Source: Limnobaculum xujianqingii
GTDB taxonomy: Bacteria; Pseudomonadota; Gammaproteobacteria; Enterobacterales; Enterobacteriaceae
DNA length: 64,000 bases
Assembly: GCF_013394855.1 (NCBI RefSeq)
Contig: NZ_JABMLK010000001.1
Location: 1,631,501-1,695,500 of the forward strand
Direction: 5' to 3'
Shown piece by piece: positions 1-64,000 of the stretch. The position numbers were made by a program, and so were the translations under genes. The notes beneath the pieces were generated by a model. That model worked only from the letters and a program-made list of their open reading frames with translations. It was not told the origin of the DNA and made no database searches. The first letter of the stretch is position 1. Each line of letters begins with the position of its first letter.

Positions 1-3000
1 ACCAACGTATCGATTCCGGCACCACCATCAATGTAGCCAAAGCCCAGCGTACTCAGATGGATCACATCGTTACCACTGCTGCCCTGAACGCTGGTTCCAC
101 TATTGTGAGTTCCATCCGCTAAATCGATGGTTACCCCGCCAATAGTGAAAGTTCCAGAAACGGCGGCCGCACTCTGCTCTGCTCCGGATGAAGCCTGGTG
201 GTTTTCTGAGCTCAGCGAAGAGGTCAGACGCTCTTCCGTCGTGTTTTCTGTCGAAAGAAGTTGAGTGCTATGTGAAGCATCAGAATTGGCAGCAGCGTCC
301 ACTTCATGCATCAATGGCTCTGCCTGTGCGGCAACCGCTAACGGAGGCAGGTTCAGCACCGTACCCAGTCCCAAATCTACGCTAAAGCCGTTTTGCGCCT
401 CATCCTGTGCAGATAAGTGAAGAATCGGCGACAGCAGATTCAGCGTCAGTAATTGAGCCAGCGTCAGATGAATATTGGCACTCCAGCTTCCATCCGCTTT
501 GACCTGAGCCGTAAGCGAAGCCAGCCCCAACAGGGTAATGTTTACATCAGCACCTACTTTCAGGTTGCGCGAGCTACCGCCAATAGTCAGCCCTTTAGTC
601 AATAGGGTTGTGATATCCAACGTGGCTAACGGGTTATAAGAAAGCAGCGGTGGGCTCAGCTTAACGTAAATATCTGTTCCGTCAGTTTTGGTGTTGCCAA
701 CCTTATCGGTTACTGTCACGCCCACGTGCAGAGAACCATCTTTCAATAGACTCAGCACGCTGGGTGGCAGACTCAACGACCAGGTGCCGTTTGAACCCAC
801 CGTCGCAGTGTAATTGGTACTACCCAATGTCACCACTACGCTGCCACCCACTAAATTACTCAGCGTTCCGCTCAGGGTTTGCGTTTGTCCGGCATCAAGG
901 ATATTCAAAATACCATCGTTACCAAACAGACTTCCCAGCGAAATATTCGGCAAGTTATGGGTAATAACATCCAGTTTACCAACGGCATTGGCTACTTCTC
1001 CGGCTGCGTTGGTCAGGGCTGCGCTTACGTTAAAACTACCATCTGCCAGCGCAGATAAATCAAGCGTCGGTACGCTCAGCGTCCATTTACCATTGGCATC
1101 AACCGTAGCGGTATAATGATTCTGTCCCAGCGTGATATTAACGATCGAACCCTGCGCGTTGGTGGCACTACCGCTAATAACCTGAACATTCTGAATATCC
1201 ACCGCATTCAGGTTGCCATTGTTAAAGATGCTATCCAGCGACAGAGTCGGCAGTACATGGGAGATAACATTCAATAATCCACTGGCGGTAGCTTCGTTCC
1301 CTGCCACATCTTTAACTGATACATCAACGCTAAAGTTACCGTCTAATAAAGCCTTCAGATCCAGAGGTGGTATTGATAACGACCATGCGCCACCAACACC
1401 CACTTTAGCGATATATGCCAGACTACCCAGCTTCACACTGATCTCTGCACCAACGGCCAGATTGCTACTGGTACCGCTAATCACCTGAGACGTCAGTAAG
1501 TCCACCAGGCTAAGAATGCCATCACCAAAAATCGAACCAATGGAAATGGTTGGCAGGCTGTGAATAATGGTGTTCAGTGAAACGGCCGCACTGGCGGTAT
1601 TACCCACTCCATCGCTGACCGATACGCTGACAGCCAATGGCCCATCGGGTAATAAGTTCAGAACATTGGTTGGAATCGTTGTGCTCCAGGTACCGTTTGG
1701 ATTAATGGTCGCCGTTAGCGTATTGCCACCAACTTTAATGGTTACACTGCCGCTGGTAAGATTAGTCACCGTCCCGCTGATTAGCTGGGCAACGCCCGCC
1801 TCCAGATGGTTGAGGAAACCATCGCCGTTAAACAGAGGATCAAGGGTAATTTGTGGCAGATTTTTCAACCCAACAATCACGCTGGCACTGCCGGTGTTGG
1901 TATTTCCATCCGGGGTGGTTATGGTAATTGCCGCTGTAAGAGGCCCATCCGGTAACTGAGATAAATCAGACGGTAACAGAGCAATAGAAAACGAACCATT
2001 TGCCAGCGTAACACCAGCAAAGGTTTTTCCACCCAGCAGAACACTAACTTTAGTTCCTTCCGGTGCATTGCTGATGGTTCCACTAATAAGCTGTGATGCG
2101 CTGGCATCTACCGCATTGAGTAAACCATCACCAAATACTGATACCGTTTGTAGCAACGGAGCCAACAGCGACAGGTGCACACCCGCACTCACATTGACCG
2201 GGTTACTGGCAATATCGGTGGCGCTGGCTGATACGGTAATATCTCCGCTGCCAATACCTTTCAGGATATTAATAATGGATGGCGTTAACTCTGCACTCCA
2301 GCTGCCATCTGAACCGACTACTGCGCTAAGGGTTGAAGAGCCAGCAATGCTCAGGATAATGGTTCGCCCTGCCAGCCCGGTAGCCGTTCCTCCAATTGAT
2401 ACCAGCCCCAGCAAATCACTCAGGCTTAATACTCCATCACCAAACAGCGGATTAAATTTAATGGTTGGTAAGTTATGGGTAATGACATCAAGGTCAATGG
2501 ATTGTTTAACCACGTTGCCACCGGCATCCGTAACCGTCACACCCACTTTAGTAATACCATCCAACAGTGATGCTAAATCTGTTTTAGGAATCGATACTGA
2601 CCAGTTACCATTGGCATCAATGCCTGCGCTATAGGTATTGGTACCCAGCGTTACGCTAACCGTGGTTCCTGCCGCCATATTACCAATCGTGCCGCTAATC
2701 AGTTGATCAAGCGCAGTTTCGGCTTTATTCAGGAAGTTATCCCCAAACGCAAGAATATTGTTGATGACCGGCAAATCAGTCAGCGCTAATCCAACATGAA
2801 TCAGCTTATCAACCGTATTTTCATTGGCATCAGTAATGCTGACATTCACATCGAGAGTTTTTGCCGTCAGGCCCAACCATAAATCAGGGGTAAGATCGAT
2901 GCTCCACTTACCGTTGTTACCTACATTGGCAGTAAAGGTTTGCCCCAGTATGGTTACACTGACTTTCGCCCCGTTGTAGTCACCGGTTGCGGTTCCCGTT

Positions 3001-6000
3001 AAGGTTTGTGTTAACAACGATTCAGCCAGATTCAGAATACCGTCCGGACCAAAGATAGTACTGATTCCGGCACCCAGTGAACTGTTTAGCGCAACGTTTA
3101 AACCTACATTCACCGAAGTAACGTTACCGGCGCTGTCCCCTACGCTGACATTAATGACCTGTGGGCCATCCGTCAGTGTTTCTAATCTCACGGTTGGGAA
3201 ATTTACACTCCAGTTGCCGTTCTCATCTACAAGGGCGGACAACTGCAACGGCCCCAGCGTTACCGTTATGGTATCCCCCGGATCGCCTTTCCCACCTAAT
3301 GGCAGTCCCAGCAGAATTTCTGCCGCCGTTAATACGTTCCCTACACCAAGGGCGTCAACCGTCAGGAATGGCGTAATGGTGTCTACCGTAATCGGATGGG
3401 TCACGCTGGTGAGGTTACCGGCCTTATCCGCCAGCTCAACCACGATATCCTGAGGCCCTTGTGGCAGCATTTTCAGCTCCGCAGAACTCAGTGACAGGCT
3501 CCAGCTACCATCACTTTGCACCTGAGCATAATGGGTTACGCCATGTATCTTGATTGACACATTGGTACCAATTTCACTACCGGTACCACGAAGAATCTGT
3601 ACGCTTCCGGCTTCGGAGGCATTAAGCACATCGTTTCCGGCAAACACAGCTACCGTAAGCTGAGGAGGTACCCGATCAACCAGAATATTGGCTGACGCAG
3701 TGACGCCTCCGAGCGTTGATGCAGACAGGACATAGTTACCATCCTGCAGCAATGCGATAGAAGGAATCGTGACACTCCACTTACCATCTAAACCGATAGT
3801 GGCGGCAGGAATAATTAATCCACCAAGACTCAGGTTAACGATTTGTGTCGCCATAGATGGGTCGGCGGTTCCGCTTATGGTTAGCATTCCACCGGATTCA
3901 CTCAGGTTAATGGCGTTGTCACCCGCTACCGGGTCGAGAGTCAGGAACGGTGTTGGTACCGAGGTATCAACCGTTAATGTTATAGCTGGTGCATTAGCGC
4001 TGTTACCCGCTTTATCTGCAACAGTTGCGGTAATTTGCCCTGAAGCCAGCAAGGCCAACTCAGTTGGTGTCAAGGTAATCGACCAACTGCCATCAGTAGT
4101 GACCTGCGCACTTCGGCTCAAACCACCAATCGTGATTTGTACCGTTTGTCCTACTTCGACATTGCTGGTAGTACCGCTTAATATTTGTGTTTGGTGACTC
4201 TCTGCATAGTTCAGAAGATTATCACCAGCAAAAGCATTAATAGTGATTGCTGGTGGCGTCAGAGAGAAATGTGCTAATCCGCTTACGCTATTGGTATTCA
4301 GCGCTTCATCAGTCACGGTAACCACTATCGCTTTATCGCCGTTACCCAATCCGGTCAATTCACTCGATGTCAGGGTCAAAGACCAGGTGCCATTAGCATT
4401 CACTACCGCATCATGATTTATACCGCCAACAGAAACACTGACTTTTGCTTTGGTCGGATCCCCCACTACATTCAGTTGCCCGCTTAGCGTCTGATTAACA
4501 CCGGACTCACTGATATTAAGATAGCTATCACCAAACGGCGTGGCTAATGTCGGCTGTGGCAGCGAGAACTGAGTAGAGAAGTTCTGACTGATGGAGGTAC
4601 TGTTACCTGCCGCATCGGTGACCGTCAGACTAATCGGATATGTAATACCACTGGTCAACGTTAACAGTGCATTAGCCGGAATATTGGCTGACCAGTTACC
4701 GTTAGAATCGATAGTGGTCGGATAAGAAACGCCATTAATGGTTAAGGTTAGTGTTGCACCCAGTCCGGAAATATTGGCATTGGTGGTCCCAGAGATTGTC
4801 GAACTGTTTCCGGCTTCACTCAGGTTAAGAATGCCATCGCTAAACGGCTGAGTAATAGTCAGGGTTGGCAGCGTTAATAATGCATCAAAACTGAGATCCT
4901 GTTGAGAGGTATTACCAGCCTTATCCGTCACCTTAACCTGTATATCATGCTCACCAGTTCCTAAGGCATTTAACGCCGAACTGTCTAAACTGACGCTCCA
5001 CTGACCATTGTCGGATACTGTAACGATTTGCGGTTTACCATCAATGGTTACCGTCACTGTCTGACCGGTGCCGGTTATTCCGGTAGTGCCACTAATAACC
5101 TGTCCGGTTAAAGCATTCGCTTCAGCGATGTTCAGTAAACCATCACCGAACGGCAGATTAATCTTGGCATTGGGAAGTGTATGGGTCAGTACTTCTACTG
5201 AAGCGCTACCGTTAACCGTATTACCGGCGCTATCGGTAGCAATAATGGTGACTGGCCAGGTGCCATCCGGTAGCGCCGTCAGATCGCCGGAAGTCAACGT
5301 CAGGCTCCAGTTGCCGTCACTATCCACAGTAGCAGAATGAGATTGGCCGTTAATACTCACCGTGACACTTTGCCCTGCACCACTCACATGGGTTGAACCG
5401 GTAAGAGTTCCTCCCGCGGCTGCTTCGATAGCATTCAATATTCCATCAACAAACGGTAAATCGAGCGTTGGTGCCGGTAGATTATGAGTCACTGCATTGA
5501 AAGTTAACTCACTGCTGGTGGTACTGTTGCCCACCCGATCGGATAGCGTCACGCTAATGTCGTGAGAACCATCCTGTAAGGCTAATAATACATTCGGTGG
5601 GAGTAGAACTGTCCAGTTGCCATTAATATCAACCGAACCGGAATACTTAGTGCCATCAAGGGTGACTTCAACCGTTTGTCCCAGCCCTGTCAGACCTGAC
5701 TTACCGGTAAGAATCTGACCTGAAGTGGCTTCAGATAAGTTCAGTACATCATCACCAAACAGGGGTGCTTTAAACTCGGCGGTGGGTAAGGTATGCACCA
5801 GTGCGTCCAGTGAGCTTAGCACTGAGGTGGTATTGCCTGCGGAGTCTACTGCGGTAATCACAATAGGTACCGAGCCATCGGTTAATGACAACAGCGCGCC
5901 AGGAGGTATGGTTGCACTCCAGTTGCCATCGCCAGTAACCACTACCGGATAATTTTGACCGCCGATGGTGATAGTAATGGCTCCCGTTGCGCCCAGCGCC

Positions 6001-9000
6001 GTTGTGGTACCGGTAATCACACCACCAGCGGTTGCTTCAACAATATTGAGTAAACCATCGCTAAAAGGCTTATCCAGTGTCACTACCGGCAACGTAGTGG
6101 CAACCGTCAGATTAAGCGACCCTGAACTGATGTTGCCAGCCTCATCGGCTACCGATACCGCTATCACTGAAACTTTGCCGGAGGTTAAAGCTAACAGATC
6201 GCTGGCTGATAAAGCTAACTCCCAATGACCGCCGCTGTCGGCTGTAACCTGAGTGGTCACGCCATTCAGCGTGATATTCACTTTCAGACCAGCTTCAGTG
6301 GTACCACTTAATAACTGACCCAGCGAAGCCTCGTCAAAATTAAGAACATTGTTTCCGGCAAAAATATCGATGGTTAATAATGGTGGAACGGTATCGACCT
6401 GAATCGTATGGCTAACTGTGGCAGGGTTACCCGCCAGGTCACTCACTTCAACCGTCACGGTTTGTGAACCTTGTGGTAATCCCTGAACTACCTGAGCTGG
6501 AAGCGTCAGGGACCAGTTGCCGTCGGCATCGACTACTGCGGTGTACTTCACATTGTTGAGCGTTATGCTAACAATTTGCCCTTGAGTCACATTTTGAGTA
6601 AAACCGCTAATTACCACATCGCTTTGCGCTTCCGTTCTATCGATAACGTCATTGCCCGCAATGATATTAAGGTGAAGCTTCGGCAGATTAGCGCTATCGC
6701 TAATAACGGTGACGGCATGGCTGTCTTGTGCGGTATTACCGGCAATATCGGTTACGCTCACCGTGGCATTCAATGTTCCATCAGGCAATTGTTGTACATC
6801 AACAGCCGGAACCGTATAACTCCAACTGCCATCAGGCTGTATGGTGGTGGTGTAAGTCTTACCATTCAGGGTAATGGTCACTGTCTGGTTCGCTTCGATG
6901 TAAGCCGATGTACCGGAAATTACCAGAGGCGCCGCTGACTCCAGCGCATTGATATAGTTATCGCCAGAGATTGCATTGATATGAACCTCTGCTGCGGTAT
7001 CAAGCGTAAAGGTAGCCGGGAATGTGGTGGTATTACCTGCCACATCGGTCAGACTAACACTGACATTCACCGTGCCATCGGCGATACCCGCCAATTCCCC
7101 CGCAGGTAACAAAATCGACCAGGAACCATCAGACTGAACGATACCGGAGTAGGTAACGCCAGTAGAAGACAAGGTTAGTAGCACCAATTGTCCCGCATCA
7201 CCTGGAGAAGCCAGACCATTAATCGGAATAGCAGCCTGAACGTCTGATGCATTAACAATATTATCGCCAGAAACAACGTTCATTGATAACACCGGAGGTG
7301 TCCGATCGATAATCGCTACACTGTTCAGCGTTGAGCTGTTACCCGCCACATCGGTTGCAACCACCGTAATGGGCTGCTGACCATCGCTTAATGTGGCTAA
7401 ATCAGCGCTGGGGATAGTCACTTGCCAGTTACCATTACTGTCAACGGTTGCGGCATAGTCAATGCCTTTAATGGTGACCGTGACATGTTGCCCACTGCCG
7501 GTAACGCCTGTTGAACCACTCAGGGTTTGGTTCTGAGTTGACTCCTGCAAATTCAAATAGCCATCGCCAAACGGAAGATTAATGCTGGCATCAGGAAGAA
7601 CCGTAGTGATTACCGTAAAGTTATGGCTGCCGAATATCACATTTCCCGAATTGTCTATGGTTGAAACGACTATGGTGGCTGTACCATCAGCTAACGCCAG
7701 TGCATCTTCTAAGGCCACAGCAACAAACCATGTGCCATTAGGCAAAACAGCGGTAACGTAAGATTTTCCGTTCAGGGTCAAAGTTACCGTTGTGCCAAGC
7801 AAAACACCAACCGATGTGCCGGTGATAAAAAAGCCGTGGCTGGCTTCGACCAGATTGAGATAGTCATCTCCGGTAACCGGAGAAATCGATATGGAACTGG
7901 CCAGCGTATCGACGGTAAATCCATGGATTGCCGACGCGCTATTACCACTAAGATCGCTGACGCTAACTTGAAGGTTGTAATCACCATTTGATAATGCGGT
8001 TAAGACAGAAGACGGTATTGAAACGGCCCAATTTCCCCCGGCAGTCACTACGCCGTAGTAGGATTGACCATTCAGTACAACAGTAACAGTTTGCCCTTCC
8101 TCAACGTTGAGAACTTTACCGGTGACTAACTGATCTACCTGCTGTTCAGCAGCGCTGAGTATGTCATTGCCGGCAAAAGGATAAACACTGATTAACGGTG
8201 CGCTAAATGGATTGGCATTAATTTCTACCGGATGCTGAACCAGCGCAGTATTTCCGGCAACATCCGATACGCTGACCTGAATATTTTGTTGACCATCCTG
8301 TAGTGCTGCTAAATCGGCAGCAGGAATATTAACGCTCCAGTTGCTGCCATTAACCGTGGTGGTATAGGTTTTACCATTCAGGATCACGGTGATAACCTGA
8401 CCGTTTTCTGCGCCTGATACGGTGCCAGACAGGGTTTGATCAACTAATGCTTCAGCAATATTGAGGCGATCGTCGCCGGTAAAGCTATTTACTGTTAACA
8501 GTGGCGGCAATCGGTCAACCGTCGCCGTTGTGGTTAATGAACCCGCATTACCAGCGGCATCAGTACAAGAGACGTTAATTAAAACACTACCTTCCGGTAG
8601 TTGTTGTAACGCCCCCGTTGGCAAACTAACGCTCCATTGCCCATCTGCATCAACACTGGCCTGATAAGTATTATTACCCACCGTCACGGTAACTACCTGC
8701 CCTGCACCTTTGACGTTGGTGTTACCGCTTAAGGTTTGGTTACTCTGATTTTCCTGAGCATTCAGATAGCCATCACCAAATGGGGTATTAATCGTAAGCT
8801 GTGGAAGCTCATGAATGATAACGGTAAAATCATGACTGGTTGTCGCCAGGTTACCATCACTATCTATAACAGAGGCCACAATAGTTGCTTTGCCATCCTG
8901 TAACAGCTGTAAGTCATTACTGCTGACAGAAGCCTGCCAGGAGCCATCCTGCTGTACAATAGCAATATAGGTTTTACCATTCAGAACTACCGTAACCAAT

Positions 9001-11663
9001 TGACCAGCAATAACATGGCTGGTGGTACCATTAATCAGCAATGTCTGATTCGACTCTTGCAAACTCAGATAATCATCTGTTGCCACAATGCCAATGGCAA
9101 TGCCGCCCTGATTGTTATCAACGGTAAAGCTGTGATTGGTTTCAGCGGTTTGTCCGGCAAGATCGGTAACGCTAACCTGAATGTTAAAGGTGCCATTAGC
9201 TAACTTAGCCAGATCCTCAGCAGGAACCATGACACTCCAGGAGCCGTCTGCCAATACCTGTGTGGTATACGTTTGGCCGTTAAGCACCACAGTAATCAGG
9301 CTACCGGTTTCTGCATTGGTAGTGGAACCACTCAGCAGTTGATCGGTTTTGACTTCTGAACCATTCAGTACATCATCACCGGTAAACGGCAGAATAGTAA
9401 CCCCAGGCAATACCGTTTTAACGCCAATAATCTGTGAAATTTGAGTGCTATTGCCGGCTAAATCTTGCAGTGAAACCGTAATAGTATAATTACCGCTGCT
9501 CAACAATTGCAGATCGGCTGATGGTACAGATGTACTCCACTGCCCATCCGCACCAACCACCGCCTGATAAGATTTTCCATTTAACGTGATAATAACGGTC
9601 TGGCCCTGTTCGGAAATTGAGGCCGAGCCGGATATCGTCTGGGTTGCTGCCATTTCAGACGTAGTCAGAATATTGTCGGTAGCAAATGCTTTTATCGCCA
9701 GCGTTGGTGGGGTGGTATCCACCACTGATTGCCCCGCACCAATAAGGCCTGATTTTCCCTGCAGGGTCTGGCTTAACAGTTCCTCCGCAGCATTGACTAT
9801 ACCATCACCAAAAGGGGTATTCAGTGTTGGTTGCGGTAACTGATTAATCAGAACGTTTAAGGTATGTTCCGCGCTAAAGGTGCCCGCTGGCGCGGTGACT
9901 GCAGCAGTGATGGTTGTTGCACCATCACTTAACAGTTTCAGGTCACTTGATGGTACCAGAGCACTCCAATGACCAGAGCCATCGACAATAGCCTGATAGC
10001 TTTTTCCATTTAACGTCACAATAACAACAGAACCCGCATCAACGCCGGTGGTTACACCGTTGATGGATAAGTCCTGGGTGGCTTCAACTGCGCTCAGGTA
10101 ATCATCATTCGATACTATCGCAATTGAAATACCCGGCTGATTAAGATCGACAACAAAGGTATGGGTATCTGTCGCGGTTTGCCCGTCAAGATTGGTTACC
10201 GTTGCCACGATGGTATAGGTACCGGAAGAGAATTGTTCCATGGCGCCAGCAGGTATTGTCAAATGCCAACTGCCGTCAGCACCAACCGTGGCCAGATAGG
10301 TTTGTCCTCCACTCGATAAAGAACGTGCCAGTGCACTACCATCAGAAATATTGACTACCACCGAGCTGCCTGGTTGGGCATTTTGTGTCATACCGCTCAG
10401 AACTTGATCGGTTTTCGACTCTGCACTATCAATCTTATCATCACCACCAAATGTATTAATGCTAATGGCTGGTACAGTAATTTTGGCAATATCCAGCGAG
10501 CCGTTGGCACTGTTACCCACCGCGTCGCTGACGGTAGCACTCAAGGTGTAATTTCCATCCGCTAATGCTTGTAAATCAGTGCTGGAAATTACCGTTTGCC
10601 AGTTCCCTTGTGCATCTACTGTGGCGGTATAACTATTTTGCCCGAGCGTAATGGTGACGATCTGACCTTCTGCACCTATCGCCGTTCCACTGACGGTTTG
10701 ATTGGCTGTTGATTCGGTTGCATCCAGTGTATTATCACCGGCAAAAGAGGAAATCGTCAGAACCGGAGCCGTAATATCAATCGTGACTTCATGACTATCC
10801 TGAGCCGTTAGCCCGGCCTGATTACTAACGCTCACCTGCAATGAGGTTTTTCCATCGGCTAAAAGCTGTAAATCAGCGGCGGGAACGCTGACTTGCCAGC
10901 TTCCATCGGCAGCTACCTGAGTGGTATAGGTTTTACCACCTAAGATAATAGTTACCGTCTGTCCCGCTTCTACATGGCTAGTAGAACCACTAATCGTTTG
11001 AGTAGATTTTGCTTCAGCGGCGTTAAGTACATCATCCGTTGCGAAAGGGTTTACTTTGATGGTTGGCGCCGTAGCATTACTGTTTCCGTTATTATTACCA
11101 CCACCATTGTTATCGTTATTTCCACTATTGTTGCCACCATCACCATTGCCAAGATTACCACCGTTATCCTGATCGCTGCTGTGATGCCCTCCACCTCCGG
11201 AACCACCTGCTGCGATAGCAATACCAGCTCCCACCGCCAGAGCACCAATAATACCGGCGATAGCTGTTGCAGATAATCCATCGTCAATCAGGCTATCAGT
11301 GCCGATAGTGGCATAAGTAGGTGAAATGGTTTCTGCCGCCGCAGGTCCTGGCAGATCGGCCAATGGGAAGACGGCGTGCTGAGTCTCTTTACCATCATCA
11401 AATACCAGCTCGCTATGTTCACCTTTTTCATCAAGGGTAAAAAATCCCTGATAGCGTACGGTACTGCCATCTTTCATATGAACAATCAGATCGTTGCCCT
11501 GTCGCTCATAGCTGGAAACTAGCGCAGAAGTACCATGAATTCGCACTACACTGGATTGAGTTAATGTAACTACCTGACTTCCCTGAGTATAGTGTGCCAG
11601 TTGAGCACCATTATTGCGGGCGACAACTTCAACAGTTCCTAAAACGCTATTTTCCTGAGCCAT
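1..11663 (-). CDS. Giant BapA-type repetitive adhesin (C-terminus beyond the left edge)
   Basis: The minus-strand frame starting ATG at 11663 stays open to position 1, giving about 3,887 residues with no stop in the window. A GGGG ribosome site sits just upstream of the ATG. There is no Sec signal. Residues 1-120 resemble the BapA prefix domain (a beta-rich head with the motif YERQGNDLIVHMKDG). A hydrophobic Ala/Gly/Ile stretch and a Gly/Asn/Asp-rich linker follow (about 11080-11260), then about 35 Ig-like modules of some 100 residues. The last 200 residues visible have a Ser/Ala/Glu-rich linker and a GGAGIDTLV motif like those before type I secretion tails. BapA-family proteins leave by a dedicated ABC exporter and mediate biofilm adhesion; here the exporter would lie to the left. 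Family assignment is strong, function is inferred. Confidence 0.9.
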   Translation of the reverse strand, partial: MAQENSVLGTVEVVARNNGAQLAHYTQGSQVVTLTQSSVVRIHGTSALVSSYERQGNDLIVHMKDGSTVRYQGFFTLDEKGEHSELVFDDGKETQHAVFPLADLPGPAAAETISPTYATIGTDSLIDDGLSATAIAGIIGALAVGAGIAIAAGGSGGGGHHSSDQDNGGNLGNGDGGNNSGNNDNNGGGNNNGNSNATAPTIKVNPFATDDVLNAAEAKSTQTISGSTSHVEAGQTVTIILGGKTYTTQVAADGSWQVSVPAADLQLLADGKTSLQVSVSNQAGLTAQDSHEVTIDITAPVLTISSFAGDNTLDATESTANQTVSGTAIGAEGQIVTITLGQNSYTATVDAQGNWQTVISSTDLQALADGNYTLSATVSDAVGNSANGSLDIAKITVPAISINTFGGDDKIDSAESKTDQVLSGMTQNAQPGSSVVVNISDGSALARSLSSGGQTYLATVGADGSWHLTIPAGAMEQFSSGTYTIVATVTNLDGQTATDTHTFVVDLNQPGISIAIVSNDDYLSAVEATQDLSINGVTTGVDAGSVVIVTLNGKSYQAIVDGSGHWSALVPSSDLKLLSDGATTITAAVTAPAGTFSAEHTLNVLINQLPQPTLNTPFGDGIVNAAEELLSQTLQGKSGLIGAGQSVVDTTPPTLAIKAFATDNILTTSEMAATQTISGSASISEQGQTVIITLNGKSYQAVVGADGQWSTSVPSADLQLLSSGNYTITVSLQDLAGNSTQISQIIGVKTVLPGVTILPFTGDDVLNGSEVKTDQLLSGSTTNAETGSLITVVLNGQTYTTQVLADGSWSVMVPAEDLAKLANGTFNIQVSVTDLAGQTAETNHSFTVDNNQGGIAIGIVATDDYLSLQESNQTLLINGTTSHVIAGQLVTVVLNGKTYIAIVQQDGSWQASVSSNDLQLLQDGKATIVASVIDSDGNLATTSHDFTVIIHELPQLTINTPFGDGYLNAQENQSNQTLSGNTNVKGAGQVVTVTVGNNTYQASVDADGQWSVSLPTGALQQLPEGSVLINVSCTDAAGNAGSLTTTATVDRLPPLLTVNSFTGDDRLNIAEALVDQTLSGTVSGAENGQVITVILNGKTYTTTVNGSNWSVNIPAADLAALQDGQQNIQVSVSDVAGNTALVQHPVEINANPFSAPLISVYPFAGNDILSAAEQQVDQLVTGKVLNVEEGQTVTVVLNGQSYYGVVTAGGNWAVSIPSSVLTALSNGDYNLQVSVSDLSGNSASAIHGFTVDTLASSISISPVTGDDYLNLVEASHGFFITGTSVGVLLGTTVTLTLNGKSYVTAVLPNGTWFVAVALEDALALADGTATIVVSTIDNSGNVIFGSHNFTVITTVLPDASINLPFGDGYLNLQESTQNQTLSGSTGVTGSGQHVTVTIKGIDYAATVDSNGNWQVTIPSADLATLSDGQQPITVVATDVAGNSSTLNSVAIIDRTPPVLSMNVVSGDNIVNASDVQAAIPINGLASPGDAGQLVLLTLSSTGVTYSGIVQSDGSWSILLPAGELAGIADGTVNVSVSLTDVAGNTTTFPATFTLDTAAEVHINAISGDNYINALESAAPLVISGTSAYIEANQTVTITLNGKTYTTTIQPDGSWSYTVPAVDVQQLPDGTLNATVSVTDIAGNTAQDSHAVTVISDSANLPKLHLNIIAGNDVIDRTEAQSDVVISGFTQNVTQGQIVSITLNNVKYTAVVDADGNWSLTLPAQVVQGLPQGSQTVTVEVSDLAGNPATVSHTIQVDTVPPLLTIDIFAGNNVLNFDEASLGQLLSGTTEAGLKVNITLNGVTTQVTADSGGHWELALSASDLLALTSGKVSVIAVSVADEAGNISSGSLNLTVATTLPVVTLDKPFSDGLLNIVEATAGGVITGTTTALGATGAITITIGGQNYPVVVTGDGNWSATIPPGALLSLTDGSVPIVITAVDSAGNTTSVLSSLDALVHTLPTAEFKAPLFGDDVLNLSEATSGQILTGKSGLTGLGQTVEVTLDGTKYSGSVDINGNWTVLLPPNVLLALQDGSHDISVTLSDRVGNSTTSSELTFNAVTHNLPAPTLDLPFVDGILNAIEAAAGGTLTGSTHVSGAGQSVTVSINGQSHSATVDSDGNWSLTLTSGDLTALPDGTWPVTIIATDSAGNTVNGSASVEVLTHTLPNAKINLPFGDGLLNIAEANALTGQVISGTTGITGTGQTVTVTIDGKPQIVTVSDNGQWSVSLDSSALNALGTGEHDIQVKVTDKAGNTSQQDLSFDALLTLPTLTITQPFSDGILNLSEAGNSSTISGTTNANISGLGATLTLTINGVSYPTTIDSNGNWSANIPANALLTLTSGITYPISLTVTDAAGNSTSISQNFSTQFSLPQPTLATPFGDSYLNISESGVNQTLSGQLNVVGDPTKAKVSVSVGGINHDAVVNANGTWSLTLTSSELTGLGNGDKAIVVTVTDEALNTNSVSGLAHFSLTPPAITINAFAGDNLLNYAESHQTQILSGTTSNVEVGQTVQITIGGLSRSAQVTTDGSWSITLTPTELALLASGQITATVADKAGNSANAPAITLTVDTSVPTPFLTLDPVAGDNAINLSESGGMLTISGTADPSMATQIVNLSLGGLIIPAATIGLDGKWSVTIPSIALLQDGNYVLSASTLGGVTASANILVDRVPPQLTVAVFAGNDVLNASEAGSVQILRGTGSEIGTNVSIKIHGVTHYAQVQSDGSWSLSLSSAELKMLPQGPQDIVVELADKAGNLTSVTHPITVDTITPFLTVDALGVGNVLTAAEILLGLPLGGKGDPGDTITVTLGPLQLSALVDENGNWSVNFPTVRLETLTDGPQVINVSVGDSAGNVTSVNVGLNVALNSSLGAGISTIFGPDGILNLAESLLTQTLTGTATGDYNGAKVSVTILGQTFTANVGNNGKWSIDLTPDLWLGLTAKTLDVNVSITDANENTVDKLIHVGLALTDLPVINNILAFGDNFLNKAETALDQLISGTIGNMAAGTTVSVTLGTNTYSAGIDANGNWSVSIPKTDLASLLDGITKVGVTVTDAGGNVVKQSIDLDVITHNLPTIKFNPLFGDGVLSLSDLLGLVSIGGTATGLAGRTIILSIAGSSTLSAVVGSDGSWSAELTPSIINILKGIGSGDITVSASATDIASNPVNVSAGVHLSLLAPLLQTVSVFGDGLLNAVDASASQLISGTISNAPEGTKVSVLLGGKTFAGVTLANGSFSIALLPSDLSQLPDGPLTAAITITTPDGNTNTGSASVIVGLKNLPQITLDPLFNGDGFLNHLEAGVAQLISGTVTNLTSGSVTIKVGGNTLTATINPNGTWSTTIPTNVLNLLPDGPLAVSVSVSDGVGNTASAAVSLNTIIHSLPTISIGSIFGDGILSLVDLLTSQVISGTSSNLAVGAEISVKLGSLAYIAKVGVGGAWSLSIPPLDLKALLDGNFSVDVSVKDVAGNEATASGLLNVISHVLPTLSLDSIFNNGNLNAVDIQNVQVISGSATNAQGSIVNITLGQNHYTATVDANGKWTLSVPTLDLSALADGSFNVSAALTNAAGEVANAVGKLDVITHNLPNISLGSLFGNDGILNILDAGQTQTLSGTLSNLVGGSVVVTLGSTNYTATVGSNGTWSLSLPPSVLSLLKDGSLHVGVTVTDKVGNTKTDGTDIYVKLSPPLLSYNPLATLDITTLLTKGLTIGGSSRNLKVGADVNITLLGLASLTAQVKADGSWSANIHLTLAQLLTLNLLSPILHLSAQDEAQNGFSVDLGLGTVLNLPPLAVAAQAEPLMHEVDAAANSDASHSTQLLSTENTTEERLTSSLSSENHQASSGAEQSAAAVSGTFTIGGVTIDLADGTHNSGTSVQGSSGNDVIHLSTLGFGYIDGGAGIDTL
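650..11080 (-). repeat. Array of about 35 Ig-like modules inside the adhesin
   Basis: A module junction resembling GDDxLNAAE recurs about every 300 bp, for instance near 11030, 10735, 10436, 9368, 9070, 8770, 8470, 7560, 6650, 5750, 4840, 3920, 2740, 2120 and 1220. Each module carries a GxxVTVxLNGxxY strand, a central ADGSW turn, a DLxxLxDG loop and a VTDxAGN strand. The spacing is regular except near 9670-9800, where two junctions are only about 130 bp apart. Modules left of about 2.8 kb use a different junction (LFGDGxLNxxDA preceded by THNLPT-like residues) from those to the right, suggesting two expansion events. Confidence 0.88.
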
Positions 11664-12390
11664 TGATAACCCCTTGCTATATACGTTGGGTAAATGTGCC
11701 GTAAAAACGGCATCAGTAAGTGCTCTCCGATAACTCTTTGGTTATCAGAGAATGAATCTCAGTCCGAGGGGAAAAATATCCATAAAAGAAAATAAACAAT
11801 AATGAGTTTTCATTATTTTATTTATAGATATATAAGCAATGATTCTCATTTTGGCAAAATAAATACAGAAAATTATTTCAATCGATTAATTCATGAAATA
11901 ATTTGAAATATCAAAATAAAGAGATGACAGTAACAATTAAATAAAAACAATAAGATAAAAGAAAATTAACCAATCAACAAATAATGCAAAACAAAGGCAA
12001 TAAATTAAGTGAAAATATAAAAAACACATGTTAATAAATAGACGTTAGTATCAAAAAATATCCATATAATAAATCAGGTAAATAAATTTTTTGTCACTTA
12101 AAAAAACCTGATTGATTATGGATAAAGTGATAACGAAATAAACGGTATATAACCAGATGAAAGATGGAAGTAATTGATCAAAAAAGGAGAGTGACGAACT
12201 TTTGTACAGATTCAGGCAAAATACACAATCACTAATACTGCTTGAGCTATACTCAATATACAAGTGGAGAGTGATAAATCTTTATGGCTATCACACTTCT
12301 GTCATCTTTGTTTTAGGGTGCCACAAAAATTGATCCAGATCACACAATTGTCTGGCTACATCGGTATTCTAAAATCATATCTGACGGCAA
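11664..12390. promoter_or_regulatory. AT-rich divergent region upstream of the adhesin, with a leader hairpin
   Basis: About 730 bp without a credible gene, very AT-rich from 11770 to 12260. A hairpin at 11724-11751 (GATAAC/GTTATC core extended by CTC/GAG, one mismatch) lies 60-90 bases upstream of the adhesin ATG and would be in its 5' leader. The rest probably holds the adhesin and raiA promoters and sites for AT-binding proteins such as H-NS. No specific promoter box could be assigned with confidence. Confidence 0.45.
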
Positions 12391-12414
12391 TTGACTGACA
12401 AAGAGGTAGGTTAT

Positions 12415-12753
12415 ATGACATTAAATATTACTAGCAAACAAATGGACATTACACCGGCAATCCGTTCACACGTCGAGGACCGTCTTAAAAAGCTAGATAA
12501 ATGGCAGGCTCAGTTAATTAATCCGCATATTGTGTTATCAAAAGAACCTAAAGGTTTCGTGGCCGACGCTACAATCACTACGCCAAATGGCCCTCTGGTG
12601 GCAAGTGCTAAGCATGAAGATATGTATGCCGCTATCAATGAGCTACTTCTGAAGCTCGAACGGCAACTGAATAAAGTACAGCACAAGAGTGAAGCCCGGC
12701 GTACTGAGGGCAGCGTGAAAGAGGCTAATTTGCAACAGCTTGAAGAAGATTAA
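12415..12753 (+). CDS. raiA: Ribosome-associated inhibitor A (hibernation factor)
   Basis: 112 residues, essentially the length of E. coli RaiA, and near-identical in its core ([15 protein letters not shown] at the start, then [12 protein letters not shown] and [20 protein letters not shown]). RaiA binds the 30S decoding region of stationary-phase ribosomes and blocks translation. I start it at ATG 12415, which follows AGAGGTAGG at good spacing. An upstream in-frame codon at 12391 would add eight residues absent from the family. The acidic C-terminal tail is normal. It lies directly before pheL-pheA, as in E. coli, and is closed by a terminator at 12773. Confidence 0.96.
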
Positions 12754-12772
12754 TCATTTTATTGAGTTTATC

Positions 12773-12798
12773 AACGCGCCTCCGGGCGCGTTTTTTTA
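12773..12798 (+). terminator. Rho-independent terminator of raiA
   Basis: The stem AACGCGCC/GGGCGCGTT has a three-base TCC loop and is followed by a run of T. It begins 19 bp after the raiA stop. Confidence 0.9.
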
Positions 12799-12852
12799 TC
12801 TTAAACTATTACTTTTCTCCGCTATCCCTCATCCACTAAACAATAATAGCGG

Positions 12853-12881
12853 TTGACAGAACTAAAACCTCGCGGTTAAGT
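12853..12881 (+). promoter_or_regulatory. Probable sigma-70 promoter of pheL-pheA
   Basis: TTGACA at 12853-12858 is followed after 17 bp by TTAAGT at 12876-12881. It stands about 30 bp before the pheL start, in the position of the E. coli pheA promoter. The -35 is perfect; the -10 is weak. Confidence 0.6.
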
Positions 12882-12913
12882 TAGAGGCATCATTTATTGG
12901 AGTTTTGTTATTT

Positions 12914-12961
12914 ATGCACCATATACCGTTTTTCTTCGCTTTCTTTTTTAACGTCCCCTGA
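12914..12961 (+). CDS. pheL: phe operon leader peptide
   Basis: A 15-residue peptide, [15 protein letters not shown], with six phenylalanines in seven consecutive codons; E. coli PheL ([15 protein letters not shown]) has seven. Translation through the Phe codons measures charged tRNA-Phe. Stalling at those codons favours an antiterminator and lets transcription reach pheA. A GGAG ribosome site lies upstream. The segment between the peptide stop and 13020 contains the sequences expected to form the alternative stems. Confidence 0.95.
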   Translation: [15 protein letters not shown]

Positions 12962-13020
12962 CTGGGAGGCGATTCGTCCGTGGCTTGGAAACAAGCAGAG
13001 AGAAAGCGAAGACGAACATT

Positions 13021-13046
13021 AAAGCCTCCCACCGGGGGGCTTTTTT
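13021..13046 (+). terminator. pheA attenuator terminator
   Basis: The stem AAAGCCTCCC/GGGGGGCTTT with an ACC loop is followed by a T run, between pheL and pheA. It is the terminator form of the Phe attenuator. GGGAGGC at 12964-12970, at the end of pheL, can pair with its left arm, consistent with alternative folding. Confidence 0.88.
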
Positions 13047-13081
13047 ATTGGATAAGATAAAAAATAAGGTAAGACGACACC

Positions 13082-14239
13082 ATGAGCGATAACCCATTAT
13101 CAGGGCTGAGAGAACGTATCACTGCACTCGATCTTAAACTGCTGGAGCTGCTGGCCGAGCGTCGGGATTTAGCACTGGACGTAGCCAGAACCAAACAGTC
13201 AACTCACCTGCCTATTCGTGATAAAGAACGCGAACGCGATCTGTTAAGACGCCTGGTGGAAGAAGGAAAAAAACATCGACTTGATGGTCACTATATTACC
13301 CGTCTGTTTCAAATCATCATTGAAGATTCAGTACTGACCCAGCAGGCTCTGCTGCAACAGTATATTAATCAGGACAAACTTAGCTCGGCACGTATTGCTT
13401 TCCTTGGGCCTAAAGGTACTTACTCTCATCTGGCTGCACGCCAATATGCTGCTCGTCATTTTGATACCTTGGTTGAATGCGGCTGTAATAAATTTGACGA
13501 CATTTTCAGACAGGTGGAAATCGGTCAGGCAGACTACGGCATTCTTCCTATTGAGAACACTAGCTCTGGTTCCATTAACGAAGTATATGATCTGCTGCAA
13601 TCCACCAATTTGTTTATCGTGGGTGAATTGACTAATCCTATTAACCACTGCCTGCTATCGTCGGTAGATACCGATCTGAGTCAGATTGAGGTGGTTTACA
13701 GCCATCCACAACCTTTCCAGCAGTGCAGCCAGTATCTTAACGGCTTCCCTAACTGGAAAATCGAATATTGCGAAAGCACCTCAGCGGCAATGGAAAAAGT
13801 TGCCAGTCTGAAATCGCCGAAAGCGGTAGCGCTGGGCAGTGAGCCAGGTGGTGCGCTATATAACCTTCAGGTACTGGAACACAGTCTGGCAAACCAAAAA
13901 GATAACATCACTCGCTTTATCGTGGTGGCACGTAAACCGGTTGAAGTTGCCCCACAAATACCGGCCAAAACCACTATTATCGTTGCTACCGGCCAACAGT
14001 CTGGTGCACTGGTGGAAGCCTTGTTGGTATTGCGTAAACACAATGTGGTAATGACTAAGCTGGAATCCCGTCCGATTAACGGTAACCCTTGGGAAGAGAT
14101 GTTCTACATCGATATGCAGGTGAATCTGGAGTCAGAATCCATGCAGAAAGCGCTGGAAGACCTGACGCCGATTACTCGTTCAGTGAAGGTGTTAGGGTGT
14201 TATCCGAGTGAGACGGTGGTGCCGGTTAAGGTAAATTAG
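13082..14239 (+). CDS. pheA: Bifunctional chorismate mutase / prephenate dehydratase
   Basis: 385 residues, as in E. coli (386). Residues 1-90 are an AroQ chorismate mutase ([20 protein letters not shown], then [17 protein letters not shown]). Residues about 103-285 are the prephenate dehydratase ([17 protein letters not shown], then [19 protein letters not shown]). The last 90 are an ACT regulatory domain with [10 protein letters not shown] and the [17 protein letters not shown] phenylalanine-binding region. The enzyme makes phenylpyruvate from chorismate and is feedback-inhibited by phenylalanine. It is attenuator-controlled through pheL. In E. coli the next gene is tyrA, convergent; here tyrA is 25 kb away. 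Confidence 0.97.
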
Positions 14240-14270
14240 TTGATTTGAGTATTAGTAAATCGGCTTATTG

Positions 14271-14378
14271 GATATTCCGACCATAAAGACAATATGCCTA
14301 TATACACCTTTGGTGTACGGCCGGAAGGGCCATATACTCAGCTACAGAGCGTGTCGGGCCTAGCTTCTGATAAGCACC
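14271..14378 (+). repeat. Dispersed intergenic repeat, copy A1 (short)
   Basis: It opens with a GATATTCCGACCATAA end, contains a small hairpin (ACACC-ttt-GGTGT), then GGCCGGAAGGGCC and the shared block CAGAGCGTGTCGGGCCTAG. It lacks the terminal GTTGG...CCAAC part present in the other copies. It lies just after pheA. Confidence 0.75.
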
Positions 14379-14386
14379 CTTTATAA

Positions 14387-14412
14387 TTAAGGCCGCTATA
14401 TAGCGGCCTTAA
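14387..14412. terminator. Perfect palindromic hairpin after pheA
   Basis: The arms TTAAGGCCGC and GCGGCCTTAA surround TATATA. It can act in both directions as a stem, but neither side has a long T run, so termination is plausible rather than proven. A near copy (AAGGCCGC/GCGGCCTT) lies at 14652-14673. Confidence 0.55.
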
Positions 14413-14445
14413 TGTGCTGAGAAATCGAATAAATCAACTGTTGTG

Positions 14446-14600
14446 TATATTCCGACCGTAAAAAACAATGTGCTTAAATCAACACTTAGTACGGTCGGTA
14501 AACCATCTATACTCAGCTACAGAGCGTGTCGGGCCTAGATTCCCTAGGGGCGCTTCGTTGGCTTACGCCAAGTCGACCCCAACGGCAATCTCTCCCTCCA
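14446..14600 (+). repeat. Dispersed intergenic repeat, copy A2
   Basis: It starts TATATTCCGACCGTAA, has an internal TACGGTCGGTAAACCAT that can pair back to the start, then the shared CAGAGCGTGTCGGGCCTAG, a TTGGCTTACGCCAA hairpin, GTCGACCCCAACGG and TCTCTCCCTCC. It is the longer of two tandem copies between pheA and mrcB. Confidence 0.82.
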
Positions 14601-14651
14601 ATTGCCTATGCTAAAACATAAAACTAAATCATCTGACTTTGTCATCAATCT

Positions 14652-14673
14652 AAGGCCGCTGTATCGCGGCCTT
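14652..14673. terminator. Second AAGGCCGC hairpin, between convergent pheA and mrcB
   Basis: AAGGCCGC and GCGGCCTT flank TGTATC, repeating the hairpin at 14387-14412. It lies 58 bp beyond the mrcB stop and could terminate mrcB. No strong T run is seen. Confidence 0.5.
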
Positions 14674-14730
14674 ACTATTTAAAGATATTCACGTTATGCC
14701 GCTATCAAATATAAACAGCAATAACTTCAG

Positions 14731-17061
14731 TTACCCACCAAACATATCCCTGACCCAGTCAGGAACGCTGCTTTCGCTCTGCTGTTGTGGTTGCTGTTGC
14801 TGCTGTTCAACTGGCTGTTGCGGTGCCAAACACAGGCTTTCAGGACTGTCAGTCCACACTGGTAACCGGCGATCGCCGCCGTTGCAGACGAAATTACCAT
14901 CACTGTCGGTGCCCATCATACTGATGTGTTCCGGAGGCGTTAACGTCAGTGCCAGCGGGGTTTGGTTTTCCAGATAGCGGCGGTACAGTGTTAGTGCACC
15001 GTTGGCCCCTGTCAGTTTCGCCGGGCCGTTATTATCACGACCAACCCAGGCAATGGAAACTTCTTTGCCGTCAATACCCACAAACCAGCTGTCGCGCAGG
15101 TCATTGGTGGTACCGGTTTTTGCCGCCAGATTATAGTTACCAAACTTACCCGCCAGTGAACGTGAGGTTCCGCGGGCAACACCTTGCTGCATCGCATATA
15201 AAGTCAGATAAGCGGCTTGAGGTTCCACAACGCGCTGGGCTTGTGGCAGGCTTTGGAACAACACCGTGTTATCTTCAGAGAGCACTGAACGCAGAACCGA
15301 AAGCTTCGCCCGTTGACCACCGCTACCGATTGTTTGATACATCTGTGCGGCTTCCATTGGCGTCAGGCTGGTTGAACCCAGCAGCATAGCAGGAACAGTT
15401 TGAATTGAGCTGTCCGGCACGCCCAAGCGCTGAAGCATGTCTTTCACTTTATCCAGACCTAAATCCAGACCAAGGTTTACCGTTGGAATATTCAGCGAGT
15501 TTGCCAGCGCATCAACCAACATCACTCTGCCACGGAACTGGCGATCGTAGTTTTGCGGCTGCCACGTCTTACTGCCGGGAATATTGACCGACAGCGGCTC
15601 ATCTTTTAGCCAGGTATTTAAACGATAGTTGCCGGGTTCACTCAACGCCGTCAGATAAGTTGGTGGTTTAGCTAAAGAACCAATCGAGCGCCGGGCCTGA
15701 ACCGCACGGTTAAAACCAGCATACTGAGGCTGAGAGCCACCGACTACCGCCCGAACTTCCCCGCTAAAGCGGTCAACAATCACCATTGCCGCTTCTAAAT
15801 CTTTTACGTTACGTGCAGCCCGCAAAGCAGGAACGCCCTCTTCCACCGCTTTTTCCGCCGCATTCTGCGATACCGGGTCCAGAGTAGTAAAGATCTTCAC
15901 GCCGGACAGATCGTTAACTTTATCCCCCAGTTTTTCCTGCAGCTCATTATGCACTAACTGCATAAACGCTGGCTGAGGAGTAATCACCCCACCACGCGGC
16001 TGAACACCCAGAGGACGCGCGCTCAATACGCCGTACAATTCCTGATCGATAACATTTTGCTGTTGGGCTAAACGCAGTACCAGATTACGCCGTTCCAGAA
16101 CAATATCCGGATTCTTCCATGGGTTATACAGAGAAGCCCCTTTCACCATACCCACCAGCATCGCCTGCTGATCGACACTCAATTCATTAATTGGACGACC
16201 AAAGAAATAGAGGCTGGCTAACGGGAAGCCACGAATCTGATCGGCACCACTCTGCCCCAAATAAACTTCGTTCATATACAGCTCAAGAATACGTTCTTTG
16301 CTGTATCGGGCATCCAGAATAACCGCCATATAAGCTTCGCGTAATTTACGCGACAGGGAACGCTCATTGGTTAAAAACAGGTTCTTCACCAATTGTTGCG
16401 TTAAAGTACTTCCTCCCTGAACGGTGCGCCCCGCTGAGAGGTTAGCTAACACCGCACGACCAATAGAGAACAGACTGATACCGTCATGGCTATAGAAATT
16501 ACGGTCTTCAGTGGCAATCAGCATATCTGCCATTGGATAAGGGAAACTTTTACCGGCCACAAACAGGCGCTGTTCGCCGTTCGGAGCCTGTAACATAGTA
16601 ATAAGCTTAGGATCGAGGCGGAAGAAGCCAAACTCACGTCCGGTATCCAGATTCACAATGCGTGACAATCCGGCGTTATTAAACTCCAGACGAGCGCTAA
16701 TCTGTTCTTCTTTGACGTCAGGGAAATCAAACGGACGGCGCAGCATCTCAATATTATTATTCTGAACGGTATACTCACCGGGACGGGTGATTTTAGTGAC
16801 ATTGCGATACTGCATGCCATTAAGCAAATCCACCATCTCTTTCTTGCTGTAAGACATACCCGGCTCAAGGTTTACCATGCGCCCATACACTGCTGCCGGT
16901 AAATTCCAAACCTTACCATCGATACGGCTACGGATTTGTGAGTCAAGATAGATGCCATAGAATGCCAACAGGGCAATAGCCACGATCGCCAGCTTAATAC
17001 AAAGCCCGACGGTACGACGTAGCCAGCTCGGCTTACGGGATTTTTTAACTTTAGGCGGCAT
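14731..17061 (-). CDS. mrcB: Penicillin-binding protein 1B (transglycosylase/transpeptidase)
   Basis: 776 residues; E. coli PBP1B has 844, most of the difference being a shorter cytoplasmic head. There is a basic N-terminus, a membrane anchor at about residues 18-40, a UvrB-like UB2H region, then a GT51 transglycosylase ([12 protein letters not shown] with the catalytic Glu, [30 protein letters not shown]). The transpeptidase has the catalytic SLAK in [11 protein letters not shown], and [15 protein letters not shown]. The C-terminus is Gln-rich. It polymerises and crosslinks peptidoglycan, normally activated by the lipoprotein LpoB. It lies 145 bp downstream of hrpB on the same strand, as in E. 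coli. Confidence 0.96.
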
Positions 17062-17206
17062 GAATAGCTCCCGATATCATTACGCTTGTCCTCTTGAATT
17101 CAGTCATCATCGTTTAGCTTCACTACGGGTAATAAATTGCGGGCGTATTGTACCCTAATTAGAAGGCAGGGTAGACCATTGGTTTTTACCCGCCGATAAA
17201 TATATA

Positions 17207-19663
17207 TCACCCATTATGAAAACGTTTAGTTTTACGGGTGGGCAGCGCATTTGCCGGATCGTCAGGCCACACATGTTTTGGGTAGCGGCCCTTCATCTCC
17301 TTTTGCACCTCTTTATAAGCGCCCTGCCAAAAAGCGGCTAAGTCCTGAGTAATTTGCAGTGGTCGGTGCGCCGGGGATAACAACTCAACCACCAGAGAAA
17401 CCCGACCATCAGCAATCACCGGAGTTTGTTTTTCACCAAACATCTCTTGTAAACGAACCGCCAGCACTGGCGGCCGTTCGCTATCGTAACGTATTGGCAA
17501 ACGAGAACCGGTTGGTACGCAATAGCTAACAGGCAATTCACTGTCCAGACGCTGGCGCTGCTGCCAGTCCAGCTTACGATTTAATGCTTCAGAAAGATTA
17601 ACCTGTTTAAGCCCCTTAATATCCCTGATGCCTTTTAGTGAGGGTAATAACCATGCCTCTAGGGTTTCCAACAGTTCACTGTCATCCACCAACGGCCACG
17701 AATACTGAGGCAGCCACTCCCTCGCCCGCTGAATACGAGTACGCAGTTGCATCGCCTCCTCATCCCAGGCTAAAGCAGAAATACCCTGAGTTCTCACCCA
17801 CTCCAGTAACGCAGCATGCAGTTGCTCTTCAGAAGGTTTACTGAGCGGTTGGGCTTTTAGTATCAGACGACCAATCTGTTGACGCTGCCAGGCTCGTAAT
17901 GTTCCTTTCTCTTCATCCCACTCAATAGCGCTCTGTTGTGTAACTAACTGCGGCATACGTTGAGCTAATGCCTCCGGCTCGATTTTAGCTGCTAACAATA
18001 TACGTGCATCAGGGCTATTAGCCCCTTGCAATAACGAAGCCGCAATCAACCACTCAGAGCGCCACAGGCCATCATCCGTATCAATTTGAGCCCCCATACC
18101 GTTAGCCAGCAGATAACGCCCTTCTTCTCCGCGCTTTTGTGCAATACGATCGGCAAAGCCCGCTGCCAGCAAAAAAGGTATTTCATCACTGTCCGGATGG
18201 GTATTGCGGAATTTTAATCGCTGCCCCAGCTGACGAGCGCGTTTTGTCCATGCAGCCTGAGGATGCAGTAACCAATAACTAATATCTTTACTGCCGTTTC
18301 TTGGTGGCTCTTCCACAATGGCGGTCAATAATAAAGCGGTAGCTAAAGATTCTGGCTTTTGTTGCGCCGCATAAACCAGCATCGCTGCTAATCGCGGTTC
18401 ACAGCCGGTTTCCGCCATCTGGCGACCAACCTGAGTCAGATTTCCCTGTTCATCGACAGCGCCAAGTTGTATCAATAGCCGTCGGGCGGCAGCCAGAGAA
18501 GTGGAAGGAGGTAAATCCAGCCAGCGCATTTGCTGAATATCACGACAACCCCATTGCAGCAATTCCACGGTCAGGCCGGATAAATCACTCTGCATAATCT
18601 CCGCCTCACCCTGCTCTGCAGCACGTTCCGCCTGCTCACGGGAAAACAGATGCCAACATGCACCGGCAGATAGACGGCCTGCACGTCCGGCACGCTGGGT
18701 CATGGAGGCTTTAGAAATACGTTGAGTGATTAAACGCGTCAGTCCGGTTCGCGGATCGAAACGAGCTACTCGCTCAAGACCACTGTCGACCACCAGATTA
18801 ATACCGTCGATAGTCAGACTGGTTTCAGCGATATTAGTCGTCAGCACAATTTTTCGCCGACCAGGTGGAGAAGGCGAAATCGCTTTTTGTTGTTCAGCTA
18901 AAGACAGTGCGCCATACAGCGGACAAAGATCGATATCATCCGTCAGGCTACCGGATAACAAATCACACACCCGACGAATTTCGGCTACACCTGGCAAAAA
19001 CAACAGCATTGACCCTGAATGTTGATTCACTACCTGCCTGACCGCCTGCGCCACCTTATCTTCAAAATATCCACTGGCAGGTAACGACAGGTAGTGACGT
19101 TCAACGGCAAAACTACGCCCTTCAGCTGAAATCACCGGCGCATCCGGCAAAAATTGTTGCAGTCGCTGGTTATCCAGCGTTGCCGACATAATCAGCAGCT
19201 TCAAATCATCCCGCAGACCGCTCTGAACATCTAATAATAAGCTAAGGGCTAAATCCGCCTGTAAACTACGCTCATGAAATTCATCCAGAATCACCAGAGA
19301 AACATCTTCCAGCATCGGATCCTGTTGCAGCATCCGGATCAACACCCCTTCCGTCACCACTTCCAGACGAGTCGCCGGCCCGCTAAGACTCTCAGAACGC
19401 ATCCGATAGCCAATACATTCCCCCACCGGCTGATTCAACTGCTGAGCTAACCGCTGCGCCACACTGCGAGCCGCCAAACGACGCGGCTCCAGCATAATAA
19501 TACGCCCCGACAGCCAGGACGATTGCTCAAGCAACCTCAACGGCAACCAGGTCGATTTCCCCGCACCGGACGGTGCCTGCAACAATACACAAGGCGAATG
19601 CTGCAAAGCATCAAGCAATGGCTGAAGAACTTCACTTACCGGCAGAGACACACATAACCTCAA
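17207..19663 (-). CDS. hrpB: ATP-dependent RNA helicase-like protein HrpB
   Basis: 818 residues, the normal size. DEAH-family motifs are in order: Walker A APSGAGKST, LEPRRLAARSVAQR, TEGVLIRML, DEFHERSLQADLA, SATLD, TNIAETSLTIDGI and QRAGRAGR. A helicase-associated domain and the HrpB-specific C-terminal domain follow. The biological role is poorly defined; it belongs to the DEAH/RHA helicases. It is divergent from sfsA. The E. coli neighbour ligT, normally between hrpB and sfsA, is absent. Confidence 0.95.
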   Translation of the reverse strand: MRLCVSLPVSEVLQPLLDALQHSPCVLLQAPSGAGKSTWLPLRLLEQSSWLSGRIIMLEPRRLAARSVAQRLAQQLNQPVGECIGYRMRSESLSGPATRLEVVTEGVLIRMLQQDPMLEDVSLVILDEFHERSLQADLALSLLLDVQSGLRDDLKLLIMSATLDNQRLQQFLPDAPVISAEGRSFAVERHYLSLPASGYFEDKVAQAVRQVVNQHSGSMLLFLPGVAEIRRVCDLLSGSLTDDIDLCPLYGALSLAEQQKAISPSPPGRRKIVLTTNIAETSLTIDGINLVVDSGLERVARFDPRTGLTRLITQRISKASMTQRAGRAGRLSAGACWHLFSREQAERAAEQGEAEIMQSDLSGLTVELLQWGCRDIQQMRWLDLPPSTSLAAARRLLIQLGAVDEQGNLTQVGRQMAETGCEPRLAAMLVYAAQQKPESLATALLLTAIVEEPPRNGSKDISYWLLHPQAAWTKRARQLGQRLKFRNTHPDSDEIPFLLAAGFADRIAQKRGEEGRYLLANGMGAQIDTDDGLWRSEWLIAASLLQGANSPDARILLAAKIEPEALAQRMPQLVTQQSAIEWDEEKGTLRAWQRQQIGRLILKAQPLSKPSEEQLHAALLEWVRTQGISALAWDEEAMQLRTRIQRAREWLPQYSWPLVDDSELLETLEAWLLPSLKGIRDIKGLKQVNLSEALNRKLDWQQRQRLDSELPVSYCVPTGSRLPIRYDSERPPVLAVRLQEMFGEKQTPVIADGRVSLVVELLSPAHRPLQITQDLAAFWQGAYKEVQKEMKGRYPKHVWPDDPANALPTRKTKRFHNG

Positions 19664-19817
19664 TCAGATAACTTAGGTATCAAAATAAATTTTATCGGCC
19701 CATAGTGTACCAGCCACCAAAACAACCGGCAGGATAACTTTCATTGATTTACCAAACTGAATACATGATGAATAATAGGCCGCGTTAAATAAGGCACCCT
19801 GTCGATTAGCATTGTTC

Positions 19818-19970
19818 ATCGGAGGGAGAGACGGGCGTGGGGGTCGACTTGGCGTAAGCCAACGAAGTGCCCGTAGCCCGGCTAGGCCCGACGCACTCTG
19901 ATGCTAAGTGTAAGGCCCTTCCGACCGGGTACGGCGACAATATTCTCACATTGTCTTTACGGTCGGAACC
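19818..19970 (-). repeat. Dispersed intergenic repeat, copy B (reverse orientation)
   Basis: Read on the plus strand it begins with the complement of the TCTCTCCCTCCGA end (TCGGAGGGAGAGA). It then has GGGGTCGACTTGGCGTAAGC, CTAGGCCCGACGCACTC, and ends TTTACGGTCGGAA. The element occupies most of the hrpB-sfsA divergent gap (19664-20050) and so may carry or separate their promoters. Nothing else was recognised in that gap. Confidence 0.82.
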
Positions 19971-20050
19971 TCCACGGAAGCCATCAAAACCAAGGTTGTT
20001 ATCACTACCCGGAGTTTCAAAGCGACCTTTAAAAACCAATAGGATCTCCC

Positions 20051-20755
20051 ATGAACTTCACCACCCCACTGCAACCCGCCACGCTAATCAAACGCTACAA
20101 GCGTTTCCTTGCCGATGTCATCACACCGCAGGGGGACCAACTCACACTACACTGCGCAAATACCGGTGCCATGACCGGCTGTGCTGAACCCGGTGATACC
20201 GTCTGGTACTCCACTTCAGACAACCCCAAGCGAAAATATCCCCACTCATGGGAACTCACCCAAACCCAGTCTGGCGATATCATTTGTGTCAATACGTTAC
20301 AGGCAAACGCTCTGGTAAAAGAGGCACTGGAAAACCAGTGGATTAAAGAACTAAGTGGCTACAGCTCGCTACGCAGCGAAGTTCGCTATGGCGATGAAAA
20401 CAGCCGCATCGATTTTCTGCTCGAACATCCCGAGCGACCAAAGTGCTATGTTGAAGTGAAATCGGTCACCTTATTACAGCAGCACTGCGGCTATTTTCCC
20501 GACGCGGTCACAACTCGTGGTCAAAAACATCTGCGTGAGCTACAAATAATGGCAGAAAATGGACATCGCGCTATGCTTTTCTTTGCCGTGCTACACAGTG
20601 GAATTGACAGCGTTAAAGTGGCACAACATATTGACCCAATTTACGCAAAGCTTTTTGAACAAGTTAAGAAACACGGTGTCGAAGTCGTCTGTTATAAAGC
20701 CAGACTATCGCCAACAGAGGTGATACTACAAAGTCCGGTATCCGTCATAAGTTAA
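20051..20755 (+). CDS. sfsA: SfsA, sugar fermentation stimulation / DNA-binding family
   Basis: 234 residues, the same length as E. coli SfsA. An N-terminal OB-like part ([22 protein letters not shown]) is followed by an endonuclease-fold core with the conserved stretches [10 protein letters not shown] and [10 protein letters not shown]. Overexpression in E. coli raises maltose-gene expression; its molecular function is uncertain and a nuclease activity has been proposed from the fold. The ribosome site is AGGATCTCCC before ATG 20051. It precedes dksA by 200 bp, as in E. coli. Confidence 0.95.
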
Positions 20756-20955
20756 ATTTTCAGGTAAAAAGTAATAAAAGAAGATAGTTTTGGTCAAATA
20801 ACCAGCAGTTACACCGGCATGAACATGCTTTTCTTCACAGCATTGTCATACTTAAGACAGGAAAAATTGCTAACTTCATCTTCATCTGTTATTTATAGCG
20901 GCCTGATTTTTTCTCTAGTGTAAAACTACAACGCGTATTTTGTAGGAGAAGCAAA

Positions 20956-21411
20956 ATGCAAGAAGGGCAAAAGCGTAAAACATCGTCCTTAAGTATCCTG
21001 GCTATCGCAGGCTTAGAGCCTTATAAAGAGAAGCCGGGAGAAGAATATATGAACGAAGCCCAGCTTAAACATTTCAAGCTGATTCTTGAAGCATGGCGTG
21101 GCCAATTGAGAGACGAAGTCGATCGTACTGTCAGCCATATGCAAGACGAAGCGGCTAACTTCCCCGACCCTGCCGATCGTGCAACACAGGAAGAAGAGTT
21201 TAGTCTGGAACTGCGGAACCGTGACCGTGAACGTAAGCTGATCAAAAAAATCGATAAAACTCTGCAAAAAATTGCAGAAGACGATTTTGGTTACTGTGAA
21301 TCCTGCGGCGTTGAAATCGGTATTCGCCGCCTTGAAGCCCGTCCTACTGCCGATCTTTGTATCGACTGTAAAACACTGGCTGAGATTCGCGAAAAACAAA
21401 TGGCAGGTTAA
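20956..21411 (+). CDS. dksA: RNA polymerase-binding transcription factor DksA
   Basis: 151 residues, identical in length to E. coli DksA. The coiled coil carries the acidic tip DPADRA (D71, D74, A76), which enters the RNA polymerase secondary channel. The zinc finger has CESCG and CIDC cysteine pairs. With ppGpp it represses rRNA promoters and activates amino-acid promoters. The start follows TAGGAGAAGC. The gap before it has no other feature and must contain its promoter. gluQ follows after 65 bp. Confidence 0.98.
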
Positions 21412-21476
21412 TCTGTCCGTTACATCTGAATCCCTTATTGGTTCTGCCACCTTTATGATGGCAGAACAAGGGAACA

Positions 21477-22409
21477 ATGATGACGGATTCAGGCTATTCA
21501 ACCACCTTAATGACTAACCGTTATGTGGGGCGTTTTGCCCCCTCTCCTTCCGGAGATTTGCATTTTGGTTCCCTGATTGCCGCGCTGGGCAGTTTTCTGC
21601 AAGCGCGGTCAAATCATGGGGACTGGTTAGTTCGTATCGAAGATATTGATCCCCCCAGAGAAGTGACCGGCGCTGCTTGCCGAATTCTGACCACCCTGGA
21701 ACATTATGGACTGCACTGGGATGGTGAAGTGCTTTATCAGTCTCAACGCAGCGACGCCTATTACCAGATTTTGCATCAGCTTTATCAGCAGAAACGTTGC
21801 TACTATTGCCACTGTACCCGAGCCAGAATTCAACAATCCGGCGGGGTTTATGATGGACACTGCCGCAATTTATCACTGTCATCTCAGGATGCATCTTTAC
21901 GGTTACATGTGACACAACCGGTTTATCAGTTTTACGATAAACATCTCGGAACACTGGTAGCCGAACCGAATTTCGCCAGCGAAGATTTCATTATCCATCG
22001 TAAGGATGGATTGTTTGCTTATAATCTCGCCGTGGTGGTGGATGACCACTTTCAGGGAGTGACAGAAATTGTGCGGGGCGCCGATTTGATTCAGCCAACC
22101 GTACGACAAATCGCCCTGTATCACCAGCTAGGTTGGAAAGAACCTGACTATTTTCATCTTCCACTGGCATTAAATAATCAGGGGCATAAGCTGTCGAAAC
22201 AGAACCATGCCCCACCGTTATCCCTTGACCATCCTCTGCCGGTACTGGCCGAAGCCATGCAGTTTTTAGGACAATCACTGCCTGATGACTGGCAAGATGC
22301 TTCCATCGAAGCATTACTGGCGTGGGGTGTTGACCATTGGGACCACAGCCGCATACCCGTAACGCCGGAGCTAACCACACACTTTCCATTCTCAAATGAT
22401 TCAGTGTGA
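21477..22409 (+). CDS. gluQ: Glutamyl-queuosine tRNA(Asp) synthetase
   Basis: 310 residues. It has a class I synthetase HIGH-type motif in [15 protein letters not shown], a zinc site in CHCTRARIQ with a later Cys, and a [14 protein letters not shown]-like loop. It lacks the anticodon-binding domain of GltX, as expected. It attaches glutamate to queuosine at position 34 of tRNA-Asp. Two ATGs are adjacent (21477 and 21480): the AAGGGA site is 3 nt from the first and 6 nt from the second, so 21480 is likely used in practice. dksA-gluQ-pcnB order matches E. coli. Confidence 0.95.
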
Positions 22410-22525
22410 GCTATTATAGGCCGCCGTTTACCATACGTGGTTTACTGACTACTATTTGATTATTTGATGAGTCTCCTGAACGGCGCCGCTCATCACTGAC
22501 AGATACACTATGACCGAGGTGCCCT

Positions 22526-23914
22526 ATTTTTACCCGCGTAGCTAATTTTTGCCGCAAGGTACTCACCCGAGAGTCTGATTCAGACATACAGGAACAGAAC
22601 CACAACACTGATGATGTCGTGGTCATTCCCCGTGCGCAGCACACCATTTCTCGTAAGGACATTAGCGATAATGCCCTGAAAGTCCTGTACCGATTAAATA
22701 AATCGGGATATGAGGCCTATCTGGTTGGCGGCGGTGTCAGAGACCTGCTGCTGAATAAAAAACCAAAAGATTTTGATATCACAACCAATGCGACACCAGA
22801 ACAGGTGCGCAAGCTGTTCCGCAACTGCCGCCTGATTGGTCGCCGCTTTCGTCTGGCCCACATTATGTTTGGCCCGGAAATTATCGAAGTTGCTACCTTC
22901 CGTGGTGTGCACAGCGATAACAATGACAAAAATGAATCTCAGCAAGCTAATAACGGCATGCTGCTACGTGATAACGTCTATGGCTCCATTACTGAAGATG
23001 CTCATCGTCGCGATTTTACCGTTAACAGTCTGTACTACAGCGCTGATGATTTCACCCTGCGTGATTTCACCGGAGGACTGCAAGATTTACAACAGGGCAT
23101 TATCCGCCTGATTGGCGACCCGGAAACCCGCTATCGTGAAGATCCGGTCAGAATGCTCAGAGCTATTCGTTTTGCCGCCAAACTTGCTATGCGTATTGAG
23201 ACAGCAACCGCAGAGCCGATTACTCGTTTAGCCCATTTGCTACGTGATATTCCCCCGGCACGACTGTTTGAAGAAGCTTTAAAGCTGCTACAGGCTGGGT
23301 ACGGCTACCCTACTTATCAATTGCTGCGTGAACATAACCTGTTTAAGGCTTTATTCCCGCTGATTGACAAGAGCTTTACGCCGCAGGGCGACAGCAACAT
23401 GGAGAAGATCCTCAGCCAGGTGCTGAAGAATACTGACCAACGTCTGCAAAACGGTAAGCGTGTCAATCCGGCATTCCTGTTTGCAGCCATGCTGTGGTAT
23501 CCGCTGGTTGAGCATGCCCAGAAACTCACTCAGGAAAGTGGCCTGGCCTATTATGATGCCTTTGCCCTTGCCATGAATGACATTCTGGATGAGCAGTGTA
23601 TGACGCTGGCCATTCCTAAACGAATTACTTCGTTAGTGCGTGATATCTGGCAATTACAGCTGCGTCTGCCTCGTCGTCAGGGCAAGAAAGCCTATAAGCT
23701 GATGGAACATCCAAAATTCCGCGCCTCGTTCGATCTGTTGCTGCTCAGAGCCGAAATTGAAAAAGGTGAAGTTCAGAAACTCAGCCACTGGTGGGATGAA
23801 TTCCAGCAGGCCGATATGCAACGCCAAAAGACCATGCTTAATGCGCTGGGTGATGAACCATCCCGCCATCGCCGGTCTCGTCGGCCACGCAAGAATACGC
23901 CTAAGCCGCAGTAA
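22526..23914 (+). CDS. pcnB: Poly(A) polymerase I, with a predicted AUU start
   Basis: Homology to E. coli PcnB begins upstream of any in-frame ATG/GTG. The frame reads [16 protein letters not shown] from 22529, matching the E. coli N-terminus, and the codon before it is ATT at 22526, preceded at 6 nt by GAGG. E. coli pcnB is known to start at AUU, so I place the start there (462 residues; a GTG at 22619 would cut off 31 conserved residues). The nucleotidyltransferase motif is [20 protein letters not shown]; a basic C-terminus follows. It adds poly(A) tails that promote RNA decay. Confidence 0.93.
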
Positions 23915-23923
23915 CTTTCTGAC

Positions 23924-23947
23924 TTAAGCCTCCTCCCGGAGGCTTAA
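23924..23947. terminator. Hairpin between pcnB and folK
   Basis: TTAAGCCTCC and GGAGGCTTAA form a perfect 10-bp stem around TCCC. There is no T run, so it may be a partial terminator or an RNA-processing or stabilising element within a pcnB-folK transcript. Confidence 0.55.
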
Positions 23948-23967
23948 TAACATAATGGACAGAGATA

Positions 23968-24453
23968 ATGACTCAGGTATTTATCGCATTAGGCAGTAAT
24001 CTTAATCAGCCACTGGCTCAGGTTGAAGTGGCACTGAATGCTATAAAGCTGATCCCTCAGACTCACCTGGTCGCCTGTTCGCCATTATATCGCACCAAAC
24101 CATTAGGCCCACAGGACCAACCTGATTATCTGAATGCAGTAGTAGAACTGGAAACCCAGCTTTCTGCTGAGCACCTGCTTGATGCTACGCAGGCTATTGA
24201 ACTCAATCAGGGACGGGAAAGAAAAGAACACCGTTGGGGACCCCGTACGCTGGATCTGGATATTTTACTGTTTGGTAATCAGACTATTAACACCCCGCGT
24301 CTGACAGTTCCTCATTATGATATGCACAACCGAGGGTTTATGCTTTATCCACTGGCTGATATTGCTCCAGACCTGATTTTTCCTGATGGCAGCACGCTGG
24401 CTTCGCTGCTGTCCCGGGTACCGGCTGACGGATTAGAGCGCTGGTTTCCTTAG
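23968..24453 (+). CDS. folK: HPPK (2-amino-4-hydroxy-6-hydroxymethyldihydropteridine pyrophosphokinase)
   Basis: 161 residues, normal size. Conserved folate-kinase motifs: ALGSNL at the start, SPLYRTKPLGPQDQPDYLNAVVEL, and RWGPRTLDLDILLFG with the Mg-binding Asp pair, followed by the VPHYDMHNRGFMLYPL block. It transfers pyrophosphate from ATP to the pterin in folate synthesis. It follows pcnB as in E. coli; the panBCD genes that follow there are replaced here by a GGDEF gene. Confidence 0.97.
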   Translation: MTQVFIALGSNLNQPLAQVEVALNAIKLIPQTHLVACSPLYRTKPLGPQDQPDYLNAVVELETQLSAEHLLDATQAIELNQGRERKEHRWGPRTLDLDILLFGNQTINTPRLTVPHYDMHNRGFMLYPLADIAPDLIFPDGSTLASLLSRVPADGLERWFP

Positions 24454-24658
24454 TTATTATCGCTAACTGAATACCATCATTTTTACTGCGAAACCGCTTT
24501 AACGGGCCGTTGAGGCAATTGTATTTTTGTTATTCTTAGTTATGTGCAGATTATTTAAGGACTATTTTTACAAAAGGCAATCATCTATCTATGCTTGAGT
24601 AACGGCCTGAATTGTCAAATGTGAATAACTTCAGTGCTCAACCTTTCGGGGTCATGTT

Positions 24659-25759
24659 ATGTTTTTTGACGGTGTCATCATTAACATCAGTATTGTGCTG
24701 ACTGGTTTTTATTTTATTTCCAAGCTGTCTAAACTTCCTTTAGATGCCGCTCTTCCGTTGGGAAAACAAATACAAATTGGCCTGTGCAATGGTCTCCTGT
24801 GTTTCACTTTGATGAAATTTTCTATTCCTACTATCAATCACACACTGATCGATTTACGCCATATTCCCCTGATCGTTGCAGCTTGCTATATCGGACCGGT
24901 TCCCACCCTGATTACAGCCCTAATCATTTCGGTTTCCCGTGTGGTTATCAACTTTAACGATACAGCCCTTATTGTTTCTGTTTTTTATGCATTCCTGGGA
25001 ATTGTACTGGCGTTTTGTTCACATTATATTCAGAAGTCCCTGCGCTATCGTGCCGCATTGTTCAGCGTTATTACCGTTGTTTTTATCTGTATTGCCTATG
25101 CCATCGCTACACAAAACGTAGCTAAAATAATTAAATTCACTTTTTTAATGACGCTGTTTTCCACTATTGGAATGTTGCTTTCGCTGATGCTATTAAAGGA
25201 CCTTAAACAGCGAAAAATAGAGATGCTGACATACCAGGGGCTTGCCCAGCAGGACTTCCTCACCAGCTTACTGAATCGCAGAATGTTCGATCAGGCAATA
25301 CAGAGCATTAATCTGTCTAAGCAAAATGTTGTATTGATGCTGATGGATGTAGATTATTTTAAACAGATTAATGACCAGTATGGTCACGATGCTGGCGATC
25401 GTGTCCTGAGAGATATTGCCCACATCCTTGACTCTTACACCGCCTATGGACAGAAGACATTTCGAATTGGTGGAGAGGAATTCTCAGCTATTCTGATTGA
25501 TTGCCCAATCCCTCTGGCAAAAAAAATCGCTGAAGATATTTGCCGTAAAGTGGAAAGTCATGCCTGTATTCTGGCCAATGGTGAGGTAATCCATGCCACT
25601 ATTTCGATTGGCATTAGCGGCAGTGGACCACATTATAATAAAAACAGCCTGTCCCTGTTTCGACGCGCGGACCGGGCGCTATATCAGGCAAAATCAGACG
25701 GCAGGAACCGAATATCCTACGCGTCTGATGATATCTACCACGACCCAAATTCCGCTTAA
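24659..25759 (+). CDS. Membrane diguanylate cyclase (5TMR-LYT-like sensor + GGDEF)
   Basis: 366 residues. Residues 1-180 contain about five or six membrane segments with DLRHIPLIVAACYIGP, like the 5TM receptors of the LYT type. A short linker leads to a GGDEF domain from about residue 195: DFLTSLLNRRMFDQA, DVDYFKQINDQYGHDAGDRVL, and an intact RIGGEEF active site. No RxxD inhibitory site precedes it, so product inhibition may be absent. It should make cyclic di-GMP in response to an unknown signal. It is convergent with the next gene (9 bp between stops). Confidence 0.88.
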   Translation: MFFDGVIINISIVLTGFYFISKLSKLPLDAALPLGKQIQIGLCNGLLCFTLMKFSIPTINHTLIDLRHIPLIVAACYIGPVPTLITALIISVSRVVINFNDTALIVSVFYAFLGIVLAFCSHYIQKSLRYRAALFSVITVVFICIAYAIATQNVAKIIKFTFLMTLFSTIGMLLSLMLLKDLKQRKIEMLTYQGLAQQDFLTSLLNRRMFDQAIQSINLSKQNVVLMLMDVDYFKQINDQYGHDAGDRVLRDIAHILDSYTAYGQKTFRIGGEEFSAILIDCPIPLAKKIAEDICRKVESHACILANGEVIHATISIGISGSGPHYNKNSLSLFRRADRALYQAKSDGRNRISYASDDIYHDPNSA

Positions 25760-25768
25760 TAACTCAGC

Positions 25769-27055
25769 TTATTGCTTTGGTACCATCGGTTTAATATCCG
25801 AACGGGTATTAGCAATACGTTCGGCCATCGCCTGAATACTATCTGAACTTAAGATATATAAACGTTTCAGGGTAAAAGGATTATCGCCTGGTTTAACCTT
25901 TCCTCTGACGGTGGTCACTGCCAGACGATAACCTGCCAGTTTCGCTGCCTGAATCGCATTGTCGTTATAACCACCAAACGGATAGGAGATATATTGCACT
26001 CGTGGATTAAATTGGGTTAGTGCCCGACGAGAGCGTTCAAAATCTAATTCAATATTATGTTCATCACGGCTCAATAACACCGGACGTTTATCATCCGAAT
26101 AACGATGCAGGAAATGAGTATGTGACTGGATATCGAAGACTTCCTGAATCTGTTTTAGCTCGCTGATACTCATAAACTGTAAAGAGTTCGGATCCCAGTT
26201 TTGTGGATCGTGCTTAATCCGCGATGAAATAATAAAAGCCGTTGCCTGAAGCTCATATTTTTTCAGAATCGGATAAGCGTAGCGATGCACCGATTTCAAT
26301 CCATCATCAAAGGTTAATACTACCGCCTTTGCCGGAATATTAAGGGTATTATTCAAATAACCCTCTAGCTGATACAGGCTGATAGTTTGATAATTTGCCT
26401 GCTTCAGGTAGGCCATTTGATTATCAAATGCCGATACCGAAGTGGTGGTTGAGGTATGACGAAAATATTTATTCTCGCTATCCTGCAAAATATGATGATA
26501 GGTCAGTACCGGCACGCCGTTGTCCAGTTCGCATTCATCTGCCTGAATGTATTTAGCATCATCGCCGATATTAATTTCATACCACAGAGAACCATCCTCG
26601 CCTCTTAAACGACCAAGAATGGGATAACGTAGATTCTCGTTCAGTACTCCAAAAACTTTACTGGTATCTTTTGGCCGATCGTAAATCGTCGTTGGACGAA
26701 CAGTGATCAGGTTCTGATTTAGCTTTTGTAGATCGGCTAATGCCAGTCCCAAAGCTTTTTTCGATTTAGTGAGAGGTAAGACGGCATCTTTCGGGATCAA
26801 CCCATGGGCGTTACCAAAAGTAAATTCGTAGTAGTTAGGGCTCAGAGGGTAGACCATAATCTCCTGATCTTTATCCACACTACCCACGTTAATAATGTCA
26901 TTGCCAACTTGAGCCATAATCTGGCTGTCACGAATAATGCGTACCTGAACTGGTTTTATATCATCACTTTGCGATTCACCTTCTGCCGCAGCACAGGTCG
27001 AAAATATAAACAAAGGTAATGTAATCAGCGTAATGAGAAGAGACTTAAGACGCAT
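25769..27055 (-). CDS. yadE: Secreted polysaccharide deacetylase, YadE-like
   Basis: 428 residues. A signal peptide (cleavage near CAAA) is followed by an N-terminal SH3-like/unknown region of about 180 residues. A NodB-type deacetylase domain has TFDDGLKSVHRYAYPIL and SHTHFLHRYS metal ligands, and YPFGGYNDNAIQAAKLAGY near the end. It probably removes acetyl groups from a cell-surface or periplasmic polysaccharide; the substrate is not known. In E. coli, yadE sits in the same yadG-yadH-can-hpt cluster, which supports the name. Confidence 0.85.
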   Translation of the reverse strand: MRLKSLLITLITLPLFIFSTCAAAEGESQSDDIKPVQVRIIRDSQIMAQVGNDIINVGSVDKDQEIMVYPLSPNYYEFTFGNAHGLIPKDAVLPLTKSKKALGLALADLQKLNQNLITVRPTTIYDRPKDTSKVFGVLNENLRYPILGRLRGEDGSLWYEINIGDDAKYIQADECELDNGVPVLTYHHILQDSENKYFRHTSTTTSVSAFDNQMAYLKQANYQTISLYQLEGYLNNTLNIPAKAVVLTFDDGLKSVHRYAYPILKKYELQATAFIISSRIKHDPQNWDPNSLQFMSISELKQIQEVFDIQSHTHFLHRYSDDKRPVLLSRDEHNIELDFERSRRALTQFNPRVQYISYPFGGYNDNAIQAAKLAGYRLAVTTVRGKVKPGDNPFTLKRLYILSSDSIQAMAERIANTRSDIKPMVPKQ

Positions 27056-27177
27056 AAGTTATATTTTTCTTATAGGAATACAAAACACCGGAAATACCAG
27101 AACTGAATATTAAAATTGTTCTTATGCAATTATGTAATAAATTGCCTGATGACAGGATCGTTACATCTGGCATGCCA

Positions 27178-27831
27178 CTATTTATTAAAATAGCGGTAAT
27201 GCCCATTAATTTTCCATAAAAACAGAATATCTTCAGCCCGAGCACCGGAACCTATATTGTGAACAATCAACGGCCTGCCTTCGCGGGTATAACGATCGGT
27301 CACAATACCTATATGGGGTAGTCCATTATCCAAACGCCAGGAAACAATGTCACCAGGTAAGTAATCCCTTGCATTGAGTGAGACTGGCTGTTCCATTTTA
27401 TGCCGTTTAAAATAAGTTTCAAGATTCGGCACTCGTCGATGATCAATATTTGTGTCCGGTTTCTTCAATCCCCAATTGCGTGGGTAAGAAGAAAAGTTTC
27501 CTTTCATGTCCTGATGAACCAATTGCTGTAAATCCGCACCCTGCTGGCGCAAAGCCCGAATCACCACATCAGAACAAACACCTCGTTCAATATCTACATC
27601 ACCGCCGGGATACTTCAAAGAAACATAAGCCGGATCGTAATAACGCGTTTTTCCTATCTGGTCTTCAGCGCTTAACGCCAACGCCTGATTAGTTTGTTTT
27701 TTCACCGGTGTTGCAACCGAAGCTGTTGTTGCACGAACCGGAGTCTGACTGTCTGACTGAAGAGAACCGCTGAAAAAAATAGCGGCACCAAACATAAGCA
27801 AAAGTGCTGCAACCGTACTGAAAATCTTCAT
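27178..27831 (-). CDS. DUF1287 (YijF-like) secreted protein
   Basis: 217 residues. An N-terminal hydrophobic segment (about residues 5-25) gives secretion or anchoring. The remainder is a DUF1287 domain with NlpC/P60-like features: GVCSDVVIRALR with the candidate catalytic Cys, LPHIGIVTDR with the His, and a later VHNIGSGA. The family likely cleaves peptidoglycan or a related amide, but I know of no assigned substrate. E. coli YijF is not in this cluster, so its place between yadE and yadH is a local insertion. No overlap with neighbours. Confidence 0.8.
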   Translation of the reverse strand: MKIFSTVAALLLMFGAAIFFSGSLQSDSQTPVRATTASVATPVKKQTNQALALSAEDQIGKTRYYDPAYVSLKYPGGDVDIERGVCSDVVIRALRQQGADLQQLVHQDMKGNFSSYPRNWGLKKPDTNIDHRRVPNLETYFKRHKMEQPVSLNARDYLPGDIVSWRLDNGLPHIGIVTDRYTREGRPLIVHNIGSGARAEDILFLWKINGHYRYFNK

Positions 27832-27933
27832 CCCTGAATCCTTTTCTGACAGGTCTTAACAAAAGAACCCGAAAACAAATGTAATTTGATTAAAACTACA
27901 CTTAAATTCGGGCTCCACACTGCATGATTACTG

Positions 27934-28704
27934 TTAGCTACGTAAACCGCGGCCGCGGGAAATTAACCACCAGCTTAACAGATAAAATGCCACGGTAAAC
28001 GCAATTAGCACCCCAAAAGTCAGGGTTAATGTTACGTCTGAAATACCAAGAAAACCGTAACGGAAACCGCTAATCATATAAACGATTGGGTTTACTTTCG
28101 ACACCATCTGCCAGACTGGAGGAAGCAGCGTCAGGGAATAAAACACCCCGCCCAGATAGGTCAGCGGCGTCAACACGAAGGTTGGTACGATACTGATATC
28201 ATCAAAGGTTTCTGCAAAAATAGCATTCACCAATCCACCTAACGAAAACAGCACAGAGGTCAGTAGCAGAGTGACTGCAATCACCCACCAGGAATGAATT
28301 TCCAGCGAGACAAAAAACAGTGACACCAGAGTAACCAACACACCTACGCAAATACCGCGAGCAACACCGCCACCCACAAAACCCAGGATGATGATGTGCG
28401 TCGGTACCGGTGCTACCAACAGTTCCTCAATACTGTGCTGATATTTAGCACCAAAGAATGATGAAGCTACGTTGGAATAGGAGTTGGTAATCACTGACAT
28501 CATGATTAAACCAGGCACGATAAACTGCATGTAGTCTACGCCCTGCATCTCACCAATACGCGAACCAATCAGGTTACCAAAGATAATAAAATAGAGCGTC
28601 ATGGTGATCACTGGTGGAACCAGAGTTTGCACCCAGATACGGCCGAAACGAGTGACCTCTTTTATCCAGATACTTTTTAACGCTATCCAGTAGAGATTCA
28701 TCAT
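27934..28704 (-). CDS. yadH: ABC-2 type transporter permease YadH
   Basis: 256 residues with six predicted membrane segments and the ABC-2 signature near the end (SVVPTFVLTPLTYLGGVFYSL-like). It overlaps yadG by 4 bp (ATGA), so the two are translationally coupled and should form one exporter. The substrate is unknown. Confidence 0.93.
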   Translation of the reverse strand: MMNLYWIALKSIWIKEVTRFGRIWVQTLVPPVITMTLYFIIFGNLIGSRIGEMQGVDYMQFIVPGLIMMSVITNSYSNVASSFFGAKYQHSIEELLVAPVPTHIIILGFVGGGVARGICVGVLVTLVSLFFVSLEIHSWWVIAVTLLLTSVLFSLGGLVNAIFAETFDDISIVPTFVLTPLTYLGGVFYSLTLLPPVWQMVSKVNPIVYMISGFRYGFLGISDVTLTLTFGVLIAFTVAFYLLSWWLISRGRGLRS

Positions 28705-29627
28705 TCTGCCTCTTCCTTATAATCATTAACCAAATGAACAAATAACTCTTCGAGTCGGTTGGCCTTATTACGCATGCTCAACACTGAGACACCCTGTGCA
28801 CTAAGCTGAGCAAATACGCTATTCAGCCCCTGCTCTCTTTCTACTTCCACTTCTAATGTTGAGGTGTCCAGTAACCGACTGATATAACCTTCCAGATGAG
28901 GAATTGGACTTTTGGGAGCTAAATCGAGAATAAAGGTTTCTGATTTTAGTTTCGCCAGCAGCTCACGCATCGAGGTATTTTCCACCAGTTCTCCCTGACG
29001 AATAATACCAATATTACGGCACAGCATTTCTGCCTCTTCCAGATAGTGAGTGGTAAGAATAATGGTAATTCCCTGTTGATTCAGCTCTTTCAGGAACTGC
29101 CACATTGATCGACGCAGCTCAATATCAACACCAGCGGTTGGTTCATCAAGAATTAACAACTTCGGCTGATGCATTAATGCACGGGCAATCATCAGTCGAC
29201 GTTTCATACCACCGGAAAGGCGCATGGCTTTCTCATTACGCTTTTCCCACAATTCTAAACGTTGCAGATAGGTTTTCGCACGGGACAACGCTTCCTGACG
29301 AGGAACACCATAATATCCCGCCTGGGTTATCACAATCTGCATAACCGTTTCGAAGGGGTTAAAGTTAAATTCCTGAGGAACCAAACCCAACTGGCGTTTG
29401 GCATTCACTAAATCATTATCAATGTCATAGCCAAATACGCGCACATGACCCGCGCTTTTATTCACCAGAGAGCTGATAATGCCAATTGTTGTGGATTTAC
29501 CGGCTCCATTAGGGCCAAGCAGCGCATAAAAATCGCCGGCTTCCACGTTCAGATTTATGCCTCGCAACGCTTTCACGCCACCGGCGTAAACTTTACTTAA
29601 TTGCGATAACTCCAACGCGTATGTCAT
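28701..29627 (-). CDS. yadG: ABC transporter ATP-binding protein YadG
   Basis: 308 residues. Walker A GPNGAGKST, Q-loop VPQEFNFNPFETV, signature RLSGGMKRRLMIARAL, Walker [13 protein letters not shown] and the H-loop ILTTHYLEEAE are all intact. It has a C-terminal regulatory extension. It is the ATPase for YadH, with which it overlaps. Confidence 0.94.
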   Translation of the reverse strand: MTYALELSQLSKVYAGGVKALRGINLNVEAGDFYALLGPNGAGKSTTIGIISSLVNKSAGHVRVFGYDIDNDLVNAKRQLGLVPQEFNFNPFETVMQIVITQAGYYGVPRQEALSRAKTYLQRLELWEKRNEKAMRLSGGMKRRLMIARALMHQPKLLILDEPTAGVDIELRRSMWQFLKELNQQGITIILTTHYLEEAEMLCRNIGIIRQGELVENTSMRELLAKLKSETFILDLAPKSPIPHLEGYISRLLDTSTLEVEVEREQGLNSVFAQLSAQGVSVLSMRNKANRLEELFVHLVNDYKEEAE

Positions 29628-29964
29628 AAATTAGGGATTACCTTGTATTGATGCAAAAAAATAGAAACCGTCCGCAAAATGCGGCCGTTCTTTATGGTGC
29701 TAGCTTAATCGTTACATCAAAAGTTAACAAATTAAAAATTAACACTTTTGAAACATATCAATCGGGTATAACATAATCTTCTTGCTGTTATCCCACTACC
29801 CAACGGGTCGAGCATGCTATTTTCACTGATGTTCATAGATGCCCGCGCCATTGGTATGAATAACCTGCAACACCATAAACGATAGTCAATCCGTGGTTCT
29901 GTTTTGAAAAGTACCACCATTACCTTATATTAACGCCATTAAAAACTACGAGCTATTAAACTGT
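29628..29964. promoter_or_regulatory. Divergent yadG/can control region
   Basis: 337 bp between the divergent yadG and can starts, AT-rich near 29710-29760. It must contain both promoters, but I could not single out boxes. No small gene or repeat was recognised. Confidence 0.4.
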
Positions 29965-30621
29965 ATGAAAGAAATAGAACGACTAATGCATAATAATGAG
30001 GTCTGGTCAGCCAGTATCAGCAAGGACGACCCCGAATTTTTTGAGCGTTTGGCACTAGCACAACGGCCACGCTTTTTATGGATTGGTTGCTCGGACAGCC
30101 GTGTTCCAGCAGAACGGTTAACCGGTCTGGAACCTGGCGAACTATTTGTACACCGCAATGTTGCTAACCTGGTCATCCATACCGACCTTAACTGCTTATC
30201 CGTCGTTCAGTACGCCGTTGAAGTACTGGAAGTAGAACACATTATTATTTGTGGTCACTATGACTGTGGCGGTGTAACCGCGGCAATAAATAACCCGGAG
30301 CTGGGCCTGATTAATAACTGGCTGCTACACATTCGCGACCTCTGGTATAAACACAGCTCACTGATTGGTGAACTACCGCCAGAAAAACGTGCTGACCTGC
30401 TAAGCGAAATCAATGTCGTTGAGCAAGTGTATAACCTTGGCCACTCCACCATTGTTCAGTCCGCCTGGAAACGCGGGCAAAAAGTTCTGATTCATGGGTG
30501 GGTATACGGTATGCAGGATGGTAGATTACGCGATCTGGAAGTCAGTGCTAATAGCCGTGAATCCCTTGAGTTATTGTATCGCAAAGCGATATCCAATTTG
30601 CTACTGACAGACAGTAAGTAG
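29965..30621 (+). CDS. can: Beta-class carbonic anhydrase Can
   Basis: 218 residues, normal length. Zinc and active-site motifs are [12 protein letters not shown] (Cys and the Asp-Arg dyad) and [10 protein letters not shown] (His and Cys). HRNVANLV and the [16 protein letters not shown] helix are close to E. coli Can. It interconverts CO2 and bicarbonate and is needed for growth in air. It is divergent from yadG and convergent with hpt, exactly as in E. coli. Confidence 0.97.
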
Positions 30622-30640
30622 ACCTCAGCAGCAATACAAT

Positions 30641-30680
30641 AAAAGCGGAATAATCGAAAAACGGTCATTCCGCTTTATTT
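30641..30680. terminator. Bidirectional terminator between can and hpt
   Basis: AAAGCGGAAT and ATTCCGCTTT form a stem, with A-rich sequence before and T-rich after, so it can serve both convergent genes. Confidence 0.85.
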
Positions 30681-30690
30681 TTACTGGTGA

Positions 30691-31227
30691 TTACTCGTCC
30701 AGCAGTACAACCTTACCCACATAAGGCAAATGGCGATAACGCTGTGCGTAGTCGATGCCGTAACCAACCACAAACTCATCTTCAATCGAGAAACCAATAT
30801 AGTCGATTGGTACCGGAACTTCGCGGCGTGATGGCTTATCCAGCAGAGTACACAGTGCAATAGAGTTAGGCTCGCGCAACTGCAAAATTTCACGCACTTT
30901 AGTCAGGGTATAACCTGTGTCAATGATGTCCTCAACGATCAACACATCTTTACCACGAATATCTTCATCTAAATCTTTCAGAATTTTAACATCACGATTG
31001 CTGGTCATACTGCTGCCATAGCTGGAAGCAGTCATAAAATCGACTTCGTGATTTACCGTGATCATACGGCATAAGTCAGCCATAAAAATGAAAGAACCGC
31101 GCAATAGCCCAACCAGGACCAGCTCTTTGCCGCTGTCGCGATAATGTTGATTAATTTGGGTGGCGAGTTCAGCAATGCGTGTTTTCACGTCTTGCTCGGA
31201 AATCATAACTTCAACAATGTGTTTCAT
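30691..31227 (-). CDS. hpt: Hypoxanthine phosphoribosyltransferase
   Basis: 178 residues, with the PRPP-binding motif [11 protein letters not shown], the [14 protein letters not shown] loop, TASSYGSSM flexible-loop residues and the ending [15 protein letters not shown]. It salvages hypoxanthine and guanine to nucleotides. In E. coli the next genes are gcd and cueO; here they are replaced by the TetR/Tm-1-like locus. Confidence 0.96.
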
Positions 31228-31360
31228 AGAAAAATCCGATCAGTTTGCCTGAACGTAGATCCTTTGGCTGAAAGAAAGCACGAGAGTTTACCACAACTCT
31301 TTCGCTGGCGCGATGCGTGCTTTGGGTGGTCAATCTTATTGAAATGACTTATTTATGTAT

Positions 31361-31393
31361 AAAAAATAGCCGGTTAACTAAGGAATTAACCGG
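31361..31393 (-). terminator. Terminator of the TetR gene
   Basis: Read on the minus strand, CCGGTTAA and TTAACCGG (31370-31393) form an 8-bp stem followed by CTATTTTTT. It lies 9 bp beyond the TetR stop. Confidence 0.8.
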
Positions 31394-31401
31394 CCAGATA
31401 A

Positions 31402-32070
31402 TTAATTTTTTAACCCGGCGTCTTCTTCAACCTGACGTACAATGGCTTTACCCATCCACTGAACGATATCCTGAATTTGATCTGAATCCAGGTTCCAGAT
31501 GTCTTTAAACACCAGAAAAACTTCTGAACCGTAAATTAACGAGAAGGCATGTTTCATGCGGTTCAAATCGGCTTCTGCTACCTGATTTTTTAACGGTTCC
31601 GCCGCCATTTCAACCAAGCGCTTACGATTCCCCCGGACAAACAGCTTTTCTTTATCCGTCTCTTTATCCAGTCGCTGAGCGCGCAAATCGGCCCACTGTT
31701 GTAAAGAGACGCGTAAAGCCGCTCTCAGAGCACCTTCATGTTTTTCCATCTGAGGATAAGCAAATGACAATAAAGCAGAAATTCGCTCACTTACGGTATC
31801 TTGCTGAGGCCGCCACTCTTGTATTGGCCCTAAGCTTTCATCGACAATCGTCGAGACCAGAGCACTCTGAGTAGGAAAATAGCGATAAGCCGTAGCACGA
31901 GAAACTCCGGCTTCATTTGCCAGCTCGGTAATAGAAGGAAACCATCCCTTCTCAAGCATTTCCATGGCGGTAGAAATCAGCTTATTCAACGTACGGGCCC
32001 GAGCACGAGTCAACATTGGTTGCCCTTCATTTGAAGCGACTTTTTTTTCATTTTGTAAGTCATTTCTCAT
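31402..32070 (-). CDS. TetR-family regulator of the adjacent Tm-1-like operon
   Basis: 222 residues. The N-terminal helix-turn-helix (about residues 35-75) reads SITELANEAGVSRATAYRYFPTQ, typical of TetR. The C-terminal ligand domain is not recognised. It is divergent from the Tm-1-like/PEP-hydrolase-like pair with a 115-bp gap, which contains an inverted repeat, so it is most likely their repressor. The ligand is unknown. Confidence 0.85.
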   Translation of the reverse strand: MRNDLQNEKKVASNEGQPMLTRARARTLNKLISTAMEMLEKGWFPSITELANEAGVSRATAYRYFPTQSALVSTIVDESLGPIQEWRPQQDTVSERISALLSFAYPQMEKHEGALRAALRVSLQQWADLRAQRLDKETDKEKLFVRGNRKRLVEMAAEPLKNQVAEADLNRMKHAFSLIYGSEVFLVFKDIWNLDSDQIQDIVQWMGKAIVRQVEEDAGLKN

Positions 32071-32107
32071 TTTTAATATGATACTCTAGTCTCATTATGG
32101 CTATTTT

Positions 32108-32129
32108 ACATACATGGAGTACAGTATGT
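32108..32129. promoter_or_regulatory. Candidate TetR operator
   Basis: ACATAC and GTATGT are perfect arms around ten bases in the divergent gap. A site of this kind is expected for a TetR dimer, but the arms are short. Confidence 0.45.
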
Positions 32130-32185
32130 GACGTTTACTAACTATTACCTCGTCTAAATAAATTCAGAGCCAAGGAAATGTTACG

Positions 32186-33397
32186 ATGAAAAGAAAAACT
32201 GTTTATGTTGCAACGACTTTTGATACCAAAAGTGAAGAGGCTTTTTACATTCGGGACCTGATTAATGCAACTGACCTTTTAGTCACCACCGTTGATTTAT
32301 CGACCAAATCTTCAGACAGCCAATTTGACACGACCTTTTCCGCACAAGATATCGCCGCCCATCACCCACAAGGAGCCGCAAGCGTGTTTTGTGGCGATCG
32401 TGGAAAATCGATGGTAGCGATGGCTCAAGCTTTTGAAAAATTTATGCTATCCCGGGACGATGTGGCAGGAATTATCGGCCTTGGAGGATCAGGTGGTACA
32501 TCTCTGGTTACTCCGGCAATGCAAGCATTACCTATTGGCTTACCTAAACTGATGGTGTCCACCATGGCTTCCGGCGATGTATCAAACTACATTGGCGCCA
32601 GCGACATCGCCATGCTCTATTCGGTTACTGATATTGCCGGCCTGAACCGTATTTCCCGTCAGGTACTGGCGAATGCTGCCCATAGTATTGCCGGTGCAGT
32701 AAAGTTTGTTATTCCTGAAGTTAAAAATGAAAAACCGGCTTTAGGTCTGACGATGTTTGGTGTGACAACACCCTGTATGCAGGCCATTTCAGCCCAGTTA
32801 ACCGATAAGTTTGACTGCCTGACTTTCCACGCAACCGGAACCGGCGGCACTGCAATGGAAAAACTGGCTGCCAGCCATTTACTGGACGGGCTGCTGGATA
32901 TTACGACAACTGAAATCTGCGACCTGCTGTTTGGTGGAGTACTGGCCTGTGGCCCTGACCGTTTGGATGTTGTGGCCCAAACCGAACTTCCTTATGTCGG
33001 CTCCTGTGGCGCGCTGGACATGGTCAACTTCGGCAACCCGAATACTATACCTGCACACTATAAAGACCGTCTGTTCTACCCCCACAATGCTCAGGTAACG
33101 CTAATGCGTACTACTAAAGAAGAAAATCAACAAATGGGTGAATGGATTGGTCGCAAACTGAATGCCTGTAACGGCGAAGTACGTTTTCTGATACCGGAAG
33201 GTGGCGTTTCCGCGCTGGATGCACCTGGTCAACTATTCTGGTCACCAGAAAATGATGCCGCCCTGTTTGAAGCCCTGGAAAAAACCGTGATCCAAACTGA
33301 ACGCCGTCGTCTGATCCGCGTTCCTTACAATATTAACGATCCGCGTTTTTCCGATGAGGCGGTTAACCAATTTCATCAAATCTGGAACAAAAAATAA
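32186..33397 (+). CDS. Tm-1-like ATP-binding domain protein (UPF0261)
   Basis: 403 residues. It starts [18 protein letters not shown], has a Gly-rich [27 protein letters not shown] loop near residue 98, TTPCMQAIS at about 195, and [14 protein letters not shown]; all are typical of the Tm-1-like/UPF0261 family, named from a tomato protein that blocks tobamovirus replication. The bacterial function is not established. It stands 9 bp before the TIM-barrel partner, an arrangement that is common for this family and in plants occurs as one fused protein. The ribosome site AAGGAAATG precedes the ATG at good distance. Confidence 0.88.
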
Positions 33398-33406
33398 GGA
33401 GTTCCT

Positions 33407-34237
33407 ATGTCACGTTTTACCCGTGAAGAGCTATTACAAAAATTTCGCGCCATGATTGCACGTAAAGAACCCATTATCGGCGGTGGTGCCGGTACCGGGC
33501 TGTCAGCTAAGTGTGAAGAAGCGGGTGGTATCGACCTGATTGTTATCTATAACTCAGGACGCTATCGCATGGCGGGTCGTGGATCTCTGGCTGGTTTGTT
33601 GGCCTACGGCAATGCTAACGACATTGTTATGGAAATGGCTAAAGAAGTCTTGCCGGTAGTGAAAAACACCCCGGTTTTAGCCGGTGTAAACGGTACCGAT
33701 CCTTTCGTCAATCTGGATGTATTTTTAGACGATGTGGCTCGGGTTGGCTTTTCCGGAGTACAAAACTTCCCGACCGTGGGTTTGATCGATGGTAACTTCA
33801 GGGCCAATCTTGAAGAGACCGGGATGGGATATGGGCTGGAAGTTGAGATGATCCGTAAAGCTCATCAAAAAGGCCTGCTGACTACCCCATACGTCTTCAG
33901 CGAAGCTGATGCCATTGCCATGACGGAGGCCGGTGCCGATATCATCGTTCCTCATATGGGCCTGACCACTGGCGGTAACATTGGTGCGGAAACCGCCATG
34001 AAGCTGGAAGATTGTGTTCCGGTGATTAATGCCTGGGCTAAAGCGGCTAAAAGCGTGCGCAAAGATATTATTGTGCTTTGTCACGGTGGCCCTATATCCT
34101 CTCCGGAAGATGCGCATTACATTCTGGCTAACTGCCCGGATTGTGATGGTTTCTACGGAGCCAGCTCAATGGAGCGTCTGCCAACAGAAGTCGCACTGAC
34201 GGATACCACCCGTCAGTTTAAGAATATAACCCGGTAA
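33407..34237 (+). CDS. Phosphoenolpyruvate hydrolase-family TIM-barrel protein
   Basis: 276 residues. Its N-terminus [23 protein letters not shown], then [42 protein letters not shown] and a later [11 protein letters not shown] fit the PEP-hydrolase-like/TIM-barrel family found with UPF0261 proteins. Activity is predicted by fold only. It is in an operon with the preceding gene, separated by an AAGGAG site. The operon is presumably under the divergent TetR. Confidence 0.87.
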
Positions 34238-34243
34238 CTACTA

Positions 34244-34276
34244 AAAAGCCTGCCAGTACTATACTGGTGGGCTTTG
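34244..34276 (+). terminator. Probable terminator of the Tm-1-like operon
   Basis: AAAGCCTGCCAGTA pairs with TACTGGTGGGCTTT around CTA with one wobble. There is only a short T run on the plus side. Confidence 0.6.
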
Positions 34277-34327
34277 AGGCTGTTGATAAACCCTGATAGT
34301 TCAGTTTTCTATCTTAAGATAGCCAAT

Positions 34328-34535
34328 CGTTGGGGTCGACTTGGCGTAAGCCAACGACAAACAGGCAAAGCCTGTTTGAACAGCGCTAGCGCTGGCCCGA
34401 AGGGCAAAACACCAAAGGTGTTTTGTAACGGCCCCTAACCCGACCAGGCCCAACGCACTCCATAGCTGAGTACAGATGGTTTACCGACCGTTCTCAGTGT
34501 AGATATTAGTACCATGTCATTACGGTCGGAATATT
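34328..34535 (-). repeat. Dispersed intergenic repeat, copy C (long, with nested hairpins)
   Basis: Read on the plus strand it opens GTTGGGGTCGACTTGGCG and closes TTACGGTCGGAATATTC, as in the other copies. Between the GTAAGCCAACG hairpin and the GGCCCAACGCACTC block it has about 70 extra bases made of four hairpins: AAACAGGC/GCCTGTTT, CAGCGC/GCGCTG, GCCC/GGGC and AAAACACC/GGTGTTTT. Confidence 0.82.
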
Positions 34536-34574
34536 CACAGGTGCTGATTGAATAGAATTTATCAACAGTCTCAA

Positions 34575-34853
34575 CTACTTATAAATTTCCGCAGAAACCC
34601 GCCAATACGGCGATGTATCAAAAGAACGCGCGCCGATAACGCGAAAGTAGGTTGCCCCGGCTTTTTCCGCCTTCTCTCCTATGGCCTGCACGGCCTGATC
34701 AAAGGTTTCAACTCTTACCGTATCGCTAATCACCCCCAGACTGGTCAGATTCATCTTTTCAGCCTGTTGGGTATTAATAATTTCAGTAATGGCATAAGCC
34801 GAATTAAGACTTAAAGCGAGAAATGCAGCAGTCAGTATCGAAGATACCTTCAT
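34575..34853 (-). CDS. Small secreted DUF1471 (YdgH/BhsA/McbA family) protein, copy 1
   Basis: 92 residues. A signal peptide ends near AYA (about residue 21), followed by the short DUF1471 fold with conserved GVISDTVRVETFDQAVQAI and GATYFRVIGA. Family members are periplasmic or surface stress peptides affecting biofilm and envelope properties. It is a paralogue of the gene 127 bp upstream. Confidence 0.85.
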   Translation of the reverse strand: MKVSSILTAAFLALSLNSAYAITEIINTQQAEKMNLTSLGVISDTVRVETFDQAVQAIGEKAEKAGATYFRVIGARSFDTSPYWRVSAEIYK

Positions 34854-34980
34854 GGCTTTTATCCTTCAGGATTTTACATTCTGCTTATCATACGCTGGAT
34901 TTTCAGGAGGGAGAAGCTATCGCCAAGCCGGATACCTGCCTGACGGCAGGTTATCCATAGCGAGATTTAACACTCAGAGA

Positions 34981-35250
34981 TTAACGATAAATCTCTGCAG
35001 CAACACGCCAGTTATTTGAGTCATCATTAGAGTTAGCTGCAATTACACGATAGTAAGAAGCATGTTGGCTTTCAGCTTTCTTAGCAATAGCACTAACAGC
35101 CTGATCCATATCAGCTACGCGAACTGAGCCTGAAATTGTACCCAAGCTTTGTAAGCTGGCTGCCTGTTGGCTACTGACTTCAGTTGCAGCATAAGCAGAA
35201 CCAACGCTAAATGTTAATAACAGAGCAGCTAAAGTTGTTGATACTTTCAT
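34981..35250 (-). CDS. Small secreted DUF1471 (YdgH/BhsA/McbA family) protein, copy 2
   Basis: 89 residues. The signal peptide ends near AYA, then SLGTISGSVRVADMDQAVSAI and ASYYRVIAA, the same layout as copy 1. The pair looks like a tandem duplication that has since diverged. Each has its own ribosome site. Confidence 0.85.
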   Translation of the reverse strand: MKVSTTLAALLLTFSVGSAYAATEVSSQQAASLQSLGTISGSVRVADMDQAVSAIAKKAESQHASYYRVIAANSNDDSNNWRVAAEIYR

Positions 35251-35554
35251 GATATATACCTTCTATAATTTTCAAATTTTTTGAATATGATTTTCAAAAT
35301 AATTAAATATAAAATCAAACCATTATTTAACACATTGATTAAAATGGCCATTCAATAAAAATCTAAGTCAATTTAATTCAAATCTTGTGTGAATAATAAA
35401 ATCAAAAATGTGATCTGGATTAGCTTTTAATGCTTATTTTTTTAACATTTGCATAATTAGCACTCAACAAAACCAACACATTCTAGTAAATTCACAGACT
35501 TAACCCCTTTTGATTTTTAGTGCTATTACAGTTGATTCTTTCTTTTCAATAAAA
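35251..35554. other. AT-rich intergenic stretch
   Basis: About 300 bp, strongly AT-rich, upstream of both the DUF1471 gene and the next TetR gene. Promoters are expected but no unambiguous boxes, repeats or genes were seen. Confidence 0.4.
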
Positions 35555-35571
35555 TACTGTACCGTACAGTA
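35555..35571. promoter_or_regulatory. Perfect palindromic operator in front of a TetR gene
   Basis: TACTGTACCGTACAGTA: 7-bp arms around CCG, 18 bp before ATG 35589. It overlaps where the promoter or transcription start must be, so it is very likely the binding site of the TetR protein that follows, giving autoregulation. Confidence 0.75.
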
Positions 35572-35588
35572 CGAATATGGAGAGAAAA

Positions 35589-36248
35589 ATGGGACTAAGT
35601 AAAGAAGACCGCCGGACACACATTCTTCAGAAAGCTACAGATATCTTTTTGAATCATGGCTATGAACGCACTTCTATGGATGAAGTTAACGAGTGTATCG
35701 GCTGTTCCAAAACCACTCTGTACAAGTACTTCAGTTCTAAACAGGAGTTGTTTGTTCATGTAATTGACCATTCAATTCATACCTATACCCAAGTGATTAT
35801 TAATGCAATCACACAGCTTCAGAACCGGGAAGTAGATTGCTGGCAGGCTTTACATACCTTTGGTGTCAGCTACCTAAACCTGCATCTGTCACCTGTGATG
35901 TTGAAAATCACCCGCATGATCATTGCCGAATGTGAACATATTGGTATTGGTGAGTTGATGTATCAACAAGGCCCACTAAAAGGTTGGCTAAAAATATCCG
36001 CACATATCCAACTGTTGATGGAACACCGCATATTGCGTCAGGCCGATCCATTTGTTACCGCCATGCAGCTTAAAGGACTGCTGGAGGCAGGACTAATTGA
36101 TAAACGACTGCGCGGAGCTATTTCAGATGTAAGTGAAGAAGAGGTTCAACGTCAGGTAGATAACGCTCTCGATACTTTTCGACGCGCTTATGCACTAAAT
36201 CAGGATGCAATATCCACAAATATAAAAATGGAAGGAAATAAATCATGA
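35589..36248 (+). CDS. TetR/AcrR-family regulator
   Basis: 219 residues from ATG 35589, which follows GGAGAG. An in-frame ATG at 35577 would sit on that ribosome site and add only MERK, so I prefer the later start. The helix-turn-helix is at about residues 10-55: RTHILQKATDIFLNHGYERT then CSKTTLYKYFSSKQELF, AcrR-like. The C-terminal ligand pocket is unassigned. It overlaps the following MarA-like reading frame by 4 bp (ATGA), and its palindromic operator lies just upstream. Confidence 0.88.
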   Translation: MGLSKEDRRTHILQKATDIFLNHGYERTSMDEVNECIGCSKTTLYKYFSSKQELFVHVIDHSIHTYTQVIINAITQLQNREVDCWQALHTFGVSYLNLHLSPVMLKITRMIIAECEHIGIGELMYQQGPLKGWLKISAHIQLLMEHRILRQADPFVTAMQLKGLLEAGLIDKRLRGAISDVSEEEVQRQVDNALDTFRRAYALNQDAISTNIKMEGNKS

Positions 36249-36568
36249 TTCAAACCAACATTATTCACGACTTGGTTTACTGGATTGAAAGCCATTTAGA
36301 AGAACCACTTAACGTCAAGCGCGTAGCGTCAAAATCGGGCTACTCTCAATGGCATCTGCAACGGTTATTTAAAGATATTACCGGCGACTCACTCGCCTAT
36401 TATATCCGCAAAAAACGCTTACAAAGCGCTGCCTCAGAGTAAAAGCAGAGTAAAAGAAGCATTGCAGAAATCGCCTATCAATACCAGTTTGACTCACAGC
36501 AGAGCTTTACCCGGGCATTTAAGAAGATGTTCTCGACCACCCCTTCGGACTATCGCTACCACAACTAA
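36245..36568 (+). pseudogene. MarA/SoxS/RamA-type activator interrupted by one stop codon
   Basis: The reading frame gives a full two-helix-turn-helix AraC-type protein of 107 codons, but codon 66 is TAA. Before it: IIHDLVYWIESHLEEPLNVKRVASKSGYSQWHLQRLFKD. After it in the same frame: SIAEIAYQYQFDSQQSF, then FKKMFSTTPSDYRYHN. The family has Leu at the interrupted position (as in SoxS VELRTTE), so one change TTA to TAA explains the stop. Relatives activate efflux and porin genes. It forms an operon with the TetR gene. Confidence 0.85.
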
Positions 36569-36604
36569 AAAGTACTGTCTGAATGCTTTCAGGCAGTACT
36601 TTTT
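36568..36604 (+). terminator. Terminator of the TetR / MarA-like operon
   Basis: A 10-bp stem AAAAGTACTG/CAGTACTTTT, extended by inner pairs, with T run at the end, directly after the second stop of the MarA-like frame. It supports the view that the whole frame was once one gene. Confidence 0.85.
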
Positions 36605-36789
36605 GTCAACTTATGAAAACGCCATAAAGCCAATAGAAACAATTAAAATTGTGCCAAAGCTGGACAAAACCGCAGATCCCCTATCAGAATGAATATACAG
36701 AACTCGCTGTATCAAAACGGTATAAAAAAATTTGTCATCCTCTAACTGTATGATACCGTCAATACCTTAATGAACTAATTATCTAGCTA

Positions 36790-37140
36790 ATGAACAACAA
36801 ATCACCGTTTAATTTACCGTTATTATTACTGTCGCTAATTGGGTTTTCATCTACCTGTCAGGCATTAACAGAGTCAGAAGCTGAGGAACTTGCCGATCTT
36901 ACTGCGGTTTTTTTCTATCTGAAAAAAGAGTGCGGCTACAAAGATCTTCCTATCCCTGAAATAAAGCGTGCTTTAATCTATTTTGCACAACAAAATCATT
37001 GGGATCTGGCAAACTATAATCAAATCAATATGGAAGAATTAGGTCAGTCAAGTTATGACGATTTGAGTCGTATTCCCGTCGATAAAGATAAGAAATGCGC
37101 GGCGTTAGCTAAAGACTCGTTTGGTATCATGAACAATTAA
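36790..37140 (+). CDS. yacC: YacC-like small periplasmic protein (PulS/OutS-like)
   Basis: 116 residues with a signal peptide ending near CQA (residue 25). Two later Cys (ECGYKD and KKCAAL) could form a disulfide. Position directly before speE-speD matches E. coli yacC, and size and pattern agree. Similarity to type II secretion pilotins has been noted for the family; the true role is not known. Confidence 0.75.
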   Translation: MNNKSPFNLPLLLLSLIGFSSTCQALTESEAEELADLTAVFFYLKKECGYKDLPIPEIKRALIYFAQQNHWDLANYNQINMEELGQSSYDDLSRIPVDKDKKCAALAKDSFGIMNN

Positions 37141-37362
37141 TCAGTAAAGCACCACGCTTTTAAACTCATTGGCTATACCCACCGTTTATTTCCCCATTTG
37201 GCGATTGTTTTTTCAACGTCAGGAGAGATAAAACTTTCTTTCAGCCCGTCTCAGGCTAATTCTCTTAATAAAACAATCAAATAGCCATTAATCGTGCATA
37301 ATCCCCCCTAGTTCGCTATTATATTGCGCTAACTTTTTATCCAGCCCGGAGGATTAGCGGTG

Positions 37363-38220
37363 ATGTCAAATAAAGAAACCTGGTTTGAAACCCTATACAG
37401 CGGCTTTGGTCAGTTTTTTTCTATTAATAAAACGTTATATCACAGCAAAACGGAACATCAGGATCTGATCATTTTTGAAAACGATCTGATGGGTAGAGTA
37501 ATGGCGCTGGATGGCGTAATACAAACCACCGAGCGCGATGAGTTTATCTATCACGAAATGATGGCCCATGTACCGATTCTGGCTCATGGTAAAGCTAAGC
37601 GAATTCTGATTATCGGCGGTGGTGATGGTGGAATGCTGCGTGAAGTATGCTGCCATCAGAGCGTTGAACATATTACTATGGTAGAAATTGACGAAAACGT
37701 CGTGGAATTTTGTCGGGAATACCTGCCAAACCATAACGCCGGTGCCTATGAAGACCCACGATTCAATCTGGTGATTGAAGATGGCGTAAACTTCGTTAAC
37801 CAAACCGATCTGAAGTTTGATGTGATTATTTCAGACTGTACTGACCCTATCGGTCCGGGTGAAAGTCTGTTTACCTCTGAGTTTTATCAGGGCTGTGCTC
37901 GTTGCCTGAATGAAAATGGTATCTTCGTTGCTCAAAACGGCGTGTGCTTTTTACAGCAGGATGAGGCGGTTAACAGTCATCAGAAACTCTCTACCTATTT
38001 TGAAGATGCCAGTTTTTATCAGGCGGCTATTCCCACCTATTACGGTGGCATCATGACCTTCGCCTGGGCCAGTCAGAATCCACTATTGCGTCAGCACGAT
38101 CTGGCAACGCTGGAATCACGCTTTAAATCACTGGGAATTCATTGTCGCTACTATAACCCGGCAATCCATGTTGGCAGTTTCGCCCTGCCCCAGTATTTAC
38201 TGGATGCCCTGAATAAATAA
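37363..38220 (+). CDS. speE: Spermidine synthase (polyamine aminopropyltransferase)
   Basis: 285 residues from ATG 37363, which is preceded by CGGAGGA; a GTG directly before it would add one residue. Motifs: [16 protein letters not shown] start ([12 protein letters not shown]), [22 protein letters not shown] for the decarboxylated-AdoMet site, [14 protein letters not shown] and TYYGGIMTF. It transfers an aminopropyl group to putrescine. It forms an operon with speD 42 bp downstream. Confidence 0.97.
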
Positions 38221-38262
38221 CAGGGCGTTCTCTAACCATAAAACATAAGGCGGTGAACCAAA

Positions 38263-39063
38263 TTGCATAAGCTAAAACTGCACGGCTTCAATAATTTAAC
38301 CAAAAGCCTGGGTTTTTGTATCTACGATATCTGTTATGCCAAAACGGATTATGACAGAGAGCAATACATTGCATATATTGACGAGCAGTATAATGCAAAT
38401 CGGCTGACTGAGATTCTGACGGAAACCTGTTCTATTATTGGTGCCAATATCCTGAATATTGCCCGTCAGGACTACGATCCCCAGGGCGCGAGTGTCACTA
38501 TTCTAATCAGTGAAGAACCGATGGACCCGAGCCTGGTGGATCAGTCAGAGCATCCTGGCCCTCTACCTGACTCCGTAGTGGCTCATTTAGATAAAAGCCA
38601 TATCTGCGTCCATACCTATCCTGAAAGTCATCCTCAGGGCGGCTTATGCACCTTTCGGGCGGATATTGAAGTTTCAACCTGCGGCGTCATTTCCCCACTT
38701 AAGGCGTTGAACTACCTTATTCACCAACTGGAATCAGATATTGTTACGCTGGACTATCGGGTTCGCGGTTTTACTCGTGATATTAATGGGGTAAAACACT
38801 ATATCGACCACAAGATTAATTCGATTCAGAACTTTATGACTGATGACATTACTTCCCTCTACCATATGGTGGATGTGAATGTTTATCAGGAAAATATCTT
38901 CCATACCAAAATGATGCTAAAAGAGTTCGATCTTGACCATTATCTGTTTAATGCCAGGCCGGAAGATCTGGATCAGCAGGAGCGTCAACATATCACTCGT
39001 CTACTGCGTAAAGAGATGCAGGAGATTTATTACGGCAGAAACATGCCGGAAGTCATGGTATAA
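38263..39063 (+). CDS. speD: S-adenosylmethionine decarboxylase proenzyme
   Basis: 266 residues starting at TTG 38263, as is also the case for E. coli speD; AAGGCGG precedes it by about 9 nt. Homology begins at [15 protein letters not shown]. The proenzyme self-cleaves at the Lys-Ser bond in [15 protein letters not shown] to create the pyruvoyl group. [21 protein letters not shown] and IYYGRNMP end the protein. It supplies decarboxylated AdoMet to SpeE. Confidence 0.97.
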
Positions 39064-39072
39064 CGAGAAATG

Positions 39073-39096
39073 CGCCACACCCATTTGGGTGTGGCG
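39073..39096. terminator. Hairpin between convergent speD and tyrA
   Basis: CGCCACACCC and GGGTGTGGCG with an ATTT loop. There is no strong T run on either side. Confidence 0.6.
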
Positions 39097-39118
39097 ATAC
39101 AGAAAGGATGCTTTTGAT

Positions 39119-40240
39119 TTACTGCCGACTATCGTTGGCCTGACGTAACAGAGTCCGACTTTCGTTTAAGAAGCGCGTTGCGTAATCACCAAACCAGCTC
39201 TTCACCTGATTAAAACTCTCAATAAACTCAGTCTTATCACCCGTCTCAATCAGCTTAATTGCCTCACCAAAGCAGTGGTAGTAGCGCTTAATCAGTGCCT
39301 GATTGTCCTGCGATGACATAATAATATCCGCATACAGTTGGGCGTCCTGAGCAAATAAGCGGCCAATCATTGCCAGTTCCAGACGATATATTGGCGAAGA
39401 GAGTGACAGCAGCTGCTCCAGGTCTACATTCTCCTGAGACAAATTCAAACCATAGGTGAAAGTTGCGAAGTGACGCAGCGCCTGAATAAAGGCCATATTC
39501 TTATCGTGCTCTACCGCATCAATGGCGTGTAGCTTCGCTCCCCATACCTGTAATTGATCCAGCAGCCACTGGTAGCTTTCCGCCCCTCTGCCATCGCAGT
39601 AAGCGATAACCTGCTTTGCCAGACTGCCCACATCGGGTCCAAACATTGGGTGTAAGCCTAATACCGGACCCTGATGCACTTCCAGCATTGCCTGTAGCGG
39701 CTGGTTTTTTATCGATGCAATATCTACCAAAATGCAATCATTTGGCAGTTTTGGTAAACGGCGGATAATTTGTTCAGTGATGTGAATCGGTACGCTGACA
39801 ATTACCATGCCGGCACCGGACAGAATTGTTTCTGCTCTTTCCCAGTCTTGCTGTTCCAGTACCCGAATTTGATAGCCAGAAAGTTGAAACAGCTTGCTGA
39901 GCAATTGCCCCATTTTGCCGTTACCACCAACAATGACAATTGGCCCCATTTCCGGCTTTAAGGTTTTAAAACCTTTATCATTTTCGCTGGAATAGGATTC
40001 ACGCATGATCCGGCGCAGTACGTCTTCAATCAGATCGGGAGGAACCCCTAAATCGGCGGCCTCTTTGCGGCGGGAAGCCAGCATACTGCTTTCACGTTCA
40101 GGAACGTAAATAGGTAACCCATGCTGGCTTTTTACTTCACCGACTTCTGCTACCAAATCTAAGCGTTTGGCCAGTAGTTTCAGTAGCGCTTTATCAACTT
40201 CGTCGATTTGGTCGCGCAGTATTGTTAGTTCAGCCACCAT
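39119..40240 (-). CDS. tyrA: Bifunctional chorismate mutase / prephenate dehydrogenase
   Basis: 373 residues, same length as in E. coli. Residues 1-90 are an AroQ chorismate mutase ([23 protein letters not shown]). A Rossmann NAD site [18 protein letters not shown] starts near residue 102. [14 protein letters not shown] and [17 protein letters not shown] follow, with [19 protein letters not shown] in the C-terminal helical domain. It makes 4-hydroxyphenylpyruvate and is inhibited by tyrosine. It is downstream of aroF with a 333-bp gap filled by a repeat element. Confidence 0.97.
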
Positions 40241-40336
40241 TTTTTTGTTGTTCTCCTGGGGTAAGGATGTGGTGTTGTTTTTATAAGCACTTCGTCGCCA
40301 TAGGGCGACGAAGTGAAATACTAATAAATTTCAGAG

Positions 40337-40491
40337 GATATTCCGGCCATAATAACATAGTACCCATATCATCTAAGTGTCCGGCCGGAAGACCATTTGT
40401 ACTTAGCATCGGAGAGCGTCGGGCCTAGCCCGCCTAGGGGCACTTCGTTGGCATACGCCAAGTCGACCCCAACGGCGGTCTCTCCCTCCGA
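40337..40491 (+). repeat. Dispersed intergenic repeat, copy D, between aroF and tyrA
   Basis: It starts GGATATTCCGGCCATAA, has GTCCGGCCGGAAGACC in the middle, then GAGCGTCGGGCCTAGCC, TTGGCATACGCCAAGTCGAC and ends CTCTCCCTCCGA. It has about the same length and orientation as copy A2. It fills most of the 333-bp gap in what is an operon in E. coli. Confidence 0.82.
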
Positions 40492-40573
40492 TAACCTTTC
40501 GGATAAAACCAATTCCGTCACCTACTGGTGACGGAATTTAGTGGATTAATATATCAACAAATATCACTATAAA

Positions 40574-41647
40574 TCACGGACAAACTAAGGTCTTTTCCTT
40601 CAGCTCTTGGTGAACTTTGCGTAATAAGGTGTCGGTGGTTTCCCAGTTGATGCAGGCATCCGTTACGGAAACGCCGTAGCACATGTTGGCTCTTGGTTGT
40701 TCCGATGATTGGTTGCCTTCATTGATGTTACTTTCCAGCATCATACCAATGATAGAGCGGTTACCAGCCTTAATTTGCTCCAGTATGGAGTAGACTACAT
40801 CGGCCTGGCGGCGGAAATCTTTATTCGAGTTGCCGTGACTGCAGTCGATCATTAACGATGGGTTGAGCCCTGCTTTACGCATTTGCTCTTCACAAGCCTG
40901 CACGTGTTCCGCTTCATAGTTTGGTGTCTTACCGCCACGCAGGATGATATGACCGTTTGGGTTGCCTTGAGTCTGCAACAGGCAAACCTGACCAGACTGG
41001 TTGATTCCCATAAAACGATGTGGCATCGAAGCAGCTTTCATTGCGTTAATCGCAGTTCCCAGACTGCCATCGGTACCATTTTTAAAACCAACCGGCATTG
41101 ACAGACCAGAGGCCATTTCGCGGTGGGTTTGTGATTCTGTGGTACGCGCACCAATTGCTGACCAGCTGAACAGGTCGCCCAGGTATTGTGGACTATTTGG
41201 ATCAAGCGCCTCTGTTGCCAATGGCAAACCCATTTCAACCAGCTTCAGCAGTAATTGACGGGCAAGGTGTAAACCATGCTCCATATCAAATGAACCATCC
41301 ATATGGGGATCATTAATCAGCCCTTTCCAGCCGACGGTGGTTCTTGGTTTTTCGAAGTAAACTCGCATCACGATGTACAGGCGATCCTGTGTTTCGTCTG
41401 CCAGTTTCTTCAGGCGATGAGCGTAATCGATCGCAGCGTCCGGATCGTGAATAGAACAAGGCCCACACACCACCAGCAAGCGGTCGTCACGACCATGCAA
41501 AATATTAGCAATAGTCTGACGGGCTGCAGAAATATTGGCTTCGTCACTGGCGCTCAGCGGGTATCGTGCTTTCAGTTCTTCTGGTGTAATTAAAACCTGC
41601 TCCGCGCTGATATTGACGTTATTAAGTACATCTTTCTGCATAATCAT
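40574..41647 (-). CDS. aroF: 3-deoxy-7-phosphoheptulonate (DAHP) synthase, AroF type
   Basis: 357 residues, class I DAHP synthase: VVCGPCSIHDP, RVYFEKPRTTVGWKGL, GARTTESQTHREMASGL, GFKNGTDG, MIDCSHGNSNK and ESNINEGNQSSEQP. It condenses PEP with erythrose-4-phosphate. I call it the tyrosine-sensitive AroF because of linkage to tyrA and the N-terminal MQKDVLNN, which matches E. coli AroF. ATG 41647 has AAGGAA at 6 nt, so the first of two in-frame ATGs is probably used, adding Met-Ile. Confidence 0.95.
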   Translation of the reverse strand: MIMQKDVLNNVNISAEQVLITPEELKARYPLSASDEANISAARQTIANILHGRDDRLLVVCGPCSIHDPDAAIDYAHRLKKLADETQDRLYIVMRVYFEKPRTTVGWKGLINDPHMDGSFDMEHGLHLARQLLLKLVEMGLPLATEALDPNSPQYLGDLFSWSAIGARTTESQTHREMASGLSMPVGFKNGTDGSLGTAINAMKAASMPHRFMGINQSGQVCLLQTQGNPNGHIILRGGKTPNYEAEHVQACEEQMRKAGLNPSLMIDCSHGNSNKDFRRQADVVYSILEQIKAGNRSIIGMMLESNINEGNQSSEQPRANMCYGVSVTDACINWETTDTLLRKVHQELKEKTLVCP

Positions 41648-41725
41648 AATGAGTTCCTTAAATCACCGCTCCTGTTAGCGGTAAAACACCAGATAGTTAT
41701 AGAAAATAAAATAGCACAAACTGAG

Positions 41726-41765
41726 TGTAAACTTTTAAATCCAATTTTGTAAACATATTTTTACT
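41726..41765 (-). promoter_or_regulatory. Probable TyrR boxes upstream of aroF
   Basis: TGTAAACATATTTTTACT at 41748-41765 matches TGTAAA-N6-TTTACA in 11 of 12 informative bases. A second, weaker half (TGTAAACTTTTA...) is at 41726. Two adjacent boxes fit TyrR repression of aroF as in E. coli. Confidence 0.7.
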
Positions 41766-41893
41766 CTATTTTTTCATCCTACAAATCCCCATCTAAAAAA
41801 CTCAAAAAACACCCTGATGAAAACTGTCTTCAATGACGAGAATTCGCAGATAACCTCCACCATGTTAAACTAGAGCAAATCAATGGAGGTTTT

Positions 41894-42610
41894 ATGCTTA
41901 GAGCAATTATTGTTGACGATGAACAACCAGCCCGGGAAGAGCTGGCTGAGCTACTTACAGAAGTAGACGATCTCACCGTCATTGGTGAGTGCAGCAATGC
42001 TTTAGAGGCTATTCAGACCATCCATCGTTTACAGCCGGACGTGGTTTTTCTTGATATTCAAATGCCCAAAATTAACGGTTTAGAGATGGCGGCAATGCTT
42101 GACCCTGCCAACATGCCCCATATCGTTTTTGTCACAGCATATGATGAATATGCAATAAAAGCGTTTGAGCAACACGCTTTTGACTACCTGTTAAAACCGG
42201 TCGACCTTCAGCGTCTCTGTAAGACGATTTCCCGATTAAAAACCGCCAAAACCGTAAACAATAATTTACACTTAGTCACGGATACTACCTTAAAACATAT
42301 CCCTTGTTACGGACATAACCGCATCTTTTTACTTCGTCTGGAAGAAGTAGAATATTTAAGCTCAGAACTTAGCGGTGTTCACGTGGTTGGTACGGCGCAA
42401 AGTGGTTATACCCAACTTACGCTGAAAATTTTAGAAGAAAAGACCTCTTTCACCCGCTGTCATCGCCAGTATTTAATCAATCTCGACCAGGTCGGAGAGA
42501 TTCAGTTACTGGAGAATGGCTCCGCCGAAGTTATCACCCGCTCAGGAAAACATATTCCTGTCAGCCGACGTTACCTGAAGCCGCTAAAAGAGCAATTGGG
42601 ACTGTCATAA
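41894..42610 (+). CDS. btsR: LytTR-family response regulator, BtsR (YehT)-like
   Basis: 238 residues. The receiver domain has VDDEQPAREEL and the phospho-acceptor Asp54 in FLDIQMPKINGLEMA, with TAYDEYAIKAF and DYLLKPV. A LytTR DNA-binding domain at about 135-236 contains the VEYLSSELSGVHVV and FTRCHRQYLINL blocks. E. coli BtsR acts with the kinase BtsS to sense pyruvate. No kinase gene is beside it, so it is an orphan here or partnered elsewhere. Name by similarity. Confidence 0.82.
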   Translation: MLRAIIVDDEQPAREELAELLTEVDDLTVIGECSNALEAIQTIHRLQPDVVFLDIQMPKINGLEMAAMLDPANMPHIVFVTAYDEYAIKAFEQHAFDYLLKPVDLQRLCKTISRLKTAKTVNNNLHLVTDTTLKHIPCYGHNRIFLLRLEEVEYLSSELSGVHVVGTAQSGYTQLTLKILEEKTSFTRCHRQYLINLDQVGEIQLLENGSAEVITRSGKHIPVSRRYLKPLKEQLGLS

Positions 42611-42683
42611 GCTTGGGTAAGGTTTTCAATATCATGCCCAATCCTGATATGATGCGCCGGAACTTTAAGACAAAGGCAATGTG

Positions 42684-43049
42684 ATGAAACATATGATAAC
42701 GATATTTTGTACTCTGCTGTTTATTAGCGGCTGTTCCAGCTCACCAGATGGCATGCCGGGCAGTTCAGATAACAGCGGGCCACCATCAAAATGGTTTGAA
42801 ATCGGTCACTATGAAGCCATCACAGGTAACGATGTTAAAGACAATACGGTACTGTCCGAGTGGTATGGTGAAGCAGAAATTAACCGTACCTCCTACTTAC
42901 AGGGTTTTGCCAAAGGTCAGGATGAGCTGTGTCAGCCAGAAAAAATTGCCGACCTGGCTAAAACTAATAAAGAATTCCCGGCCAGTTGCAATAGCGTAGC
43001 CAATGCAGAACAGCTAAAAAATAGCTGGCAGCAGTTAATTGAGAAGTAA
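42684..43049 (+). CDS. DUF2799 lipoprotein, YfiL-like
   Basis: 121 residues from ATG 42684 with AAAGG at 7 nt; GTG 42681 would be too close. The signal has a lipobox (FISGC), so it is a lipoprotein. The body has WFEIGHYEAITG, YLQGFAKGQDELCQPE and a second Cys, typical of DUF2799. E. coli yfiL, a DUF2799 lipoprotein, neighbours aroF, supporting orthology. The function is not known. Confidence 0.8.
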   Translation: MKHMITIFCTLLFISGCSSSPDGMPGSSDNSGPPSKWFEIGHYEAITGNDVKDNTVLSEWYGEAEINRTSYLQGFAKGQDELCQPEKIADLAKTNKEFPASCNSVANAEQLKNSWQQLIEK

Positions 43050-43076
43050 CTCAGTTATCAATAATCATCGATAAAA

Positions 43077-43116
43077 ATATGCCTCACCAAATCCTGCTTC
43101 GGTGAGGCATATTTTA
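43077..43116. terminator. Terminator after the DUF2799 gene
   Basis: A perfect 12-bp stem ATATGCCTCACC/GGTGAGGCATAT followed by TTTT. It can also serve the convergent gene at 43137. Confidence 0.88.
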
Positions 43117-43136
43117 TTAGTGCTAATCAAAATACG

Positions 43137-43460
43137 TTATTCTTCAACCGCAATGTAGTGAAAATACAATGGTGAATCATTGTTTACCAGACAGAAAATA
43201 GTCCCTAATTTTTCCTGTGCACTATTAATTTTAGCGGTTACCACTGTGCTTACAGGCTGTTTCCCCACTTTCCCATCAAAACGTTCAGTAATAACGCTTG
43301 ATGGATCAATTTTGGCCTGACCTAACAGGGAAACCATATCCGGGTTCTCCTTCATCACTTTCTGGCCATAATTCAGGCAGCTTTGTTCAACCGAGGTTGC
43401 CATTGCACCAGCGCTGCATGATAGTGCGCCAATCATCAAAAAGAGTTTTATTGCTTTCAT
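43137..43460 (-). CDS. Small secreted protein, unrecognised
   Basis: 107 residues. A signal peptide ends near AMA (residue 21). Two Cys remain in the mature part (SCLNYGQ and IFCLVNN) and may form a disulfide. I recognise no domain. Coding is supported by an AGGGAGTAG site before ATG and clean wobble use. It has its own terminator partner at 43077. Confidence 0.65.
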   Translation of the reverse strand: MKAIKLFLMIGALSCSAGAMATSVEQSCLNYGQKVMKENPDMVSLLGQAKIDPSSVITERFDGKVGKQPVSTVVTAKINSAQEKLGTIFCLVNNDSPLYFHYIAVEE

Positions 43461-43557
43461 TTACTACTCCCTATTCTGTCTATTTACAGGCGCTATTTGT
43501 CTGTATCTGCTGTATGTCTAACTGCTCCGGGCTTCTGTCTGGTTCAATAAACAAAAA

Positions 43558-43620
43558 ACCTCATGCATATTTTGGTTATGCCGTCATCTCTGAACGACAC
43601 AGCCAAAATATGCATGAGGT
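43558..43620. repeat. Long perfect inverted repeat in an intergenic gap
   Basis: Arms of 18 bp (ACCTCATGCATATTTTGG at 43558 and its exact complement at 43603) around 27 bases. On the minus strand it is followed by TTTTTTG, so it could be an unusually long terminator for pspE. The rest of the 43461-43837 gap is AT-rich with nothing recognised. Confidence 0.75.
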
Positions 43621-43837
43621 GATTTAAAACAATCAATAGTGATAATTGAGTATTATATAGTTACAGTTAATATCATTCGAATTGATTTTGATATAACGTC
43701 TTAAATTGATTAGGTTAAGATGCTCACGCTTCTTTTCAAATTTTAATCAAGTACCTGCACCCGTTTCTGCTCAATTATCATTTCAAACTAATAAACCTGA
43801 TACCTGATAAGAAAACCGTGGTATTCCACAAACGTTA

Positions 43838-44161
43838 TCAACCGCCGTGTTGGCTCTCTTTTGGAAGATCGATTCCGCTGATTCCCCCTTCATCCAGCAC
43901 TTGGGTATAACCCATATCCTGAAGGATCTGTTTTGCCATTCCCGACTGGCGACCTGAATTGCAATACAGATGCAAAGTGTCATCCTTATTGCTTATCTGG
44001 CTGACGATCTGCTCTTTAAGCTGCCTCAGTGGAATATTGATAGCACCTTTAATATGTTCGGCCTGATACTGTTCCGCTATTCGTACATCAATCCAGTGTT
44101 CTGCCGCCATTACAGACGCGGAAAACATCAGCATGATGGTGATTAAGCAACTTCTGAGCAT
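43838..44161 (-). CDS. PspE-like periplasmic thiosulfate sulfurtransferase (rhodanese)
   Basis: 107 residues. The signal peptide ends at AA before EHWIDVRIAEQYQAEHIKGAINIPL, almost the E. coli PspE mature start. The active-site loop is YCNSGRQSG with the catalytic Cys. It transfers sulfane sulfur, e.g. thiosulfate to cyanide, in the periplasm. Unlike in E. coli there are no other psp genes nearby. Confidence 0.9.
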   Translation of the reverse strand: MLRSCLITIMLMFSASVMAAEHWIDVRIAEQYQAEHIKGAINIPLRQLKEQIVSQISNKDDTLHLYCNSGRQSGMAKQILQDMGYTQVLDEGGISGIDLPKESQHGG

Positions 44162-44646
44162 TTCGCAATTTTCCTGAATAAGTTTGGTTAATGATGGTGA
44201 TTAAATACCACCAGCAATCTTAATGGTAAATAAATTTGAGGCTGGATAATACCCTTAATATCCAATATAGCTGGCGACATAAAATATCAGTAGAAGGGAA
44301 ACCATACCTCGATATTTAATCTTAAATGACATTTTTACCAGGTTGCCGGATTTCTGCGACTATTTGATATGCTTTCAATATCAGTAATATCTTTAAAAAT
44401 ACCTTTACTCACACATGATTAAACCTCTGAAAAATTCAATCACCATAATGAAAAAATTCTCATAACAAACGCTTTCACATACAAATTCATTAATAGAATT
44501 TCATTACCCGTCAATTAATCAACAACAAAACAATAAACAAATTCAAATAATTTGAAACACGTTCAATATTCACTGCGCCAATCATTGTACTATCGGACTA
44601 AAGTCAGCTGAACGGCCTTTGCCTACTCTAGAGGGAGTTCTACATT
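44162..44646. promoter_or_regulatory. AT-rich control region of the yhiI-rbbA-yhhJ operon
   Basis: 485 bp, strongly AT-rich, divergent between pspE and the HlyD-like gene. It ends in AGAGGGAGTTC before ATG 44647. No clear regulator site, gene or repeat could be assigned. Confidence 0.4.
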
Positions 44647-45723
44647 ATGAAACTTGCCTTCACCAATAAAAAAGTCATTTATACCCTGCTGATCCTTGCC
44701 GTGATTGCTGTCTCGGCTTACACCTGGACTCGCCTGCAGGATAACGGCCCGGGAGACGGTTTTGTCAACGGCAACGGCCGACTGGAAGCGACCGAAATTG
44801 ATATCTCAACCAAACTGGCCGGGAGAATTGATGACATTCTGGTTAATGAAGGTGACTTTGTGCGCAGCGGGCAAATTCTTTCCCATATGCAAATACAGGT
44901 GTTGGAAGCTCAGCGAGCTGAGGCCACGGCACAGTATCATCAGGCAGTTCATGCAGAAAAAAGCGCTCAGGCGCAAATAAAACTACAGGAAAGTGACGTA
45001 CTGGCCGCCAAAGCCACCGTTGCCCAAAGAGAAAGTGAACTGGATGCCGCTCAGCGCCGTTTGGCCCGTTCAGAAGTACTGGCTAAATCACGAGCCCTGT
45101 CATTCCAACAGCTTGATGATGACAGAGCCAGCATGAAAAGCGCTCAGGCCGCACTGATGGCAAGTAAAGCGCAGGTTGCCTCTGCGGATGCCGCAGTAGA
45201 GGCGGCTAAAGCTCAGGCAGTGGGCGCAGCGTCCAGCGTACAGGCGGCACAAGCCACCATTGACCGCGTTCAGGCCGATATCATCGACAGTCAGCTTATT
45301 GCTCCTCGTGACGGGCGGGTACAATACCGTATTGCACAACCTGGGGAAGTTTTAGGAGCCGGTGGCAAGGTGCTGAATATGGTGGATTTGTCTGATGTAT
45401 ATATGACCTTTTTTCTGCCGGAAACTGCCGTGGGTAAAGTGTCTATCGGCGGTGAAGTTCGGGTGATTCTGGATGCAGCCCCGGGCTATGTTATCCCGGC
45501 CAAAATATCCTTTGTTGCCAGCACGGCTCAGTTCACCCCTAAAACCGTTGAAACTGCCAGCGAACGGCAAAAATTGATGTTCCGGGTAAAAGCGCAAATT
45601 GACAAACAGCTGCTGCAAAAATATATCGAACTGGTAAAAACCGGTTTGCCCGGTGTAGCCTGGGTCAAACTGGATGCCAGTGAACAATGGCCTGAAAATC
45701 TGACGGTGAATGTCTCGCCATGA
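44647..45723 (+). CDS. HlyD-family periplasmic adaptor, YhiI-like
   Basis: 358 residues. One N-terminal membrane anchor (about residues 8-27), a lipoyl half [24 protein letters not shown], a long Ala/Gln-rich coiled coil (residues 90-210) and the second lipoyl half [23 protein letters not shown]. It bridges an inner-membrane exporter and an outer-membrane channel. It overlaps rbbA by 4 bp. The yhiI-rbbA-yhhJ order matches E. coli. Confidence 0.92.
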
Positions 45724-48467
45724 AACAGCAACCACCGGTAGTACGACTGACGCAAGTCAGCTTACATTACGGTAAAACGCTGGCGCTGGATAATATCTCG
45801 CTGGAGATCCCGGCTGGTTGCATGGTTGGCCTTATCGGGCCTGATGGTGTCGGTAAATCCAGTCTGTTATCTCTGGTATCCGGAGCTCGAGCCATTCAGG
45901 ATGGTGAGATCAACGTACTGAATGGCGATATGCGCAGTAAACAGCATCGGGAGTCCGTTTGTCCGCGCATTGCCTATATGCCTCAAGGGTTAGGTAAGAA
46001 CTTATACCCAACGCTCTCGGTAGAAGAGAATCTGCAATTTTTTGCCCGTCTGTTTGGTCATAATGCTGCTGAACGCCGCCGCCGTATCGACCAACTCACC
46101 TACAGTACCGGACTCTACCCTTTCCTTAATCGACCGGCGGGTAAGCTTTCCGGCGGAATGAAGCAGAAACTGGGCCTTTGCTGTTCCCTGATCCACGATC
46201 CTGATTTACTGATTCTGGATGAACCCACCACCGGTGTGGACCCTCTGGCCCGCTCTCAGTTCTGGGATCTTATCGATCGGGTAAGAAGCGAACAGCCGGG
46301 TATGAGCGTTATTGTCGCTACTGCCTATATGGATGAAGCTCAGCGCTTTGACTGGCTGGTTGCCATGGACGACGGAAAAATTCTGAAAACGGATACTCCT
46401 GCCCGGCTGCTGGAACAAACTCAAACCGACTCACTGGAAGCAGCCTTTATTTATCTGTTACCGGAAGAGAAACGCCGAAATCATGTACCAGTAGAAATCA
46501 CTCCACTATCAACCAATGACAAAACCGATATCGCCATTGAAGCGCAGGATCTCACCATGCGCTTTGGTAATTTTGTTGCCGTTGATCACGTTAACTTCCG
46601 TATTCAGCGCGGTGAAATATTTGGCTTTTTAGGTTCGAACGGCTGTGGCAAATCTACCACCATGAAAATGCTAACCGGTTTACTGCCTGCCAGTGAAGGG
46701 CAAGCCTGGTTGTTTGGTCATAAGATCGATTCTAATGATATGAATACCCGCAAGCGGGTTGGTTATATGTCACAGGCATTTTCGCTGTATAGCGAACTGA
46801 CGGTACAGCAAAACCTGTTGCTACACGCCCGATTGTTCCACGTCCCGGCAGACCAACAGGACCAGCGCATTCAAGAGATGGCGGAACGCTTTGACTTAAC
46901 CGGAGTGATGGACAGGCTGCCGGACAATCTGCCGTTAGGTATCCGCCAGCGGCTATCGTTGGCGGTGGCGATGGTGCATAAACCAGAGCTATTGATTCTG
47001 GATGAACCCACTTCCGGGGTAGACCCCATTGCCAGAGATAATTTCTGGCGGTTGTTGATTGAGCTATCCCGGCGGGATCGGGTCACTATCTTTATCTCAA
47101 CCCACTTTATGAATGAGGCGGAACGCTGCGATCGTATTTCTCTGATGCATGCGGGTAAGGTACTGGCCAGCGATCCACCGGCTGAATTAATGAAGAAGCG
47201 CGGTGCCACTACGCTGGAACAGGCATTTATTGATTATTTAATCGATGCAGGAGCCGGTACCGACACCGGTTCTTCTGCCGCTAAGCCATCTGAACCGACG
47301 GTATCGTCTTCCACCAACACCGCAGAGCCTAAAAAGCACGTGGTATTCAGCATTGGGCGCACCATGAGCTATATGTGGCGGGAGACGCTGGAATTACGCC
47401 GCGATCCGGTACGGGCAACGCTGGCGCTGCTTGGGTCACTGATCCTGATGTTTGTTATCGGTTTTGGTATCAGCATGGACGTGGAAGATCTGAATTACGC
47501 CATTCTGGATCGCGACCAGACTGGCCTGAGCCAAAACTATGCTCTCAATCTTTCCGGCTCACGCTATTTTATTGAACAACCACCCATTCGTGACTATCAG
47601 GATTTAGACACCCGCATGCGAAATGGTGATATATCGCTGGCGATAGAAATCCCGCCTAATTTCGCCAGAGACGTACAGCGAGGCAGTGCCGCTCAGATTG
47701 GGGTCTGGATTGATGGCGCTATGCCACAGCGGGCAGAAACGGTTCGCGGCTATGTACAAGGAATGCATCAGGGTTGGTTGATGGATCAGGCTACTTATCG
47801 GCTGGGTACGCCAGCAAAAGGCGTTATCGATATTGAAACCCGCTTTCGCTATAACCCTGATGTTAAAAGTCTGCCAGCGATTGTTCCGGCAGTAATCCCG
47901 ATTTTATTGCTGATGCTGCCCGCGATGTTAACCGCACTGGCGGTAGTACGGGAAAAAGAGCTGGGTTCGATTATTAATCTGTATGTTACACCGGTAACCC
48001 GTACCGAGTTCCTGATAGGTAAACAGATCCCCTATATTGTGCTGGCGATGGTGAACTACTTCCTGATGGCGTTGGTGGCGGTCACTCTGTTTGATATTCC
48101 TATTACCGGCAGTTTCACCCTTCTGACCGTAGCAACCTTTATCTACTGTATTATTTGTACCGGCATGGGGCTGTTGGCTTCCACCTTTACCCGTAGCCAG
48201 ATAGCCGCCATGTTTACTACCATGATTGCCACCCTGCTCCCTGCTATCCAGTTCTCAGGCATGATTAATCCGGTTTCCTCACTGGAAGGTGGTGGTCAGA
48301 TTATCGGTCAGATTTATCCGACTACTCATGTGCTGATTATATTCCGGGGAGTATTTTGTAAGGCGCTGGATTTCTCCGATCTCTACAGTGCGGTATATAT
48401 GCTGTTGATAACCGTACCGGTGATTCTTGTTTTAACTATTCTATTACTGAAAAAACAGGACACTTAA
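45720..48467 (+). CDS. rbbA: RbbA (YhiH): ABC exporter with two ATPase domains and a permease
   Basis: 915 residues, E. coli size. The first ATPase has [34 protein letters not shown]; the second has GSNGCGKST, the degenerate signature [14 protein letters not shown], and [14 protein letters not shown] Ser/Thr linker (about residues 520-550) leads to an ABC-2 permease half with about six membrane segments. RbbA binds ribosomes and stimulates tRNA release in vitro, and has also been annotated as a transporter. Its operon with an HlyD adaptor and YhhJ suggests export. Confidence 0.93.
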
Positions 48468-48469
48468 CT

Positions 48470-49594
48470 ATGCAACAGTTATCGAATATCTATCGTTTAG
48501 GTGTCAAAGAGCTCTGGAGCCTTATCAGAGATCCTGCCATGCTGGTGCTTATCGCCTTTACCTTTACGGTGTCTATCTATACTGCGGCCAGCGCAATTCC
48601 TGAATCACGGTATAAAGCGACGATAGCTATTGTTGATGAAGATGACTCTCCGCTTTCCCTGCGCATTAGTTCAGCATTTTACCCACCGCAGTTTGTCACG
48701 CCGAAGAAGATTACGCTGAATCAGGTGGACCCGGGGATGGATTCCGGTGATTACACATTCGTGCTGAACATTCCGCCAAACTTCCAGAGTGACGTGCTGG
48801 CAGGTCGTTCGCCTGCTGTACAGCTCAACGTGGATGCCACCCGCATGAGTCAGGCATTTACCGGCAACGCCTATATTCAGCAAATCGTAACGGATGAAGC
48901 CACCGCCTTTGTGCAGCGTTATCGTGAAACAGCAATTCCACCGGTAGATCTGGCGCTTCGGGTACGTTTCAATCAAAACCTGACCCAGTCCTGGTTTGGT
49001 GCATTAACCGAAATCATCAATAACATTACCATGCTGTCGATTATTCTGACCGGCGCGGCGCTGATCCGCGAGCGGGAGCACGGCACCATTGAGCATCTGC
49101 TGGTGATGCCGGTTACCCCAACGGAAATTATGTTGGCTAAGGTGTGGTCGATGGGATTGGTGGTATTAGTTGCCTCTACCCTGTCGCTGATTTTTATTGT
49201 GCGCGGAGCGTTGAATGTTCCTATTGAGGGTTCGATCTTTTTGTTTATTACCGGTGCGGCGTTACACCTGTTCGCCACCACCGCCATGGGAATATTTTTA
49301 GCCACTCTGGCTCGCAGTATGCCGCAGTTTGGTATGTTGCTGATTCTGGTGCTGTTGCCGTTGCAGATGCTGTCCGGTGGCAGTACACCGCGAGAGAGTA
49401 TGCCGGAGTTTGTGCAGGACATTATGTTACTGGCACCAACCACTCATTTTGTTGAGTTGGGTCAGGGGATTTTGTTCCGTGGGGCGGGGATTGATGTGGT
49501 CTGGACGTCGTTTTTAGCGCTGTTTGTGATTGGTTGTGTGTTGTTTGCAACTTCACTGGCGAGGTTCAGGAGGACGATTAGTCAGATGGCGTAG
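48470..49594 (+). CDS. yhhJ: ABC-2 transporter permease YhhJ
   Basis: 374 residues with one N-terminal membrane segment, a periplasmic domain of about 150 residues, and five C-terminal segments. REREHGTIEHLLVMPVTPTEIM is the typical ABC-2 loop. It follows rbbA by 2 bp, so the two are coupled. It likely completes the RbbA exporter. Confidence 0.93.
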   Translation: MQQLSNIYRLGVKELWSLIRDPAMLVLIAFTFTVSIYTAASAIPESRYKATIAIVDEDDSPLSLRISSAFYPPQFVTPKKITLNQVDPGMDSGDYTFVLNIPPNFQSDVLAGRSPAVQLNVDATRMSQAFTGNAYIQQIVTDEATAFVQRYRETAIPPVDLALRVRFNQNLTQSWFGALTEIINNITMLSIILTGAALIREREHGTIEHLLVMPVTPTEIMLAKVWSMGLVVLVASTLSLIFIVRGALNVPIEGSIFLFITGAALHLFATTAMGIFLATLARSMPQFGMLLILVLLPLQMLSGGSTPRESMPEFVQDIMLLAPTTHFVELGQGILFRGAGIDVVWTSFLALFVIGCVLFATSLARFRRTISQMA

Positions 49595-49673
49595 GGATAC
49601 AGCAATTAAAATAGTTCAAACCAAGTAATCTGCACACTTTTAATACCACTAGTTCAAAAATAATTGAAAATAA

Positions 49674-50552
49674 AATGACGATAAAACTATTAAAGATTAC
49701 ATTTTAGAAATATCTTCATTATTAAGAGAAAATAAATTTGACAAAGAACTAAAAGAAGAAAGAGAGAATTATCAGATAAACTATGCACTAACACTATTGG
49801 CAGTTATAGCTCTATTTATTATATATCTCTCACGCGAAAGTTCCGATTGGACCTGGTTTACTGATTATCAATATTTAACAAAATTATTTGGTATTACCTT
49901 ATCGTTTATTTATATCGGTATTTCAATTGAGAAAACCTCATTTTTTAAAATAATATGGAATTTTGGATTTTCTAAGTTTATTATTTCAATCGCAATCTCA
50001 GCAATAATCTTATTTAGTTCAGGTAAAGCATCAGAGTTAATTAATTTAGTATTTAATGTCGACGCATCTGCTTTTCCTTATACACGAGCCTACATTGTAG
50101 GACTATTAGTTTTTCAATACACCTCTCCATTTTTAGTAATTATCGCTTGTTTTTATATATTGCACTCAATCGATATTTGGTACTATATTAAAAAGTTAAT
50201 AAATAGAAACAGCAGTTATTATACAGAAGTCCCCTATTTATCAATTCTATTCTTAATATCTTCTATAACATTTTTATTATTTTCATATAACTGGGTTAAA
50301 CGTGATTTTTCTGAAGATGCATATCCTAGTAAAATTTACCGACTAGCTCATATTTTAGATTTTAATTCTAAACACCCATGTCTAAATATTAATAAAAATA
50401 CTAAAGTTATCTTTTTAGATTCTGCATACAATAAAGTATTAGTTGATGAGAATAATATAAAAACCAAAAATATCGAATCATTCATTAATAAAGATTCGAG
50501 TAAAGTGTTCATCCCAAAAAAATTTAATATTGTATTTTGCAAAATAGACTAA
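49674..50552 (+). CDS. AT-rich membrane protein with uncertain start (possible frameshift)
   Basis: From TTG 49797 the frame encodes 251 residues with four or five membrane segments and a soluble tail of about 90. The same frame stays open back to 49674 and reads an acidic, coiled-coil-like head (DYILEISSLLREN then KELKEERENY) but has no start codon there. An ATG at 49675 lies one base out of frame; inserting one base after ATGA would give MNDKTIKDYILE. So the true start may be lost by a one-base deletion. No domain recognised. Base composition is far more AT-rich than its neighbours. Confidence 0.55.
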   Translation, partial: NDDKTIKDYILEISSLLRENKFDKELKEERENYQINYALTLLAVIALFIIYLSRESSDWTWFTDYQYLTKLFGITLSFIYIGISIEKTSFFKIIWNFGFSKFIISIAISAIILFSSGKASELINLVFNVDASAFPYTRAYIVGLLVFQYTSPFLVIIACFYILHSIDIWYYIKKLINRNSSYYTEVPYLSILFLISSITFLLFSYNWVKRDFSEDAYPSKIYRLAHILDFNSKHPCLNINKNTKVIFLDSAYNKVLVDENNIKTKNIESFINKDSSKVFIPKKFNIVFCKID

Positions 50553-50870
50553 AACTCAAGTTATTAAGTCAATAGAATTATATTTATAATTAACGAGTTA
50601 GCAAACTGGTATGCTGATCGAAATTTCAGAAAACAAATTTTATTATCATAAAACCAATCCGAGAATTTACCTATTCACCATCAAACCTGATATGAAAAAA
50701 TAACACTCTAAATTCAAGCATTCCATTAATTATTAAAGGAATCCATGAAGAAGCCTCAAAAATTAAATGAGAGAATACATGTCAATACTGAACTGACTTA
50801 GCTAAAAATCAAACAGTTATAGCCAAAGTATTACATGACTTATCTCAGTAAAACAGAAAGGAGGCACACC
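50553..50870 (+). other. Intergenic, AT-rich, nothing recognised
   Basis: About 320 bp between the membrane protein and the Ner-type gene. Several stops in all frames and no repeat or hairpin worth noting, apart from the strong ribosome site AAGGAGG at its end. Confidence 0.35.
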
Positions 50871-51104
50871 ATGAAAACAGAACAAGATTGGCATTCAGCT
50901 GACATCATTGCAGCATTAAGAAAAAGGGGAACTTCTCTATCCGCAGTTTCAAGAAATGCAGGTCTGGCATCATCAACGTTGGCTAACGCGCTGGTAAGGC
51001 CGTGGCCAAAGGGAGAAATGTTGATAGCTATTGCTCTGGATTGTAAACCAGCAGAGATATGGCCTTCGCGCTATAACTCAAGAAAGATGACTAAAGATAT
51101 ATAG
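50871..51104 (+). CDS. Ner/Nlp-family DNA-binding protein, SfsB-like
   Basis: 77 residues from ATG 50871, which is 6 nt after AAGGAGG; an upstream ATG at 50835 is not needed. The fold is DWHSADIIAALRKRGTSLSAVSR, then LASSTLANALVRPWPKGEMLIA and AEIWPSRY, the Mu Ner / SfsB helix-turn-helix. Such proteins are phage repressors or host regulators. It stands alone; no other phage gene is nearby. Likely a domesticated or stranded regulator. Confidence 0.82.
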   Translation: MKTEQDWHSADIIAALRKRGTSLSAVSRNAGLASSTLANALVRPWPKGEMLIAIALDCKPAEIWPSRYNSRKMTKDI

Positions 51105-51179
51105 ATGTTTGTATTTAGGGGGGGAATCAATAAAAGAGCCAGCTATCAATTAAGAAACTGGCTCAACAGATACCAATTA

Positions 51180-51887
51180 TCAAGATCGTTCGTTGTTCAA
51201 CCCCGTCAACGGTAAACAAATATTCTGAACGTGGTTTTTAAACAATTCTGGCAGCCGCTCTAAAACCCTGTGTTTTCCTGACATATCCGCGCTTTTAATA
51301 GCATCCACCAGCATATCGACCGTCAGGCTTTGCAGCATTCTGTTTGCCACCGGCCAATAGCTTAAATGCCAGGGCTCCGGGTACATTCCCCCCTGATGCA
51401 TCCCATATGGCCTGAAGAAGCCATACTTCTCAATATTTTCATTCAGCCACAGGTGCAAATCATAAAATACACCGCCCTTAACCGTTTCTTGTGGTAACAG
51501 CTGAACATGATAATTCTCTGGTGCTTTAGTTAAATCAACCACATCAATCTCAGTTCCCCATTGATGCCGGCTGGCACCCGGTAGAGCGGACCAGTTTAAA
51601 ATACAATCAATGACTTCATCTTCGCTATGGAGCTGTGAATAATCTCTTGGCACCCCGTGAATATCATATAGCGGCTTCTGCCCGTTGAATTTGCCATTCC
51701 AGATTTTAAGCTGAGTCTCAAACCCTCTGAATGCGCTAAAAGGAAACAGCGTGAAGCCATCCTTTTGGGCTGCATTTTGCAGCTCACAAAATGGTTGATA
51801 AACTTCTTTATTAACAGCGAAACGGGGGTTATTTAACTGAATAACATGCGATCGGGTTCGTCCGGTCAACTCCAGTTCATTCCACAT
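51180..51887 (-). CDS. M15-family peptidase (D-alanyl-D-alanine carboxypeptidase-like), no signal peptide
   Basis: 235 residues from ATG 51887 (MWNELELTGR), 25 nt after the ankyrin stop; a further upstream start at 51938 would overlap that gene and add 17 residues. Zinc-peptidase motifs are SRHQWGTEIDVVDL (S-x-H-x6-D) and EPWHLSYW (catalytic Glu, ligand His). FSAFRGFETQLKIWN fits the VanY/M15B fold. No secretion signal is seen, so it would need another route to reach peptidoglycan. It is in a likely operon with the ankyrin gene. Confidence 0.82.
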   Translation of the reverse strand: MWNELELTGRTRSHVIQLNNPRFAVNKEVYQPFCELQNAAQKDGFTLFPFSAFRGFETQLKIWNGKFNGQKPLYDIHGVPRDYSQLHSEDEVIDCILNWSALPGASRHQWGTEIDVVDLTKAPENYHVQLLPQETVKGGVFYDLHLWLNENIEKYGFFRPYGMHQGGMYPEPWHLSYWPVANRMLQSLTVDMLVDAIKSADMSGKHRVLERLPELFKNHVQNICLPLTGLNNERS

Positions 51888-51912
51888 AAAAAATTCTCTC
51901 TGTGTTACAGGA

Positions 51913-52971
51913 CTACCGCCGATACTCCACTTTCCCAACCATCAGCGGCTTAGGATTCAACCTCACCCAATCAACTGCAAATTCAGTTAATCGGTAAAGC
52001 TCATCCTTATCACCATTACCGCCTTTAATTTGGGCCGCTATAGTTTTGGCTTCCTGCTGCTTATCGCCGCTAAGTGGATTTCCTGATTCAAAATATGCCA
52101 GTAATGCACTCAGCATTTTGCGAAAATCCGCATCCCAGTTCATTCCGCCATTATCCAATATCTCATGGGATAAACGACCGGTAATGCGAATCACCTCTCC
52201 CTGAACCGTATCGGCATTACCGCTGGAAGGTACCAGCAGTTCCCACAGTTCCTGATGGGCTTTCTGCCAGCGCTGGGAACTAACAATAATATCGGAAGCG
52301 CCATCATGCATTTGTCGTGTAGCCACCGGCGTTACATCAAACAAACGGTAGAGTTTTGATAAACCGGCATCGGTTTCCGCAATATGATCTTTAGAAAAGT
52401 TAGCCCGATGAAATTCAAACATTTCACCGATGCTGGTAATACGTTCACGCATTTCTGGAGAAATCTTGTTTCCGGCGTTGAGCAAAAGCTCTGCGATCTT
52501 CGCCATTCGGTCAATATCAGCATTGCGGCAGCGATCAAGCGCTGCGGCCAGTGCGGTTCTTCCCATGCTGTCTTCAGCGTAAATATTTGCGCCATGGGCA
52601 ATTAATGTTTGAACGTGATGAACATGGTAAGCGCGGGCCGCCATATGTAGTGGAGTCGCATTCTGATAATCTTGCGCTTCGATGTTTGCACCCAATGCCA
52701 GAAGTAATTCAATATTACCGCACCAGGTACCCGCCTGCTCATGCAGCGCGGTGCGTTTATAATTATCTGCGGCTTCAATATCCGCCCCCTGCTCAATCAG
52801 CCAACGCGTCAATTCATCGGGGATCTTATAAAGACTTAAAGCCGTTCTCTTACCCAGCCCTCCACGGGCATCCAGCTCACAGCTATCGTAAATCGCTTTC
52901 AATACATCAATATCACCGGCTTCCAGCAATTCTCTAATATCTTTGGGTAAGGTCTTTTTCTTTTTAGCCAT
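51913..52971 (-). CDS. Ankyrin-repeat protein
   Basis: 352 residues. Basic MAKKKKTLPKD start, then about four or five ankyrin repeats at residues 15-165 (KRTALHEQAGTWCGNIELLLALGANIEAQD, ATPLHMAARAYHVHHVQTLIAHGANIYAED). The C-terminal 190 residues are not recognised; they contain QGEVIRITGRLSHEILDNGG and a conserved-looking WVRLNP. It is cytoplasmic. It precedes the M15 peptidase gene on the same strand, so may bind or hold it in check. Quoted pieces are listed as key stretches only. Confidence 0.78.
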   Translation of the reverse strand: MAKKKKTLPKDIRELLEAGDIDVLKAIYDSCELDARGGLGKRTALSLYKIPDELTRWLIEQGADIEAADNYKRTALHEQAGTWCGNIELLLALGANIEAQDYQNATPLHMAARAYHVHHVQTLIAHGANIYAEDSMGRTALAAALDRCRNADIDRMAKIAELLLNAGNKISPEMRERITSIGEMFEFHRANFSKDHIAETDAGLSKLYRLFDVTPVATRQMHDGASDIIVSSQRWQKAHQELWELLVPSSGNADTVQGEVIRITGRLSHEILDNGGMNWDADFRKMLSALLAYFESGNPLSGDKQQEAKTIAAQIKGGNGDKDELYRLTEFAVDWVRLNPKPLMVGKVEYRR

Positions 52972-53084
52972 TATGCAGATCCCTCTTGGTTTTCTTTTTA
53001 ATTTTATCAGGCTATCTAATGTGCCCGTGGATTTTTAACATTTCAACGTTTAAATAAACCACACCAAACTTCAAGCGCCTGATG

Positions 53085-54283
53085 CTATATGTTCACCGAA
53101 CGAGCTTTACGAGTACTGAAAACAATCAATGGAATAGCGATGAAATAAACCACCACCACCGAAAGCCAGATAGCACCGGGCCAGTCCTTTTGAACCACAA
53201 AATAAAAGGTTGAGAACGCCAGCGGTCCAACAACAGAAGCCAGACTCACCGCCGATGCCAGCACCCCCTGAAACTGTCCCTGACTGTCACGATCAACCTG
53301 TCTGGTTGCCAGCGCCTGAAGTGCTGGAGAACCAATGCCGCCGAGGGCGAACAACGGCATAATAGCGAAAACCATCCAGCCCTGGTTGATAAACGCCAAA
53401 GTGATCAGCGCCACGCAGGAACAGGCAACACCAACTAACACGGCTCCCCGCTCCCCAAATAATCTGGTCGCCGGGCCGGGCAACAGTGCCTGTACCAATG
53501 TCTGGCAAATACCAAAGGCACCCAGAGACAGGCCAATCCATAAACCATTCCATTGGAAAGTATCAAATCCCCACAATGCCCAGCAGGTACCATAGACTTC
53601 ACCCGTGGCGCTTAAAATAAAGAACACCAGAACGATTGGCAGAATTCCTTTCATAGAAAAAGCCCAGCGTAGTGGACGTAGCGGATTAAGCGCCGCCAGA
53701 TTAATCTTTTGACGGCTCGGCACCCGCGACTCCGGCAGAACAAATAGTGCCAGCAAAAAATTACAGGCGTTTAACAGTGCAGCAGCAATAAAAGGAAGCC
53801 GTATCCAGTAATCACCCAACAACCCGCCGAGAACCGGCCCGATAATAAAACCAATGCCAAACATGGCGTTAAACAAACCAAAGCGACCAGCTCGCTGATC
53901 CTCTGGCGTAATATCAGTAATGTAAGCCATGGCGACAGAAATGTTAGCACTGCTCAACCCGGCAATAGCACGGCCATAGCACGGCCAAGTAATAGCATCC
54001 AGAGATGGGGAGCGAACGCCATAATCACATAGTCAATTGCCGCTCCGGCTAAGGAAATCAGCAGCACCGGACGCCTGCCAAGATTATCGCTCAATGCACC
54101 AAGTACCGGCGCGAAGACAAACTGCATTGCCGCGTAAAGCGCGGTCATAATACCGATATAGGGCGCGATATCCTGAGTATGCGTTACCTCTTCGAGGAGG
54201 CGCGGCAAAATAGGAAAAATAAGACCGATACCCGCAGCATTAAGGCAAATTGCAGCGAAGATAACGATAAGGGGTTTATTCAT
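53085..54283 (-). pseudogene. TetA-type major facilitator efflux gene, broken by an 11-bp duplication
   Basis: Two reading frames together make one 12-helix drug/H+ antiporter. 54283-53954 encodes helices 1-3 with LGALSDNLGRRPVLL (motif A) and ends LLLGRAMAVLLPG. 53957-53085 continues with SSANISVAMAYITDIT and RFGLFNAMFGIGFIIGPVLG. At the junction the sequence ATAGCACGGCC is repeated directly (53965-53975, 53976-53986). Removing one copy restores LGRAIAGLSSANIS. The partner TetR gene diverges upstream. As it stands the transporter is not made as one chain. Confidence 0.88.
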
Positions 54284-54471
54284 TGATTGAATTCCAAATA
54301 ATACTTATGCAGCCAATATTTCTGCTCAATAATCAGCAAATCGACTGAAATCTACTTAACAGTGTAGGAGAGCCAACAGGAGTCATAATCAGACTCACAA
54401 TTTGCCTTTTCATTTATTTTTATGTATACCTGACATAAATATATACTCAGTACAATTAAAAGAGAAGTTAT
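54284..54471. promoter_or_regulatory. Divergent TetA-like / TetR control region
   Basis: 188 bp, AT-rich. ATGTATACCTGACAT and neighbouring TATAC/GTATA-like half sites near 54420-54450 are suggestive, but I could not define one clean palindrome. Confidence 0.35.
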
Positions 54472-55107
54472 ATGTCCATACCATCCGATCGTCGTTCTCG
54501 TAAACGGCTCGCTACACGACAGGCAATTTCCGTGGCGGCTACGCGCCTGTTCTTAGAACGAGGTTTTGATCGTGTAACAGTAGATGAAATTGCAGATGCC
54601 GCTGATGTCGGACGCATGACGGTGTTTAACCACTTCCCTCGCAAGGAAGACATGTTCTTCGATCGTGATGAAGAAGGTCGTGAAATGCTGCGTGAGGTAT
54701 TACAGCAGCAGAATTCTGTTGCTCCTATTGAAAGGTTGCATCTGCTCGCTCATCAAATGATTGCTGAACAGCGACCTTACGTTAGATTCACCGCCGAGAG
54801 TCAGGGATTTATACAAACTATCGAAAACAGCGAAACCCTTAAGGCACGAGCAAGAGCAATACGTGATGAGATCGCACAGTTAGTGGCGGAGGAATTGTCT
54901 GGATATGCAGGAAAAAAATCAGACGACCCTGATGCGCATCTGGCAGCAAATATGCTGCTGGCGATTTGGACGGTAGCTTTTATTCAGGCTCACAGAGCCT
55001 TTCCACAAGAGCAAAAAACTGAGGAAGCTGAGAAGGTATTTCTTTCCGTTGTCGATAAAGGGATGATTGGTTTGAAGGCGGTTATGGTAGGGACACCTTA
55101 TATTTGA
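54472..55107 (+). CDS. TetR/AcrR-family regulator
   Basis: 211 residues. Helix-turn-helix RKRLATRQAISVAATRLFLE, then VTVDEIADAADVGRMTVFNHFPRKEDMF. The C-terminal domain is AcrR-like and unassigned. Divergent from the TetA-like efflux gene, which it probably represses. With that gene broken it may have no cognate target here. Confidence 0.85.
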   Translation: MSIPSDRRSRKRLATRQAISVAATRLFLERGFDRVTVDEIADAADVGRMTVFNHFPRKEDMFFDRDEEGREMLREVLQQQNSVAPIERLHLLAHQMIAEQRPYVRFTAESQGFIQTIENSETLKARARAIRDEIAQLVAEELSGYAGKKSDDPDAHLAANMLLAIWTVAFIQAHRAFPQEQKTEEAEKVFLSVVDKGMIGLKAVMVGTPYI

Positions 55108-55216
55108 GCACTAATCTCATCAACCAAAACAGAAATTGTTATTGCCGTATTTATCACATTCAACAGGCTGACGATATAAAAAACCTCTCAGAAAATTATA
55201 ACGGACAGCATCATGA

Positions 55217-56122
55217 TTATTCTCCCTGTACTTGTTTAAAACGTTGAGCAAGAAAATCGATAAGTGCACGAACAGAAGGTAACAGACCACGCCTCGAAGG
55301 AAAGACAGCATGGATGATCTCCCGACTCGGCCCCCATTCCGGCACTACTCTGACTAACGAACCATCAGCCAATTGATCGCTTATCATTAACATAGGTAAT
55401 TGCACTACACCAACACCCGCAACGGCCGCATTACGCAACGCAATCATATCGGTAGTCACAAAACGAGGCTGATGTTGAATATCTAAATGCGCATCGTTTG
55501 GACCAAACAGGTTCCAGTGATGAGGCTGTTGAGGCTGCCCTACGGCAAGACTTGGCCAGTCGCTCAGATCGGCAGGAGAAACAGGAAAACCCAATCGCTG
55601 AACCAGTTCAGGCGCGGCTACCAGACATTGCATACGGTCAGCCAGAACACGCATCACCAAATCACTGTCCTGTAACGGTGACGGACGAACACGAATCGCC
55701 ACATCGATAGCTTCACTTACCACATCAATCCGACGATTAGTCGCGTTCAGATGCAGAGTAATATGCGGATGCTCAACCATGAATTCCGCCAGCATCGGAC
55801 CAACCAGAGCGTGTAATAAAGCTATCGGGCAGCTCAGGCGGATAACACCGCACGGTTCGGCACGGTTGGTATCAATAACTTCCTGAGCAGCTTCAGCCTC
55901 AATCAACATGGCTTTACAGTGCTCATAGTAAGCACTACCGATTTCAGTGACACTGAAGCGCCGGGTTGAGCGCTGAATCAATCGAACACCCAGCCGTTCT
56001 TCCAGTAAAGCAATGCGTCGGCTAAGTTTTGATTTTGGCATGCCCAACGCCCGCCCAGCCGGTGCAAAACCACCGTGCTCAACGGCTTTGACAAAGTAAT
56101 AGAGGTCATTCAGATCTTGCAT
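55217..56122 (-). CDS. LysR-family regulator
   Basis: 301 residues. N-terminal winged helix: LNDLYYFVKAVEHGGFAPAG, LGMPKSKLSRRIALLEERLG. The LysR substrate domain follows from about residue 90. It is divergent from the pirin/isochorismatase-type pair with a 117-bp gap, the usual layout for a LysR activator of those genes. Confidence 0.9.
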   Translation of the reverse strand: MQDLNDLYYFVKAVEHGGFAPAGRALGMPKSKLSRRIALLEERLGVRLIQRSTRRFSVTEIGSAYYEHCKAMLIEAEAAQEVIDTNRAEPCGVIRLSCPIALLHALVGPMLAEFMVEHPHITLHLNATNRRIDVVSEAIDVAIRVRPSPLQDSDLVMRVLADRMQCLVAAPELVQRLGFPVSPADLSDWPSLAVGQPQQPHHWNLFGPNDAHLDIQHQPRFVTTDMIALRNAAVAGVGVVQLPMLMISDQLADGSLVRVVPEWGPSREIIHAVFPSRRGLLPSVRALIDFLAQRFKQVQGE

Positions 56123-56239
56123 TAGCTTATCGTTCCAAAAATAGGACTCTGATACACAATTTAGCAGACTACCGATAACTTTGTCCCGAAACTATGCTTT
56201 ATCTAAAGATGTAATCAATAAGATTTCTCAGGAGAGCAT

Positions 56240-57106
56240 ATGAAAAAAGTAGTTGGTGTTTACAGCGCCCCACGTGGGCATTGGGTTGGCGACGGTTTTC
56301 CGGTGCGTTCGATGTTCTCTTATAACAATCACGGTAAGCAGCTCAGTCCTTTTTTACTACTCGATTATGCTGGTCCAGCCGATTTTGCATCGACCAAAAC
56401 TCCACGCGGTGTAGGGCAACATCCGCATCGTGGTTTTGAGACTGTGACTATCGTTTATAAAGGTGAGGTCGCGCATCGAGATTCCACCGGTCAGGGTGGC
56501 GTAATCGGCCCTGGCGATGTGCAGTGGATGACCGCCGCCAGCGGCATTTTGCATGAAGAGTTTCATTCGCCAGATTTCACTACATCCGGCGGTGAGCTGG
56601 AGATGGTGCAGCTTTGGGTAAATCTACCGGCTAAAGACAAAATGAGCGCGCCAGGCTATCAAGCCATCGCTAATCAGGACATTCCAGCTATTTCATTGCC
56701 CAATGGAAATGGCACGGTACGCGTAATCGCTGGTGAGTTCGATGGACATACCGGCCCGGCCCGTACCTTTACACCAATGAACGTCTGGGATATGCGGCTG
56801 ACTCAAGGCAGTCACAACACACTGACGTTACCAGAAAATTGGACCGTCGCGCTGATCGTCCTGCACGGTACCGTACAGGTCAATGACGCAGAAATTGTCC
56901 GCGAGTCACAAATGGTGATTCTGGATAGCGCTGGGCAGAATTTATCTATTGAAGCCAACAATGACGCCACGGTTCTGCTACTCAGTGGTGAGCCGATTGA
57001 CGAGCCAATTGTAGGTCACGGCCCTTTTGTAATGAATACTCAGCAGGAGATTGTGCAAGCAATCGATGATTTCAACAGCGGTCGGTTTGGAACCATGTCG
57101 CGTTAA
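56240..57106 (+). CDS. Pirin-family protein
   Basis: 288 residues, bicupin. The N-terminal cupin has GVGQHPHRGFETVTIVYKGE and a later DSTG and IMHEE-like metal site (GILHEEFHSP). Pirin C-terminal domain from about residue 180. Bacterial relatives include quercetinases (YhaK, YhhW), but the substrate here cannot be read. Pairs with the following hydrolase and the LysR gene. Confidence 0.9.
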   Translation: MKKVVGVYSAPRGHWVGDGFPVRSMFSYNNHGKQLSPFLLLDYAGPADFASTKTPRGVGQHPHRGFETVTIVYKGEVAHRDSTGQGGVIGPGDVQWMTAASGILHEEFHSPDFTTSGGELEMVQLWVNLPAKDKMSAPGYQAIANQDIPAISLPNGNGTVRVIAGEFDGHTGPARTFTPMNVWDMRLTQGSHNTLTLPENWTVALIVLHGTVQVNDAEIVRESQMVILDSAGQNLSIEANNDATVLLLSGEPIDEPIVGHGPFVMNTQQEIVQAIDDFNSGRFGTMSR

Positions 57107-57158
57107 TCCCTGCTATCAAACATCCCGGTGCTATGCACTATCATTAAAGGAGTAAATC

Positions 57159-57785
57159 ATGAGTAAACCTTATGTCCGATTAGATAAAGAGCAAGCCGTT
57201 GTTTTACTTGTCGACCATCAAGCGGGGCTATTGTCCCTGGTACGCGATATTGAGCCCGATAAGTTCAAAAACAATGTTCTGGCACTCAGCGATCTGGCCA
57301 GCTATTTCAAGCTGCCAACCATTCTGACAACCAGTTTTGAATCTGGGCCAAACGGGCCGTTGATGCCGGAATTAAAAGAGAAGCATCCCAATGCGCCTTA
57401 CATTGCCCGTCCCGGTAATATTAACGCCTGGGATAATGAAGATTTCGTCAATGCGATTAAGGCTACAGGCCGCAAGCAGCTGATCATCGCTGGTGTCGTC
57501 ACTGAAGTCTGTGTCGCCTTCCCTGCGCTATCGGCTCTGGGAGAAGGTTATGACGTATTTGTTGTTACTGATGCTTCCGGTACCTTCGATGAAGTAACGC
57601 GTCTGGCCGCATGGGATCGCATGTCACAGGCCGGAGCCCAGTTGATGTCGTGGTTTGGTGTGGCTTGTGAACTACACCGCGACTGGCGCAATGATGTGGA
57701 AGGTCTGGCAGCACTGTTCTCAAATCATATTCCGGATTACCGCAATCTGATGACCAGCTACAACGCACTGACGGCTAAAAAGTAA
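57159..57785 (+). CDS. Isochorismatase-like hydrolase (YcaC type)
   Basis: 208 residues. VVLLVDHQAGLLSLV gives the catalytic Asp, IVAGVVTEVCVAFPALSAL-like (IAGVVTEVCVAFPAL) gives the catalytic Cys, and VFVVTDASGTFDE is typical. E. coli YcaC-type members have unknown substrates. It is 52 bp after the pirin gene and has a GGAG ribosome site. Confidence 0.9.
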   Translation: MSKPYVRLDKEQAVVLLVDHQAGLLSLVRDIEPDKFKNNVLALSDLASYFKLPTILTTSFESGPNGPLMPELKEKHPNAPYIARPGNINAWDNEDFVNAIKATGRKQLIIAGVVTEVCVAFPALSALGEGYDVFVVTDASGTFDEVTRLAAWDRMSQAGAQLMSWFGVACELHRDWRNDVEGLAALFSNHIPDYRNLMTSYNALTAKK

Positions 57786-57919
57786 ATCCAAAACAGATGC
57801 TTGTGGTTATCATAGGCATCTGTTCAATTAAAATGATCAGGGCACCACAAAAAATATCCATATTAAATATTTTTAACCGCATAATAACCAACAAAGGTTA
57901 ATTTAAAGCGGAGGTGTAC

Positions 57920-58669
57920 ATGAGCGCTGACTTTGTAAACTTAACAGCAGAAAACCTTTCCAATGAACATTTATGCTGCATCATCCGCAGTAGAAAATTC
58001 CATCCTGGCATTGATGCCAAGCGACAATGGCTTTCCGACCGACTAAATGAAGGTCATGTTTTTAGAAAGCTAAATGAAAAAGCAACAGTCTTTATTGAAT
58101 ATGCTCCTCTTGAAACAGCCTGGGTTCCGATAACCGGCGATAATTATTATTACCTGTATTGCTTATGGATTTCCGGTAACCACAAAGGAAAAGGTTATGG
58201 GAAAGCACTGATGGAATATTGTTTAGCGAATGCCAAAGCACAGGGTAAATCAGGTATTTGTATGCTTGGAGCAAAAAAACAAAAATCCTGGCTTTCTGAT
58301 CAATCCTTTATAAAAAAGTACGGCTTTGAGGTTGTTGATACCACGGATAATGGATACGAATTGCTGGCACTTTCTTTTGATGGAACAACACCAAAGTTCG
58401 CACAACAGGTAAAAAAATCAGAAATTGAAAGTAAAGCACTGACAATCTATTACGACATGCAATGCCCGTATATCTATCAAAATATTGAGACGATAAAACA
58501 GTATTGTGAAATGAATGACATTCCAGCCGCTTTCATTCAGGTAGATACGCTACAAAAAGCCAAGGAGTTACCTTGTGTTTTCAATAATTTTGGCGTGTTT
58601 TATCAAGGGAAGTTTGAGATGGTGAATTTGTTGGATATTGCTTATTTAAAAAGAATACTTAAAAAATAA
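57920..58669 (+). CDS. GNAT acetyltransferase fused to a YoaP-like domain
   Basis: 249 residues from ATG 57920, 5 nt after GGAGG; a GTG at 57914 is inside that site. Residues 1-165 are GNAT with the acetyl-CoA loop GNHKGKGYGKALM. The C-terminal 80 residues match the YoaP-like domain and carry YYDMQCPYIYQNI, a CPY-type motif as in thiol proteins. The substrate is unknown. Terminator follows at once. Confidence 0.85.
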   Translation: MSADFVNLTAENLSNEHLCCIIRSRKFHPGIDAKRQWLSDRLNEGHVFRKLNEKATVFIEYAPLETAWVPITGDNYYYLYCLWISGNHKGKGYGKALMEYCLANAKAQGKSGICMLGAKKQKSWLSDQSFIKKYGFEVVDTTDNGYELLALSFDGTTPKFAQQVKKSEIESKALTIYYDMQCPYIYQNIETIKQYCEMNDIPAAFIQVDTLQKAKELPCVFNNFGVFYQGKFEMVNLLDIAYLKRILKK

Positions 58670-58670
58670 A

Positions 58671-58703
58671 AAACCCAGTTAATCTGTTGAGATAACTGGG
58701 TTT
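58671..58703 (+). terminator. Terminator after the GNAT-YoaP gene
   Basis: AAACCCAGTTA and TAACTGGGTTT are perfect arms around 11 bases, beginning 2 bp after the stop. Just downstream the island begins. Confidence 0.85.
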
Positions 58704-58840
58704 AACTTATAGTTTATTGATAAGGGTTAAATACTTATTCCCACTCTATTATAAATTGACTAAAAAAACCTTATAAAACAATATATTAAGACATGACATA
58801 ATCCAATGACCATGAAAAATGCCATGCACAGTAAAAATTT

Positions 58841-59014
58841 TCAAGAAGTCGGATCAACCTCTCCCGTGGCAAAGGCTACCAATAGCTGCCTCTCTAAAAT
58901 GGCCAACTCATCCACGCTACCATCCCGAACAACCTCGGCCAGCAGCTCCGCCGCATAAGAGGGATCGGCCTGGAAACGCTCTACCATTGCCTCGTCGTGA
59001 CTACGATCTTTCAT
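58841..59014 (-). pseudogene. Truncated antitoxin-like remnant
   Basis: A 57-residue frame reading MKDRSHDEAMVERFQADPSYAAELL and ending ERQLLVAFATGEVDPTS. The first 45 residues resemble HigA-type antitoxins/probable addiction-module regulators, but the helix-turn-helix that should follow is missing. No toxin partner is present. Probably debris of a toxin-antitoxin pair at the island edge. Key stretches only are quoted. Confidence 0.55.
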
Positions 59015-59455
59015 CGATCGCCCCTATTCGTAGATGCCCTCAAACTTCAAGAGTAGCCTGCTCAGGTCACTAGATGACCGTCGGATTCTGGCCGGTACTG
59101 CCTCTCAACGCTGCAGTAAGCGGCCAAAAGCAGCCATTTGGCTTCGAATTACAGGGCAGACCTTCGCCTCACCGGCTTGCATAGGGAGTTCACGGCCTAT
59201 GCTGCTCGCTGTTAATCAGGCCGTCCACCCGCAGCGCCCAGGCGAAACTCTTGAGCGCGAAAGGTGTATAGGATCACGCTGACATTCCGGTGTTCATCGG
59301 TGCTGTCCATCTCACGCTCCCGGCCCGCATGCGAAACGACTGCGCCCCCAACTCGGCCGAGGCCGAGTGTTGCGCGGGTTTCCGGCCGCCCCCAATGCTA
59401 GCTGTACCTCGCAGTCGGTGCACATCCCCCTGATCACGCTTCACCGCCAAGAAAT
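59015..59455. other. GC-rich non-coding debris at the island edge
   Basis: About 440 bp, clearly more GC-rich than the flanking core, with stops in all frames and no recognisable gene. It resembles Pseudomonas-type intergenic sequence to my eye (e.g. AGCGGCCAAAAGCAGCCATT), an impression only. No integrase, attachment repeat or transposase end was found. Confidence 0.45.
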
Positions 59456-59797
59456 ATGTACAATCCTATGTCTTCTTTACCGTCAGAGTTTCTAATGCAC
59501 CTTTTAAACACTTACGACACCAGGGATGACGCAGACGATGCGGCTTCAGCTCTGAAAGGGTTGCTACGCATAGCAAGCGAAAGGGATGACACCACCACTA
59601 TTTACAATTTATTTGGTGAAGCCACATGGGCCAACCTATATAGTTTGAAGATGTATAATCTAGTGGAGCTGAAAGATTTGCTCGCACGTAGATCGCAGTG
59701 GACAGACTCTGACCTAGCGCAGCATGGTCATATTCTCCAAGGCGTGGAAAGGGTCGCCAATAAATACCAACTGACTATTCCGTCACACTGGAAGTAA
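59456..59797 (+). CDS. Small soluble protein, unrecognised, next to the restriction genes
   Basis: 113 residues from ATG 59456 (109 from 59468). It is acidic and mainly helical: LMHLLNTYDTRDDADDAASA, TWANLYSLKMYNLVELKDLL. No domain is recognised, no signal peptide or membrane segment. It is convergent with the restriction endonuclease gene, 3 bp between stops, so it travels with the system. A control or immunity role cannot be inferred from sequence. Confidence 0.55.
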   Translation: MYNPMSSLPSEFLMHLLNTYDTRDDADDAASALKGLLRIASERDDTTTIYNLFGEATWANLYSLKMYNLVELKDLLARRSQWTDSDLAQHGHILQGVERVANKYQLTIPSHWK

Positions 59798-59800
59798 ACT

Positions 59801-60775
59801 TCACGAGGAAATCCCTACCATCGCGATTATGTTTTGCTTGAAGTCCTCATAGACTGCTCCTTTCCTTAACTGAAGAGCCTTTAGAGCATAGAAGACGTTG
59901 GTGGTCGGTGACTCTAGCTTTGCTTTATCAATGTCCAACTTTGAGACATTTACGACAGTCCAACACTCACGATAGCCGTCTTTTTTGGCCTTCTGGTGGC
60001 TTTTCTCAGCTTCGCCAATTCGGTTATGAATGTTGGACACATCCGTACCACTCTTCACTTCAATTGCTAAGATTCTTCGTGAAGATTTGTCCGGCATTAC
60101 TTCACGAATGACGATATCCGGATCGGCTGCAAACTCCACCCACACATCCCGGCCGCTCATGTTTTTTATTTCAATTGCCCCACGTGTGGCGTTGATAATT
60201 GCAGGCCTGAGAATCTCTTCAATGACGTCAAAGACGTCCACGATGCCTTGCTGGCCAAGTTTATTGTTCACTCCTCCCCGCATCTGCGGTCCAACAGTTA
60301 GCAAGGTCAGGTCATCCAGGAGTCCAATGCTCAGGTCTTTTGCTTTTAAGTTACCCACAAGATGCGAGGCCGCGTTACAAAGAGCGACGCAGAGCTCCTC
60401 CATTTTCACCACAGAGCGCGGATTCAGGCGACCACTAACCTCCATACATTTCATGGAAGCCACGCCAAACTCCGAGCCATAAAACTCTTTCTGGCTATAG
60501 CCGAGGAGAAGGCGGTAGTAGCCGAGCAGATGCGGGTTCGCGTGCAGAATTGCTGGCACTGCGAAGACAAGTTCTCCTCTTAATCCCCTAGCGGCGAGCG
60601 CTTTGAGGTCTTTTGCCGGAACGTATTTGGACAGCTCTGCATCAATGGTTGGAACGGCTAACTCGGATACCGTTTCCAAGAGAGCGTCCTGAAGCCAGAC
60701 GTTTCTAAATTCCTGAAGCTTCAGAGAGAACGAGACCTGAAGCTCAGGCAATGGGAAAGCGAGGTCCTTCTTCAA
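59801..60775 (-). CDS. XcyI-family type II restriction endonuclease (predicted CCCGGG)
   Basis: 324 residues, about the XcyI/Cfr9I length. The PD-(D/E)xK site is seen as D220 in AADPDIVI, with E239 and K241 in ILAIEVKSG. The N-terminal half is mostly helical. XcyI relatives cut C^CCGGG. It overlaps the methyltransferase gene by 4 bp (ATGA), so the methylase is made first. Specificity is inferred from the family, not shown. Confidence 0.85.
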   Translation of the reverse strand: MKKDLAFPLPELQVSFSLKLQEFRNVWLQDALLETVSELAVPTIDAELSKYVPAKDLKALAARGLRGELVFAVPAILHANPHLLGYYRLLLGYSQKEFYGSEFGVASMKCMEVSGRLNPRSVVKMEELCVALCNAASHLVGNLKAKDLSIGLLDDLTLLTVGPQMRGGVNNKLGQQGIVDVFDVIEEILRPAIINATRGAIEIKNMSGRDVWVEFAADPDIVIREVMPDKSSRRILAIEVKSGTDVSNIHNRIGEAEKSHQKAKKDGYRECWTVVNVSKLDIDKAKLESPTTNVFYALKALQLRKGAVYEDFKQNIIAMVGISS

Positions 60776-61656
60776 GCAGCCGATATCCTTACTACGTTAT
60801 GGAAAATTCCTCCAAGCCGCTCTACCGCAAGGTCTACGTATGAAGGGTTGAGCTCAACACCAGCATACTTCCTGCCTTCTTCATTGCAGACCAAACCAAC
60901 TGTACCCGCGCCGAAGAAAGGGTCTAGCACGAAATCACCCGGTTCGGTAGAGGCCTTGACGCAAGGCCGTACCAGCTCAGGAGGGAATGTCGCGAAGTGA
61001 GCGCCTGCGTATGGCTTAGTGTTCACATTCCAGACAGTTCTTAAATTGCGCAAGCCGCCGCCATCAGCAACCTGTTTAACTGCATCTGAATTGTAAAAAT
61101 ACTTCTCCGACTTGCTGAACATGAAGAGGAACTCGTGCGAACGGGTCGGCCGGTCCTTTACACTTTCAGGCATGGCATTCGGCTTGTTCCAAATAATGTC
61201 GGTTCGTAGATACCAACCATCATCCTGAAGAGCGAAAGCCAAGCGCCAAGGGATGCCCATCAGATCTTTAGGTTTGAGGCCTTCGGGAGTGTCCGGCCTA
61301 ACAGCCATGGCCCTTGCCGGATTTTTTTTATCCGCCGCACGATAGCCGCGATTTCCGCTTGTATAGCCATCACCGATGTTGATCCACAGCGTTCCGTCAT
61401 CAGTAAGCACGCGTCTTACTTCAGAAAATACTGCAACTAGTTTCTGGATGAATTGAGGCATAGTCAGTTCGAGACCGATTTGATCGTCGATACCATAGTC
61501 TCGAAGCCCCCAATATGGAGGGGAAGTTACAACGCAGCGCACGCTATTGCTTGGCAAGCGTCTTAATACTGTGACCGCGTCACCTTCAAAAATTGTGGAG
61601 GCGTCTAGGTTTAATTGCGCTTCGCGAGTAACTTTTTCAACAATTGGGTTATTCAT
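60772..61656 (-). CDS. Type II DNA methyltransferase, beta-class, probably N4-cytosine
   Basis: 294 residues. Motif IV is TSPPYWGLRDYG (SPPYW, typical of N4-cytosine enzymes); the AdoMet-binding motif I is at the C-terminal end, DPFFGAGTVGLVCNEEG, so the order is beta-class. It resembles M.Cfr9I/M.XcyI, which modify CCCGGG. It protects host DNA from the overlapping endonuclease. AGAGG precedes ATG 61656. No separate controller gene is seen. Confidence 0.9.
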   Translation of the reverse strand: MNNPIVEKVTREAQLNLDASTIFEGDAVTVLRRLPSNSVRCVVTSPPYWGLRDYGIDDQIGLELTMPQFIQKLVAVFSEVRRVLTDDGTLWINIGDGYTSGNRGYRAADKKNPARAMAVRPDTPEGLKPKDLMGIPWRLAFALQDDGWYLRTDIIWNKPNAMPESVKDRPTRSHEFLFMFSKSEKYFYNSDAVKQVADGGGLRNLRTVWNVNTKPYAGAHFATFPPELVRPCVKASTEPGDFVLDPFFGAGTVGLVCNEEGRKYAGVELNPSYVDLAVERLGGIFHNVVRISAA

Positions 61657-62105
61657 ACTTGCCTCTGGCCTGCGTGCGCGGCGATTCTACACTATTTTCA
61701 AATTCTTTGCATTTGTTTTCGACCCCAATACCAATAGTTTCAATAAGAGATATCAGCAAAAAAAATGATATCTAATTTTCTCGTAAAAAGTCATAAATGT
61801 ATATGAACTCGAATTACTGTTATCAACAGTTTGAGTTCATTCTGATCCACCGGCAGCTTCGGATAAGACGAAATCTTTCACGAAGGGCAGCTCTTGGCCG
61901 GTTGGCCACTCCTCTGAGCGACTAAAAAAGCAGTAGATCACGACAGCGGGTGCGCGGTGATAATTTTCGATTGCTACCGCCTTCCCAAGCTGGTGTATTG
62001 GTCTATGCTGAGGCGGCAAAAGGCCACTGCCTGATCTGGATTTTAGGACGACGTGCGCCAAATGTAAGGCCGCCTTGGCCTGCTCCTACCTTCCCCTCTC
62101 CACGG
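61657..62105. other. Gap between the methylase and the AAA ATPase, with an inverted repeat
   Basis: 449 bp. ATGAACTC (61803) and GAGTTCAT (61833-61840) are perfect arms with further ACTGT/ACAGT pairing inside, giving a near-palindrome of 38 bp. The right half (61840-62105) has open frames on both strands but no recognised protein; one minus frame ending GGSE could be a gene fragment. Promoters for the divergent defence genes must lie here. Confidence 0.5.
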
Positions 62106-64000
62106 ATGCGAGACATGATTGAATCGATCACCCTCTCCGGCATAGCGACCTACAGCCCCGTAACCCCTGAAGCGATTCAAAACCTGAAGGCTTTGAACTA
62201 CTTCTACGGTGCAAACGGAGCAGGTAAGACAACGATCAGTAGGCTGATAAACAACCCAGCACTATCAACTGCCTCCAAGGTCACTTGGGTGAAGGGCAAT
62301 CCAATTCCGGCACTGGTCTACAACAACGATTTCATCGCGGCGAATTTCACTGATTCTAAACAGTTCAAAGGTGTGTTCACGCTGGGGCAGGCCGAGCAGG
62401 CGCAACTTGATCACCTGGAAGAGCTCAAGAAGGAAAGAGACCGCCACGCGCTTTTCAAAACCAAAGCTCAAGAAAACCTGAATGGCCCGGACGGCAAGAG
62501 CGGGAGGATTGCCGAAAAAAATGCCTTGGAAGAGAAGCTAGTAGGACGGTGCTGGGAGCAAAAGCAGAAGCACGACGATGAGTTTCAGGGGGGCTTTCAA
62601 AGGTCTAAGAAATAACCGGGAGGCCTTCAAAAATAGGGTCTTACAGGAGAGCAAGAATAACACCTCCCAGCTGGTTGATATCGAAGACCTGCGCAAACGT
62701 GCAGATGTACTTTATGGTGACGCACCATTACCCATGAATGCTGTCTCCAATCTAGACCTGTCCCGTTTGGTCGCGCTTGAGCAAAACCATGCCCTGAGCA
62801 AGAAAGTGGTCGGTAAAGAAGATGTCAATGTATCTGCGATGATCCAGCACTTGGGAAACAGTGACTGGATAAGGCAAGGTATGAAGTACTTGGGCCATAC
62901 CGACGATGACTGTCCTTTCTGTCAACAGAAATTACCGCATGAATTCGAAAAAAGCCTCGAAGATTACTTCGACGAAACATTCGAAGCTGATACTCGAGCC
63001 CTTTCGATGTTTCGGGATACTTATAACGACTTAGCAGATACTCTGTTAGCCCAGGCTCAAACAGTCCTGACCACGAATTGCTCGCATCTAGATAAAGATA
63101 AACTTGATCTTGAGTTGCAGGCCCTAAATGCAATCATATTGGTGAACAGGCAACGCATTGACCACAAGGTGGCTAGCCCTAGTACTGAAGTGACGCTAGA
63201 AGGTCTGACAGAAATTTCGCTTAAAATTTCTGAGCTAATCGAGGCGGCCAACCTCAAGGTATCTGAACATAATCGTCTTATTTCGGGATTCTCCGTCGAG
63301 CAAAACAAGTTAACAGATGCGGTGTGGCGATATCTAATTGATGTTGAGCTTAAAGACACTCTTGCTGATTATACTAAAGATATTGACCGTATCGGCAAAG
63401 CAATTGACGGCATAACTGCGAGCATGGATAGGGCAACAGTAGACATATCCACAGCTGACGCAGAAATTGCAAAGATTGAAAATTCGCTGACAAGTGTGAG
63501 ACTTACTGTCGTTGCGATCAACAAAATTCTGAAAGACTTTGGATTCCGAAGCTTCTCGCTAGATCCTGCATGTGCCGACAATTCATATCGCCTGATCAGA
63601 AGCGATGGAACTGATGCTAAAGCAACGCTCAGCGAAGGCGAAAAAACCTTCGTTACTTTCCTGTACTTCTATCATTTGCTTTGGGGAAGCATCTCGACCT
63701 CAGGCATCAGCACTGATCGAATAGTCGTCATCGATGACCCGGTTTCAAGCTTGGATAGCGATGTGCTGTTCATCGTGAGTAGCTTGATCAAGAAGCTTTT
63801 TCACGAAGTTCGCCAGAAGGGGAATAACCTAAAACAGATCTTTGTTCTGACCCATAACGTGCACTTTCATAAAGAAATCACCTTTAATCCCCAGCGAACT
63901 GGAGATGCGTCTATTAAGGATGAGACGTTTTGGATAGTACGCAAGCCCGATCATTTCTCGAAAATTGAAGGTTTTGAAAGTAATCCCATCAAGACGTCCT
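62106..64000 (+). pseudogene. RloC-like AAA_13 ATPase, frameshifted and cut by the window edge
   Basis: 62106-62615 encodes a P-loop start: YFYGANGAGKTTISRL, then PALVYNNDFIAANF, and ends after EFQGGFQRSKK. The next frame carries on without a break: GLRNNREAFKNRVLQES, a zinc-hook-like CPFCQQKL (from 62911), TLSEGEKTFVTFLYFYHLL (signature), RIVVIDDPVSSLDSD (Walker B) and LTHNVHFHKE. Dropping one G from the six at 62588-62593 joins them as EFQGAFKGLR. RloC is an anticodon nuclease with this ATPase and hook; its nuclease domain would lie beyond 64000. Start 62106 or 62115. Confidence 0.82.

What the first reader, a model, noticed from the sequence alone, without database searches (positions are those of the whole stretch)
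62106..64000. RloC-like ATPase disabled (or switched) at a run of six G
Two frames make one AAA_13 protein with Walker A, a CxxC hook, ABC-type signature, Walker B and H-loop. The break falls exactly in GGGGGG at 62588-62593; five G would give continuous, family-like EFQGAFKGLR. Homopolymer slippage could be a phase switch, a real loss of a costly suicide nuclease, or a sequencing error. The CxxC hook plus linkage to a restriction system points to RloC-type anticodon nuclease rather than a plain SMC-like protein.
Basis: partly seen in the sequence, partly recalled or inferred. Interest (0 to 1): 0.72.

Follow-up and report, generated by a model that had tools for sequence, protein, structure and literature searches.

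The report
Broken RloC gene with SSB-like tail
A bacterial self-sabotage gene of the RloC kind (an enzyme thought to cut the cell's own transfer RNA when a virus attacks) lies broken at two places in this genome, and its intact close relatives share a feature I found no report of: their last amino acids copy the tail that the cell's single-strand DNA-binding protein uses to dock its partners.

Summary
In detail: a frame change at the six-G run 62588-62593 splits an AAA_13 protein with Walker A, CPFC, LSEGE, Walker B and H-loop. Past the window the same gene changes frame again, inside the nuclease site, between the R-x3-E and the His of the RloC triad. Two breaks, only one at a G run, argue against a phase switch. 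Relatives (closest 89% DNA identity, Pseudomonas simiae) carry the motifs that define RloC: 19 of 19 checked have RRILE-x37-SH and CPFC. The family call is right, but XcyI linkage is not kept (0 of 25 relatives' flanks). Recent real decay is likelier than sequencing error; reads would decide.

The unexpected part is the C-terminus. In one well-supported Pseudomonadota clade of RloC, 17 of 18 distinct tails end in PF after an acidic, fast-changing linker, typically DxD(I/M)PF, like the host SSB tip DFDDDIPF. None of 53 other homologues or AAA_13 genes end so, and 3 of 815 background frames do, one of them acidic, with SSB's own tail. I propose that this clade docks its nuclease on SSB-binding repair and replication proteins. 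Binding is untested.

The parts
61899..62105 (+). upstream stretch that travels with the gene (homology to relatives L006-L009 starts here and runs to 10 bases past the stop)
   Evidence: blastn of L004:1-9000 against 25 relatives, block L004:3400-6057
62106..62612 (+). N-terminal piece of the RloC-family gene (169 aa)
   Evidence: AAA_13 5.8e-25; PADLOC PDC-S06 model PDLC04890 2e-48
62208..62231 (+). Walker A, GANGAGKT
   Evidence: sequence; conserved in A1
62588..62593 (+). run of six G at which the open frame changes (first break)
62578..64000 (+). second piece, in another frame; runs past the window to L004:5668 (530 aa in all)
   Evidence: AAA_13 4.3e-129, PDC-S06 model PDLC04890 1.6e-205
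62911..62922 (+). CPFC, the CX2C zinc-hook motif
   Evidence: sequence; 19 of 19 relatives
63628..63651 (+). ABC-type signature LSEGEKTF
   Evidence: sequence; LSEGE conserved
63721..63759 (+). Walker B and D-loop, IVVIDDPVSSLDS
   Evidence: sequence; conserved
63847..63858 (+). H-loop LTHN
   Evidence: sequence; conserved
60772..61656 (-). neighbour: N6/N4 DNA methyltransferase of an XcyI-type restriction system; not part of the RloC unit
   Evidence: PF01555 8.8e-54; not found in relatives' flanks
59801..60775 (-). neighbour: XcyI-type restriction endonuclease; not part of the RloC unit
   Evidence: PF09571 3.9e-109; not found in relatives' flanks

Best explanation
The gene is a horizontally acquired member of the RloC family of suicide anticodon nucleases, dead in this genome as sequenced because it is broken twice: once after Walker A, before the zinc-hook motif, and once inside the nuclease site. 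It belongs to a clade of RloC that ends in an acidic linker, predicted disordered, and a copy of the SSB C-terminal tip. How intact copies most likely work: the Rad50-like ATPase with its zinc hook senses DNA ends and holds the HEPN-type nuclease silent (known for other RloC proteins); the SSB-like tip docks the protein onto SSB-binding repair and replication proteins (inferred), so that it waits at forks and breaks and fires when a phage degrades or takes over host DNA; the nuclease then cuts tRNA and stops translation (tRNA cutting known for other RloC proteins, inferred here). Shown here: family, motifs, two frame changes, tip conservation, one clade, constraint kept until recently. Inferred: tip binding, recruitment, tRNA cutting by this clade, and that the breaks are real.
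For: AAA_13 and PDC-S06 matches of all three pieces in order (the third piece is under Pfam's cut-off). 19 of 19 relatives carry CPFC and RRILE-x37-SH, inside the published RloC definition R-X3-E-X36-52-H, Ser often before His, 658-897 aa (PMC2610378, passages). Second break between the E and H of that triad. Tip: 17 of 18 distinct tails end PF; position -6 is acidic in 17 of 18; entropy 0 to 0.3 bits at the last two positions against about 2 to 3 bits along most of the linker; the one exception, a MAG, encodes ASDIPF in another frame. The window genome's own SSB ends MDFDDDIPF. 0 of 55 rows (53 genes) outside the clade end PF; 3 of 815 background frames do, one of them acidic, with SSB's tail. 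Clade support 100/100, branch 0.82. Linker pLDDT 25-37. The IPF end, the Asp side chains and Phe172 of SSB-Ct matter for binding (PMC10143822, passages). dN/dS of the broken copy against L008 is 0.12-0.17 by piece, within the range between intact copies, so the disruption is recent.
Against: No binding or activity data for this clade. Position -3 is I, M or V in 14 of 18 distinct tails but T, S or A in four; Asp at -4 is lost in 6 of 18 (V, G, N or R instead), among them the near-copies ending VVPF. The clade is one origin, so tip conservation is one evolutionary event plus retention. Reads are not available, so a sequencing error at either break is not excluded. The structure model is weak (pLDDT 67, pTM 0.36), so the nuclease fold rests on sequence motifs. 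RloC proteins with tested activity (Geobacillus, Acinetobacter baylyi) were not fetched for a direct alignment, and the one annotated RloC that I aligned (L132) lacks the standard triad.
Confidence: 0.66

Rival explanations
1. Sequencing or assembly error: the gene is whole in the cell and one or both frame changes are errors.
For: The first break is at a homopolymer, a usual place for such errors; the rest of the gene shows the same constraint as intact copies; the 19 relatives have no internal stop.
Against: Two breaks in one 2.4 kb gene, the second not at a homopolymer, against 2 broken of 133 sister frames over about 140 kb and 0 of 129 in the reverse comparison (frames with under 70% matched at 65% identity were dropped there, so worse breaks could be missed). 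The assembly has 3 contigs and is listed as 100% complete.
Confidence: 0.25
2. Phase-variable gene: the G run changes length and switches the nuclease on and off.
For: A G run at the break; suicide genes are costly.
Against: The second break would keep the gene off whatever the run does. Six G is short, and such runs are common (33 runs of six or more G or C in 517.3 kb). In the 13 relatives measured, the longest G run anywhere in the gene is 4 to 6.
Confidence: 0.03
3. Programmed frameshifting makes one protein from the frames.
For: Overlapping frames at the G run; constraint is kept on both sides.
Against: 19 of 19 relatives use one frame; the second junction has no run longer than three bases; two such events would be needed.
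Confidence: 0.02
4. The tail is not a docking tip: the acidic tail and its end act in cis, for example by covering the DNA-binding face of the ATPase head (auto-inhibition), or set protein stability.
For: The tails carry net charge -10 to -16; silence before activation is needed for such a nuclease.
Against: Auto-inhibition by charge alone would not need the terminal PF, nor the match to SSB in register, including Phe at -7 in the enterobacterial copies.
Confidence: 0.2

Closest known systems
RloC (Davidov and Kaufmann 2008; PMC2610378, PMC3874168)
   Same: ABC-ATPase split by a coiled coil with CX2C; R-x3-E-x37-H with Ser before His; 742-839 aa in 18 of 19 relatives; rarely tied to restriction systems
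   Different: Acidic linker and an SSB-like C-terminal tip in this clade; the window's copy is broken at two places
PrrC anticodon nuclease
   Same: ABC-ATPase plus C-terminal Arg-Glu-His nuclease; PADLOC PrrC model matches part of the second piece (1.6e-9)
   Different: RloC is about twice the size and has a zinc-hook arm; no type I restriction genes beside this gene
PDC-S06 (PADLOC phage defence candidate)
   Same: Best model PDLC04890: 2e-48, 1.6e-205 and 1.5e-24 for the three pieces
   Different: No function stated in the library; the match ends 75 residues before the tip of the third piece
SSB C-terminal tip (SSB-Ct)
   Same: Acidic residues then (I/M/V)-Pro-Phe at the very C-terminus after a disordered linker; own SSB ends MDFDDDIPF
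   Different: Carried by a nuclease-ATPase, not by an OB-fold protein; positions -3 and -4 looser

Membership tests
RloC | ABC-ATPase motifs: Walker A, signature, Walker B/D-loop, H-loop | tested here: met
   All present, over two frames in the window, conserved in relatives
RloC | CX2C zinc-hook motif in a coiled-coil insert | tested here: met
   CPFC in the window copy and in 19 of 19 relatives; long helices in that region of a weak model. CxxC is not specific: 30 of 31 homologue rows have it too
RloC | C-terminal R-X3-E-X36-52-H | tested here: met
   RRILE-x37-SH in 19 of 19 relatives (L025 dropped, cut by its contig end). In the window copy R/E and H lie in different frames
RloC | 658-897 aa | tested here: met
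   18 of 19 relatives 742-839 aa; L022 is a 584 aa frame
RloC | tRNA anticodon cleavage, zinc response, activation by DNA ends | not testable with these tools
   Needs biochemistry; reported for Geobacillus and Acinetobacter RloC
PrrC | Linked to a type I restriction system | tested here: not met
   Neighbour is an XcyI-type II system, not found in relatives' flanks. Type I genes were not searched for in the relatives
PrrC | 341-416 aa, without the zinc-hook insert | tested here: not met
   742-839 aa with CPFC in 18 of 19 relatives
SSB C-terminal tip | Acidic residues and (I)PF at the extreme C-terminus | tested here: met
   17 of 18 distinct tails end PF; 14 of 18 have I, M or V at -3; 17 of 18 are acidic at -6
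SSB C-terminal tip | Binds SSB-interacting proteins | not testable with these tools
   No complex prediction or assay available
Phase-variable homopolymer locus | A run whose length alone decides the frame | tested here: not met
   Second break elsewhere

The most novel reading that the evidence does not exclude
A clade of RloC suicide tRNA nucleases has evolved a mimic of the SSB C-terminal tip and uses the host SSB interaction network as its address and perhaps its trigger: it sits with RecO, ExoI, PriA, RecQ or HolC at forks and breaks, and is released or activated when a phage displaces or inhibits SSB partners or floods the cell with its own single-strand binding protein. This would be an anti-phage nuclease that joins the SSB network from the SSB side.
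Probability: 0.45. Interest if true: 0.8.

Novelty: new variant of a known kind. Interest (0 to 1): 0.58.

Why it matters
RloC is reported to respond to DNA breaks, but how it is brought to them in the cell seems open. A conserved SSB-like tip gives a concrete, easily tested answer for one clade: a short C-terminal removal should separate recruitment from nuclease activity. It also adds a new kind of link between bacterial immunity and single-strand binding proteins; [quoted passage not shown] The broken copy itself is probably an ordinary case of a costly defence gene being lost after transfer.

Tried and rejected
Phase switch at the G run: rejected because a second break keeps the gene off. 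Programmed frameshift: rejected, 19 of 19 relatives use one frame. Restriction system and RloC as one unit: rejected, no XcyI gene at E 1e-5 in the 25 relatives; flanks there are at most 6 kb, 1.5 kb for two loci, and under 0.5 kb on one side for two viral contigs. CxxC as proof of RloC: weak alone, since 30 of 31 homologue rows have CxxC; the triad decides. My triad pattern did not ring in some more distant rows (L101, L109, L132 none). Generally poor assembly: 2 of 133 sister frames broken over about 140 kb, 0 of 129 in the reverse direction; an earlier pass with three sister genomes gave 123 single-frame rows and 1 broken (rows repeat across the three genomes). One of the two (G000:C1 about 1602500) may only be a changed N-terminus.

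Solved structures by sequence: nothing with the second piece; with an alignment profile mainly ATPase heads and coiled coils (5da9, AriA, Rad50, SMC). Fold search: Rad50, SMC, AriA and Lamassu heads among the best, with low TM and large rmsd; the model is weak, so it counts little. E. coli genomes: no close copy of 62106-64000 (megablast). Plasmids by DNA: three records with 60-80% pieces. Sister genus genomes: 0 of 3 hold the gene.

Literature: RloC with DIPF, 0 papers; DDDIPF with anti-phage, one DinG review (passages); RloC with SSB and zinc-hook, two papers not opened; SSB C-terminal, mimic and anti-phage, one paper not opened; [quoted passage not shown] Listings only: (beyond the papers named here). 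PMC12322248: passages on RloC, untested there. The library lacks most subscription papers and all bioRxiv preprints, so novelty of the tip means 'not found here'.

Full report
WHAT IS THERE. The window lies in a genome of 4.76 Mb in 3 contigs, listed as 100% complete, probably of the family Enterobacteriaceae (inferred from several 0.4-0.6 Mb genomes in its family, and recalled taxonomy). The pieces match AAA_13 at profile positions 4-153 and 150-660, so they are neighbouring parts of one protein. Beyond the window (locus L004) the frame changes again near L004:5605-5625, and a third piece matches positions 662-713 (5.2e-7, under Pfam's cut-off) and the PDC-S06 model (1.5e-24). The second change falls between the Arg-Glu and the His of the nuclease triad.

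WHICH FAMILY. Twenty relatives were found in genome contigs. Nineteen were checked; L025 was dropped because its contig ends inside the gene. All 19 carry CPFC and RRILE-x37-H with Ser before His, and none has an internal stop. Davidov and Kaufmann define RloC by ABC motifs, a CX2C coiled-coil insert, R-X3-E-X36-52-H (often Ser before His) and 658-897 aa (PMC2610378, passages read). Eighteen of the 19 are 742-839 aa; L022 is a 584 aa frame. The HEPN survey places the RloC nuclease domain in the HEPN superfamily (PMC3710099, passages). PADLOC's best models are PDC-S06. A Streptococcus phage protein annotated as RloC (L132) aligns along the ATPase, although its own triad is changed (R-x3-D, no His in the aligned place). 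So the family call is sound; activity of this clade has not been shown.

WHY TWO BREAKS MATTER. A switch at the G run could not turn on a gene that is broken again downstream. Runs of six or more G or C occur 33 times in 517.3 kb of this chromosome, 5 kb of which read N. Against the sister genome G003, 131 of 133 frames are in one frame in the window's genome, about 140 kb (frames of at least 120 aa, at least 65% identity and 70% matched; others were dropped). One of the two broken ones is an efflux-type gene in this window; the other may be only a changed N-terminus. In the reverse direction 129 of 129 are in one frame. Two breaks in one 2.4 kb gene are more than this background, which favours real decay, but without reads an error remains possible. 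The three pieces show dN/dS of 0.12, 0.13 and 0.17 against L008, in the range of intact pairs (0.22, 0.08 and 0.24 for L006 against L008), and private nonsynonymous changes are not in excess (27 of 63 private changes in the window copy, 18 of 39 in L008). The breaks, if real, are thus recent.

ORIGIN. DNA identity is highest to Pseudomonas simiae (88.9%), then Pseudomonas sp. 30_B and P. chengduensis; in L006-L009 the homologous block runs from 207 bases before the start to 10 bases after the stop. A tree puts the window's middle piece beside L008, with modest support (82/79). The unit seems to move alone: neighbours differ in the relatives (by eye), and XcyI endonuclease, methyltransferase and the downstream 271 aa frame were not found in the 25 relatives. 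None of the three other genomes of the genus that were searched has it, and 6 of 392 genomes of the family, the window's included, have a match at 1e-60. In the window's genome it sits near genes that resemble mobilizable plasmids (trb genes, replication protein) and two integrase-like frames (recognised by eye).

THE TAIL. The third piece ends ...EADGSDQDIPF. The same genome's SSB ends ...PPMDFDDDIPF. I then compared tails: 20 relatives of the close clade plus the window give 18 distinct tails; 17 end PF, all 18 have P at -2, position -6 is D or E in 17, -4 is D in 12, and -3 is I, M or V in 14 (T, S or A in the rest). The preceding linker changes in letters and length; tails carry net charge -10 to -16, and the linker is predicted disordered (pLDDT 25-37 from residue 741 of L008). 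The one tail without PF (L009, a metagenome bin) encodes ...ASDIPF in another frame. Enterobacterial copies end RFDQDMPF or GFDQVVPF, with Phe at the place of SSB's Phe172. The IPF end, the Asp residues and Phe172 of SSB matter for binding to partners (PMC10143822, passages).

CONTROLS FOR THE TAIL. Of 815 frames of at least 100 aa in 49 fetched chromosome stretches of four related genomes, 3 end PF and only one of these is acidic; it ends PMDFDDDIPF, that is, it has SSB's tail (the four genomes repeat genes). Of 55 rows outside the clade, none ends PF; two genes were fetched twice, so these are 53 genes. I left partial matches and other repeat fetches out of that count, and for the weakest AAA_13 matches the longest frame of the fetched stretch was taken, which may be another gene. 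The tree holds 37 relatives and the window's middle piece; the tipped rows lie in one clade (100/100, branch 0.82) whose only other rows are L009 and the middle piece, which does not include the tail (these two make the tree's count of 3 label changes). L016 (partly masked) and the near-copies L124, L134 and L135, all tipped, were left out of the tree.

HOW IT LIKELY WORKS. RloC of A. baylyi is activated by a DNA-break inducer even without restriction genes and cuts tRNA-Glu and tRNA-Gln; linear DNA sustains the activity of the Geobacillus enzyme (PMC3874168, abstract and discussion). A tail that copies SSB-Ct would let the enzyme compete for, or ride on, SSB-binding repair and replication proteins at breaks and forks. 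That is the step I infer. A rival is action in cis by the acidic tail. AbpAB is activated by phage single-strand binding protein, and its authors name other defences like it (abstract page of PMC10732053), so this biology is a plausible trigger, but here the mimic is on the defence protein itself.

WHAT IS NEW. RloC is known, and the broken copy is ordinary. Searches of the held library found no paper that joins RloC or anticodon nuclease with the SSB tip (two papers that hold RloC and SSB were not opened); subscription papers are mostly, and bioRxiv preprints wholly, not held. I rate it a new variant of a known kind.

Noticed in passing
53085-54283 (-): An MFS efflux-type gene (resembles tetracycline-type pumps, by recall) also lies in two frames; sister genome G003 has it in one. 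Described only.
   Followed up: partly
59801-61656 (-): Apparently intact XcyI-type restriction endonuclease and DNA methyltransferase, overlapping by 4 bases, divergent from the RloC gene.
   Followed up: partly
L004:8748-18903 (beyond the window): Genes resembling plasmid trbJ, trbL and a replication protein, plus two integrase-like frames (L004:15524-16813 and 17893-18903): probably an integrated plasmid-like element.
   Followed up: partly
L004:11899-12648: Frame related to a hypothetical protein that sits between a TrlF-type ATPase and a NACHT protein on Azotobacter plasmid pAcX50c: possibly a defence-linked gene.
   Followed up: no
L129:1001-3190: A second broken copy of a more distant RloC-family gene, in four matched pieces and unannotated, on an Acinetobacter nosocomialis plasmid.
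   Followed up: partly
L132: A Streptococcus phage protein annotated as RloC lacks the standard triad (R-x3-D and no His in the aligned place).
   Followed up: no
12913-13049 (+): Phenylalanine leader (Rfam RF01859, 93.5 bits), the only Rfam match over its cut-off in the window.
   Followed up: no
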